The translations under genes and the position numbers were made by a program. The notes below the pieces were generated by a model. That model did no database searches, was not told the origin of the DNA, and saw nothing but the letters and a program-made list of their open reading frames with translations. A stretch of 64,000 bases of DNA from Brachycybe producta (Eukaryota > Arthropoda > Diplopoda > Playtdesmida > Andrognathidae), in contig JAUPFP010000010.1 of the NCBI GenBank assembly GCA_036925085.1, positions 1,120,778 through 1,184,777 of the forward strand, in the 5' to 3' direction. Position 1 is the stretch's first letter, and each line of letters starts with the position of its first letter. Shown one piece after another: positions 1 to 64,000 of this stretch.

Positions 1-2337
1 GAAGGGAGTTCGGTATAGGTGGTAAACGTGTCACTGTGTTAGGGAAAGATCACATACGCTGAAAAAGAAATCCAACTTTGTAAGACATTTAACAGAAACG
101 CCATATATCTGTGAGTGCAAAGGAACACGGGAAGTTTATTTCTATTTTTTATTTTCTGGTTGTTTTTCTCAGCATGTGTAATTCTTCCTTTACTGAACAA
201 CATGCAAACGATTTTATTTAGATATTATTGGTCACCATCTGGAGAAATAACGATAACGAGCAGAACTATTGTATCGATCCTTGCACGCACGCATCCCGAC
301 ATTCATTCAAAGTTTCCTCGTTTTTTCCCCTGTTGGCGCAATCACGTCCTATTGGAAATCCGACAGATTTGAATAGTACGTGATTGCGCGAAATACCAAC
401 AACTATAAACACAACATGATTTGGTTTGAGCTTTTGCATGTTTTTAGCCAGTTTCATATAGCACCAAGGCTCACTCACACCCTCCCTTGTATTCTGATTT
501 TTTTTTTAAAATATCAAAGACTTGAAATATTCCTTTTAAGGAAAAAGAAAAAAAATCTCAACACTTGTGAGAGCAAATAATTGTTTTCAAAAGAGGATGA
601 TATTTTTTCAAGTAAAACCACCACCAATCACCATCACCACCTATACTAAGAGACAACGTCATTATAATATTCAAATGAAAATTTCTTTATAAAAGAAATA
701 TCAAACGTAGTAAATGGTTTTTCTATAGATGGTTTGCCGTCATTCTTTTTTTAATATACATACGTTATTACGTAATAATAGGGGGGAGGTGGACAGAGAA
801 AAAAAAAAAGGTGCGTGATTCTTCATTATTTTCATATATTATGATGATGAGGGGGGAAAAAAGTCTACAAGTTTAAGAGAGAAAAAGACATCACAAGTGA
901 CGCAATTTTATTTTAGATAGATTCGAATTTCATTGAATTGGTTGCAATTGCAAATATTATAATTACATATTTATCCTGGTGGTGATGATGATGATGATGA
1001 TGATGATGATGAGGAACACATGTGTTGAATATCACGTAGAAGACGAGAGAGAGAGAGAGAGAAGTTTTCAATTTTATATATACTTTTTTTTATAAAGAGT
1101 GCCAGCCAACAAGTAAATTCTCAGACTTTGGATATTGGATTAATTACGTTACATTTTTCGATTCGATATTATTAATTTATTTTATTTTTTTACAATCATA
1201 ATCATCCTCATCATCATCATCATCATGAGGAGGCAACAATGTGCATAATATTGTATATTATATCCACCTCCTTGTCAAGTGGTTGCCAATTTTGGCTTCA
1301 ATCCACCACCAATGATATTTTTTCTCAGTTACTAAATATATTAATTATATTGAGGGCTCATAGAGAGTAAACGTCTATTTCAATTTTCTAATCAAATCCC
1401 ATAAATGAAATTTGGGTTCATTTTTCTCCACACTTAAAAAAGTAATTACATGTCTTAAATTGCTGCTGCTTTTTTTCTGATTTTACTTTTCTGATATATT
1501 TTTAAAATACGTTTTACACGTGGGATTTTTGTCAAGGACAAGGAAAAGTTGAGTAACTTTTTTTTTTTCTTCAAACACACAAGTTTCTACCTTGTTCTGA
1601 AATCAAAAGTTGATTGTTTTTTTTTTGTTCATTTTCAATCATCAGTTGGCGTTTTAGCCATTGTGTTCTGTGTTAACTGTTACACTGCAAATTGAAAGAT
1701 TTTTTTTCTTGTTGTTGCTGCTGCATTTCTTTTTTTATTATAATATCTGTGTTTCTTCAGATATTATTTTTCGGTTCGCGCTTGTCAAACCTGTTTTTTT
1801 TTTTGGAAAATTTACATGTGAGAGAGAGAGAGTGTGGGGGAATGGATGGATGGAGAAACACAAATACTGTGAAAAGTTTATTTTTATAAATATATTATTT
1901 ATATTTAAAAAATAATAATAAGTTAGTATCATTTTGCTAGTCTTCAAAAGAAACGAAAAATATTCAGAGGATGTTTGTTTTTTTGACTAGACAAATTTAG
2001 TTTCAAACTTTCAAATAATATTTCCATTCAGATGGATCACGATTATTATTTATTATTATTAATATTATTATGGTAGAAGAAGAAGAAGAAAAAAAAAAGG
2101 AGGGCATTTGATACATATATATATTTGAAGAAAAAAAAAAGTGTGCCAACTATGTGTGCTGCTGGTGCTGGTGGTGACCCGTTTGCAAATTTGATTGCAA
2201 ATATAATCTTTCAACGAAACTGATATCAAAACTCGATAACTAACAAATGCGAGAGTGAACAACAATTTTGGATTTATTTATGCGTGTTGTTTTTGTGTTT
2301 TTTTTTAAAAAAAGAAAAATTTAGTGAAAAATACATA
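1..2337. other. AT-rich region upstream of the IP3 3-kinase gene
   Basis: No conserved exon was recognised. The stretch holds homopolymer runs, an ATG/GAT trinucleotide repeat near 978-1013, a GA run near 1047-1062, CAT repeats near 1205-1228, and a short inverted repeat in which GCGCAATCACGT (about 336-347) is mirrored by ACGTGATTGCGC (about 379-391). It probably contains the promoter and 5' UTR of the following gene, but I could not place a start site. Confidence 0.5.
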
Positions 2338-4328
2338 ATGGCAGTTGGTTATGAAAGTTACAAATTATCACTTTTGACAATACCGGTTCTGGATTTTGGT
2401 GATGCCAGTAGTGATGATCTAAGCAGTGACTGGGACACTGAGGAAGTGGAAATGCCAACCCAGGCAAAGGTCAGACAGACGATTTCAAATAAAACACACA
2501 AGGATACGTACGTACGTGTATGATAAGGTACTGAATTTACATGATACACCCAATGGAAGCGTTCATTGTCATTGGTGTACCAAGTGCAAATTCATTATCT
2601 TATCATACACGTTTCTCAGTGTGAACGCGGCCCTTACAGGTCAAACATAATTAATTCTATTATATGAAAGGAAATAATTGAATCACAAACTAAATTTGGA
2701 AGCTTACATAAATTATTTAACATCATTTATTAATATTATTATTTTTTTTGTTTTGTTTTTTTCATTTTAAATTGTGAATTTATGATGAATGGTATCCTTT
2801 TTTTTTTTCTCTCTATAGAAATTATTATAGAGTCGTGTGACCTAGGAGCGTGACAAAAATTGCTTAATAGGTCTTCTTGACCTGCAAGGGTCAAACATAA
2901 AATGAAACATTTTGTGAAATAGAAATAGGATGGATAGATAAAGAAGGGGGGGGGGGGGGGGGGGGGGGGGCAAGGCATTCTGCCAACAAGTTCAAGGAAA
3001 AATTTTTAAGTAACAACTAAATTCATTGTTGCTGTTATTATGCATGGTGTTAATGGGAAATGACGTCAATTACTTTCATTATTATTATTAATATTATTAT
3101 TATCATTATTATTATTATTATTAGTGTGGTTTACACAATTAAATGCATTTTTTCTCTCTCTCTAAATCAAAGTTTCAATTTTTTTTCTTCCCTACTTCAT
3201 CTTATTATTATCAAATTTATTTTAAAATTACAGTTACTAGCATTTAAAAAATTGACTAATTTTCTACCTATTACTTACTACAATTATAAATAATTACTAA
3301 AACGAACTTTCAAAACAAATTTACTGCTTTTGTTGTTTTTTTTTTTTCTATTTTAAATGCAAGTTGGTTGCCATTAAAAGTTAATTAACTAATTGCTTAA
3401 TCGTCTAAACTTCATTTAACCAAATACATTACATAATGTTTTAAAAATAATGTTTTTAGAATTCTTGTTGATTATTTTGCATTTCAAGAACAACTTCTAA
3501 GAAGAAATTGAAAAGAGAAACTAGAATGGTAGCTGAATTAGTAGGATTTTCACGATGACATACATATCTTTCAAAAAAAGCTTAGTTTAAACGATATCAA
3601 CATGAAAATTCTCTTAATTGATTGACCTACCCCTTCTAGTTTTTAAAACATTTCAAATTTCTTTTAATTTTGTTCTTTTTAGAATAATCGAGAGTTAGCA
3701 CTTTTAAAACCACTTTTTATGGTGATAAAGTGGTAATTTCTGATGACATGCTCATAATTTTACAGCAACAATGAGTGTTGTAGGTGGTGGTGGTGGTGGG
3801 GGAGGGGGGAAGTGAGGAAACATTAAGTTCTTCTCCCACACAAACATACACCTAACTGACCAATTGTCCAATGTTGTGTTTGTCTAGTAATAATGCAGAA
3901 AACGAGACTTAAATTTGCATGATGACCGTGTTTCACTTTTTGTATTTTGTGAGCATTTGTGTGTCAGTAGGCTATCAATATATTCCTTATCTACTTACTA
4001 GATCTCTAGTAGAGGCTAGTTACAAAAGCTGCTATGATTCCCCCCATGACCAATAATAATAATATAACTGTTAATAAACATTATTGTTTGACCCTCACTC
4101 CCCCTTTTCTTTAGTATCAATTACTCAATTAGTAATTAATCAATCTAGTTATCATTATGAAACAAGAATTGATTTATATACAAATACAATAATCCCTTTT
4201 AAACTTTTTTTAGCCATCCATCCCGATCAAATTATGACTTCAATTTCTAAATCTAAATCTTAAATTTTTTTTCAGTCCTCCTTGACACTCATATGTCAAA
4301 AACGGACATTTGTTTTATCCATTCAATT

Positions 4329-4365
<37 letters not shown>

Positions 4366-7300
4366 TCTTGTAAAAAAAAAAAATTATACCAAATACTGGA
4401 TTAAACCAAATACTTCAGATTACCGAAACTCTTATGGTTGTCCCACACTAGACCGGCTCGAATCGGCTCAGAGCTGGACGCATGTCGGTCGCTGCTGTCT
4501 TCGCATTAAACAGGAATTTCCCAAGCCAGAGGAGGAATGCGCGCAGTTGCTGTTACATTTGCAATTTGCAGTTCCTCTCATGCAATTTCGATTACGAAAT
4601 TGTTTATGTTCCGCCTTTCAGAAGTGGTAGAAGAGGTGAAAGAATTGAAAAGAAAAAGAAAATACTCGGTTCATCAAGGAGGAGGAGGAGGAGACACTTC
4701 AAGGAAGCCGTACGACTTCGTTTGGCTGACCCCTCAATAGTCGGAAAAATGCTGGTCGAATTCGCTCCCTTACATTGCCATCCGGTTATCCGAGCAGAGC
4801 CGATTCCATCCGGGCCTAGTGTGGATTTACCTATTCGATTCCCTGGTTTTTATTATATCCGGAATTTTCCTTTCCGGTTCGGACCGGTCTAGAGTGGTAT
4901 CCACACGCCATCTAGTGTCTTGCATTGTTGAGACATAATAAGACAACATAGAAAGTTTATTTTCAAAGATATTATGAGCGCATTATCAGCATATTGGAAT
5001 ACTCTACTGAATTTCATTATTGTTTCCTCTGTAAAAAGCATTTGGCTTTTCCAACAACTCTTAACTTGTCCAAAACTATTATTTTTATACAATACTAGAA
5101 TAAGCCAGTACAAAGTACGGTTTGTTACTTGAATTTTATTTCGCTATCGCACATGCCATATTCCCGCAGTTGGCAATAGCTATAGAGACGGTCGGTCCGT
5201 TCCTTAGACCAATGTATAAGGGTAGAAGGAAGGAAGGTCCCAGGAATGTCATGTTTAACAATGAGTGTTGCCCACAGTCACGTGACAAGCACCTTTTGTC
5301 ATGTTGGTTCCGAAGTTAATTACAGCCGCTCCGCCTACCCCCCCCCCCCCTCTATGCATGGTCTAAGGTCCGTTCAACCCAAGGTTTGTAAAGTAAGTAC
5401 CTACATACTCCACAAACCTTGCATTCAGCCAAATTATTTTATAAAATATATTTCATTATACGTAATAGACTGACCAACTAACTACACCAAGTCACTGGAT
5501 GTAAATAAAATAAATAGGAAAAACTTACGATTTTGTACTTTTTCTGAAGTCAATGTTTGCACAAAACGCATAATGACAATTGAAATCCTCCTTGGGGACC
5601 TTTATGGTGATACAATAAACAGGCAGTTAGAAATTGGTCAGAACATCAGTTGGCTCCGCCCTTGTCGTGACGACTGGCAACTTCTAATTGGCTGGTTATG
5701 TAGTCTGACGTTGAAAAAGGCGGAGCATGTGCCGTCAGACTACATAACCAGCCAATTAGAAGTTGCGGAAGGGCGGAGCCAACTGAAGTTCTGACCGATT
5801 TCTAACTTCCTGTGATACAATATGATTTTCCAATATATCTTTTGATTGCAACCTGTTCAATCACTTGGACTCTTGCGGATACCGAAACAGACTAGCAACA
5901 TCAGACGACTTGAAGTCTTTCTTTAAAAAAAATGTTCTAAGTGTTAAGCAGCGCCAACCTAATCGCGCATGTGCAGACTAAAGGTGTTCCTTTTTATATT
6001 TCTCCAAAATAACTAAGGAATTTCATGAAAAAAATTTAAAGAAAAAAATTAAGTGGCAAAGGTCAACATAATTGAATAAACGAATTCATTTAAATCTCTT
6101 CTTTGAGTTGATTGGATGTTGTTGTTAAGTGTTGTAGGAGGTGTCAGGCCACACAATTAAGTTTGTTTTTTACCTAAATGTATTCAAATGAGATGATGAT
6201 GATGATGAACACGTGATTTTTTTTCACACTCTCTTTCTGAAATTATAAAAAAGTAGAACAACAACACTGAAACTTATTTCACTTTTTGTTTCATAATTCA
6301 TCACATTAATAAATAGAGAGAGAAGAAGAAGAAAAACTTATCATCATCATCATCATTTTGACTTTTTTTTTTTAAAAAAAATAATCTATAAATCATTTTA
6401 GCTCAGTTTATTCAGTTTTTAATACATATTAATAAATTAATCTTTAATTATTTACTGATGATTGCTTCTTACTCCATGTTAAGAAGACAGGTAATTGGAG
6501 ACATTTATATTTTACTCATGAATTTAATCCAAAATCCAAATACAACAACAAAGGGTTTTATATTCTTAATTATTGCTAAGTCAAAGTTAGGTCTAAAGCT
6601 CATGTACTTTTTGACCTTCACGTTAAAGTTCATTAGTTTAGCATTACCTTTGACTTAGAAATCATTAAGAATACGAGAGCCTAGAAACTTAGTACGTGAA
6701 CTTCAACTTGAACTCTCAGAACAAGGGTTCCAACATACGGAGAAAGAAAAAAAACTAATCTTGAACAAGGGTTTTTTATTTCTTCTTCTATGTTGAACAT
6801 TCTGTTTAGAGGGTTCAAGTTGAAGTTCAAGTGCAAAATTTTAATTCTTGAATTTGCTCCTAAGTTGTGAATTTGATTAATTTAGCTGTTTTTTTTTTTA
6901 AAGTATTAACGCCCTTTGAACTCCGGTTATATTCTGTCTTTCATTTGCAAAAGTAAGATTTTAGTTAGAAGAAGTTAGTATTTTAGAAACTAGAAGGGGT
7001 AACTCAATCACTTCGTGATATTTTTCATATTGTTATCTTTTAAAATAAGCTTTTTAATATTATTTTCTATAAATGACCCTACTTTGAGCAGTTTTTATTT
7101 TTGTCGATAAGGGATTTCAGTTCCCCTTCTAGTTTCTAATACTTTCAATTTTTCCCTTATTGTTTCTCGTTTGAAACTGCAGAATTGAAACAAAAGAGTT
7201 CGAAAATCAGATTGTTTAATTGAAAGTTCTTCATAAGAAGTGCAAATTTAAAGCTTTTTTTTTTTAGATGAGAATCACACAATGTTGGTTCCTGTTGAAA

Positions 7301-10249
7301 AATAAAAAGGGCAATTCCCATTGTGTCTCGTAACTTCCTACACATACATACATACATACATACGAGAAATTAACGTCGACTTTGTTGACTGCATATACAT
7401 ATATAATTAAAACTAAGTAAATGCCACGGGTTGAAGGCTAAATAAACCGTGTGTGTGTGTGTGTGTGTGCATCATCATCTATAGGATTCCACACATAACA
7501 ATCACTGTCGATAAACCACCATTGTTAAAACATGTTGCCTTATTTTATGCTGTGGACAAAAAGAAAATGTTTGTCTAAAAGAATGCATTCATTCTTGTCA
7601 ATGTTTTTTTAATCGTATTTTAGATTGACCAATAAATATTCAAAGTGACAGCATTATCCTGAATGACATAACATAATAGTATGTGTGTGCCCGCATGCAT
7701 GACGGCATTCGTGATGATGTCACGGACACCTGTAATGTGTCACGTACTCTTGAAATATCTTCTCTTTTTTTTTTTTTTTGGCTAAAATAATTCTAAACAG
7801 CCGTCCTCCACATAGAAAATGCAACAGATAAAAGACATTTCAACCTTCAACAGGTTTTTGCAACAAAGTCTCCTCCTAGTTGACACATGTCTCTAGAAGT
7901 TTCTGTTGCTAGTCTCCAATGACAACACATGTTTATATTGCCATGGTTCAATATGTTTCCTGTTAGTGGAAACAACTGGAGACATAATGCAACGTAAATG
8001 TTTCCACTTGTTGCATTCTGTGTGTGGACAACAGTTGTCCACACAAAATGCAACAAGTGGAGACATTTTCACTTTCAACAGCAAAGTCTCCAGTAGTTGA
8101 CTTGTGTGTCTAGATGTTGCTGTTGATTGTCTCTCCTGTTGCGTGATTCTATTTTCAGTCATAAACTTCAAAGAGAAATGGCAACAAGTTGCAACATATG
8201 GGAACTGTCTCGGGGTGTTTCTAGATTGTTGACAAGTTTCCACTAGTCTTATGTTGTTGACTGTTGTCATTTCGGTATCTGTCTTTGAGCAGATCAACAA
8301 ATGTATGTTGCCTCTATGTGGACACTTATGTCTGTGAGACAATGGAGCAAGATACAAGTGGCCAAAATTAGTTTCTTTTGTATCCGTGTAATTTTAACTA
8401 ATGTTTCCTTGTGTTGCTACATGTTTTATGTTTATGGAAACATTTGGCGCCAGTGTTTCAACATAAATGTTTCCACTTGGTTGCAGTTATGTGTGAATAC
8501 AGCTTAATAACGTTGTAACAAAACAAAACAAAACGTTCTTCGACTGAATTCTAATATATTAATACATTTTTTTTTTACTCGCATTACCCGTGCACAGCCG
8601 TCTGGTTGGCGTAAAGTTCGTAACATTGTCCACTGGTCACCGTTTGTCCAAACGTACAAGAAACAGAAGTATCCTTGGGTGCAGTTGGCCGGCCATCAGG
8701 GAAATTTTAAAGCCGGTGACCAAGGAACCATTCTGAAGAAACTTTGTCCCAGAGAAGAAAGATGTCTTCAGAGGCTCATGAAGGACGCTCTTTTCAACTT
8801 TGTTCCGGAATATAAGGGACAGTTGGACGGCGAATGCGAAAGTAAATATAATGAAATCGAGAGAACAACTTTTATGTACTTTCGAGCGTTGCTAAAAAGT
8901 GAATGATTTTGTTGTTGTTCTTACTTCCAATCTTAGAATACCTCCAGTTACAAGACCTTCTAAAGGATTTCGAGAATCCGTGTGTCATGGATTGTAAGAT
9001 TGGTGTCCGTACCTATCTGGAAGAAGAACTCGCCAAAGCAAAGGAGAAATCCAAATTACGCAAAGTTGGTTCAAGTTATTAAAAAAACTTTCTCCCCCCC
9101 GCTTTTTACTTACTCTGTTACGTTTCGAAAAAAAAAAAAGGACATGTACGAGAAGATGGTTCAAGTAGATCCAGATGCTCCGACGGAAGAGGAGAATAGG
9201 ATGAAGGGTGTTACGAAACCTCGATATATGGTCTGGAGAGAAACGATCTCGTCGACGGCGACGCTCGGATTTCGTATCGAAGGCATGAAGGTTCGTTTTT
9301 GTTTCTTCTATCTAGACTCCTAATAACCAGTTACGAACGGAGATGTTGTGTTATGAACGGGTGATTTTTCGAACTCTCGCTTATTCTGCGTTTCAGAAGA
9401 GCAGCAGTACTGAGAAATTGAAAGTGTGCTAGAAACTAGAACGGTAGCGAAAATGTTGGTATCTCACATGAGAAACTTTTTATAAACAAAAATTTGAAAA
9501 ATATCGGCGGCTTAAAAGCGGAGACATTTTCAAACTAACTAAAAAACATCAACATGAAAACTTCTCAAGTGGTTTAGCAACCCTTCTAGTTTCTAAAAAA
9601 AACAAGTTTCTTTTAATTTTGCACCTGAAAGACAGATTAACCAAGAGTTCAAAGATTGTTTACGCTTTAAATCCACCTTAACAGAAATGTAACGGAACAT
9701 CGAGCAAGGATTTTAAGACGACACGTACTAGCGAGCAAGTGTGCAATGTGATCCGTTCGTTCGTCGATGGCTACGAACACATTCTGGTTCGATTACACGA
9801 TAATTTCGTGATTTCGATTCTTTCTCCTTTGCGTAACGAAACATTATATATATATTTTTTTTTGCATTCGTATAGCCACAATACATTCAGAGATTAAACG
9901 AGTTGATGTCGGCATTAGAAAAATCAAAGTTCTTTGCAGTTCACGAGGTGAAGAGATAGAAAAAATAAAAGTGAAAAAGTTGATTTTGTCAGAAATAGAT
10001 TTCAAATAACGAATAATAAATAACTTCTCTTAGTTAATCGGAAGTTCTCTTCTGTTCGTTCACGACAATACGAAGGCTGGCATCTGGATGATTGATTTTG
10101 CTAAGACACAACCACTGCCCGAAGGCGTCCATATTGATCACAAATCTCCATGGGAGGTTGGAAACCACGAAGACGGTTACCTCATCGGTGTCGGAAACCT
10201 GTTAGATATATTTACATCGGTTACAGTGGATCATCAGTTATCGTCGTAG
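2338..10249 (+). CDS. ITPK: Inositol-1,4,5-trisphosphate 3-kinase (IP3K), 7 coding exons
   Basis: Phosphorylates cytosolic Ins(1,4,5)P3 to Ins(1,3,4,5)P4, ending the Ca2+-release signal. Exons inferred from frame and splice sites: 2338-2469, 8598-8841, 8937-9064, 9141-9290, 9685-9786, 9876-9947, 10034-10249; phases agree throughout and give 347 residues. Exon 2 opens with the basic calmodulin-binding-like segment [12 protein letters not shown]. The inositol-phosphate-kinase signature PxxxDxKxG is seen as PCVMDCKIG (residues 140-148). Other family blocks are [29 protein letters not shown], and IGSSLLF...WMIDFAKT, with the catalytic-site Asp near 297. IDFAKT replaces vertebrate IDFGKT, a tolerated variant. 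It matches the vertebrate ITPKA/B/C catalytic half with a very short N-terminus. Exon 1 (acidic, with [13 protein letters not shown]) is the least certain part: it is 6.1 kb from exon 2 but has the right phase and an AAG|GTCAGA donor. A candidate poly(A) signal AATAAA lies at about 10696. Not to be confused with ITPK1, an unrelated enzyme. Confidence 0.92.
2514..2612. repeat. Imperfect inverted repeat just inside IP3K intron 1
   Basis: ACGTGTATGATAAGGTAC at the left is mirrored by a right arm ending CTTATCATACACGT, and GATACACCCAATG by CATTGGTGTACC, so the whole stretch can fold back. It starts about 45 bases after the inferred exon 1 donor. Probably a small MITE remnant. Confidence 0.6.
2946..2970. 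repeat. Poly-G run
   Basis: About 25 consecutive G residues in intron 1 of the IP3K gene. This is a simple repeat; its exact length may be a sequencing or assembly artefact. Confidence 0.8.
3440..3722. repeat. Foldback family 1 copy (IP3K intron 1)
   Basis: Palindromic element. The left half contains GAAACTAGAATGGTAGCTGA and the right half the reverse-complementary CCTTCTAGTTTTTAAAAC, with arms ending near CACTTTTAAAACCAC. It is a degraded copy of a family found about 18 times in the window. Confidence 0.75.
4443..4824. mobile_element. Non-autonomous TIR element
   Basis: The left end reads CCACACTAGACCGG...GAATCGGCTC and the right end is its imperfect reverse complement, ending in CCTAGTGTGG. 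A second related terminus, CCGGTCTAGAGTGG, lies at about 4883-4896, so the element may extend to there or be nested. The open frame it contains (about 4482-4892) resembles no known protein and has no conserved domain that I recognise. Confidence 0.65.
4905..4918 (-). promoter_or_regulatory. CTCF-like motif
   Basis: The reverse strand reads ACACTAGATGGCGT, matching 12 of 14 positions of the consensus CCASYAGRKGGCRS. It lies in IP3K intron 1 immediately beyond a TIR-element end. Sequence resemblance only. Confidence 0.25.
5619..5813. mobile_element. Foldback MITE, family 2, copy A (hAT-like)
   Basis: A near-perfect palindrome of about 195 bp, beginning ACAGGCAGTTAGAAAT and ending with the complement ATTTCTAACTTCCTGT. 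The inner arms share GGCTCCGCCC / GGGCGGAGCC and CAACTTCTAATTGGCTGG. It is flanked by GATACAATA at 5609-5617 and 5814-5822, a likely target-site duplication with one extra base on the left. Lies in IP3K intron 1. A sister copy is at 11152. Confidence 0.88.
6540..6840. repeat. Foldback family 3 copy
   Basis: The core is palindromic: ATTCTTAATTATTGCTAAGT with CAAAGTTAGG is mirrored by CTTTGACTTAGAAATC and ATTAAGAAT. It is followed by CAACTTGAACTC ... GTTCAAGTTGAAGTTCAAG arms. Related copies are at 11545-11640, 22615-23430 and, in part, 29560-29770. Confidence 0.7.
6890..7205. repeat. Foldback family 1 copy (IP3K intron 1)
   Basis: The left half carries TTGAACTCCGGTTAT and AGAAACTAGAAGGGGTAACT. 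The right half carries CCCCTTCTAGTTTCTAA and ends near AAAAGAGTTCG. Palindromic with a T-rich centre. Confidence 0.8.
7446..7470. repeat. (GT)n microsatellite
   Basis: A run of about twelve GT units in IP3K intron 1. Confidence 0.85.
7805..8505. repeat. Large foldback element (IP3K intron 1)
   Basis: Built of nested inverted repeats around the units TGTTGCATTCTGTGTGTGG, AATGCAACAAGTGGAGACA and TGGAAAC. The centre near 8030 is an almost perfect hairpin (CACTTGTTGCATT / AATGCAACAAGTG). The outer arms repeat AGTCTCC, AGTTGAC and TCTAGA motifs on both sides. The 154-codon reverse-strand frame inside (7893-8357) is a by-product of the repeat, with no recognised domain. Confidence 0.7.
9368..9682. 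repeat. Foldback family 1 copy adjoining an IP3K splice acceptor
   Basis: Fills most of IP3K intron 4. The left half has TTTCAGAAGAGCAGCAG and AGAAACTAGAACGGTAGC; the right half has CCCTTCTAGTTTCTAA and ends CTTTAAATCCACCTTAA. That terminal motif sits directly before the CAG acceptor of exon 5 (exon begins 9685). Confidence 0.8.
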
Positions 10250-11151
10250 TTTCTCGCGATGTTACTTCTTCTTCTTTCTCTTCTCGATTTAGTTCCGATC
10301 GGAATCAGAATGAAGATTATTTTGTATATTATGAGAAAAAAAAAAGACATTTGACTCCTTTTTTTGAATCTAAAAGCGAATACGGGGGAAAAGGGAGGGA
10401 GTGGGACTTAAGTGAACACATTTATGGATGGTGTGAAGCTCTGGAAGAAGTGGAGAGGAAGTGGGGAATAAGGGTGAAACTTGTACCCGTCGTTAGCCAA
10501 TAATCTGTTCCTATATTGAAGTGGATCGATCTGTTTTCGTTTTGTGTTTCACTTACAAAAGTTATGAAAAACGACAAATAATGCTCCTATATATATAAAT
10601 ATACATATAAAACAAAATCTCACACATGTATTCAAGATTAATTGGAGATTATGCGCAAAAAACTAAAATATACAAACTTTATATAAAAAAACGAAAATAA
10701 AACAAACCTTTTGTTCACAAAAATAATTATCGTGATTGCTCTTCTCGTACATTTTAAACCAACGTAACTAAATACGGTTTCCACACGTTCCGTGTACTTG
10801 TCACATATTCGTACCTGGAATCCTTTTGCAAGCAGGATTCCATGTGATAGCTATGCCACAAGTGCAAGCATCATATAAAACGTTTGCTGCATTGCGTGAA
10901 ATATAATGCTCTGGTTATTTCGTGAGTGTCTTGCGGTGTTTGAAAACGTTACAGAAAATGAGTGACGTGATGAGAGGAGGGCATTAATGTGGATGATAAT
11001 GGCAAGGTCGTTTGAAATTCAGTCATTGTCCTTTTGACGTCACTACACATTGACATAACCGGAGCATACATAATGAGTTGGTTATGTTTGTGGCTTACGG
11101 TGCTGCTAACATCACAGAAATAAGTGATGTGATGAGAGGCGTACATTAATG

Positions 11152-11358
11152 ACAGGTAGTTAGAAATAGGTGAAAGCTTCAGTTGGCTCCGCCCTTGTTA
11201 TGACGACTGGCAACTTCTAATTTTCTGGTTATGTAGTCTGACGTTGAAAAGGGCGGAGCATGTGACGTCAGACTTCATAACCAGCCAATTAGAAGTTGCC
11301 AGTCGTCATAACAAGGGCGGAGCCAACTGAAGTTTTCACCTTATTTCTAACTGCCTGT
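11152..11358. mobile_element. Foldback MITE, family 2, copy B (hAT-like)
   Basis: A 207-bp palindrome starting ACAGGTAGTTAGAAATAGG and ending TTATTTCTAACTGCCTGT, with the same GGCTCCGCCC inner arms as the copy at 5619. It is bounded by an exact 8-bp duplication CATTAATG at 11144-11151 and 11359-11366. The 8-bp duplication is the hAT hallmark. No transposase is encoded. Confidence 0.92.
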
Positions 11359-11544
11359 CATTAATGTGGCCATTCGAAATCTCTAGTCACTAGTTTTCAA
11401 AGTCTATTGGTTACGAACTTACGCACCAACCGCATTATGGAATAGTGACGTGAAAAATGACGCCACAGTGCTCAAGCAATGCATTGAGACGTCATTTTCA
11501 CGTCACAATTATGTATTGCCGTTTGTACCTTACCTACCCATAAT

Positions 11545-11640
11545 ACTAGTTGTATTCTTAATCATTTGCAAGTCAAAATTAGTGCTATGCACTCATCAAA
11601 TTTCAAGAGGAACTTCCTTAGCTATCATTAAGAATATGAC
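11545..11640. repeat. Foldback family 3 copy (short)
   Basis: ATTCTTAATCATTTGCAAGT ... CTTAGCTATCATTAAGAAT forms a compact palindrome with GTGCTATGCAC-like inner sequence. Same family as the copies at 6540 and 22615. Confidence 0.65.
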
Positions 11641-11914
11641 CCTAAGCATGTAACCAGAGCCTTGAACACACTGACATAACTTGTAAATTGTAATGGAAAG
11701 CCATAAGGAAAACGTTTCAATGCTCAAATGTTACAACATTAGTAACAATAAACCCCTAAGCTATCACTGAAATGAAGGGTGAAAAAAAAAATCCGACTGA
11801 TAAGCGGATGTAAATAATACAGTGTACAAAAATGTTTATGTAATAATCTTAAATACCATTGTTATTGCATAGTAAACGAGTTTATCGTAATTATTATTAT
11901 TATTATTTCGTTTA

Positions 11915-14900
11915 TTACAAACGAGTTGAATTTGTTTGTGGTGGATGATCGCTGGTCGAGTGCTCTACAGGCGGCGGCGGCGATGGTGCTGCCGCTGCCG
12001 CCGATGACACCTCGTCCTCATCATCCATGTCGATGACCATGGTTTCACGGCTGCTTGCGTCAGTGTCGGGGCTCCGAGGACATTGACCGGAAGATGAGAC
12101 GGATACGAGAGAGGAACACTCGGATCGCTCCTCTTCGATGACCGTTGCTATTTCCCCTTCGGGTCGATAGTGAGTTTCTGCAGTTGTCACTTTTCTTGAA
12201 GTCTCTTCGACAACGACGGCGGTGGCCTCCTCGTGGTCACTCGTGTCTCCTCCGATTGTCCATTGGCACTTATTATTACTACTATTATGCATTCCATCGG
12301 ATGCGTTCGATAAGGAACTAGATCGACTGTCTTTGATTGTCGTGTGCATTTCCAAGTCAAGACAGTTAATAGTTACCGGATGACTATTACTTCTCGTGTT
12401 CCTGTTTTTATTCAAGCCGAAACCACAGCCACCATTTTCAATCCAACTATTATTCTTTTTATTATTGTTAATGTTATTATTTTCGAAATTATCTCTAATA
12501 TTTTCATTGTAAATACAATGGTCGCTTTTTCCTCTAGTCGGCAAAAGCCCATTTGTACCGGGGAATAAGAAATTTTCGAAAACGCTGTTCGATTTTCCTT
12601 TCTTGTGGTTAAAAATGTTTTTCGAAGTTTTCTGTTGATTCTTTTTCGATTGTGTCGGAAGCGGCGTCGGTTGAGGCATTCCTCCAAATAATGACATGGT
12701 GGACATGAGATGAGCGATACTTCCGGGCATCGGAGCCGAAGGCAAACGAATGTCCGATCTGTTAAACAAAGAGGTCGCTTGACCGCCGGTGGAAGCAGCA
12801 GCGTCCACTTCTCCACATGCCAAAGCCATCGCTAGGTCAAGTATGAAGTTGACCGACGTTTCGGTTTGTCCGTTGTACGGTGATTTCAAAGAGTCGGCGC
12901 TCAGAGAATGTTTTAACTTACTGCTAGAAAAAGGTCTTTGGTTCAGAGAGGGGCAACTTGATGTCCTTTGAACTCCACGGTTCATTTGACCTTGCTTCAT
13001 CTGTTCAACAATAATTAAAAAAACAATCTTGTTAAGTATATGAAGTAGTGTTTGTTTAAATTTGAATAATTACTCCGCAAGCAGCTCAGACGAACTATTT
13101 AGTCCAAAAGCAGCATAAAAATGCATTATAAAAATAAACTATTATCACCTACCATATCAATTCCTTCACACAAATGTAGAATTCAGTTACAAAGCCGGTT
13201 TTAAAGGTTAACCAACGCTCGAACTCCGGTTATTCTATCTTTTAGGATCAAAATTAAGAGAAAACTTCAAATTGTTTTAGAAACTAGGACGAGTAGTTCA
13301 AATCAGGTAAGCTTTTAATAGGAACTTTTTACGTCAGTTACCAAACTTTAAATTTAAAGTAACTTTATAAATGTTTGTGGACGTAAAAACGGCAAGTTTT
13401 CAGGAAGAACATTGCGATATAAAACTAGAATGGTAAAAGATTATGGCTAAGAGTTATTTCATGACAATATTTTTTTTTTCAATTAAACACTTTATAAAAT
13501 GATAATTTGAATATGATCCCTTTGGAGGTAGATTTTATAGATTTTCGCCTTTTTCAAACCAGAGCTGTAACTCGGGCAAGGTGAGTAAAGCACCTGCCTC
13601 GAGCGCACAAAGCAAAGAAATACGGACACAAAATAACAAATGATATAATATTAAGGAAGCGCCAATTTTATTCTTGCCACTGGTGCAAAACTAGCTATAG
13701 TTACAGCTCTGTTTCAAACTACCATCATAAGTTTATTTTGAAAGATATCAACATGAAAAACTTATAGCATCTATTAATTCTAATTTCTAAACCACATAGC
13801 ATTTTCCCCCTCCTGAAAAACGTTCGCTCAAAAACCGTAAATTTACTCAAACCCTCAACCTCTAGCTCGTTCAAGTTTCTAACACATTTTCAATTTCTTC
13901 TTAGTTTTGCGCAAAAATAACCAGAGTTTGACAATCAGCAGCAGTTCATAAAATACCTTAAACTGACGTTTACTTACAAATGAAAGTCAGACTGCATATT
14001 TACTTACTACAGCTTTAAACCTACCCCTTGTTGCTGATTTCCTTAGAGGCAAAATTTAAAGCATCAAAGGCAATAACATCATATTTGTGTTAAAATCTAG
14101 CCTCTAGTCTCTAAAATGCTCGAAAAAGTGATAATGTAGCTGCTACGTCATTAACAGCTGACTTGCCTTTTTCTTTTTCTTAGAATCTGATTGGTTAGTT
14201 AGAATATCAACGCTATGAGCTGCTGTAAATATCAAAATAAATGGAAGCAAACACAGCAGTAATTTGCTTTTTTTTATATAAATGAATTAAAACTAGAGGT
14301 GGGACAAATCCTAAATTTTCTCGAATCCTAAAAGGTTCTGGAATCCCTCGAATCTTTCATACAAGAATCCTATATTATTCATTAAAAAGACTTTTCCTTT
14401 TTTGAATGTATGGGTTTTTATGATCCTTGGATCCCTCCTGAGTTCATTTCAGGGCTTTTCAGGGCATCTGGTACCACCGAAATTGCAGTAATCGCCGTTT
14501 TCTGTTGTTAGTGATCGCTTCTATTGCACATCAATAGAGTTAAAACTAATTTTACTAATGTTTTGAACAGTTTATTTTTAGGTTAGGATTCGAAAGATTC
14601 GAAAGACGAAAAAAGCGCAAAGATTCGAGTTTTTGAATGTCGAATATTTTTCAAGATTCGCGGGATTCGAATGGCCCACCCATAATTAAAACACAAATAT
14701 GCAGTAACATGAAAAGAAACGCAAAGCATAGCTTTCAAGCTGCAGAACGCGAATATGGAGTTTTAGCCTTGACTAATACTTAAGTATTAAAGTTTTTTTT
14801 TTTTCACTTTACCTTGACTTTGTTGGAATAAAATTCAGTCATCTGTTTCATGAATCCGACCATTTCCTTGTTTAATGCAACTTGAGTGTACCGCAGGTTC

Positions 14901-16628
14901 TTGGCGACAGTTTTCTCAATCTTTTTCACATGTTTTGATTTCATCACTTTGGCAATAAAATTGAGTACCATGGACAAATAGCCCAGTCCAAATACAATCC
15001 AACACATGACCCCTAACTTATAAGCCCATTGATAATCTCCAGCATTTATACCTAAATAAATATAAATATATATAAAATAAATAATAAAATATACAAAAAT
15101 AAACGATCTAATAATAAATATTTGTTCAACAATGTTTTTTTTTTTACAGAATGATAATAATAATTTTTAATTTAAGCTTTCTAACCGGCGACGTAATCTC
15201 CAAAACCAATTGTCGTCAGTGTGATGAAAGCATAATAGAATGCCTCAAGAAAAGTCCATTCTTCGAGAGCCATAAATACTCCTGCTGGCAGGAATAAGAA
15301 CAGAACTAATCCGGGGATTAAGTAAGTGACGGTGTTGATGAAGAGGGCGAGACGAGGAGATCGGCTTCGTCCCTCTGTTGTCGTTTTTGTTCTCTCGTGA
15401 ACCTTGAGCAGTTTGGCACTGAAAAAGTCACCTATTTCGGCTAACAAAATTCCGGCCATCGGAATTCCGAACAAGGCATAAAAGATGCAAAAGAAACGAC
15501 CTGGACTGGTCAATGGAGATATATTACCATAACCTATACAGAAATAACACCAACAAAAAAAAGAAACAAATCCCACTGAATTAAGAATCAGATTTCGATT
15601 TTTGTATTATGCATTGTTTCGTGTAATTAGTTGTTGTTCTTGTGTCATATGTCACATATAATTAATTCCATTCAGTGAAGATTTAAATTAATCCAACTTT
15701 TGTAACATTGCACTAGGTGTCAAATATTGAAGAAAAGATATCATTGCTGACTGAAGAGATTTTAATTATTAATACCTATGGTAGTGACGACGGTGAGAGA
15801 AAAGAAAAAGGCATCGTAAAATGTCCATGCCCTTCGAGTTTCGTTCTCGTGAACACTCTCCATGTACCTATCGTACACCATTGAAACGTATTGGTGCCAT
15901 TCTTCGGGCTCCAGGTCACTGGGAAACATGCTTTCATTCACCGTCAGAAACTCTGTTCGTACGGACAAACAAAAATAAATATCGTACTTTACAAACAAGC
16001 CGATAGTCGAACTCTTATTATTTTCTGCGTTTCAGAATAATATTTAAGGGTTTTAGAAACTAGAATAGTTGCCGATAATGCTAAAAAAATTTCATGTTGA
16101 TGATATCTTTAAAAATAAACTTTTTTATGGCAGTTTGAAAAAGGCATTCATGAAATGTCAATGGAAAATCCAAAAAAAAAAAAACCTCGGGTCATTTTCA
16201 AACTGCTATAAAATGTTTATTTTTTAAGATATCCTCATGAAAAAAAACTTTTAGAATAATCTTCTACCATTCCAGTTTTTAAAACAATTTGAATTTTTTT
16301 GTAATGTTTTTTTTTTTTTAAAAAGTTCGCAATGGCGATTTTGCGTTCAAAACAAGCGTGGAACCTCCAGTAAGTGACTCAGCTTCCCTTCTAGTTTTTC
16401 TAGACGACGGAATAAAAAGAGTTCGAGAGGGCTTTCTGTACACTTTAAAAACATCTTAAAACGTGCCATTTCTTGATTTTTGTTACCTTTAAAGTTATTA
16501 AGAACAATGAGTTCACTTTGAGGCATTTCTCCATGAATGCTGCTCTCAAGTGTCCTAAACACAGCACCTCCCATCACTAGGTACAGGACAAAGGCGATGA
16601 ACAAAATAATTCCTTGCCTTTTATTCAT
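11915..16628 (-). CDS. KCNK: Two-pore-domain potassium channel, TREK-like, 5 exons
   Basis: A plasma-membrane K+ leak-channel subunit (K2P family). Exons in coding order: 16628-16487, 15952-15776, 15533-15186, 15051-14813, 13000-11915; phases agree and give 663 residues. Order of parts: M1 (about 8-28, LFIAFVLYLVMGGAVF); extracellular cap with N-glycosylation-like NES and NET sites; first pore loop TTIGYGN (about 103-109); M2/M3 with GRFFCIFYALFGIPMAGILL and a second hydrophobic segment; second pore loop TTIGFGD (about 213-219); M4 (about 231-255); then a cytosolic tail of over 400 residues rich in Ser, Asn and acidic residues. GIP and GILLAEIGD resemble the TREK/TRAAK subgroup. Donors are AAAG|GTAACA, ATAG|GTATTA, GCCG|GTTAGA and CAAG|GTAAAG. 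The stop codon lies within TAATAAA, so a poly(A)-signal-like hexamer overlaps it. An upstream non-coding exon is possible. Confidence 0.92.
13055..13140 (-). mobile_element. LINE 3'-end fragment (K+ channel intron 4)
   Basis: Contains ATTACTCCGCAAGCAGCTC ... AGCATAAAAATGCATT, matching the 3' tail of the LINE at 45153 (ATTACTCTGCAAGCAGCC ... AGCATAGAAAATGCATT), and lies in the same orientation. Confidence 0.6.
13195..13985. repeat. Foldback family 1 copy, interrupted by a MITE (K+ channel intron 4)
   Basis: The left half begins near GCTCGAACTCCGGTTATTC and includes GTTTTAGAAACTAGGACGAG. The right half includes AAAGATATCAACATGAAAAA and AAAAATAACCAGAGTTTGAC. The centre is split by the insertion at 13560-13711, so the family copy is older. 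Confidence 0.75.
13560..13711. mobile_element. 152-bp hAT-like MITE nested in a foldback element
   Basis: Terminal inverted repeats CAGAGCTGTAACT and AGTTACAGCTCTG. Flanked by an exact 8-bp duplication TTTCAAAC at 13552-13559 and 13712-13719. The target, TTTCAAAC, is part of the inner arm of foldback family 1 (usually CATTTTCAAACTG), which dates this insertion after the host element. Confidence 0.92.
14294..14683. mobile_element. 390-bp hAT-like MITE (K+ channel intron 4)
   Basis: Begins TAGAGGTGGGACAAATCC and ends GGATTCGAATGGCCCACCCAT, inverted to each other with a few mismatches. Flanked by AATTAAAAC at 14285-14293 and 14684-14692. The interior carries repeated GATTCGAA-type motifs and no transposase frame. 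Confidence 0.88.
16010..16465. repeat. Foldback family 1 copies (K+ channel intron 1)
   Basis: One palindromic copy covers about 16010-16325 (GTTTTAGAAACTAGAATAG / CCATTCCAGTTTTTAAAAC). A further right-half fragment at about 16370-16465 has CCCTTCTAGTTTTTCTAG and CACTTTAAAAACATC. The second ends about 20 bases from the exon 1 donor of the channel gene. Confidence 0.7.
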
Positions 16629-19534
16629 AGCTAATTTAATTAGCTAGGAAACTGATTCATGTAAATTAATACAAAATAAATAATATTAATATAAATGTCC
16701 ACTTTAAATATTTTCATATTTAATCTTATTAATTTTAATTCCTCAGAATGACTTAACTATTCTTTTGAATATTTTTATATAAAATATTCATTGATATTTT
16801 TGCATATTATTAGATGATTAAAAATTAAACAATTTTTGTTTTAAAAAAAATCTAGAGATGTATAAAATAAGAGAAATCGGACGTTTTGTAATTTGTTATT
16901 AAGAAGTTTTGTTCAATTTAGAAATACATCAACAAGATGATTTAAAAAAAATGTACTACTTACAATTTGGAAATTTAAGTAGTTCGAGTAGGAATTGATA
17001 ACTTCTGCTCCTGTTCTGTTTCACACTTGCCCTTGTTGTAATAATAATTTCCAATTTGCCGGTCGAATAAACACAATCAACAGCTGCAATAATACCCCAT
17101 AAATCCACCCATCCATCCATCTAGTAAAAGTCAGTGGACGGATGGAGACGGGACAACAGACATCAAATTCACTTTGTTTTAAATCAATTGAATTAATATA
17201 GGATTTCCACTATAACACTTCCAAATATTGGAATACATAATTTACAATAATATCCAATTTATATGAAAACAAAAATATTTGTAATCATCATCATCTTTTT
17301 TTTCTCTCTTTCCGATCAATTCTAAATTTAAATGGCTGTCACTTGAGACGAAACTTTTTTCAGGTTATTCATGTACATTCTTCAAGAATGTTCAAGAGTC
17401 AAATGTCTGTCTGTCCAGCAAATGGGGAGTGTTTAACAATGTAATGTGTAGATGAAGTTGCTCTGAAAAGTTTTAAATTACACCTGTAAAGAGGTTATGG
17501 GACAGATACGCCTCTTTCTTCTACCTTTGCCTCTCACCAATCACTCTTGCAATTTCTTTAATCATATATCAGTAATAATTAGACGGATTTGTTTTTTTTT
17601 ATATATAAAGACTCATTTATTAATCTACCGATTGATAACAATTAATCAATATAGTTATTTCGTTAAATTTCCAGCTAAAACGTGCAATAATAAAATATTA
17701 AATTATTAATTAGTAGTTTTTTGTTGTTGTTTTTTTTAAAGCTATTTTGGTGAATGTAATTATTATAAGCAACACGTTTTTTGGGATGGAGGTCAATTAA
17801 GTAGAGCTATACTAATATATTAACAATAATTAGGCCCCTATTAAGGGGTATATTATTCAAAATTATGTACGAAGTTCTGTTCAGATTAAATAATCATCTA
17901 AAAGGCACATCATTTTTTAAAGTATTGTTTTTTTTTTCGATTTTCCTTAGTCTAATCTAGTTGAGGAGCAGAATGGAATAGCGGGTATTTTATTTTGGTT
18001 TTAGTGACCACTCTGGTCCACTCACCATTCATAACAAAATTCGAGAGATTTTTGGCACGAACTTACCGGTCTATTACCGGTCTTTGCGCACTTTTTTTAA
18101 AAAAAGAAATTGTGCTCACTGCTCTTGCTGTAAGTTAGTACAAAATTGAAAAAGAACTTTAATTGTTTTTGAGCACAAATATGAAAATATAACCATGAGA
18201 AATTTTGAAGAAAAAAATGTCACTGCTATTTAAAAAGGGTAGTGATTTTTGGAGGTTCTTTAGGACTGGGCAAATATTTGTTTCCCCCGGGCAGTTTTTT
18301 CTTCTTCTCCCAGTCTTCCCTGAGAGATTGTTCAACAATCACAGGTGACATATTGTCATATATTGAGTAATTTACAAAGTAAGATTTCAGTAATACTTTT
18401 TCGATACAGTATAGGCTATAAGATGAATGATTAAAACTGATAAATCAGTTTTTATCAGACATAACAATTTCACAACTGATGCACTAAGAATTATATAAAT
18501 TGACGACAAAGACGAAGAAATTAATATTAGAAAAGGCAAACTAATTGTCAAGTGCTTTTTTTGAAGAATAGAGATAAAATTCAATTGTTTTCTTCGTGGA
18601 AAATACTGTAGTGGTTGGTGGTGCTTATATAAGTTATAATATTACTGCTTGTAATGGGAAATTAAGAATTATTTCGTTCTCCACATAAACTTTTCCAAAA
18701 GAATTATTTTTCGACAATGAAAATAACATTCAGATGTGACACATTTTTTTTTTTAAAAACTTCAACAAAAAATAGTCTGATCAAAAGTCAGAAAAACATA
18801 GAAAAAAAAACACAGACATGGAATGCTAATCAGACGTGATTGGCATACAATGCAATAATTGTAAACAGGGCCTATTCTAGTATATGACACCCCACAAGCT
18901 GCACCCAATTTTAGCAACAACAACATTTGAATTTCAATTGTTCGCAGTTTTTTTATTATTATTATTATAAAAAAACCTCAATTGAACGTAAACGAATTCT
19001 TCCAAAACTTTAAGAGGACACCTTGGCCACTTTCCTAAATTCTCATTGTTAGCTAATGCTTCAAACCGTTTGCTAACAATTAGAATTTAAGAAATGTGGC
19101 TTTTATTTAAAAAAAAAATCGTATTGTAAATTATTTTGATAACCAAATACAGGGTGTCCCAAATTTAAAATGTGGCAAATATTCTTAAGTGCCAATAAGT
19201 TAGAATTTCAAAGTAGTTAAACGCTTGATTTTCTTCTTCTTCTTTGCAAGAAACAGAAGTGGAACTCGTTTTAGAATAAATTTCATTTATCAGGCTCAAT
19301 CTATTACATTGCAACAATAAATTCATTCGATAATTTATTTTAATTCACATGTTGCCATTTTTAAAAGCATATTCTCAAACTGGATTAGAGGAGTTTTGAA
19401 AACTTTGCAAACATTGAATCTATTGAGCCGCCCGAAGATTTCGCGAAGCCCCAAACACATTAGGTATGCTTTTTTCTGCAATTGTGGTAAAACCATTATG
19501 GAAGGCTGTTCATGTTAAAATGGCCCAATTATGG

Positions 19535-19685
19535 ATATGCTTATCCATAATTGATATCCGCAATTCAAATATAGATTTATATACATGATTTAATTATGGA
19601 TATTCACACCTCAATTGTAGATGTCCATAACTGAATTGCGGATATCCATTAATGCGGATATCCATAACTGAATTATGGATATAAA
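19535..19685. repeat. Palindromic array of TATCCATAA-type units
   Basis: Several alternating copies of TTATGGATAT / ATATCCATAA and GCGGATATCC / GGATATCCGC in about 150 bp, so many alternative stem-loops are possible. Origin unknown; it may be a degraded foldback transposon. Confidence 0.6.
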
Positions 19686-20115
19686 AAATTTGGCAATTAT
19701 GCCATGAGTGGCCCTCCGTAGTGGCCATGACTGGTTCGACAACAAGTGAAGAAAAAAACAAGCCTAATTGTCTACATTGTGATTCAACACAATATCAAGT
19801 TGGAATTGGGGCCCCAATAACATGTTGTAGCAACAATTAACAAACACTACTATATGGTCCCTTCAAATAATAAATTATATATATTAAAAAAAAAAATAAT
19901 TAACACTGACGTCACTTGTTAGTTGCTGAGAAAAATAATTAAGTGACAAACAACACTTGGCTTCCGGTACTCAATACTTTTAATTTATGGACAACAAACG
20001 GAATCATCGTTAACAACTTAATCATCTCGTTACTCATTCAAGTATACTCCGAATTAAGTAATTAGTTAGTCCAACTTGCAAAGGCTATACCCATCGCAAA
20101 CAACGATGTGGCTTC

Positions 20116-20497
20116 GAGGTGGAGGCTAGCTAATAGCATACATTACAGGCCTCATACCGACCTGGAAAATCATGGGAATGAAATTGAGTCAGGGAAGTTC
20201 GTCCAAAGACAGCAAACTTACTTACCGATGCAGCGAATTTTACATAAGACTTTTATGTTAAAATCACGTCTGTATCAGAAATTCAAAATTACACTTAAGA
20301 TATTTATTTATTCTGTGGAGAGTGATACATTATTTTAAGTTAGTAAGGGTTCGGGACCAAAAAAGTTTGAAAACCACTGCATTAGAGAGTAGGCTCCTGA
20401 ATGTACTGGCACTTTTACAACGAAGACCATATTAACATCCTTAACTTCCAGCTTAATCCAACCATTTTTAATCTAAGCATTACTAGCCTCCACCTCC
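20116..20497. repeat. Foldback element with GAGGTGGAGGCTAG arms
   Basis: GAGGTGGAGGCTAGCTAAT at the left is mirrored by ATTACTAGCCTCCACCTC at the right, about 340 bp apart. The 76-codon frame within (20108-20338) is judged fortuitous. Confidence 0.55.
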
Positions 20498-22614
20498 AAT
20501 CCTTATTGTCGTTTGAGATCGCTTGAAATAGAATCATAAAGCACTAGTTAACACAGGTGTTTGGCAGTTTGGAGTTTGTTTTTGTCAATATAAACCTACC
20601 ATTTTACCAAAAATGAAACTAATAATAACTAAATAACGAACGAAGGCTTATATTCTTGCAAGAAATGCTTTTAACACACAAAAAACGCACAAATATGCGA
20701 AGGTCGCACCCATTATGAGTACCTCCATAATTCAGAACTGGAGTTTTTAAACAACTTTTGTTGTAAAAACTTGTCAGGGTTTAAAATCGCATGGAAAAAT
20801 ACATTTTTAATACTAAATTATGTATCACATTCACGTACTGAGTAGTAATACTCAGTTACTTTAAATACATTCAAAACAATGTGGGTGTTTATACAACATA
20901 TTTTGACAACAACAAACTCCTTTTTAATTCTGACAGCGACAACTTAAGTAACTATTTAATATTCAAATAAGACATGTCCAAGTTGTTGAGTCAACCTCCT
21001 AATTGGTATAAATTACTCTAAATAATTAGAGGGTGCTATTAAAAGTGAACTTGAAATAACCTTACCATTCTTTTTAAATTTAGGTTTAACTTCTTTCAAG
21101 TGTCTTGGTGTCCATCGCACAAAAATAAAACTTTCAATTTTAAGATCTTGCAATCCTACAAGAAACAGAATGTCGAGATCGAACCAGACTAATAACAGAT
21201 ATGTCGGATAGGATAAAATGACACACCATATGCCCCTTTTTTATAATGTAGTCGATCATTGAACGAACCGTTGACGTTAAAAAAAAAGTTGTCAAATAAA
21301 AAAGCCAACAGGTGGTTCGTAAAATTTCCTGCAGACAGACTGTAACGAAAATCGTCTTTCTACATCAACTGAAAGGGGTAATATTTCTAGCATTTTTTTT
21401 TAAAAATGCTGCCATTTGAAATGACCATTTAGTTAAAATTTTCTTTCAATCTTGAATAAATTTTGAAAAGGTTATAATTAAAAATGTTATTTAATCCTAT
21501 ATGTGCTGTTAGCGATACTTAAACAAACCCAAACTTTAAAAACCTCCATAGATTTACTATTGACAATTTTGTCTTGCGGCATGGTCTCAGTTTAACTTTA
21601 TTTAGACCTAAGCAAGGTTTTATGGGCGTAAGACACTATAGCTGCGATCACATCGACAATATTTATAGCACTGATTCACACATATGCGTTTCTTAAATAA
21701 ATTGCATTTGCCAATCTTTGTGATGCTTGCTGGTGTTTCTTGCAAGAAATTATGAGATTTATGGCAAAACATTCACTCATTTCTTACACTTAAGTCTTAG
21801 GAGGGGAAAAATAGCCAGTGTGATCGCCATTTTGCACAGAAATCATTAACTAAAGACAGCACTATTTCTATTCTTGATTTTCGGTTTTGATATTACTTTA
21901 GCAGTTTCTGAAATTTTCTATCAAATACTCATTTGAAGGAATAAGGCTGGGAATGACAGCAGTATGGGAAATAGCTAAAGGCCAAAAGCTATAAACTGAA
22001 TAATTGCAAACGTGATTGATATTGGCCTTGATGTATAGACTCAAGATCAATTTCTCTCAAATTGAAAACAAAAACACAAATTTGTGATCATTTTAATTAT
22101 ATGCAGGTGAGTTTAATTCACTTTTCCCACAAAAAAAAACATCAAGCCATGGTACGACTACGAGTACATTTTAAGTAAAGTTCACACGGTTGCGTGTTGT
22201 TTCTCAATAGAAACGTTTCAACCAATAACAAACATGCCGAAAACCTTTCGTCATCTTTGGCATTTGTGGTGCCTCATATTTGTTAATTCCAATGCGTTAG
22301 CACGAACTCTTCCTCCGAAGAATCTAACGTGTGCATTATACGGCATTGCACTGTGATAAAGTATAAACAACGGCCACCTATTCAGGGTAAGACTACTACC
22401 CCCACCCCAACCCCTGTATTTGGCTTAATATGAGCATCATGTGATCTCAATTACGTAAATCATAACCAATTAAAATAAACTGATATACTAATTTCACGGG
22501 TATAATACAAAGCCTGTTTATGAAGTGTTTTCCTTTTTGTTTATGCGACTTTTAAACCTGCTAAACGAACTGCATCAAATCCATTTGATCATATTGCACA
22601 GCAGTTTCTGCTAT

Positions 22615-23430
22615 TCAAAGAAGGTCATAGTTCTTAATGAATGCTTAGTCAAAGGTTGTGCACAATTCATCAACTTTTACAGAAAACTTTAAGCCTAGTC
22701 CAGACTTGGAAACTTTGTTTGTAAACTGTTACCAAACAGAGTTTTATATTTTTGTACAATGTTTGTAAACAGTTTGCAAACCGTTTCCAAACAAAGTTTG
22801 ATAAAAAAAGACCGTGCTGGTTGAGAAAGCTTTTAGAGGAAAGAATATTTTATGGCGATTTTTATAATTTGTTGAACAGATGTCCTACAAAGTTGGCATA
22901 AAAAGAAGCAACTCAATGAGCAGTTTTCTCTGTAGACCACATGATAGCCAGTAGCCACCGCTAACAGAACAGTGTAGAACTCTAGCAATCACTAAAATAA
23001 AATAAAACTAGTGGATCACCCACCACGCTCATGTTTGCAAACACGTCCAGCTATACATTGTTTCTGAATATTTGTTGTTTTCCATTCAGGATGGGAAACA
23101 GAAACCAGCAAATTTTGTTTGCAAACTAAGTTTCCAAGTCTGGACTTACCCTTTAGGATCATATTAATGGTTGTCAATGCAATTTGTACACAAAATTTCC
23201 TATCAGAAGTTCATGAGTTTAGCACAACCTTTGACTAAGGAGTCATTAAAAATACGACCTTTAAGTCCAAATTCCCGGAGGAAACTTAGTATCTCAATTT
23301 CCACTTGAACCCCACGAACAGGGTCTCCACCCTGTAACGGGATTTTTTCTAAGTCCGAACCCTATTCACAGGGTTCGAGTTGAAGTTCGACTAATAAATT
23401 TCGTTCACGAATTTCTGCCTAAGTGGGAGA
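22615..23430. repeat. Foldback family 3 copy split by another element
   Basis: Left remnant: TTCTTAATGAATGCTTAGTC ... AAGGTTGTGC. Right remnant: GCACAACCTTTGACTAAGG ... TCATTAAAAATACGACC, its reverse complement. Between them sits the separate element 22692-23150. The right side continues into GGGTTCGAGTTGAAGTTCG arms like those of the copy at 6540. Confidence 0.7.
22692..23150. mobile_element. 459-bp TIR element nested in foldback family 3
   Basis: Ends carry AGTCCAGACTTGGAAACT and its complement AGTTTCCAAGTCTGGACT. CTTTA occurs on both sides (22687-22691 and 23151-23155), a possible 5-bp duplication. The inner region repeats GTTTGTAAAC and GTTTGCAAAC motifs. No coding capacity. Confidence 0.75.
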
Positions 23431-24035
23431 AACTCAATGTTGACAAGATAAATAAAAATCCTAACAATGAAAATAGTAAAATCAGCGTTTAATTCAGTTT
23501 TGTTTGAGATAAAAAGACTCTATAAACACCATTTGAAGCACGATATCAGTTAAGGTGCGGCAGCAGCATTTGATGAAGTCACGGTGCGATTTGTTCTTTT
23601 GTCCATCAAAAGGGAACTTCTGGTTCCGGATAGACCATAAGACAAAAGAACTAAAGATCTTATGTAACCCCATCGTATGCAAATGTGTTTTTGTTTTGTT
23701 TTTACAAAAGATGCAGGACAAACATTGACCTAATTACAAGTTGACACAGAAAACATTTCAATAAACTTTGAAAAATATTAATTAATTTTCAAAATATTCT
23801 CTCATAAATTAAATTTAAAAAGATTATGACAATTAATAATAATAATAATAATAATAATAAAGACAACAAAGTAATTAAAATAAAACCGTCGTTTCATGTT
23901 TTTTCCTTTCTCTTACATGAACGACTATTAAAAACAATATAAATTCAAACCTCATTGCTATTTGCACATTAGATTCTAAATTATTAACACGAAAGAATTA
24001 CCGTTTTTACTTTACCTTTCGGGGTTCGAGTATCG

Positions 24036-27000
24036 TCATAGAGTGTTCTTAGTTGTGCACTGTTTGCAAACTCGTACGGGATGATCCCATCCGCGCCGAG
24101 GAACGGGTTTCATTTCCGGAGAACAAGAGTCACAAACTCCTCGCCCGCAAGCTCGACAATGATGTTTCAGGAGTTTAGGAGTGAACGGAGAATGACAGAC
24201 ATGACATTCACGGATGTCTTCGTCTGGAATCCAATAGGCGGGTCGAGCATTGTCTTTGATGAGACCTGAAACGAGTTGTTGGCAAATTAAAAACGAGATC
24301 GTTATTACGGACTGTACAAAATGGCTTGCCTAATGGGTAATCCATTGCTGATACTACGGTTCCCACCGTATTGTGCAACATCTCGCCCACCCAACGTGCC
24401 GTCAGTTCGTCACTCGGTCCGATACACTCGCTAGATGGCGAATTACCTATTCGTTTTAAACTCAAGTGTCAGCTCATTTTCCAAGTAAACAATGAGCAGA
24501 AGCGATTAAGGTCGTTCGGTTCTTACCCGTATCATTACACCTTTTGCACACTCGAACTGGAGTGTTGCCCCAACCTCTCCACGGTACTGGTCTAAAGTAG
24601 TTAGAGCAGTCGTCGCAGAAACCGTGACCGCATGCTCGACAATGATGTTTCTTGTCGGAAACATCAAACTCTTGCCTGCATATGCCACAGTGCTGATAAA
24701 AAAAAACGCCCACAACAGCATGTTAAGATATTTTACGAAAAGCCGAGTTTCGAACTCTAGTTATTTTACGCGTTTCAGAAGAGCAATACTAAGGGGAAAT
24801 TGAAAGAGTTTTAGAAACAAATATGATAGCTGAATTACTTAATAGTATTTTCATGTTAATATCTTTTTAAATAAACCTTTTAATTCAGTTTGAATATTAC
24901 CTTCTAACTGAAGTTTGGTCATTTCCGGGTCTTCCATATACTTTACATTAAATATTTAACTTTAACACAGTAATAATAATCGTATCACAGTGATATACTG
25001 TACAGATTTTTCCTTGGAAGTAGTTAGTAGTCACTGATTTATTATGAACATTGACTAATTCCCTGACTATTCCAGATTGAGTTGCATCCCTGTTTCTCCC
25101 ATATTTTTCAAATTTTAAAAATTCTTGAACCTTTGCCCCCTTTCTAAGCTATTTGGAACTTCGGGGCCGGTTGAGCTCTCTTCGGTGCATTTAAATTTCT
25201 TTCAATGTTTGCTCTTATTTTGAATCAATAGAATTGGAATTTCAGAAAATAACTTTCCTGACGTTTCCAGGTTTTACATGTTGCCTGGTTAAGTGACAAC
25301 TCCGAAAACGCTTATTTTAAAATACATTATATCAACATAAAAATACCCTTTGATTTAGTTGCCATTCTAGTTTTTAAAACACTGTCAAGTGTCTCTTTAA
25401 TGTATTCCTGATAACGCAGAATAAATAAACAGAGCTCACGAAACATTTACACAAAACCACCATAACCAGATTTCAAGAATTCATTGCACTTGCCAAAATC
25501 TCCGAGTTCGGCACCCAGTACGGAGGAGCAATACGATCCGCCATCCAACTGGTTAACATTTTTGTGGGCCCAGCACTGATGCTGGTCACAGTGTTTGATA
25601 TGTACCCTACACTATCCAGAACCTTTTGAGCAGCATTCTGAGTTCCCTGAAGTACAGTACTTCCCTAATGACAAATAAACCAAAACCACGAGGGAAGGAA
25701 GAGGTGAAGTTTCTTTCTTTTATTGAGTAACCGACAATTACGTCAGATCAATGGCTCACCCCAGGCCACACGTGCTGGATCTCAGTCCTGACAACAGTCT
25801 CAACGGGATCACGATTCCCATACCAGTACTGCCGACTGCGATAAATTATTCCACACGAGGGACATTCGAGGACATAACTACAAAATAAAACACTAAAGTG
25901 ACAATTCACAGAGGTAAATGGGGAGGAGGAGGGAGGGGGAAGACAAGGACTACTTTATAAGCTTTCTTACCCTGACCAAGCATACTTGGCTAAACCTAAC
26001 CAAGTGGAATCATTAGAAGACGACGTCTTTGGAACGACCATCTCGTCTCTACCCTGTTCGTGGCAAAACTAAAGAAAAAAAACCATACGTACACATTAAC
26101 ATAAGAAACAATTCGAATGCTTCTTTCTGTATCTCTCTAAAAGTGCGTTATTCACCTTGCAGTGAAATATGCGATTATCAAATTGATATTGATATTTGCA
26201 TTTACTTTCGGCCGCATGCGAAATGTTGTCGCTACAATGATTCATACTATTCTGGCATCGAACCCTTCATTTTTCATAAAAAAAAAATAAGACAAACGAC
26301 TCAATTCATGTTCAAATTTGTTATGTACTCAAATCAGGAACATCATCAAAACCTAAATCCTTACCCGCAAGAAAGACAACGACTGGAACAGGTAAAATAT
26401 TGGTCAGGAAAGGTACTGGCTGTTGTCTCTTCGATGTCTCCGTTGAATTTTCCATTCAACGTCTGAATAAAAAGTGAATGTAAAACCTACAATCGAAGCC
26501 AAAACGTTCATCATTTCTTGTACCTGAAGGGCATGGTAGACGACCGCCGGCTGCCGAGGCGATCTCACTGTCACATCGTTCAAGTGACGCCCGACGGCAT
26601 CGACCAAGCTGTCGAATATAGTCGGATGGTCCACAGTACGAATGCCCACGTATTGAATTGCACTGAACGCGTCGTAATTGCAGTTCATGTCCTGAAAACG
26701 CTGCTTCACCTGTTCCTCGCAACTCACGCCTGCTTCTGCAAACATTGAAGCATTATGTTTAAACCGGATGCGTTCAGTTCTGAAGTGCCTCCGAAGTAGC
26801 TCGACAAGCTCGCTATGTATGAGGCACAATTCATGCCAAAATGTCATTTCTTCGTTTAGAGGTAAACGCTCTGCAATGCGTTTGCACGTGTTATGGCTCT
26901 AGCAACAGAACGTCAACTCGAAACCAGGGCCAATGCGTCCGGTTGTGCGCCATACAACCTCGCCCGATGAAAAGGGCGCCATTTGACGTTAAATTAAAAA

Positions 27001-29441
27001 AATCCTACAAAAAAATTTCTGCCCTACAAAAACGTGCTTAGCCAATGGCAATGAGTGCTACATAGCATGACTTATGATGCGTCTTTTACTCATCACAAGC
27101 ATGCTAGATATGGGGCGATTTGCGTCATTTATCGTTTTTATGTGTAAGTTTATGTGCCAAAAAAATTATATATATAATATCCCAGGTCTCTGTGTGTGTG
27201 TGGAGTAACACTGTACAAAACCCTTGAAGCACGTCAGAATTTATATTAATTTGAATAAATGAACCGTTTTTTTTTTCTCAAGGTCAACTATATGTTGAAC
27301 TCTTCCTCTGGAAAATGTAGAAGGGGGGGGGAGAGAGAGAGAGAGAAAAGTGGGAGGGGTGACTGAAATTGAAATGAAAGGAGTAAAAAAAGGGAAAAAA
27401 AACGACGCGCATGCGCACAATTGCCTGTGAATTTTGCTCCCGTCATTTATGACGGGTTACCGTGGTACCGTATTTGGCTTTTTTTCAAAAAACGGCCAAA
27501 AGTCGAAAAATATTTAAATGCTGTGAAGGCTCTAAAAATGCCTCAGGAGTGCTCAACTGGCCCCAGAAGTCCCAAAAAGCTTGGAAAAGCACAAGGATTC
27601 AAGAATTTTTAAAATTCGAAAAATGGCTGAAATTTGTATTTGTAGCCTGTAGGGAGCTAAGAGGCGTTGACAGTAACGTAGTTTCCCGGCATAAAATTCG
27701 TAGTTGCAGCACTGCCTGAGACGTTACCATTCGTGCTATAAAAATGCCTTATCAAAAGCAGTATACCTTAACGAAGACACTATTATTAACAACACCCAGC
27801 GCCCCATAGATAGCACGCTAGTATGTCAGTGTATATGTCAAGTGTAAAATGTCTGAATTATACACAGAGAGAGCTTTTTGAGCTGCTGCAAAACGCGCTT
27901 AAAACCCGAAAATTCACATCCAATCGATGTTCGAATTCGCCTTACCTTTAGTCAGAGGCCTCGTATGCTGCGTTTCGTGAAAGATAACGAGAGCTGGACC
28001 CAGAGTAGAAAGGCGTCCACCGAACCCACATCGTTCCGAAGTCGCCTTCAGTTCTTTAGTGAAGTGGCGAAGGTAAGCCAAAGAGGCGTCGCCGAGGAAC
28101 TGAAAGAGATCGTTGTGCAGACGCTCGGCTCTTGTCCTGTAGATCACAACATCAGAAATGGCAAGGACCTAAAAAGGAGAAGTAATGGGAGAATCGAAAC
28201 GAAACAGTTTTTAATTGAATGCCATTATACGAACCTTGAGAAGTAACCGAGTTCGCCGGTTTTGATTGGCCGAAATACCGAGCAAACCTTCCGTATCAAG
28301 AACGATAACGTTCCGTTCTCCATCAAAAGCGACCCAAATCCCGAGAGTACAAGAAGACTGAAGAGCTGAAGTCCTGAATACTTCTCTTCCCGAAAAGAAA
28401 GCGTAGTTCAAAGTATATGATTTGCCCTCACCCGTGTTTCCAAATATGGACACCACTTTGACGAGAGACGATTCGGAAGAACCCAAACGGCGAGAGAAAT
28501 CGGCCGCACTTTCAACCTGTTTATATACGAGAACGAGTCAGAAGAAAACCTAAACATTGTGCAATAAAAAACGTTGAGAGCGGCTTCGTTTTTAATTAAT
28601 TTTAAGATTCATTTTGAAACTAAGACAGTAAACAATGTTGCGTTTACATAATTCTATGATAGGAAGAATGTAAACAATCTTGTATTGCAGTTTGAAACCG
28701 TTTCTCTTTGACATTGTTGGTCAAAAATCATCTAACATTTATTTTATTTCTGTAATGTGTTATTAAAAAAAAGTTTATTTTGAAAGATATAATCATGAAA
28801 ATTATCTACACAACTTCGTTTACACTTATATAGTTTCAAATGATCGAAGTTTGTTATTCTTTTAGAAGCTGCTTCTAAAAAGGCGTTCTCATTGTTTTTA
28901 CTACAACATTAAAACAGCCTAAACTGCTTGCAAATTGCGGCACCTGAAGTAGCTCCTTTTCGTCAATCAACAGAAAACTGCATCCTCCACCAAAACCAAC
29001 ACCACCACTACCAAAACGACCACCAGTTTCTCCACCGGGTAATACGGCAGCTTCGGAACGACCCGATCTATAGAACGCAGCTTCAGCCGAATCTCGATGA
29101 AACGTCTTATTGACGACCGGTTCGGTCGAAGAAACGTCCGGCAGTTGTCCTAATGAACAGTCTAAAAGCGAAGAGTCGCTTCCGATCGACTCTAGCGGAA
29201 CCATCTTTTTACCAACACCAACAGGATTTTTAGATCGCCTGCCGTTCGTACAGTTCGTTCCTCTTCTCTCCAATACTTCACTTTCGACAACCTGTTGTCT
29301 ACAGTTCTTGTTACCACGAATCAAATTCGATCCCACCACTCCTTCTATCAATGGTCCTTTCTCGATAATGTTCTTCGTTGAATGCGATTCTGAAGACGTC
29401 GTCCTTTGATTCGGATTGAGTCTCGCCGTTCGAGCAGACAT
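24036..29441 (-). CDS. ZFYVE1: ZFYVE1 / DFCP1 (double FYVE-containing protein), 12 exons
   Basis: An ER/lipid-droplet- and omegasome-associated PI3P-binding NTPase. Exons: 29441-28944, 28516-28235, 28168-27946, 26735-26524, 26462-26365, 26246-26156, 26068-25971, 25877-25760, 25664-25494, 24692-24527, 24446-24330, 24265-24036. All phases fit and give 767 residues (human 777). The NTPase region has P-loop GNTGEGKS (192-199) and switch motif DTEG (240-243). A Cys-rich middle follows (FTCSSRCLSCG, KCKYQYQFDNRIFHC, ECPSCG), then two FYVE fingers: KKHHCRACGHGFC (about 585-652) and LKHHCRACGRGVC (about 692-765). The first 166 residues are Ser/Gly-rich and lack the Cys-rich N-terminal module of vertebrate DFCP1. 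Introns 9 and 11 appear to use GC donors (TTG|GCAAGT, TTAG|GCAAGC). An acceptor-like site 44 bases before the ATG (exon edge 29485) suggests a 5' UTR intron or trans-splicing. Confidence 0.93.
24735..25470. repeat. Foldback family 1 copy with internal insertion (ZFYVE1 intron 9)
   Basis: The left arm at about 24735-24960 has CGAACTCTAGTTATTTTACG and GAGTTTTAGAAACAAATATG. The right arm at about 25310-25470 has GCCATTCTAGTTTTTAAAAC and ATTTACACAAAACCACC. Between the arms lies a copy of the TTGAGCTCTCTTC...GGTTTTACATGTTG repeat also seen at 47.1-47.7 kb. Confidence 0.7.
26970..27650. repeat. Interspersed repeat family 4, copy A (ZFYVE1 intron 3)
   Basis: Contains CCTACAAAAACGTGCTTAGC, CAATGGCAATGAGTGCT, AATGACGC-type motifs and, after an unrelated gap, AAAAAACGGCCAAAAGTCG with CTCAACTGGCCCCAGAAGTC. 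The same blocks recur inverted at 33610-34030. Diverged relatives are at 25080-25310 and 47110-47690. Confidence 0.75.
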
Positions 29442-31267
29442 TCGCAACAGAGGAATTACACACACACAATCGTCAATGACTATACCTACAAAGAAACAAC
29501 AACTTGTTTTAGAATGTGGTGGCAAACCAATGATCCCATCATCGTCGTCATCATCATCATTTTGAAACTTATAGGAAACATAGGACCGAATTCAGGATTT
29601 GGACACTTGCTACTCGGAAATACAACTTGGAACCCTCTAATCACGGTTCCAAAGTAAAGCAACCCTTGTCATTGACTAACCTTGAATAGAAGACTTTTTT
29701 AAAACCGTGCTCAGAAGGTTCAAGTTGAAGTTCAAACGTAAAGTGTCCTTCTTGTATTTAGGCCGTGGAGAATCACGAATTCGACTGTTTTTGTTATTGT
29801 CCAAAAAAACGCCTAATCTTTCAAGGTCCAACACATAATAATAATACCATCAACACCATAATTTACTTATTGAATAATGGAATCGGCCTAGAAGAAGAAA
29901 ACGAGCCTACCGCCCATTTTGTATCAGGAAAAAGACGCCTCTTTAACAAGAACGGCCGACATGTTCTATCAGGGTTAGCCTGCTACTGATTTCAGTTAAA
30001 ATTTGTGTTTGTTTCTAAATTATATCCAATTTTAAACATAAATCAGAGTTGAGTGTATATCTGAGAAACCTAATTAACGTAATTAAATGTTATGAATAAT
30101 TTGCTCCGTAAGAAGAGTAACCTTAATTACTTATTTAAACGTGAAGACCGTTTTTTTCTTGGCGAAGAACAAGAATCAAGAACAAGTGACTGAATGTGAT
30201 TATTAGTCACAATCAGATAGACAGCGAGAGAAAAAAAAACCCAAGTTTGACCGTGACGATGATGATGATGACACTTTGAACCACCGTTGACAACTGCTGT
30301 CAATGAAATCTCGGGCAAATCTCATTCAGTCTTTCTTCGAACAAAATACATAATAATATTTTGAATACAAATAACATTGTGAATTTGACCTCGATAGGAA
30401 AAGGGGGGGGGGGGGGAGAGAAAAGAAGAACGAATCAGCTGATTAGAAGAAAAAAAAAACTCACCAAAATACAGACTGACGACGCTGACACTCGTGAAAT
30501 TAATGGGATCCAACAGCTGATCGAACAAAAAAAACAACAAATGCACAGATTGAAAATGATCAAAACGACACAGAAATCAAATTACAAGAATCACCAAGTG
30601 ACGTCTAGAAAATATTTTATCAATTCAAACCTAGAGGGCACCACTTACACAAACACAATGTACGCGACGTCATAACCGTGTATTTGGTGTATTCCTTTAC
30701 TTATCGAGCGCTGTGACGTCATCTTCATACAGGTCTAATGTTATGACGTCACGCTGCTGGATAAATCGATGAATAACGGAACATGCAAATAGTAAACAGC
30801 AGTTGATGTCAGATCTCAGAAGCCCTTCCTAACTGTAACCTGAGACAAGAAAACGTTAAAAGAAAAGTGACGTCACTGATATGATGAGAGCGGAGCGTTG
30901 TTGTACAAGCCCAATTAAAATTCCCTTATTCAAAGTCGTTTGACGTCACAGATTGCTCTTAATTCTCTATTTATCTTGCAGTGTGACGGACCAACCATAC
31001 AGATGCATAAATAAAATATCGAAATGCCACCGAGGAACCATTGTGCAACATGTAGCATGCGACATGACGCACAATGTTTCCCTCTGTGGCATGCCACAAG
31101 CACAGAATAAGGAGAAGAACAGAAGGGAAACTTGTGCGGCGCCTTTCATGTTGCTGACAGAATTTCATGACCTTGGGCTGAAAGCTTCTCTTATTTTAAC
31201 CGGTTACTTGATAGCCGCCATTTTTAAATGTATTAAAAACTAGAAATAGCTCAGTGGTATTTGCAGT
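29442..31267. other. Intergenic region upstream of ZFYVE1
   Basis: No coding exon recognised. Contains a family 3 fragment (about 29560-29770, GGTTCAAGTTGAAGTTCAA), an ATG/GAT repeat, a poly-G run near 30403-30416, TGACGTCA-type motifs at about 30705-30950, and the hairpin at 31023-31092. Confidence 0.45.
31023..31092. other. Compact hairpin, pre-miRNA-like
   Basis: Arms ATGCCACCGAGGAACCATTG (31023 onward) and GTTTCCCTCTGTGGCAT (ending 31092) pair over about 23 positions with a few mismatches around a 22-base loop. The geometry is like a microRNA precursor, but a MITE remnant is equally possible. No mature-miRNA identity recognised. Confidence 0.3.
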
Positions 31268-32013
31268 GTACGAAGCCCCGTAAAGGACATACACAATTAA
31301 ATAAAGTTAAAAAAAAGATATGACCAGTTAAGGCACCACTTATGGCGCCAAAAAAAGATATGGCCACAGTTAAGGCGCCAAAAAAAGATATGGCCACAGT
31401 TAAGGCCCACTTATGGCGCCAAAATAAGATACGGCCGCACTTACGGTCGCACTTAAGGAAAAAGTTGTCAACAAAAATGTAAGCTTGTGATTTCTCACAC
31501 CAGATGTTGTATAAGGTGATAAACATTGGCTATTTGACTAAATTGACTACTGTGTCACAGTATTTGTGACAGGTTTTGGATTCAGCACAAGAACTTCGTT
31601 TGCCAATTAGAAATTGCCGTCCTTCATAAACGGGGGTTTTTGTGCTGAACCCAACCGCCTGTGTGTTTATGTGCATACAATATATTTACAAATGAACGCA
31701 CACAAATGACAGATGATATTTTGAAAGAGATAGGAAACGATATTTTCCCCATATTTTATGAGCGTATTTGGTAAAAAAAAACAAGACATACATCAGTATC
31801 ATTGAAGTATGTATTGAAAACAGATTTCATAATTGATAATCAAACGAACTCTAGACAAAATGCATTCGCAAGCTCCATCTTTTTTCTTAAATGTGGCCGT
31901 AAGTGCGGCCATATCTTTTTTTTGGCGCCATAAGTGGTGCCTTAACTGTGGCCATATCTTTTTTTTTGTTTAACTTTATTTAATTTTGTGCATGTCCTTT
32001 ACAGGGCTTCGTA
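31268..32013. mobile_element. Large terminal-inverted-repeat foldback with internal tandem units
   Basis: The left terminus TACGAAGCCCCGTAAAGGAC is mirrored by GTCCTTTACAGGGCTTCGTA at the right. The inner arms carry a roughly 30-bp unit AAGATATGGCCACAGTTAAG + GCGCC, repeated about three times on the left and in inverse on the right. A small separate foldback with ACAGG...CCTGT ends and GGATTCAGCACAA / TTGTGCTGAACCC arms is embedded at about 31581-31662. Related termini occur near 32078 and 35826. Confidence 0.8.
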
Positions 32014-33300
32014 GCAGTGAGCATGCGCATTGCCGTCTATCGTTTTATATAGGAAAGTGATGGCAAGTGAAAACTACGGTGCCCCTTATAGGACATGAAA
32101 AAAAAATGGGATTTATAACAAATTTAAAAAAATGCAATTTAAAAAAAAAAAAAAATATGAAAAACAATATTGTGGAGGGAAAAAATCAATTTTTTTAAAA
32201 AAATCACTTATATTGAACATAAACATTTTTTGAACAAATCAATAAAATAAATTAAAACAAAATTGAAAACCAACTTAATTTTTCTTAAGAAATAACCGTA
32301 TAGCACAATTTTAAACAGTCAAACCAATAGAATACACAACAAAATGACATTTGTAAGCATTCACAGGTTGTGCCACCTGCCGAGTAAATTGGGCAATTGG
32401 CGGCCATTTTACGTGTATCTAAATTTCGAAGCCGGCAGGCCTGTATCTATAGGAGGCTATGGTTTCGTTGTTTGGATGTTTTCTTGTAAAGGTAATGTAT
32501 TATTCACATGATTAAATCGAAACATAATTAACATGAGGAAACGAATACTTTTTAAATTATAATGTAATGATTTTCTTTTAATTCTTTAATTTTGTATATT
32601 GTTTTTAAATAATCAAATTAAAATCGTTTTAATCTTAATTAATAAAAGTATGCGTAATTTACATAAAATGACAAATGTATTTTTTTAATTCAGATTATTT
32701 TTTAATAATAAATGTTATTTTTAAATTTCAATTTTAATTTTTTTAATAAATTTCAGTTTTTAATTTTTTAATAACTTTTTTAATTTTATTTTTAAATTTC
32801 AGTTTTTATTTTTATTTTTAAATTTCTTTTTTTAATTTTTTAATAATTTTTTTTTAATTTTTTAATAAATTTTATTTTTAAATTTCAGTTTTTAATTTTA
32901 TTTTTATATTTCACTTTTCAATTTGTACTAAATTTCATTTTAATTATTGTTCAATAAATAACATTTATTTATTTATTTTGTAAATTTCATTCTAAAATTT
33001 AATTTCCACTTTTAAATAATTTGTTATTACTTAATCATTCTTTCCTTGTTAATGAAATTATATGTACAATAAATTAAAGTGTATTCATAAATATTCAAAA
33101 CATTAAAAATTATGTAAAATAAATGTGTAAAGTGCATTTATTTTACTTAATTTTTAATGTTTTGAAACTTTATAAACACATTTTTAATTTCAAATTTTTC
33201 AAATTTTGTATTTTTACAAATTTGCCAACTTTTGAATTGTTGCTGTTGCCAGTGATAGTAACTATGACGAATCGATGATTACTATTACCGTCCATTTTGC
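32014..33300. other. Very AT-rich low-complexity block
   Basis: Dominated by A/T homopolymers and repeated AAATTTCAGTTTTTAATTTT-like units, especially 32690-32950. No exon recognised. Confidence 0.6.
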
Positions 33301-33609
33301 TGTCAAATTAACTGAATTTGTCAAATCAATCATTTCTTAGAAGTGAATAATGGCGGAACGATTTGAGGTTATTAAGTTTTTGAATAAATACCAAAGATTT
33401 CCATATTTGTGGAAAAAGAATTGTCTGGATTTCAAAAACAGAGTTAGAGAGACTTATCTCTAAAGAACTAGAGATAACTATCACTGTCATGACAGAACTA
33501 TCACGTTACTTCAAGACATGTTGACAGTTGCTATTGTGAGAGTGAACTGTCACAACTTTCATGACAGCTCCTTTCACGAAAGAACTATCGTCGTGAAAAC
33601 GAGACTTTA

Positions 33610-34030
33610 CAGTTAGTAAAGTCCCTCCGGGACCCTGTTCCGAAGTTTTTGACTTTTGGCCGTTTTTTTTAAAAAAAACCAAAGACTAGTCTTGGATTTT
33701 GACAGAATTTTTCGAATTTTAAAAATTCTTGAATCCTTGTGCTTTTCCAAGCTTTTTGGGACTTCTGGGGCCAGTTGAGCACGCCTGAGGCATTTTAGAG
33801 CCTTCACAGCATTTATATATTTTTCGACTTTTGGCCGTTTTTTGAAAAAAGCCAAATATAAATAATTTTTGGGCACATAAACTTACACATAAAAACGATA
33901 AATGACGCTGTAGTGAGTAAAAGACGCATCATGTAATCCAACCCTTTTGAAAAAAAAACGAAGAAGGAAAAGTCATAATATGTAGGCTAGCACTCATTGC
34001 CATTGGCTAAGCACGTTTTTGTAGGGCAGA
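33610..34030. repeat. Interspersed repeat family 4, copy B (inverted)
   Basis: Reverse complement of the blocks at 26970-27650: GACTTCTGGGGCCAGTTGAG, CGACTTTTGGCCGTTTTTT, and AGCACTCATTGCCATTGGCT + AAGCACG ending near 34028. It abuts the casein-kinase-like exon pair. Confidence 0.75.
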
Positions 34031-34247
34031 CAAGTGGTCACTGCAAAGCTCCACACACCTCACTATAGCCGCAATTCTGTCGGCCTCCAAAAGTCCTGGA
34101 GATCTCTTGGCAGTGAACGTATAAGCCAAATTATATGGCGGGGCAACCGCAACAAAACCCCGCACAACCACCTCTTTACACGATCATATACATACACATG
34201 GCAGAAAAGACCACAAAAATGGAGGGAAAACAAATTTAATTTTGTTA

Positions 34248-34529
34248 CTGATGGTTCAAAGTGCGAAACAGAATACGAAACAGCTGCCTTAGGTACATGT
34301 AGTCGGGTGCTTCTTCGAATCGAAGACCTCGGCAATAGTTCAAATACATTGAAAATTCGGCCGGATAATTCTGTATCGAGAAAGAGACGATACAAAAAAA
34401 TTATATGAAGAAAATTAAAAAAAAACATCTGCGACCAGACAACGAGAAACTCACTTTGCAGAGGATTTCCACTGGGGTGGACATCTTCTTTTCACAAATC
34501 TTTTCGTACTTCTGCTTCTTTGTCGCAGC
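34248..34529 (-). pseudogene. Orphan casein kinase 1 alpha-like exon pair
   Basis: Two reverse-strand exons match the C-terminal lobe of CK1-alpha. Exon a (34529-34455, 25 codons) contains [20 protein letters not shown]; exon b (34370-34248, 41 codons) contains [20 protein letters not shown] then [19 protein letters not shown]. Exon a has a CAG acceptor and a GTGAGT donor; exon b has an ACAG acceptor, and the frame stays open across the 84-base intron. After ...NHQ comes TAA, or a CA|GTAACA donor could be used. Normal CK1-alpha continues with YDYTFDW-type sequence, which I could not find. The N-terminal kinase lobe and catalytic motifs were also not found on this strand up to 36.2 kb or in the other gaps. 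The reading is nearly intact (one Ser to Cys, Val to Ile, Gly-Phe to Asn-Tyr). A recent partial duplication, or 3' exons of a split gene with KTI12 in its intron, are the main options. Confidence 0.8.
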
Positions 34530-34609
34530 CTGATACCAATTAGAGAGGAAAATCGAATTACTTAGTCACCAATTGCGAAATATAAGAAAAATGACCTGTT
34601 TGGCTCCGG

Positions 34610-35452
34610 TTAGTCAGTTCCATTAAGATACTGGACAAACATAGTTGCCAGTTTCTCGTGATCTTCGACCGGATGCATCTTACAATAGGTAATGAACTGC
34701 CTTCGGAGTCGAGCCAACTCCATGGGAGTGTAGAGACGGGTCAAACGGAGCTTACATGACGACGAAGCGACCGGAATTTCATCTCCAATCCCACGACCAT
34801 TCTGACCACTTAGGATAGACTTGACCAGGTCCTGAGTTGTACGATCGAGTTCGTACAGAAAGTTTGTAGCGAGCAACGGTTGACATTGTGTCGATTGGTT
34901 CGGAGGAGGTGCCTTTCGACGAAAGAGAACATCGTATAAATCACGACAAGGTACAACGTCCTCGGTTTGAACAACAAACAGAGGACTGTCCCATCGGTTC
35001 CTCGAGTCCGGCGCTTCGAAACGAGCAAAAAGTGCATCGAAAACCTCCCTGTCGTACCGTTCCGATTCGTCACTGGCTGTCGAGTTACGTTCCCAGGCCA
35101 CTTCGGAGGCAATGTCGCAATGAATCACGCAGTTGGTTGTCTTGCATGCCTTCGTAATACAGTACAGTTCGTATCGGTAACCTTTGATGTAGTTGGGCGC
35201 GTCCAGAATGACCAGACCGTCTTTGGTCAACGTCCTTTGTACTTCCGATCTTAACCGACCCCTCGCTTCTTTTTCCTTGATGTCCACGCTGAACACCTCG
35301 TTCTTGTGATCCCCACTACAACTTCCCTTGAGATCGCCACTCAAAACAGTTACATTTACATCAGGATGTTCATTTAGAAAATACTCCTTCACCTCATTGG
35401 CACGATAAGACTTACCACTGCAAGGTGGACCACACATCATTATCAAAGGCAT
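34610..35452 (-). CDS. KTI12: KTI12 homologue, Elongator-associated P-loop ATPase
   Basis: KTI12 binds tRNA and regulates the Elongator complex needed for wobble-uridine modification. A single exon of 280 residues starts at the ATG giving MPLIMMCGPP, as in the family; the frame extends three codons upstream only through a TTG. It shows a P-loop GPPCSGKS (residues 8-15), VILDAPNYIKGYRYELYC, RFEAPDSRNRWDSPLF, APPPNQSTQ, and the C-terminal RLRRQFITYCKMHP block. Human KTI12 is also intronless, and the length is close to the shorter family members. The stop is followed 80 bases later by the CK1-like exon. ACTR10 starts 749 bp away in the divergent direction, so the two may share a promoter region. 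Confidence 0.96.
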   Translation of the reverse strand: MPLIMMCGPPCSGKSYRANEVKEYFLNEHPDVNVTVLSGDLKGSCSGDHKNEVFSVDIKEKEARGRLRSEVQRTLTKDGLVILDAPNYIKGYRYELYCITKACKTTNCVIHCDIASEVAWERNSTASDESERYDREVFDALFARFEAPDSRNRWDSPLFVVQTEDVVPCRDLYDVLFRRKAPPPNQSTQCQPLLATNFLYELDRTTQDLVKSILSGQNGRGIGDEIPVASSSCKLRLTRLYTPMELARLRRQFITYCKMHPVEDHEKLATMFVQYLNGTD

Positions 35453-36200
35453 TTTAACCAATTCCGCAAGAATAAATACAAGACGAACAAAAACACGCTG
35501 AATTGGTAAAGAACACTGTTGTCACAGACTCAATCACATCGATTCATATCGATCCACACAATGGAAATAAAACCAAGGAGGCAACTCCGTGTTAGAAAAG
35601 AAAACGCCTAAAGTGAGTGAAGAATCGTCTGCATTTTGAAGCTACACGGAAGACTGGTGAATGTCGTACGCCCTGTAATCGTATAGCAACTGAAGCTCTA
35701 AGCACAGTTTGCGCCCTCTATTGGCAACGCTCAGTTTTGACCCCAAATGTTCGATAGGAAAAGCCTCGTAGTTGATTTACCTCTGTATCTTGAATAAAAC
35801 CGTATTATAAGAGGAAAGAAAATTGTACGGAGCCCTGAAAAGGACATTTCTTTTACTTTTGTCAATTCTATCTAATCTGTTGCAACAAATCACTTAATCT
35901 ATTGCGACAGATTAAAAAAGGCTTTGCTTAAAAACATCTTATAAATAAGTCTATACAAAAAAAAACTAAGCTTGAGATGAACTGTTTTTTTTTTCTCTTT
36001 CTAAAATGGAGTTGAGCTACCTGTATATATTTATCTTGAGCTGAGCTCTCAGTTGAGCTTCCCGTATGTATTAAATCTTAATTGAAGTTAATTCGAAGGT
36101 TAAAAAATTTCTAAATAAAATATCAAAATACTGTGAAGATATCTTCTCCTGTTTAATTTTAGGTGTGTGTAATATCAAAGAAATTAAGATAACAAAAAGA
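35453..36200. other. Divergent intergenic region KTI12 / ACTR10
   Basis: About 750 bp between two start codons pointing away from each other, a candidate bidirectional promoter. Contains TCGATTCATATCGATCC, a CTCF-like motif at 35711-35724, and a TACGGAGCCCTGAAAAGGAC terminus related to the element at 31268. No exon recognised. Confidence 0.5.
35711..35724 (-). promoter_or_regulatory. CTCF-like motif
   Basis: The reverse strand reads CCAATAGAGGGCGC, 13 of 14 matches to CCASYAGRKGGCRS. Lies between the divergent KTI12 and ACTR10 genes. Confidence 0.35.
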
Positions 36201-38230
36201 ATGCCTTTGTACGAAGGAATAGGTTTAATAAGTGAAAAGCAGGCAATCATCTTAGACATAGGAAGCGCCTATACCAGGTAACAACAACAACAAACTCCCC
36301 CCTTTCTTAATGTCACTGTTCGAGGGGAACACTTCTTTATTTAACTTCTTTTTGAAGGTGTGGTTTTGCTGGTGAGACTGGACCAAGATGTATCATTCCA
36401 AGTGAAGTGACAGATCCAAAAACAAAGAAGGTATATCCTTGAATAACAAACAAACAAGGGAAAAGTACATGCTGAAATCTACAAAAGTGTACCTTGTACG
36501 TTTCTCCAATCGAGTATTCCTTCGATTAGCCGCAGCCACATATTTTAGCGTCCAGTCTAAGGCTGTGGAGGTGATCTATAGGTTGTGCCGAAGGCGCGAA
36601 ATGCTACACAATGTCCTGCATATAGAGGCCAAGTGGCGGCTAATCGAAAGAATAACCCTCGATCCGTATCTCTCTGTAGTTTCCAGGAGATTTGTGTAGT
36701 GCAGTTCCTGCTGTCACATGGTTCCCCTCGAGCTGATTTCTCTTTCGAATTCTTATAGTTGGTTCGATTGATGGATTTCAACAGTGCCGATCATCTCTAC
36801 TGTTTACTCACAGAATTCATTCACCGGCTTTACTTTGGGCGAGTCTCTCTCTCTCTCTTTGTCATTAATCATTTTTAAATTGGGCAACATTATTGTACAC
36901 TTCAGGTACCTATTGGTGAACCCCAAAGATAGACGAGTGGTTGTCACCGAGTCTCTATTCAGTCCTTCGGTCTTCCGAGAGACATTAGCAAAAGTCTTAT
37001 TCATTCATTACGAGGTATAGAATCTTCTTACGTTAATTTCCTTTTCCGATTCTAACGAGGAAGTTTTATTTGTCGAAAAATGAAGGTGTCTTCAGTGCTC
37101 TTTGCACCGACCCACCTGATGGCTTTACACACACTCGGAATCTATTCCGCTCTGGTTGTCGACATGGGTTATCAGGAGGTGAACGTCGTTCCCATCTACG
37201 AGGGTGTCGTCATGGTTAACTCTAGCGAAGAACATGCCGTTGGCGCAAAGGCCATACATTCGTAAATGGACGTTGTTATTGTTCGCAATATAAGATCGTG
37301 GTGGATTGTGTTTTTTTATTTATTCGATCATAGGCATCTCAGATCGCTTCTCATCGAACATGGCACTGTCAAAATGGGCGAAAATGTCGAAGCAGGAACA
37401 GAAACGATTCTCGGTTATAAACGAATTCATTGAATGCAAAAACCGTTTCTTTTTAACTTTTAAACGTTTCTTTTTTTTGTTTTCAGATTTGCTGACAGAA
37501 GATGTGATCGAAGACATAAAAGTGAGGACGTGTTTTGTTACGCCGTTACACCGATCGAAACAGCTGCAAATCGGTGGTGATGATCCTTCTCGGAATACGA
37601 CGGTGACGCCACCACCGTCCGTAAATTATCCTCTGAGTGGATCTAGTATCTTACACGTTCCCGGAACGGTTCGAGAGGCGACGATGGAATTACTTTTTGA
37701 ACGAGACGGAGACGAGAGATCGTTGGCAACTTCCATCTTGGATTGTATCATTAGGGTTAGAAAATAAAACGGTGGTTCGACCCGTTCAAATGTGTCTCGT
37801 TTCCATTTTATGAAGGTTCCTTGTGATGTTCGACGTTGTTTGGCCGAAAATCTGGTTATCATCGGTGGTTCGGCCATGATCCCCGGTCTCCTTCACCGCC
37901 TTCGTGCGGAAATTGACGATCTTCTGAAGTCCTCTAAGTACTCGAATAAGATCGCACTCAGATCTTTCAAATTTCACAGGTTTCCTGCGAAGGAGAACTA
38001 CGTTGCGTGGCTCGGCGGTAAAAGAAAATTTCTACAGAAGGGGTTTCGTATTTGTGATTTTTTTTTTGTATGCTGAAATTTTTCTGTTTTCAGCTGCTAT
38101 TTTTGCTGCTACCGATGCGGTTATTCTGAGATCCCTATCTAAGGAATCGTATCTGAAACATAGGTGTCTACCGGATTGGTCAAATCACGAATTCTCGTAC
38201 AACATGGAGATTTCAACGATTCAACCGTGA
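36201..38230 (+). CDS. ACTR10: ACTR10 / Arp11, dynactin pointed-end actin-related protein, 9 exons
   Basis: Subunit of the dynactin pointed-end complex, which links dynein to cargo. Exons: 36201-36277, 36358-36430, 36759-36838, 36906-37014, 37086-37261, 37334-37413, 37487-37755, 37816-38017, 38094-38230; phases fit and give 400 residues (human 417). The start MPLYEGIGL matches human MPLYEGLG. Actin-fold blocks are [73 protein letters not shown] and [17 protein letters not shown]. The end of exon 3 (TTTGG|GCGAGT) requires a GC donor to keep frame and give RLYFGYLLVNP, aligned with human ILYFRHLLVNP. Intron 2 contains a small foldback. A candidate poly(A) signal AATAAA is at about 38321. Confidence 0.94.
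36499..36666. repeat. Small foldback in ACTR10 intron 2
   Basis: ATTCCTTCGATTAGCCGC at the left is mirrored by GCGGCTAATCGAAAGAAT at the right, with further complementarity inward (CCACATAT / ATATAGAGG). About 165 bp. Confidence 0.65.
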
Positions 38231-39211
38231 TTTATTTAAATATTCGACTGTCTAGAGTTTTCAAACAGCTAATAATCGAATTCTAGATGCCTCTTTGTTT
38301 TTCGTAAACAATTTCGTAAAAATAAACTTTTCATCAATAGTATTTAAATAAAAAAAAAACTTCCAAAAATGTTAAATTTGTTTTTTTTTAATTGAAAGAC
38401 GTCAACACTATTAGTTTCTAGGACTCGTGCAATGCCACAACTTGGGTTTTGCCTCCTCTATTCTCCTATTTCCTTCTCCAGTATGCCACAGTATCCATAG
38501 AGACAATGATGAGTAGTGACGAGGAAGTATTTTTTTAGCCGCTGTGGTGGCGGTAGAGGAGAAAGAGAATGTGGTAGACTATAAATTCCTCTCCGCTCTC
38601 CCGTCCAATAGGGCGGAAGTGCAGAGAAGCAAGGAAAAACTCAGACCTCGAGAAGTTCCAGACTTTTTCCAGACCGGTGCCGCGCCGTGCTGCCGCCCTA
38701 ATGGACGGGGCTCCATACATTTACGTGCATATTGTTTTGGGGCCGTTTTTCTCCGCGCCGCGTCACCGACCTAGTTGACGCTCGGTTTAAAGCAACTTTC
38801 CCGCGCTTTACTCTTTCTAGTAAATGTCACTAGATGGCGCCACAATAATCATAAACTGTAAACCCTTCCCCTATGCTAAGGTACCGGTAACTATAAGCTA
38901 CACACGTTTGCATGATATTTATTGGTTTTTCAATTTTTTCAAGCAATATGACGTCACACCGCTAAGCAAATAGATGGGTAACAGAAATTCTAATAAAGGA
39001 CGGAGGTCAAAATTCAAATGGTTTTGACGACCTTCCAAAAAAATGCGAGCCTTTCATTCACATAATTGGCTGTGTATGCTCATACTTACCAGAACCTTGA
39101 TTCCGGCATGACGTCAGATATTTGAAGTCAGATTCCGCGTATGGTTTCATTCATTTCAACCAATTCGAATTTCTGGAAAAATCAGAAGAAAAAAATAACG
39201 AATTTAGAAGA
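38231..39211. other. Intergenic region ACTR10 to TRMT6
   Basis: Holds the ACTR10 3' end and a GC-richer stretch at about 38535-38800 with inverted CCCGTCCAATAGGGCGG (38600s) / CCGCCCTAATGGACGGG (38690s) arms, probably a foldback element. A CTCF-like motif lies at 38827. No exon recognised; the TRMT6 promoter is expected here. Confidence 0.5.
38827..38840 (+). promoter_or_regulatory. CTCF-like motif
   Basis: TCACTAGATGGCGC matches 13 of 14 positions of CCASYAGRKGGCRS. It lies between ACTR10 and TRMT6. Confidence 0.35.
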
Positions 39212-41490
39212 ATGGACGATGAGAAAAAAGACAAAAATGTAGTTCAGGACGGAGATCACGTTATTATAATGAAAGGAGAAGCAATGAAACTGTTTCAGGT
39301 GAAGAAAGAGAGGTAAATATATTCCCAGGGTGTACCAGGTTGTAAGGTGCACCACCATGTGCTTCTATGTAAAGGGGAACATCATTGATGCTCATTATTT
39401 TATATTATTATTGTCATTATTTGCAGACAGATCTATTTATACCAGAGAAAACTTTGCTTAGACGGTGTTCTTGGATGTCCGTTTGGATCTACTTTTGAAA
39501 TAAAGGACAAAACTCTTCATAGAGTGAATCGAAACCCAAACAACGACTACGACCAAACTTCTGATGGTTTTAAATGTCACCAATAAATGCAACACATTGC
39601 ACGAAACTCAAAATGTTTTATTATTGCGCTTATAATTTAAGAATGCAACTTGGAATCGAGAGACAACAGGTTCTTAAATGATGATGGAAAATCGCAAAAG
39701 TTATCGAGGGACGACATCGAGGCTCTGAAAGGCGACGGACTCACTGGAAAGGTTTTATTTCCTATTTTGGAACAATAAAATGTCATTTCTAAAAGTGGTC
39801 GTGTTTGTCTTGCAGGAGATAATTAAACATCTTATCAAAAACAGTTCGACTTTCAAATACAAGTCAGAATACTCCAAGGAAAAATATATAAAGAAGAAGG
39901 AGGAGAAGTGAGAAAGACTCATACGAAATCGTCACTTGGCTTTCTCTCGATTCATAGTCTAATATTTATGTTATCTGGGTGTGTAGGTATCTGAATCACG
40001 TCACAGTGTTGAGGGTGACTACGAGACTTCTCACACAAATGTACTCCTCGCAGAATCCCATAAAAACACTGTTAAGTAGAAACGAAACCAATTTAAAAGA
40101 GTTTCAACCGTGAGAAAGAAACTTAACTCTCGTTTTCTCTATTCAGAAACATGAGAATGGATTCCTTGGCTCAGATTTTGACGTTCTGTAACGTTCATTC
40201 GGGAGGAAGATACGTAGTCGTAGAAAACTGCATCGGGCTCGTCGTTGGAGCCGTGTTGGAACACCTGGACGGCAGAGGAAAGCTTGTACAAGTTCACAGT
40301 GGAGACATCTCGGCACGGTACATCCTGAGTTTCTCTTTAAATGTAGCTCGAAATACTAGGATAATTTATCTTCGTTTTTTTTTTCGTGGCAGGCAAACTA
40401 TCGACGCTTACAATTTCACCGAGAAGCAGAGAGGATGTCTCGTCAGTCTGAACTGGCAGGATCTGAAGACCGAGCCAATCGATAACGACGTCATCGACGA
40501 ACCTGTTCGATAAGAACAACTCGAACTAACAAAAGACCCTCGTTCTAATAATGTTACCATCGTTTTAGAAGGACTCGAATGAAGAAAAAGAAGTGAAATC
40601 AAAAATATTTGACGTAAGTTCGCTACATTGCATCATTTTGGCAACTTTACGACGAGTTTCAAAACAGCTGAATAGCTGAAATCTTGATTATTTCGCATTT
40701 CGGAAGCAACAATAAGAAGAAATTGAAAAAACTTTTTGTAAACAAAAAGAGGCTTTGAAAGATATCGACGTGAAAATGTTCTTAAGTGATTGAACGTTTC
40801 GCTTAATTTTGCTTCTGAAAGACAGAACAACCAGAGTTCAAGGGGCGTTTACACTTTAAAGAATACTTTTTTTTTGCTTTTCGATGGTTTTAAGGAGTCT
40901 CCAGAGAAGCTACAGAGGAGACTACAACGAGAGAAGGAGCGAGACGACGCTTTGCTGACGTTGGAAGCTCGTAACATGGATGGGTAAAAATATTCCGAGT
41001 AACGTTACGGTGAAACTAAATAGTTCGCTTCTTTACTTTCAAGTTTAATTGTCGCATCGAAATTCCATCCTTCGAAAATCGTTCTTCGTTTACTGCCTTT
41101 TCTGGAATTATCGAGACCGTTTACAATATTCTGTCCATACAAAGAAGTATGCAGAAAATAACAATCGAGTCATAATCGTAAGCAGTTTCAACGAAGTAAC
41201 TTCTCATTTTTTCTTTCATTCGTCAGCCACTGATCGACTGTTACGCAAAATTGAAGGAAACTGGATCGTGTCTAATGTTACATCTATCCGAAACGTGGTG
41301 TCGTACTTTACAGGTTTATTAGAGGACTTTTATATCGAACTTTGTTATAATGTTTTAATCGAGAGAATGTATTTCGTAGGTCCTGCCAAACCGGACGCAT
41401 CCGATGAACAGCATGAGTGGAACGGGAGGCTACATTCTTACAGGGGTCACGGCACAACCAAATCCAAACAGTGGGAGCAATTTCTGTTAA
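39212..41490 (+). CDS. TRMT6: TRMT6 (TRM6), non-catalytic subunit of tRNA m1A58 methyltransferase, 12 exons
   Basis: Partners TRMT61A to methylate adenosine 58 in the T-loop of tRNAs. Exons: 39212-39312, 39427-39566, 39642-39751, 39816-39907, 39987-40070, 40147-40317, 40393-40504, 40569-40613, 40895-40983, 41044-41146, 41227-41313, 41380-41490; phases fit and give 414 residues (human 497). Conserved blocks: VQDGDHVIIMKGEAMKLFQV, FLNDDGKSQKLSRDDIEALK, EYSKEKYIKKKEEK, NMRMDSLAQILTF, GLIVASKFHP, LHLSETWCRTLQ, and the C-terminal VLPNRTHPMNSMSGTGGYIL. The shorter length reflects a reduced acidic linker in the middle (exons 7-9) and no long tail. The exon 7 end (CCT|GTTCGA) is the least certain junction. 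Intron 8 holds a foldback family 1 copy. A poly(A) signal AATAAA lies only 23 bases after the stop. Confidence 0.95.
40645..40858. repeat. Foldback family 1 copy (TRMT6 intron 8)
   Basis: Degraded: TTATTTCGCATTTCGGAAGC at the left, GAAAGATATCGACGTGAAAA in the middle, and GAAAGACAGAACAACCAGAG + TTTACACTTTAAAG at the right. It makes up most of the only long intron of TRMT6. Confidence 0.75.
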
Positions 41491-41684
41491 ACTGATTCTC
41501 GATTTTGTTTCAAATAAAATTCTTTAACAAAATTACAAAATTCCCCTGTTTTTTAAAAGGCCATTTTTTATATTGACATTCGTTTAGTTGAATGCTTGTT
41601 CAGGTTCACTCAGTGATACTTGAGAAACGACTATGTAGTTAAGAAAGGTCCAGCTTAAACTGGTATTAAAGTGTAACCTTACTT

Positions 41685-41970
41685 CCTTCAAACTCTGGTT
41701 ATTTGGTCTTTCAGAAGCTTTAACTTGAAAGTGTGTTAGAAACCAGAAGAGTAGCTCAATTACGTATGAGTACATTTCATAATGACATCTTTTAAAATAA
41801 GCTTTTTATGTCAGTTTGAAAATGGCCGAACTTTAAGCAAACAATATATTTTTTTTTTGTTAATTTGTCCTTTAAAAAGTTTATTTTGAAAGATATCAAT
41901 CCGTTCTAGTTTCTAACTTCCAATTTCTCCTTGGTGCTGAATAACCAGAGTTCAAAAACATTTAAGGATT
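41685..41970. repeat. Foldback family 1 copy, 3' of TRMT6
   Basis: CAAACTCTGGTTATTTGGTC and GAAACCAGAAGAGTAGCTCA at the left; GTTCTAGTTTCTAACTTCC and AATAACCAGAGTTCAAAAAC at the right. Confidence 0.8.
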
Positions 41971-41975
41971 TTAAG

Positions 41976-42315
41976 TAGAGATGGGCGAATAACACTTCAC
42001 GAATTCTAATATCGAATTTGATTATTAACCAGATCTTGAATATTCGAATACCTCGAATAGTTATTTGAAGTTTTACAGTTGAAAATATAAGACCATATAT
42101 TTTTTTTAACTACTTGACATTTTGATTCATTAATAAATAAATGATAGCACTAACACACTTTTAAGAGTTTCGAGTTTAATTGTAAACTAGTGTAACGGAA
42201 AATAAAACAACACGAAACTCGGCAAAAAATATTCGAGATATTCGAGTTTCTTTGATTGACGTTTTATATTCGAGATTTCGAATATCCGAATACTTCTAGT
42301 ATTCGCCCATCTCTA
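41976..42315. mobile_element. 340-bp hAT-like MITE
   Basis: Starts TAGAGATGGGCGAATA and ends TATTCGCCCATCTCTA-like (GTATTCGCCCATCTCTA). The flanks ATTTTAAG and ATTTAAAT could be an eroded 8-bp duplication. The ends resemble those of the element at 14294 (TAGAGGTGGG), and the interiors share TTCGAATA-type motifs. Confidence 0.8.
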
Positions 42316-44214
42316 ATTTAAATTTTGCACGATTCTGCAAGGTTCCAAAACCCTTTGAAACCCTTCTTTGTCGAAAAAGAAAATAATATAAATTTGTGTT
42401 TTTTCGTCTCATACTTTGACTCTACTCATTCGAGAGTTGATTTATTCAGTTTTCTACTAAGTTTACTAAATCATTTAACGATGAAGAACAGCACCCTGGA
42501 TGGGTGGGGGGATATTTCAAAATTAAACCTAAAATAAACAAAACTTTAAAAAAGATATCATTGTTGCAGCACAAAAATTGTGATTATCAATAAAATGGAT
42601 CACACTCCCAGGTCATTCCTTCTATACTTTTTGTATGTATAATAAAAGCACAAAGTATCTGACCTATAACAAGTTTTGAATGATTATATTTTTTTTAGTA
42701 CCTTCAGAGTTATTATTTGTAATAATAACATTTTTTGCGATAAGGTAGTGAGCAAAATCGAAAGAGAAAGTGACGTCATTTGTCAAACTACGTGTGTAAA
42801 CAATTGATTCTGCAATAATTTCTTATTTTTGTATTTACACGATTAAGAAGAAAGAAGAAGAAGAAGAAAATAGAAAGCTGAAAATAATTCAAAAATTACG
42901 AATTTTTACGTAGGAAAATAAAATAAAAGGGGGAAAATAATTTAATGCTTAAATTCGCTTGTTTCGTCATCTCAAACATTTTAAAATTCTAGTTTCCAAG
43001 GAATAAATTGTACGTGGAAATGTGAAATGAATTTTGTTTTGTCATTTTCATTTACCTAACCCATTGTTTGTATTAAGACACAACCTGTGATATATCATGA
43101 AACGCCCTCCCAAAAAAGCTAAAATGATTGAAGAGGTGCTGCTACACAAAACAAACTGTAAATATCGATAAGACCTAACTCAATGGATATATATCTGAAC
43201 TAAAAAATAAAAAGTGTTTGAAAAACAGCTAAAGTTTAGCTGTTGTTTCAGAAAAAAAAAAGATTATTCGAATTTCATACTGAATAAATAACTTATTCAG
43301 ATTATATCTGTTAACTTGCGGATTAGCTCAAATTTTAAGTGTATAATCTCATCCAGTTTAGTTCTTGTTTTCTATTAAAACGTTTTTTTAATTTTCTTAG
43401 TATTTTTTGGGGGCATTTCGTGATTTGAAGTGACGTACGTCCATAGTAATGAATCAATCAATCGAATTGGTCACTCACTTTTTTTAAAGATAATTTTAGA
43501 CAAGAAATGAGATTTACGACCACTTTTACAAAGTTTTTCATTCTTTGGTGGTTAATCTTTTTTTTTTTTTTGCTCTCTATATTTTCTATTTCCACCCCCT
43601 TCAGAAATAGTCCTATTAAGAGTTTTATTATCACCTATTTCCTTTTTCCCTATATATTTATATAAATACACCTAAATCCACCCATCTACCTCTCAAGATC
43701 AGTGACAAGCCTAGCCCTAAAACAAACATCTTTCTTGAGATATTTTACAACAGAGGTGGGAGGGGTGAATATAGAAAGTAACCCTTGGACACACAAGTAC
43801 AAGTAGAGAAGAAGAACAAAAAAAATAAGATAAAATACAGAAAAAAAATTCCCAATTTGTTTCTCAGAAAGAAAAAAAACGAAAAAAAAAACTTGTCATA
43901 TTATCGAGAAAACAGTTTTTTTTTTGGTGTCTATTTCTTATTTCACTAAGTTTCTTTTCTTTTTTGTTAATATGTATTTAAATATGCATAAATAGATTTA
44001 AGAGAATGAAGAAAAAAAAAAAGAACACAAACAGTAAAAGAGGCGATAAAAGGACTTGCACTATAGATATTTATATATGAATATAAATATATATAAAAGT
44101 GCCAATGATATTGAAGTGTATTTTCACATTGAAGTTTGTGATTATACAACAAATCAAGAATTGTGCAAACATTCCTGCGGCTTGAGATTCATTCTTGTGT
44201 GTATTTATTTATAT

Positions 44215-44280
<66 letters not shown>

Positions 44281-44879
44281 AAAAAAAGAAGTACGAGGAG
44301 GTAGTAATAATAATAATAATAAGCACATATCTCTCAAAGTTACGACTAAAACAAACGTTAGTCTTTACACTTCAACACAATTGTCAACATAAACACATTA
44401 AATAAAATGTTCGTTAAAATATTTATCAAGATTATGGTTGTATATATGAGTGTGTGTGTGTGCGACTACACTTATTTATATTTCTCTCTCTTTTTTAGAC
44501 GATATGAAATCGAAATTATCGACTGAATTACAGATCAAATATATACTTTGAGCAAATATTGAAAATTAGTTTATCATTCAAATCAGATGCAATAATCCAT
44601 GTTGTTAGTAGAGAGTTGGGGGCCTCTTTTCACTCTTTACTAAAAGACTCAAATCCATTCATTATATATATATAGAAAGTATTTTTAATGAGAGCTACTA
44701 AAACAAGACAAAAAAAGTAATATAGCTACTATGGAATCAAAGAATACGTCTAGACGGAATAATATAAAATGCCATTTTTTTTTTAAATGTAAAAACGGAT
44801 TAAAAGTGTAATAATGTTAAATAAAAGTAGGGCTTACATTACGTGAGTTATATGTAGATTGGCATTTTAGAGCTGGAAT
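42316..44879. other. Intergenic AT-rich stretch with microsatellites
   Basis: No exon recognised. Contains homopolymer tracts, AAG repeats near 42845-42868, a (TA)n repeat at 44219-44276 and AAT units near 44305-44321. Confidence 0.5.
44219..44276. repeat. (TA)n microsatellite
   Basis: About 28 TA units with TTCTATATA/ATAGAAT on the borders, so the whole can also form a hairpin. Confidence 0.9.
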
Positions 44880-46190
44880 GTCAACATTTACAAAATTACT
44901 TCTGAATACAGCGGTGGTTATTTCTGTCAATCAGGCATAGAAAAATGAAAAGAAATTTGAATGTGCATTCAAAACTAGAAAAATGTACAGTAGCTGAATC
45001 ACGTAATTCTCAAGGTTGTTGTCATCTTTCAAAATGAGCTTTTTAAATTTGTCTGAAAAATGACTCAACTTTAAGCAGACTTATGTTTTAATTTTTGGTC
45101 TACATAAAGTTTATTTTAAAAGTTCTCAACATGATAAAATATACTCTTAAATTTGAATTTTTGAATTTGAAAAATTACTCTGCAAGCAGCCATAAAGGCC
45201 TATGGCAGAGGGACAAGAGTCCAAGTGCAGCATAGAAAATGCATTGTCAAAACCAGAAAATATAAAACCCTATTGATATAAACCCAACAACAATTTCAAT
45301 ATTTTTTAATGCTGCAAATATATGCATTGTCAAAACAAAACAAAATTATGACTCCCATAAAATACGTTTTTCCTGCACAAAATCCCCAGCAAGCGAGTTC
45401 CATTGTCGAATCGCCCTCGGGACAAATGACCAGTAATAAGAATCTGTTCGTGCAAAAATCTCTCCAACTTTGTTAGAGTGGTCACCCCTACCCAAATATA
45501 ATGCCCTGCAAAGTTTACTTGAAGTAGGTTTAGGGCAAGAGTCTTCTAGCATTCTATTAAAGATATTAAGACTAAAATCTGAACGTCTTGCAAGTAAACT
45601 ATCCCAACCAAGCTCTGAAAGCATTTTAGTTACACTGTCGGCATATCCATATTTACCACAAACAAACCTAGCAGCCCTGCGTTGGACCATTTCTATAGAG
45701 TGAGCTAAGTCCTCAGTGTGGGGATTCCACACGGAGCTGCAGTATTCTAGATGGGGACGTACTAATGATTGATATGCTATACATTTTACCTCCCTGGGAC
45801 ACCTTCTTAGAACGCGTTGACTAAACCTAAGCATCTGCATAGACTTGGAAATAATCTGTTCGACATGCAGCTTCCAAGAAAGTTTAGCTGTAATCGTTAC
45901 CCCCAAATATTTACAAGAATCTACGTTATTAAGTGGAATGGCCCCTATTCTATATGGAAATATTATTGGATTCTTTCCCCTAGCTACCCTCATTACACAA
46001 CATTTTCCCTTATTAAGTTGAAGTTGCCATTTAGAACACCATGCCTCTATTGCTTTCAAGTCACTATCAATAATATGGCAATCATTGTCAGAGGTAACCT
46101 CACGATAAATTATTGTGTAAATGATTCAGCTGCCAGTCTAGTTTCTAAAACAATTTTCAGCTTGTCTTAATTTAGACTTTTTCTCGAATC
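44880..46190. repeat. Foldback family 1 copy interrupted by a LINE
   Basis: The left portion (44880-45152) has GTACAGTAGCTGAATCACG and AAAATGACTCAACTTTAAGC. The right portion resumes at 46118 with GATTCAGCTGCCAGTCTAG + TTTCTAAAAC. The break falls inside the conserved CCTTAAGTGATTGAGCTACC stretch. Confidence 0.75.
45153..46117 (-). mobile_element. 5'-truncated non-LTR retrotransposon (CR1/Jockey-type)
   Basis: The reverse-strand frame from 46117 down to 45346 encodes the C-terminal part of a reverse transcriptase. It opens in YREVTSDNDCHIIDSDL, just after where a DDT catalytic box would sit, so the catalytic YADD-type motif is missing. Then come AIEAWCSKWQLQLNKGKC, YLGVTITAKLSW, VRPHLEYCSSVWNPH and VQRRAARFV, all typical of this class. 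A 3' UTR of about 190 bp ends in an AAATTC-rich tail. TAAAT at 45148-45152 and 46118-46122 is a likely target-site duplication. Copies of its 3' end occur at 13055 and 54860. It is a dead-on-arrival copy, inserted in foldback family 1. Confidence 0.9.
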
Positions 46191-49100
46191 ATGTCTTTTA
46201 CCGAAATTTACATTTACATTTTCGTCTTGTTTATTATCCTCAGAACGGAATGTAAAGATCTGTTAAAATTATCAATCTAAATTGGTCTCAGTACATAAAG
46301 AATGCAGGATTTAATTTTTGTATAATAATCAGTTGGTTTTACAAGTCCCTCCCCAACTAACTCCACCCCTTTCTTTCTTTCGTTTTATAGCTCTAAACGA
46401 GTATTGAAATTAATTAAAAAAATATGTACAAAATCATAGGCCTAATAATGAAAGTCCACTATATAAACAAGAGTGATGATGGTAAACCGCAAATCGTTTG
46501 CCATTATGAACAAAATAAACAACAGTTTTTAACCCCCCCCCCTACTCTCTTATTACCTTGTAATAAGCTTCTGCTAAATTCATCTGTCAACTCTTCTTTT
46601 TTTGGGGGGTATTATTGCTTATAATGTACATTTGTAGAAATATGAAAAAAGGGGTTTTCATAATAATAATAATATATGATGAAGTTTATCTTGGTCTCAT
46701 GATAGTTGCATGAGTTTATCATAGTAATAATAATAATAATATGTATAAATATGCACAAGTCTATATGCCCTGTGTTTTTCTTGTTTATTGTTAATCATTG
46801 CAAAGTTTTCTTTGTTGGTAACAACAACAATAACAACAACATCAATACCGTACACACACACACACAGTGAGTGGAAAATAATATTGGTCTTGCAAAAGAC
46901 AACATTATTAAGTTACACATCAACAAAAGTAAAGAGAATTTCAAACGGAGGGGGGAATCAACAAATGTTACAAGTTAAATGTTGTTTTGAAAACAAAATT
47001 ATGCATGCAGATTAGTATTTGGCCTACTTGTTATATACATTGTACTTTATGTTATGTGTATAATGTATATTGTCCTATGGTTAGGTGTTTTCGTAAATAT
47101 ATACTTCATTAACGGAAGTATTGAACTCAGATACAGGGGTTGCTGGCCACCACTTTTCATTTCTGAAATTCCCTCACTTTTTCCCAGGTTTTCTATACCA
47201 AAGTTGGATATTTTCCAGTTTTTTTTTTTTCAAAAATAACTTCTGTAAACTGCAGTAATAATGGATATTGCTATATACATTATACATGTGTTTTTCTTTG
47301 CTAGTATTTAGTAGGACTTCATCGACTTTTTTTGGGAAAGTTTTTTTTTAATTTCCTCACATTTCTCGAGGTTTCCCAATTAAATATGAACCGTATTTTT
47401 CCCATATTCAATCCAATTTTTTTGAATTGTCCCTTTTAAGTTTTTTTTAAATTTATGGGCCCCGATTAACTCTCCTGGACCATTTTTAGCGCTTTACAGA
47501 GCATTTAATTTTTTAGATTTTTGGCCGTTTTTGAATCACTAGAATTAGAATTTGAGAAAATAAATTTCCTGACTTTTCTTGGTTTTATATAATGTTTTGT
47601 TAAAACTCCCTGACACTTGAAAATTTTCTAATTACCTGATATTTTCAGGTTTTACATGTTGACTAGTAACCCTGACAGCTAAAAAATTATGCAGTTCAAA
47701 CAGCTCTCATTTTTGGTTTTAAAATTATTTTTGGCCTATTTTAAGCTGGGTACAGATGGTCAATTTTGGCAAACAAAAATGGTTTAAACAAATCCAGGAA
47801 TAACAAGCCAGGATGGAACAGCCAAAATTGATCATCTACATCCAGCTTTATAATGTATAAATTCTCAAATAGGTAGAAATGTGGGTATTATTCAGAGAGC
47901 AGAAAGTAGGGTTTAGAATTTATGGTAGCAAATTGCACCTTAAAAATGATATTTAAAAAAAACCCATGCCTCAGAAAGGCTCAGACCTCGTATAAAAATG
48001 TATTAGGCTAATTGAATGTATTGCATTTACCCAAATCTTCATAGGATTTTTGCAACAAACCTAAACTTTAGAGTTTAGCCCCTGGCCTCAAAAGATTGCT
48101 CCACATTTATTATTCTGAATAATCGAGATATGTGTTTGTAAGGCTACAAAACAGTCATGAATCTAAAGTTTCTGCATGTACTTGTACTCCCTATACTGGA
48201 TACACATATTGTACAGGGTGTTAATTTGACAACAAAACTTACAAAACTAGAACAAAATCCATGTTGAAGTTTTAGCAGAAGTATGAACAACAGCACGTCA
48301 GTGTGACGTCACGCAATCTCTAAATAATTTTCAGCTTTTGCCATCACCATCTGTCAATTTATTATTTGAACTGCACTTGCAGAGAGACTCGAGAGAGAGA
48401 GAGAGCTACTAGGCAACATAAGTTGGAGTTGCCTCAACTCGAAAGTTAAGCTCACCAGTCAACTTGACTTGCTGAGAGTCTGGATGAAATCATGACAATG
48501 AAGGAAGAATAAAACGAAACTTCTACATGGTATTTCTGATGTTGCAATCAAGTATCATGCAAGAGGTAGCCAGAACTACCTTGAATGATACATGGTGACA
48601 TTGTCGCAGTAGCAGCACATTGGTCATGGTTTGATTTTGGGCAAGACTTCTAACAGGATTAGGTTATGAGAGAACCTAATCCCTAGACATGGAAAAAAAA
48701 ATGCTCAGAATCCAGAAAGAAAAAACCTTAAAAATCACCACCACCACCAGAGCAGCAGCTTCTTCTTCTGTTGTTACAACAGAATGCATAATAGAACACC
48801 ATATATGACATGAGGGCTAATCAAGTGTCCCATTTTAAACCCCAAATGCATAGAGAGAAAATCATCAGATTCATCTCTCCCCCTAAAAGATTCCTCATTA
48901 TATTCATAACTCGTATTCATGTACCATATAGTTAAAGCGGAGTTCTATACTGTGGTTTAAAGTATAAGAAAATTTGCAAGCACTAAACGGATTTACCGGA
49001 AAATAAATTTAAATGCAAACATCTGCAGGCTGAAGGGTGGTTGTTGTTAAACTGAATTTACTGTAGTAAGGATTTCACGCAGCAATAAGTTACCATTAAA

Positions 49101-49224
49101 ATTCTACTGCCATAAAATAGAAAAAGGTTTTTTTTTTATAAAAAAAAAGCAGCCGAGATCATTTTTTTCTCTAATTCATAGAACAATTAATTAATGTCAT
49201 TTTTGTACAATTTTAATAATTTTA
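46191..49224. other. Intergenic stretch, repeats only
   Basis: No exon recognised. 47110-47690 is a diverged family 4 relative (TTTTTGGCCGTTTTTGAATC, GGTTTTACATGTTGAC), with inner repeats of CCTGA...TTTTC...GGTTTT. An ACAGGGTGTTAATTTGACA-type TIR end is near 48217. CA repeats lie near 46855-46866. Confidence 0.45.
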
Positions 49225-49477
49225 AAGTGTAAACGCCTCCTGCAGTCTGATAAATTATTCTGTCTTTCAGGTGCAAAATGGAGGTAAACTTGAACGTGTT
49301 TTAGAAACTAGAAAGGTAGCTTAAACCTTTTAAGAGTATTTTCATGTTTATATTTTGTTTGAAATTTATACTTTGTTGAAAATGACCCCACTTGAAGCGG
49401 AGGATATTTTTTTTGCATTTTACCTATAAAAAAAGGTTTATGTTGAAAGATAACAAAACATGACAAAATACCCTTAA

Positions 49478-49562
<85 letters not shown>

Positions 49563-49745
49563 TAACCTTTATTGGTATAATAATATATAAAAGAAAAATA
49601 AAATACAATAAAATAAACGAAATAAAGTGCCGGAGCTACCCTTCTAGTTTCTAAAACAATTTCAACTTTCACTTAATTTTGCTCTTCTGAAAGACAGAAT
49701 AATCAGAGTTCAAAAATCAGCTGTTTATAAATCAACTTTTAAAAT
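49225..49745. repeat. Foldback family 1 copy with an inserted (AAT)n tail
   Basis: The left half has TAAAGTGTAAACGCCTCC, ATTCTGTCTTTCAGG and TTTTAGAAACTAGAAAGG. The right half has CTACCCTTCTAGTTTCTAA and GAAAGACAGAATAATCAGAG. The centre is broken at ACCCTTAAGG by about 27 AAT units (49480-49561) plus TTAACCTTTATTGG and an A-rich stretch. This looks like the 3' tail of a retroposon inserted in reverse. Confidence 0.8.
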
Positions 49746-50824
49746 TAATTTCTTTAAAAAAACAATTTAGCAGGGAGCGAACGGCCATGTCCATCTCTCG
49801 CAACCAACTGTCCACTGCTCCATAAAAAAGCCTTAACTCTATGGTCATCATCAATAAAAAGGGAGAGAGAGAGAGAGATAAAAGCCATTTAAGGCCTAAT
49901 AATTATAAGCTCTTATATTACAGAAAAACATGTCAATAAACAATAAAACAAAACAAAAAAAAAACAGATGAAAAATAACAATTAAAAAGCAACCTGTGCC
50001 TTTTCAGAGTGTATATGAAAAACCTATTTCTCTCTTTTTCTATCCTTGAATCCACCTCATCCCACCCACTTAATCGTCGTATATCTCTGTTTCTATTATT
50101 TGTATAAGCTAAAACAATGAAATGACGTATTCAAAATGAGGACCTGGGACCATCTATGCACTTGTGTATACCTGTAGACTCTACAAAATATATATAGACA
50201 AAGCTGCACACTGCACCTAGGTCAACAATGATCCAAAGTCTGGATGACATTTGGTCAAACATTACCTTTCTCTCTCTCTCTCTCTATCTATCTATCTGCC
50301 TTAGTATGTAGATAAACATTCATATTTGACACGCGAACAGGACATCGAGTTTCGTCATCGTCCACCCCATACCTGCGCCACCCACCAACCATAATTCAGC
50401 ATAAAACACATGTACCATGTTGACAATTTGACCCACGATGAGAAGAGAGACAAACAAGTTTGTTACATCTCGAAACCAGAAAAAAAACACCACACACACA
50501 CTTTCAAGTCATCATTACGTAGGTCAAATATATTATAGTAATGAATGACGTGGATAGATAGAAAAAGAGAGAGAGAGAGAGAGAGAAAAAAAAAACATTT
50601 GAAATACATCTACATATGTAAATCGAATGAGGAGGGAGGTTGTTCTTTTGCAATGAATATTATTAACAAGTGACAAATTATTGTTCCAAATATGGAACAT
50701 TTTTCTCTGAATCAATCAATCTATGAGAAGATTCTGCTCAGAATTATTAATTCTTAGCAAAAATGTGTGAAATTCAAGGAAATTTGTCGTTTGAACTTCA
50801 ACTTAAATTAACATGGTTAACGAA

Positions 50825-51178
50825 CAGCTCATTTTCGAACTCTATTTGATTATTCTACGTTTCAGGCGGAAAAAAAATTAAGAGAAACTAGAAAGTGATT
50901 TAGAAACTAGAGAAGTAGCTCAATCACTTAATAGTATTTTCATTTTTGATATCTTTCAAAATAAACTTTTTACAGACTTTAAAACTAAGAAAATGTACTC
51001 CGCTTAAAGTTGAGCCATTTTCAAACTCACATAAAAAGTTTATTTTGAAAGAGAACTTGAAAATACACCCTTAACTTATTGAGCTACCCTTCTAGTTTCT
51101 AAAACAAATTCAAAGTTCTTCTTAATTTTCTACTTGAAAGACAGAGTTCGAGAGACGTTTACACTTTAAAACCACCTG
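50825..51178. repeat. Foldback family 1, best-preserved copy
   Basis: The two arms pair over nearly their full length. Left: TTCGAACTCTATTTGATTAT, GATTTAGAAACTAGAGAAG, TTTCAAAATAAACTTTTTA. Right: AAAAAGTTTATTTTGAAAG, CTACCCTTCTAGTTTCTAA, AGACAGAGTTCGAGAGACG, TTTACACTTTAAAACCACC. Confidence 0.88.
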
Positions 51179-52372
51179 AAATCCTCTGGACAAGAAATTC
51201 AAGAATCCAAAATGTAAAAAAAAACCAGGTTCCATTGTGTATCTTTGATTTAGCGTATTTTTTTCCATGTTGGAAACCAACTCAGAAGGCTCAAATCGAA
51301 GTTCACACATTTCCTAAGTTTTTCCTTTCTTGAAATATAGAGAAAAAGAGAGAAGGTGCCCTTCTACAATTTAGTGATGATGCTCCTCTTAAAATTGGGA
51401 TCATGTTCATTTTCCCACGAGATAAAGATTCCTTTTTTTAAATTTTTATCAAGGCTAAAATACAGAGATGGGTAAAGGTGAAAGTACAGCAGGTGATAAG
51501 TCACCAACGATCGAAGTCTCTTTTTTTTTCCCACCCCCTATCGCCTATATATTCCACATCTTATATTAATTATATACACTAGTAAACCCGTCGTGCAACT
51601 TGCACGAAAAGAAAGACTATAAATTAAGCAAAGCTTTGTATTCTGTGCTATACTCAAGAACTACTATAGAGAATGTAGCATTCCTTGCTGTTATACATTA
51701 TATAGTGTATGCATGTTGAAGGAGGTACGATTGTGAAGCAAAAGTGTACATATATGGCGTCTAACACTATAATATGTACAGCATTTAGACACCATAATGG
51801 GTCACCTATATATGTAATGCAACAAAAACGCTGCATTGCTTCTTTATTTTTTATTTAATGAGGTATATGTTCATTTTTAATAAAAACATACGGAAGCGGT
51901 CATTTTCCCGGGATTTTTTCTCTAGTATTTTCAGGTAGGGTGGGTATGGTAGTTCGTTTATGTATAGGCGCAAATGAACACTTTCAATGCCTATTAATAT
52001 AATGGGTAATTATACATATAGACACTTAACATATAAAATAATATTAGTGCATTTGCTTTGTATTTCAATAAATGATTTTACTGTTTTCTAACCCATCATC
52101 TTTTGATACATATTTGTAAAAAAAAATAGAGAAAAAGGGAAGAACCACACAAACACACGTGTCCATATACTGTATAACATCAAGAAAGTTCAGCTAATTA
52201 AGTAATTAAGACTAAAATGTAAAGTCTAGGAACCTATTAACACGAATGGCATTCATAAAAATAACTGCAAAATTCAACAAAAGACACAATTATTGTTTAA
52301 AAACAACAATTGGAGTCTAACACATAAAAAGAGGCCAATCAGTTACAACAACAGAAATATTAAGCACATATG

Positions 52373-52406
<34 letters not shown>

Positions 52407-53303
52407 TGACATTATAAAGGAAAATATTTTATTTTCACTGACAAGGCCTCAAAGAATCGGTCCCTATAGTATCTGCTCTATTGTTTCCTTGTCCACAGAA
52501 TCGCGATATTTGTAAACTTTTTGTAAAACGCCATGTCTATTAGGAAGTGACTGGCTGTGTGATAAATTGAAGAAGAAAAAAACGCTAAACGGAAACACAT
52601 GTTAAATGAAAACAGCCACCACGTTTTTGGCGTTTGTTCCATTTGGCGCTTGTTCTGTTTCGTGCTTTTTTTTTTGTTTGGCGCTTAATCTGTTTGGCGT
52701 TTATGCAAGTTGCGATTGTTCAGTTTGGCATTTGTACAATTTGGTACTTTGATTCTGTTTGGTTTGGTGTTTGTTCAAGTTTACTCTTGTTCTGTTTGGC
52801 CTTTATTTAATTCAGTGTTTTTCATTATAATGTTCGTCCAATTTAGTGCTTGTTAAATTTGGCGCGCCACTATTATTATTAAAAAAAACAAGACCAAAGA
52901 GATAAATCGTGGTTCTTCTATCTGTTGGTGCCTAAAATGAACTCTTGAGCGTTCCAAATGCAAACGCAGCAATATAGTATTTTTCTCATTGATTTTTCTA
53001 TATATGGATGGCAAATAATAAAAAAAAAAGTGCCACGGGCACAGACACAGCCATTTTACAGTTGTGCACACGTGTCTCTAATTTGAAAAGAAAAATATGG
53101 CTGTGTGTTTTATTAATAAAGTGTAGTGGACACCATTACCAAAAAAAACATTTCCGGTTAATTATAGCAAATATAAACAAATTGTAAAAACTGACATATA
53201 CACTTCAATGGATGGCTCTATATTTAAATAAAGCAAAATCACAAAATTTGTTTTTTTTTTCTTCCGGAAGAATACAATTAATTTTGTGTGCTAATACCTA
53301 ATA
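51179..53303. other. Intergenic stretch, no gene recognised
   Basis: Contains a (CA)n repeat at about 52378-52402. A run of GTTTGGCG(C)TT-type imperfect tandem units lies at about 52620-52870 (GTTCTGTTTGGCGTTTGTTC-like), period roughly 25-30. Confidence 0.45.
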
Positions 53304-54026
53304 TACAAGGTGTTTCAAAAACGTTTGCTAACTACATCTAACCATTTATGAGAATCTCTTAATTCACGGTGGCTGTGGTTTTCTTTTTAAACCCAGATGA
53401 CTCAGAGAAACTTAGGCGTGAATGTGGACATTACTAAAAATTATTGTAGCTTAGAAAAGCTGCTTTTCAAAATATTTTTAACGTTTTAATTAGAATAAAA
53501 AATATATCTCATAATTTAAAAATGCGAAAAAGCTTTAATTGCATCCACAACTGGGAAATTGTTTTTTTCCGGCGGTATAGTTATTATTAGTTTATTACTG
53601 CGACAATCCTAACGAATAAATTAAGTTTCAATTTGCCAGTTGTGGGTGCAATCAAGGTTTTTTCTCATTTTTTAATTATGAGATGTTTTTTTATTCTAAT
53701 TAAGACGTTAAAAATATATTGAAAACCAGCTTTTCCAAAGAACAATAATCTTTATTGATGTAAGCACGGATACCACGCCCGTGGCGCTCACAGAGCCACT
53801 TAATAGAATGACTAGGCCCACTGAAAACGACTCTCTTGAACTCTTGAGTTTCATTAGTTTCATAGGTGAATTTGCAACCTGTAAGCATACATAAAAATTG
53901 CGATTTTTAAAAGGACCAAAATCATTTAAATATAAAAATAATCAAAGTAAAAATGATAATTTTGAGGAGAGCTACAAAAAAAAATGGTAAAGTATAAATG
54001 TAACATATTTTGATGACACCCTGTAT
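53304..54026. mobile_element. 723-bp TIR element (TA target)
   Basis: Begins TACAAGGTGTTTCAAAA and ends TTTTGATGACACCCTGTA, flanked by TA on both sides, as for mariner-like or related elements. The inside has a second long inverted repeat: AAATTATTGTAGCTTAG...CAACTGGGAAATTG versus CAATTTGCCAGTTGTGG...ACAATAATC. No transposase frame. Confidence 0.75.
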
Positions 54027-54859
54027 AATTTGAGCTGTCAATTTCTACTTTATTGTTTACCACCATGTAATCCTATTGGCAGAATAATGTAATGTACAAA
54101 AAATATATAAAGAAAATTCGTTACATAAGAAGAAGAAAAAGAGTTAGAAAATTGAGTTGTGTTGGAGGGAGTAAAATGTTGATGCATGTATTTAATCCAA
54201 AAGCAAGCAATTTCATGGGAACAAAATTGTCCTCTGGCAAACACTGTTAATTCTAATATCAAACACCATAGGCACAGGGCCTCCTCTAACAAATAAGAAG
54301 ATACAGCAACAACAAAAAAAGAAAAAGCACGGAAGAAGATTTCGTGTGTCTTTTATATCCATCCATCCCTAACTCCACCTCCTGCATCAATATAATGTAT
54401 ATTCGAGGCTCTTTATATCTTTACATTTAGATAGAAAAAAAAAGCTCATATTCACCCTCACTTTCAACAAGTTTAAGCTACGAAGGCCCTTTAGTAACAT
54501 CTTACATAAAAGATAAATATTAAGGGTCCATATAAGAAACTATTGCTTTATATACAAATATTACAAAGGGATGCAAAACCAACCAAACCAGAAATGTAAT
54601 TTTGACACCTGTATATTCATAATTAAAGATAATTAATTTAAGTGCACCTATTAAATAGTAAAAATTACACAAAACGTATAAAATGCATAATTGTTTTGAA
54701 AATTTGCACAAAATCACACAATTTCACTTTTAAAAAACAGGGTTTTCTTGGCTTGTATAACTATTGTGGACATCAATTGCTTCAGTAATTTATAGTTAAT
54801 TGTGAATTTTCATAAAAATGAACAATTTTCTACCATATATTCCATTTTTTGTTTATTTT

Positions 54860-55035
54860 CGAATTTGCATTTAAAAATTTACTCTGCAAGCAGCCAAGTA
54901 GGTCTACGGCAGAGAGACAAAAGTCCAATTGCAACATGCAAAATGAATTGTCAAAATCCAAATATATAAATCCCAATGACAACTGCATTTGTCAAAAAAT
55001 TAAGAAACCCATAAAAACAAGTTTATTTTAAATGC
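54860..55035 (-). mobile_element. LINE 3'-end fragment
   Basis: AATTTACTCTGCAAGCAGCC and TACGGCAGAGAGACAAAAGT match the 3' UTR of the LINE at 45153 in the same orientation. Truncated, no coding part. Confidence 0.75.
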
Positions 55036-55337
55036 ATAAAATTCATTGCAAGATTTGTCATTAGTCGTTAAGTATCACATCTTCATCATAATAACAAGTC
55101 ACATATTTTATATAAAAAAGTGGCTTTTTGATCACCCTGTAAATTATGAAAAAAAACCGCATTTAGGACTTCTAAAAAAAATCATTTTAAAAAGGTAAAA
55201 AGTGCATCAGGTGATATATATTAGGCCCACCCTGTATACACTCTGACCTCACCCCCACCCCTCAATATGTGACGTCATCACAAATTCTGAGACACAGAAA
55301 GACATGATTGATGACGCAAGAATAGAAAGAGAAAGAG

Positions 55338-55341
55338 AGAA

Positions 55342-55383
<42 letters not shown>
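55338..55383. repeat. (GA)n microsatellite
   Basis: GA-rich run with GAAA interruptions, about 1.1 kb upstream of FoxA. Confidence 0.85.
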
Positions 55384-55386
<3 letters not shown>

Positions 55387-56197
55387 GGGAGGGGGGTGTG
55401 GTCTCTAGCCATTGTGAGAATAGACGCGTTTTCCATGCAGGAAACTTCTTTTTTTGATTGGCATTGCGCACAGTCAACGTTTCTATAGGAAGCTATAGGA
55501 AGTGCTGGCATTGAAATGGGCGGTCTCATTAAAAAGAAACCAATCAAAATACAGAATAGCAGTTCAATTTGCATATAGAATGGGGTCGAAGGCGTCTCTT
55601 TTATTTAACATGAGCTCTCTCTGTGTGTGTCTCTTGAAGCGTGGTATTTACACAAGAGTCGGCTGCAGTGAAACGCTAGTATTACTAGATTATACTATTT
55701 TGGTTGGCCATGTAGTCTCGGTGTCCGTAGTGAGTGTCCTTCTCTCTCTTTAGCTCTTGAGTCCTCTATATACTGTATATATATGTGAGCTATCCATTTG
55801 TGACCATGTGTCCAGTCTTATAAGTACCTATATATATATATACATTGTGTTGGAGCCCGCGGCCCCCACTCCCCTTTTAATATCGTGGTTTATTATTTGC
55901 CCTGAGTCTGCTGCACTGTACTGGTCCGGTCCATATATTATTGACCCTGGTGCGCACCACCCACACAACTTTCAAATACAAAAAGAAATTTTTTAAAAGG
56001 ATGGTCAGCTGTGGTCATTCAGTGGTCTTGAGGGTTTGCATTGTAGCTGCCCCTGCAGCAAATGTGACACAAGGGGCATCGTAAAAACTGCAACAACAAC
56101 AAGGTAAAAAGACAATTTTTAATTTAATTTTTTTTAAAAAAAGAAGGCCTATATTATTGAACATAAATTATGTTCTTTTGTAATTCATTAATCCATT

Positions 56198-56200
<3 letters not shown>

Positions 56201-56240
<40 letters not shown>
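56201..56240. repeat. (GA)n microsatellite
   Basis: About 20 uninterrupted GA units, 280 bp upstream of the FoxA ATG. Confidence 0.9.
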
Positions 56241-56241
<1 letters not shown>

Positions 56242-56520
56242 TGTATATATTTAATAAGGGGGCTCTCCACGACCCATCACGTCAATGACCCTTTCTAATT
56301 TTTTTTTAAAATTCCTTTTTACTTGACAGGTTTCTCAGGACTCAAAATCAACTATTAATAATTTATGCATGGCTATATACAAAGAAAAAGGACATCATCA
56401 TCATCATCACATTTCTTGGATTTAAAAAAAGTGCAATTTTGAGCCATATAGGCCTATTTTTTTTATTAATCGAGGCTTTTTAACGATTAATTCAATCGAA
56501 TTCAACCGATCAATTTCATC

Positions 56521-57503
56521 ATGTTGTCTCATAAAGGTTACACGGACAATGTGAACTCAATGGGTATGGGTTCTATGGGAACCATGTCAAGCTCATACAA
56601 CATGAACAGTATGAGTAACATGGGAATGAGTTATTCTCCTCAGAGTTTATCCGGTTCGATGGGTATGAGTGCGGGATCGGCGGCTGTTGCAGCCATGGGT
56701 GGAATGAGTTCCATAGGAATGGGCGGAAGTGCAGCTTGTATGGGTTCATCAATGGGAACGATGCACGGTTCGATCGGTACCATGAACTCGCTAAGTTCGG
56801 CAGCGGCAGCAATGAATAACATGAACACGATGGGTTCGGCTTGTATGGGTAGTATGAGTCCGATGAACAGTATGAACGGTGCTCTAACGCCCGTTTCAAT
56901 GAACAGAGATATGTCGCCGCCTGGAAATGCTGCCGGATCGAATGCAACGGCATCGGCCTTGCAGAGAGCAAGAACCGATAAATCTTATAGGCGTAGTTAC
57001 ACGCACGCCAAACCACCGTACTCTTATATCTCGCTCATAACGATGGCCATACAGAATTCGCCTTCCAAAATGTTAACCCTAAGCGAGATCTATCAATTCA
57101 TCATGGACCTGTTTCCATTCTATCGTCAAAATCAACAACGATGGCAAAATTCGATAAGGCACAGCCTCTCATTTAACGATTGTTTCGTCAAAGTGCCTCG
57201 AACTCCCGACAAACCGGGAAAAGGTAGTTTTTGGGCGTTACATCCCGAATCGGGAAACATGTTCGAGAACGGTTGTTACCTAAGACGTCAGAAACGATTC
57301 AAATGCGATAAAAAGGACAATATACGTCAATCGCATAAGAATCCCGGTTCGATACACGGAAGTACAAAAGACGGAAGTCTTAGTAAGGACAGTTCGACGG
57401 CATCGACGCCAACCGGAGATCACGATCCTTCTAAGGAGTGTATCGTTATGAATTCTCATCATCTGAGCAAATTGCATCAACACCAGCAGCAACAACAACA
57501 ACA

Positions 57504-57538
<35 letters not shown>

Positions 57539-57954
57539 ATCACCACCACCATCCACACGACGATAATCGTTGTGCACCGGCCAATGGTCACGGTCAACCG
57601 GACCATTTCAGCATGTCTATGCACCACCACCATGCATCAGCTGTTGCTGCACATCATGGTGGTCATCTACATCCTCACCATAGGCCCATGTCCGATTCGT
57701 CACCACCTCTACCCGGTGGACTCCTCAAAACGGATCCACATTATAACCCAACCAGTCATCCGTTCTCCATAAACAACCTGATAACGATGGACAGCAAAGC
57801 AGACATCAAAATGTGCGATTTGAGTCAGTATGCTCAGTACGGTTCTTTATCGCCAATGTCCTCTTCGGCCGCCTCACTAACCACGGACAATGCCTCTTAC
57901 TATCAGACTTCCATGTATCCCAGTGTTCACCATTCAACCGTTTCCTCTTTATAA
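56521..57954 (+). CDS. FoxA: FoxA (HNF3-type) forkhead transcription factor
   Basis: A nuclear pioneer factor of endoderm, foregut and midline development. The 477-residue frame is uninterrupted, as in several invertebrate FoxA genes. Residues 1-130 are rich in Met, Gly, Ser and Asn. The forkhead domain (about 162-261) starts [18 protein letters not shown] and contains helix 3 [18 protein letters not shown] and wing segments [20 protein letters not shown], then [10 protein letters not shown]-rich then H-rich tract lies at about 319-345, with a second His-rich stretch near 368-390. The conserved region II motif HPFSINNLI (413-421), an eh1-like Groucho/TLE-binding motif, and region [13 protein letters not shown] (about 458-467) confirm FoxA rather than another Fox class. 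The [13 protein letters not shown] is like MLxxKGY starts in invertebrate FoxA; a short upstream coding exon cannot be excluded. The codon bias is more GC-rich than the flanks. Confidence 0.97.
57483..57555 (+). repeat. CAG/CAA-CAC repeat encoding poly-Q and poly-H
   Basis: Mixed CAG and CAA codons encode about 18 consecutive Gln, followed by His codons, within FoxA. The interrupted codon use suggests it is stably maintained rather than a recent expansion. Length polymorphism is likely. Confidence 0.9.
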
Positions 57955-58081
57955 AATGTTTATTATATATCTTGTTATTTTTTCTCGTTTTGTTTTTGTT
58001 TTTTCAATTTTCACCCACATCTTTAATTAAAAAAAAGTCAGTCAGTCAAAGAATTAAGTTGTTATTAATTTGAAAAGCTCA

Positions 58082-58325
58082 TCATTTTCTAACATTCTGA
58101 TTATTCTGCGTTTCAAAAGAGCAATATATATATGGAGAGAAACTGAAAGTGTTTTTTTTAGAAACTAGAACGGGCTTCATACTATTTTCATGTTCATTCT
58201 TTCAAAATAAGACAAAAATTAATAAAAAAAAAATTTTAAGTCTGTCTGCTTACGAGTTGTGTCATTTTGAAACACAACATAAAAAGTTTATTTTAAAAGA
58301 TATAAAAAAACAACAACATGAAAAT
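58082..58325. repeat. Foldback family 1 copy, 3' of FoxA
   Basis: AACATTCTGATTATTCTGCG and TTTAGAAACTAGAACGGG at the left; AAAAGTTTATTTTAAAAGAT at the right; the right terminus is missing. Confidence 0.75.
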
Positions 58326-58334
58326 AGGTCTACA

Positions 58335-58830
58335 TTTAAAGTGTAAACGCCATCCGAATTATGATTAATTCTGCCTTTCAGGAGTAAAATTAAGAAAAAA
58401 GTTATTAAGTGTTTTAGAAACTAGAAGGGTAGCTCAATCATTTAAGGGCGGATTTTCATGTGCAATACCTTTCAAAATAAGCTTTTTCTGAATTATAGAC
58501 AAAAAATTAAAAGTAACCATTGTCTGCTTAAAGTTGGCTCATATTCAAAACTAACATAAAAAAGCTTATTTTGAAAGATATCAAAACGAAGACACCCTTA
58601 AGTGATTCGGCTACCCGTCTAGTTTATAAAACACATTCAAATTGTTCTTCATTTTGCATCTGAAATACAAAATAATCAGAGGTTGAGAGGCGTTTACACT
58701 ATAAAAACACCGTATATATAAGTGATTGAGCTACCCTTCTAGTTTCTAAATTTTGCCTTTTATAATAAAAAGAATAACCAGAGTTCGAGGAGCGTTTACA
58801 CTTTGAAACGATCTTAATGAATTTCCATTC
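58335..58830. repeat. Foldback family 1: complete copy plus an adjacent half copy
   Basis: 58335-58712 is a full palindrome (TAAAGTGTAAACGCCATCC ... GGCGTTTACACTATAAAAAC). A second right half follows directly at about 58715-58830 (GAGCTACCCTTCTAGTTTCT ... GCGTTTACACTTTGAAACG). Tandem arrangement of the same family. Confidence 0.82.
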
Positions 58831-59200
58831 CTTGGTTTTTTTATCAGTTGTTTTAAAACTCAAACAAAATTTAAGATGGGGGGCCGAAAAGAAAAGGACC
58901 CACTTTTTTCTTGAAGAAAGAAAGAAAAACCACGCACAAAATAATGAAAACACAAAAATAAGATGGTTGTTTTGGTGATGGGAGATAAATAACATTTTTT
59001 TTTTTATTTTCATCACATATTTTTTTTTTAATTTTATGTATAAATTATGTAAAAGGGCGCAAACGGGTTTCTCTTCTGGGTCCATAAGAGTTGGCATTAA
59101 GGGGCATCATCATCATCATCATAGTCATTAGAATCCCAAATACAAAAAAAAAAAAGAACAAAAAAAAAAGCTAAAATAAACCTGATCACTTTTCTCTCTC

Positions 59201-59250
<50 letters not shown>

Positions 59251-61479
59251 CCTCTCTCTCTCTCTCCCTCACCTTTTCCCAATCCTCTCTCTCTCTTTCT
59301 ATCATTTTTTTTCACCTGGATTTCACGGTTTAAAAAAGGGTTAAAAGAATGAAATGAATTTTAAGGATCTCTTGTTTTTTTTTCTTCTTTCTTTTCGTTT
59401 GTTGGTTTTTATACAAAATTTGTTAGCATCAAAATCGCGAATAAAATATACCTTTTTTTCAATTTCTCATGAACAAAAAAAAAGAACTCCCTCCCCCCAC
59501 CCTTCTACAAAAGTCCATCATTTAGTGACCCTACTCTTACCAACATGCTCTCCCCTCCCCCGTGTGTTTTTGTGTTTTTGGTGATTGTGTTTGTTGAGGA
59601 ATTTCGTGTGATGGACACAAGATGACCGACCGACAATGAAAAAAAGAAGCAAATCAAGACTTTTGACCAAAATAAATGAAGATGGTTTTGCTGCCTAACC
59701 GGAAGAAAACAATGCCAAACAAAAGGACCCAATGATGTTGATGATGATGATGGTCCCACATCATTGCAACAACAACAACAACAACGTTTATAACTTCAAT
59801 TGTGTCCCAAAATTGTACAGAAGAAGGAGAAAAAAAAAAAAGGAAGGAAAAATCTCTTATTGAACGTAAGAAGACATTTTAATGAAGAAGATAACAAGAA
59901 GAAGAAGATCAAAAACAAAAAATATTAAAAAAGATCTCTTTTTCTATCTATCTTTTCTTTTGTTTTCTATAAGAATATCGTTTTTTTTTTAAACAAAACA
60001 AAAAAAAAACAATTGAAAATGTAACGTGCCCCAAAATGAAACAAAAAAAAAAGTAAGTGTCTCTCTCTTATTAAAACCACTTTTGATGATTTCTCTACTT
60101 TATATCATTGATTAAAATAAGAAATCCCTTCAACTTTTTCTCAAAAAAAGTCTCATTTTTTGTATGTATATAACAATGTTGCATTTGGGCCCCTTCTTCT
60201 TCTTCTTCTTTTATCACATCCTTTTATTATATAAATATAAATATATAAATACAAACTCTATATTTCTATGAACAACAAAAAAAAACCTTTTAAGAGAAAC
60301 AAAAAAAAATTAAGGAATTTTATGTAAATTTTTTTCTCAAAAACGTCGAGAAATTTGCAAAAAAACAAATAAGCAAAACAACAGTCATTTGTTTTTTTTA
60401 TTAATATTATTATTGTGCCATAATTATAAATAAAAAAAATTCTTATCTCGTCGAGAAAATTCCTTTTGAAATTACAACATTTGTGTTAATGTGTTTGTTG
60501 TTCAGTGTTTTGAAAACTTATTTATAACATAATTATTATTATTATATGGGGAAAAAAATTAGTAGCAACTATCCACACACGGTAAAGTTAATATTCAAAA
60601 TTTAATATAAATATTTATTATTGAAATAAAAAAGTAGGACCCTACATTATATTTTAGAACATTTCTATATGTAAAAAAAAAAGTTTGTCAATTTTGTCTT
60701 AACTTTTATTCAAATTATTATTAACAATAGTCACAATTTTTATTATGAGCTCAAAACCAATCACAAAAGATCCTGAAAATGACTACACTGTTATTCAGTA
60801 TAGTAATTTCTAGGATTTTATTGTTAAATGGTCATAATCTCAGAATACATTATTACTTTGAATAAATTAAAAACATAATTATTGTGTACAACATTTTTAA
60901 TAATTAAAAAAAAAACATGTTTAAGACAAAATTATCAAATTTTTACAATGAAGATGTTCTAAAATAGACGTACTTTTTTGACTTTAATAAATATTTTCCT
61001 GAAATATTAACATAAATTGATAAACATTTACTAGTAAATTACCAACAACAACAAAAAACAGTTTAAAAATTGCATTTGGGTTGCTATTTTTACATTTATA
61101 GCTTCGGTGGAATTTTTTAACTATGATTTCGAAAAAAAAAACCCTCTTTAATGTTATTTATTGGATCTATAAGTACTATATAGTGTATAGATATAACTAA
61201 CTATATAAACGAATCGATAAATTCACACGACAAATATAATATTTAATATTAGTACAGAGTGAAACACAAACTAATTTCGAATGAAAGGGCCATGCATGCA
61301 CAGGTCTTATATTAAGGATATATGGTTATATAAAAATAAAGGAACCAACCGATTCCCCTAAGTAATCTGAATGCATTTTTAATGTTTTTACACAAAACTG
61401 GAAAAACATCATGATTTTTAATTATTTAATTTTTTTTTTTTTTAGATATTTTCTAAACTTAATAATTTTAGAATTCAGG
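58831..61479. other. Intergenic stretch downstream of FoxA
   Basis: No exon recognised. Very rich in A/T homopolymers. Contains a (CT)n block at 59190-59290, ATG/CAT repeats (59106-59123, 59737-59753), a CAA repeat near 59767-59784 and TTC repeats near 60196-60212. Confidence 0.5.
59190..59290. repeat. (CT)n microsatellite
   Basis: About 100 bp of CT with occasional CCCT interruptions. Confidence 0.88.
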
Positions 61480-61775
61480 TTAAAAGCAACATTGAGAAAA
61501 AAAAAAATTCAAAGTATGTTAGTAACAATAGACAGGTAGCTGAATCACTTACAATTTAGGGTTTTCATGTTGATATATCTTTCAAAATGAACTTTTTATA
61601 TAGATAAACATTTTAAAGTTGGGTCATTTTCAAACTGAAATAAAACGGTTATTTCGAAAGATTTAGCTACTCTTCTAGTATCTAAAACACTTTAATTTTT
61701 TCAATTAAATTATGTAGTTGAAAAAAAAGAAGCAGAATTTGAGGAACCCGGGGCACTTTAAGACCACCTCCAGGC
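61480..61775. repeat. Foldback family 1 copy
   Basis: ACAGGTAGCTGAATCACTTA and TATCTTTCAAAATGAACTTT at the left; TTTAGCTACTCTTCTAGTAT and GCACTTTAAGACCACC at the right. Confidence 0.75.
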
Positions 61776-62544
61776 TTTCATGTGAATATTTTAGAAATTC
61801 TATCATTCGATTCTTATTGAAATATTAGACGAAGGATTCGTTTTTTTTTACAGAGAAATTGCTTTAAACACAGATAAAATGTTATAATTTGTATTTAAAT
61901 TTAGAAATTGTCTTCTATAATTTTTCCATTGAAAAAGATGAGGATAATTAGAGAGAGAGATTGAAAGAGAGAGAGAGAGAGAAAGGGAGAGAGAGATTGG
62001 AAGACAGAGATAGAAATGAATGAATGAATGTGGTTTTCTTGAGATCGACCACTAATTTGTACAGGACACAAACACATTCATTCATTCACTCATTCATTCA
62101 TTCATTAGGGATCTTGGCATATCTAAAATCTAAATGAATATTGTACATAATAAACAAACACTGAAAACCATCAGTATTGAAAACAAGAGGATGACGGGAA
62201 GAAGGTGGTATATTTTTAAGTGAAGAAGAATTTTGTGGTGAGAAAACCCACCATCACCACCACCGCCACCACCACCACCAAAAAAGCACCCAAATCCTCC
62301 TCCTCCTCCACATTCCTTTTATATAAAATGATGATTAAAAATATGTAGAGAAACGAACGGACATCAATCAACCGATGAGAAAGTTGCTTAATTTTCTAAT
62401 TTATCAGGTGTTCACGTGACAGGAAAGAGAGAGATAACAACAGCAAAGAAATGTTTACAAGCAATCAATTTTGACTTTTTTAAAAAAAAAATTAATATTA
62501 TCAAATAGGGACATTTTCATTACAGCATGTTGCTATTAAGGTGG

Positions 62545-63115
62545 TTTTATGGTTTAAAACGCCTCCTGAACTCTGGGTTTTTTGTCTTTCAGAACCAATA
62601 TTAAGAGAAACTAGAAAATGTTACTAGAAACTAGAAGGGCAGTTCCATTACTTAAGGGTTTTTTTCATGTTGATATCTTTCAAAATTAGCTTTTTATGTG
62701 AGTTTGAAAAATGATCCAATTTTAACAGCAGATGATATTTTTATTGTCACCCATTTTTTTTTTGTCTCTGGACCACGTCCCACATATAGCGCGTGGTCGG
62801 TCAATGATGACGATGAATGATGCGAGAATTTGAGATGAGAATGATGGGCCCATCGGCCCGGAATTGAGAGATAGTGTTTTATGACCGGCTGCACCACATA
62901 ACGTCGACTTCGCAATGACACAAGCGGTGACTACATGACCACTCGACCACCGCGGCGTCCGCTTTTAATTGTTATCCATAAGAAGATTATTTTTAAAGAT
63001 TATCAACATAAAAATACCCTTAAATGGTTGAACTACCCTTCTAGTTTCCAAATCATGTTCAAGTTTTGCTCTTCTGAGTTCGATATTCAGCTGCTTATAA
63101 AACCATTTTAAATGT
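62545..63115. repeat. Foldback family 1 copy hosting a SINE
   Basis: The left half (AAAACGCCTCCTGAACTCTG, CTAGAAACTAGAAGGGCAG) and right half (ACTACCCTTCTAGTTTCC, TATAAAACCATTTTAAATG) flank the SINE at 62754-62962. Confidence 0.8.
62754..62962 (-). mobile_element. tRNA-derived SINE
   Basis: On the reverse strand it starts GCGGACGCCGCGG and has TGGTCGAGTGG at 62939-62949, a perfect RNA polymerase III A box (TRGYNNARNGG), as in Leu/Ser-type tRNAs. The B box is poorly preserved (AAGTCGACG). It ends with GAGAC and an A10 tail. It is strikingly GC-rich compared with its surroundings. Confidence 0.7.
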
Positions 63116-64000
63116 AGAAATAAATCTATTTGGACGATGGGCCACTTTTTGTTCTTCCAATTCAACAACTATAACAATAGATTTTTTATGTTCACTTACA
63201 CACTGTAGAATATGTTATTTGTATTTATGTTATTTTAAATAAATAAAACAACAGACGCTTACACCATTTCAAGAATGATATAAACCATCGATTCAATAGT
63301 ATATATTATTATTATTATTATTATTAGAATAGAGCGAGATGCAAATAAAAAACCACAAATTATTAAATTTTCTCACAGCTATACGGCTTCTTACATGTAG
63401 AAACTAGAATAGTAAATGAATTTGATCCACGTATTTTTATGGAAATTATTTTTCAAGATAAATTTTTTTATGATTTTGTTATTCTAATTATTCTATCTTT
63501 AAGGATCAAAATTAAGAAAAAAATATGAAAATTGTTTTAGAAACTAGAAGGGTAGCTTAAGGGTCACTTAAGGATTTTTTTCATTTCAATTTCATTTTCA
63601 TAGACCTTTTGTTTAAAGTTGTGTCATTTTCAAACTGGCACAAAAATCTTGTTTTGAAAGATATCAAACATGAAAATATCCTTAAGTGGATTGTGATCTA
63701 CCCCTTCTAGTTTCTAAAACACTTTCTAGTTGTTTATCTTCATTTTGCACCGGTTAAGACAGAAGAATTATGAGTTCAAGAAACGAACCAAATTAAATCG
63801 TTTTCTGATTTTCCACTTTCAAAATTTTAATTGAAAAAACAGTAAACTTTTCTATGAAACATTTCATTAAACGTTTAAGAAAAGGAGAATTAATTTTGTT
63901 GGCAACAACTATTAACAACATGCAACTTAGAATGTGAAAATTGACTGATCTACATTGGGCACTTTATTAAAAAAAAATCCTCCCTCTTTCTCTCTTATGC
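63116..64000. repeat. Foldback family 1 copies near the window end
   Basis: A half copy at about 63385-63475 (GTAGAAACTAGAATAGTAAA) is followed by a fuller copy at about 63470-63785 (TTTTAGAAACTAGAAGGGTA / ACCCCTTCTAGTTTCTAAAA). 63301-63327 is an ATT repeat. No exon recognised up to the window end. Confidence 0.7.

Follow-up and report, generated by a model that had tools for sequence, protein, structure and literature searches.

The DNA analysed here, referred to throughout as the window, is a stretch of 64,000 nucleotides from Brachycybe producta, corresponding to positions 1,120,778-1,184,777 of contig C10 in an assembly of 295 Mb and 442 contigs. It carries a KTI12 gene, the reading frame of which is unbroken and for which the genome search gave only one match. 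In the 3' flank of this gene lies a fragment made up of two exons of casein kinase I alpha (CK1-alpha), on the same strand as KTI12 and bordered on its far side by a dispersed repeat (Table 1). The distance from the KTI12 stop codon (34612-34610) to the first of the two exons is 80 bp, as given in the preliminary description of this DNA, and that from the stop codon to the edge of the duplicated DNA, at 34566, is 43 bp. A forkhead-domain gene in a single open frame (Pfam Forkhead, 4.3e-38) lies at 56518-57954 on the plus strand of the window; it includes a long glutamine/histidine run, and we take it to be FoxA-like. An Rfam scan of the window at gathering scores and a tRNA scan returned no matches.

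Table 1. Positions of KTI12, the CK1-alpha fragment and the duplicated DNA within the window
Feature	Position	Strand	Remarks
KTI12 gene	34610..35452	minus	single open frame of 280 aa; Pfam KTI12, E 9.9e-83
Copy of CK1-alpha coding exon 7	34455..34529	minus	75 bp, 25 codons
Copy of the parent's short intron 7	34371..34454	minus	84 bp, GT...AG retained
Part copy of exon 8 (first 123 bp)	34248..34370	minus	41 residues
Duplicated block A	34246..34566	minus	= C10:1,317,405-1,317,726; 315/322 identical (blastn)
Bridge between blocks	34222..34245	minus	24 bp in the window, 766 bp in the parent
Duplicated block B	34036..34221	minus	= C10:1,316,465-1,316,638
Dispersed repeat, truncated at its junction with block B	33856..34032		genome searches

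Read on the reverse strand, the two exons join in phase to give 66 codons of the CK1-alpha C-lobe, with AG before both exons and GTGAGT after the first. The best match of these 66 residues in the PDB is casein kinase I alpha, chain 9oty_C (E 2.6e-38; 61/66 identical, counted by hand from the alignment), which we take to be the human protein. Scores in the same search were 131 bits for the alpha subtype, 99 for epsilon, 97 for delta and at most 61 for gamma, and the aligned part is that of CK1-alpha and not of delta, epsilon or gamma. The claim that two real CK1-alpha exons are present on the reverse strand is therefore borne out by the translation, the PDB match, the splice sites and the in-phase joint. 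Their characterization as two intact exons holds for the copy of exon 7 and fails for the second, which has only the first 123 bp of an exon 8 that, in the complete gene of the same organism, measures 246 bp and includes the stop codon.

A permissive tblastn search of the whole window, with the full sequence of human CK1-alpha as the query, recovered the place of the fragment at 1.6e-31 and matched only residues 225-291 with confidence. The next match (0.015) contains in-frame stops, and none of the matches listed is another CK1-alpha exon, in agreement with the earlier statement that no further exon lies nearby. By this search, the fragment falls short of a complete kinase domain, with ATP-binding N-lobe and HRD and DFG catalytic segments. 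No relatives of the exons were found in the viral contigs, plasmids or prokaryote genome contigs searched.

When the assembly was searched with the 66 residues, as had been proposed at the outset, a full CK1-alpha locus was found on the same contig. Seven matches were obtained: the two exons of the window, two at C10:1,317,407-1,317,689 on the same strand as those of the window, and three others, two on C13 and one on C8, which by our reading look like a delta/epsilon-type and a more distant CK1. A second CK1 gene of the genome (L003/L006, C13:1,058,585-1,063,198) is delta/epsilon-like by our reading. The complete CK1-alpha gene, hereafter the parent, runs from C10:1,330,732 to 1,317,284 on the minus strand, 162 kb from the fragment, and both are borne by one contig of 5.9 Mb in the same orientation. 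Its sequence was taken from C10:1,300,001-1,350,000, and its exon boundaries were placed from tblastn matches and splice signals. There are eight coding exons, specifying 332 residues and a stop codon; AG is present at 7/7 internal acceptors and GT at 7/7 internal donors, and the joined frame ends at the stop. The best PDB match of the encoded protein is again casein kinase I alpha (E 4e-203), and its Pfam assignment is Pkinase.

Exon 7 of the parent is the counterpart of the first exon of the window. All 66 codons of the fragment align with the parent, and 65 of the 66 residues are the same. The copy of exon 7 differs from its source at two positions, one of them synonymous (Lys) and the other replacing Ser by Cys within the stretch ISEKK, and the part copy of exon 8 has zero differences over its 123 bp.

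The homology between the two loci consists of two colinear blocks. Block A takes in, besides the exons and the intron between them, the end of the upstream intron (intron 6) with its acceptor. Block B stems from DNA 3' of the CK1-alpha stop codon and is 88% identical over 188 columns, of which six are mismatches and the remainder gaps (blastn). In the parent, the source stretch measures ~1.26 kb and comprises the end of intron 6, exon 7, intron 7, exon 8 and post-stop DNA. The net loss between the blocks is 742 bp and takes with it the stop of CK1-alpha and the 40 codons before it. In the MAFFT alignment, the 24-bp bridge is paired with parental DNA containing an ATTAAA downstream of the CK1-alpha stop, and the deletion joint is resolved as CATCA-GTA, with a 3-bp microhomology (GTA, minus strand) at both parental ends. 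The TAA that directly follows CAG, the last codon of the fragment, is there only because of this joint.

Removal of the missing middle by splicing was rejected: the parental segment starts with GTATGA, and there is no AG at the joint end. A retro-copy was likewise rejected, since intron 7 is present, as is the end of intron 6; the intron travelled with the exons, and the copy was therefore made from DNA. In reciprocal genome searches, a 613-bp query from the window and a 1501-bp query from the parent each hit both blocks of the opposite locus, and among the best candidates scored there was no third locus holding the pair (six matches for the window query, three for the parental one). The window query also gave a weaker match to a kinase exon on C13 and two short matches of the neighbouring repeat. 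A larger segmental duplication is unsupported. Comparison of the whole window with 50 kb around the parent (blastn) gave 228 matches, of which six were examined, those with a start within 32,000-37,000 or a score of more than 150 bits; they comprise the two blocks, a match of 50 bp to the satellite and three matches elsewhere (window 14505-14678, 50815-51129 and 58368-58666; 72-83% identity), which we take for dispersed repeats.

We are confident, on these grounds, that the two exons arose by dispersed partial duplication of the CK1-alpha gene of the same organism. A partial copy of the 3' part of the gene lies 162 kb further on, with the 3' end of KTI12 on one side and a truncated dispersed repeat on the other; the direction of copying is deduced from the completeness of the parent. 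The event was probably a break-and-copy or end-joining accident, not reverse transcription, and the missing middle was probably deleted via microhomology joining. Three readings had been put forward in the preliminary description, namely a recent partial duplication, a chimeric 3' part of KTI12 transcripts and KTI12 nested in a split kinase gene. The first is upheld by the complete parent, the two colinear blocks and the intron, its "recent" amounting to a divergence of ~2.5%; the last is refuted, as set out below.

Copy and parent differ at 12 of 493 ungapped sites (~2.5%), and the Jukes-Cantor distance is 0.025 overall and 0.035 for the noncoding part. Mismatches number 2/198 (1.0%) in coding and 10/295 (3.4%) in noncoding sequence; lower coding than noncoding change would fit weak constraint, but the difference is not significant (Fisher p 0.14). 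In a simulation of 20,000 runs, in which the window branch underwent unconstrained change equal to half of the noncoding divergence, no stop arose in the 66 codons in 82% of runs; in 23% there was no stop and not more than one residue had changed. Given the low divergence, an intact frame of 66 codons needs no selection. A dead fragment that is still young could well have such a frame, which is no evidence of use; it is probably intact because of the youth of the fragment.

Unlike CK1-alpha, the fragment has no N-lobe, catalytic loop, activation segment or C-terminal end; with no N-lobe, catalytic loop or start, it would be non-functional as a kinase. If the fragment has any role, it would contribute to the terminator of KTI12 or to its 3' untranslated region; KTI12 transcripts may include the fragment as untranslated sequence. 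Exonisation of this kind could come about by splicing from a donor in or after KTI12 to the acceptor before 34529, or by unspliced read-through to the ATTAAA at 34240. The copied acceptor is intact. Five donor-like sites score at least 6/9, and two of these reach 7/9: one at 34756, within the KTI12 coding sequence, and one at 34596, after the stop, the latter being the CAG/GTCATT donor noticed from the start, which is indeed present and agrees with the consensus at seven of nine positions. The ATTAAA lies inside the copied DNA and is the sole AATAAA/ATTAAA hexamer in the 1.2 kb after the KTI12 stop; the hexamer variants AATATA (33821) and TATAAA (33817) lie within a satellite unit. Against this, AT-rich DNA often contains hexamers and donor-like sites by chance, with one to two hexamers expected per 1.2 kb by a rough hand estimate. 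In the parent, four AATAAA/ATTAAA hexamers follow the stop within the 1.8 kb scanned, and CK1-alpha need not use the one that was copied. Since the KTI12 stop precedes the donor at 34596, kinase residues would not be translated from a transcript spliced there, and post-stop splicing adds none to the KTI12 protein. As a prediction from hexamers and splice motifs, exonisation of the fragment is, to our mind, unlikely.

More doubtful again is the specific proposal that KTI12 gained its 3' end from CK1-alpha, with transcripts that would enter the copy, carry as untranslated region up to 198 nt of nearly identical CK1-alpha coding sequence in sense orientation, and have their 3' ends at the copied ATTAAA. 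Were it true, the messages of KTI12 and CK1-alpha would share untranslated regulatory sequence, and a KTI12 transcript ending in the fragment would be a small, datable case of the gain of a 3' untranslated region by partial duplication. No mention of KTI12 was found in the works listed by the literature search.

At the far edge of the duplicated DNA, homology to the parent ends at 34036 and the match to the dispersed repeat ends at 34032. With a copy on C7 that runs past this point as the query, 26 of the 28 repeat copies that begin at the same start extend past the stop point of the window copy, and two stop before it; the count was drawn from 40 matches, the best of 46 candidates, leaving out ten that start elsewhere, the window copy and the query itself. 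As other copies of the repeat run on past this point, that of the window was cut at the joint. A duplicated block that adjoins a dispersed repeat might suggest that a transposable element had captured the fragment and brought it to this site, but the repeat is cut at the joint and is not complete past it, both blocks occur at two loci only among the best candidates scored, and no repeat end was recognised on the KTI12 side in searches directed at other questions. The fragment was found neither inside complete element ends nor repeated together with an element, and capture by a transposon is, in our estimation, very unlikely. Nor is there support for recombination between the left-hand repeat of the window and a copy of it at the parental locus: the 50 kb around the parent have only two short matches to the satellite part of the repeat (L011, L008), neither at the breakpoint.

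The satellite-like unit itself, next to the dispersed repeat at 33646-33856 of the window, occurs in many places in tandem arrays with a spacing of ~170-180 bp, for example at C43:529,904-536,412. Most of the matches obtained with a 741-bp query, at least 146 in number, are to this unit, although two other repeats are covered by the query as well; the best 40 of 2480 candidates were scored. Inverted copies of one compound repeat are found ~6.1 kb apart at 27018-27624 (minus) and 33707-34030, with an identity of 97% across 154 bp and of 75% across 178 columns. A further dispersed repeat, at 33295-33609, has copies of ~82-84% identity on C81, C17, C105, C40 and C83.

That the second locus is an artefact of assembly, by misjoin or as a haplotype copy, is highly improbable: copy and parent are told apart by substitutions, by the internal deletion, by a 14-bp length difference and by both flanks, and the two lie on one contig. 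A split CK1-alpha gene with KTI12 nested in its intron is refuted, and a role for the window exons as alternative 3' exons of CK1-alpha is almost certainly wrong, in spite of the complete gene upstream on the same strand. Exons 7 and 8 and a stop codon are already present in that gene, the copy of exon 8 in the window is without its end, and splicing to the window copy would have to span 162 kb, skipping at least the forkhead gene and KTI12.

Duplicated (unprocessed) pseudogenes are the category in which the intron is kept and the promoter and start are missing. Like an unprocessed pseudogene of CK1-alpha, the copy in the window keeps its intron and is without promoter and start; unlike one, it is a fragment, and its 66 codons are still free of frame disruption. 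The dispersed partial duplicate favoured here fits partial DNA-mediated gene duplication and is ordinary in kind: it comes from one ancestral gene, is truncated to two colinear blocks and has its introns retained. According to Katju (2012, PMC3449122), partial duplicates of this kind account for 21% of 290 young pairs in C. elegans, for 27% of newly originated genes in D. melanogaster and for 76% of the segregating duplications in 15 D. melanogaster lines. As in the duplicates treated there (Katju 2012, PMC3449122), only part of one ancestral open frame has come to lie in a new place; unlike them, the copy in the window is also without an internal segment and shows no sign of forming a gene.

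The locus carries a caution: exons that are open, well spliced and taken from a highly conserved gene can still amount to no more than a fragment, young and without function. Gene predictors may fuse the CK1-alpha fragment with KTI12 or call a false kinase.

Two further regions of the window contain open frames. The frame at 28211-28537 (minus) has a match to the N-terminal part of GBP-type GTPases (Pfam, 3.9e-05); together with its neighbour at 26404-26898, for which no Pfam match was found, it is presumably ZFYVE1-like. The frame at 45346-46125 (minus) is reverse-transcriptase-like, with a weak match to Pfam RVT_1 below the curated cut-off, and is probably a decayed LINE.
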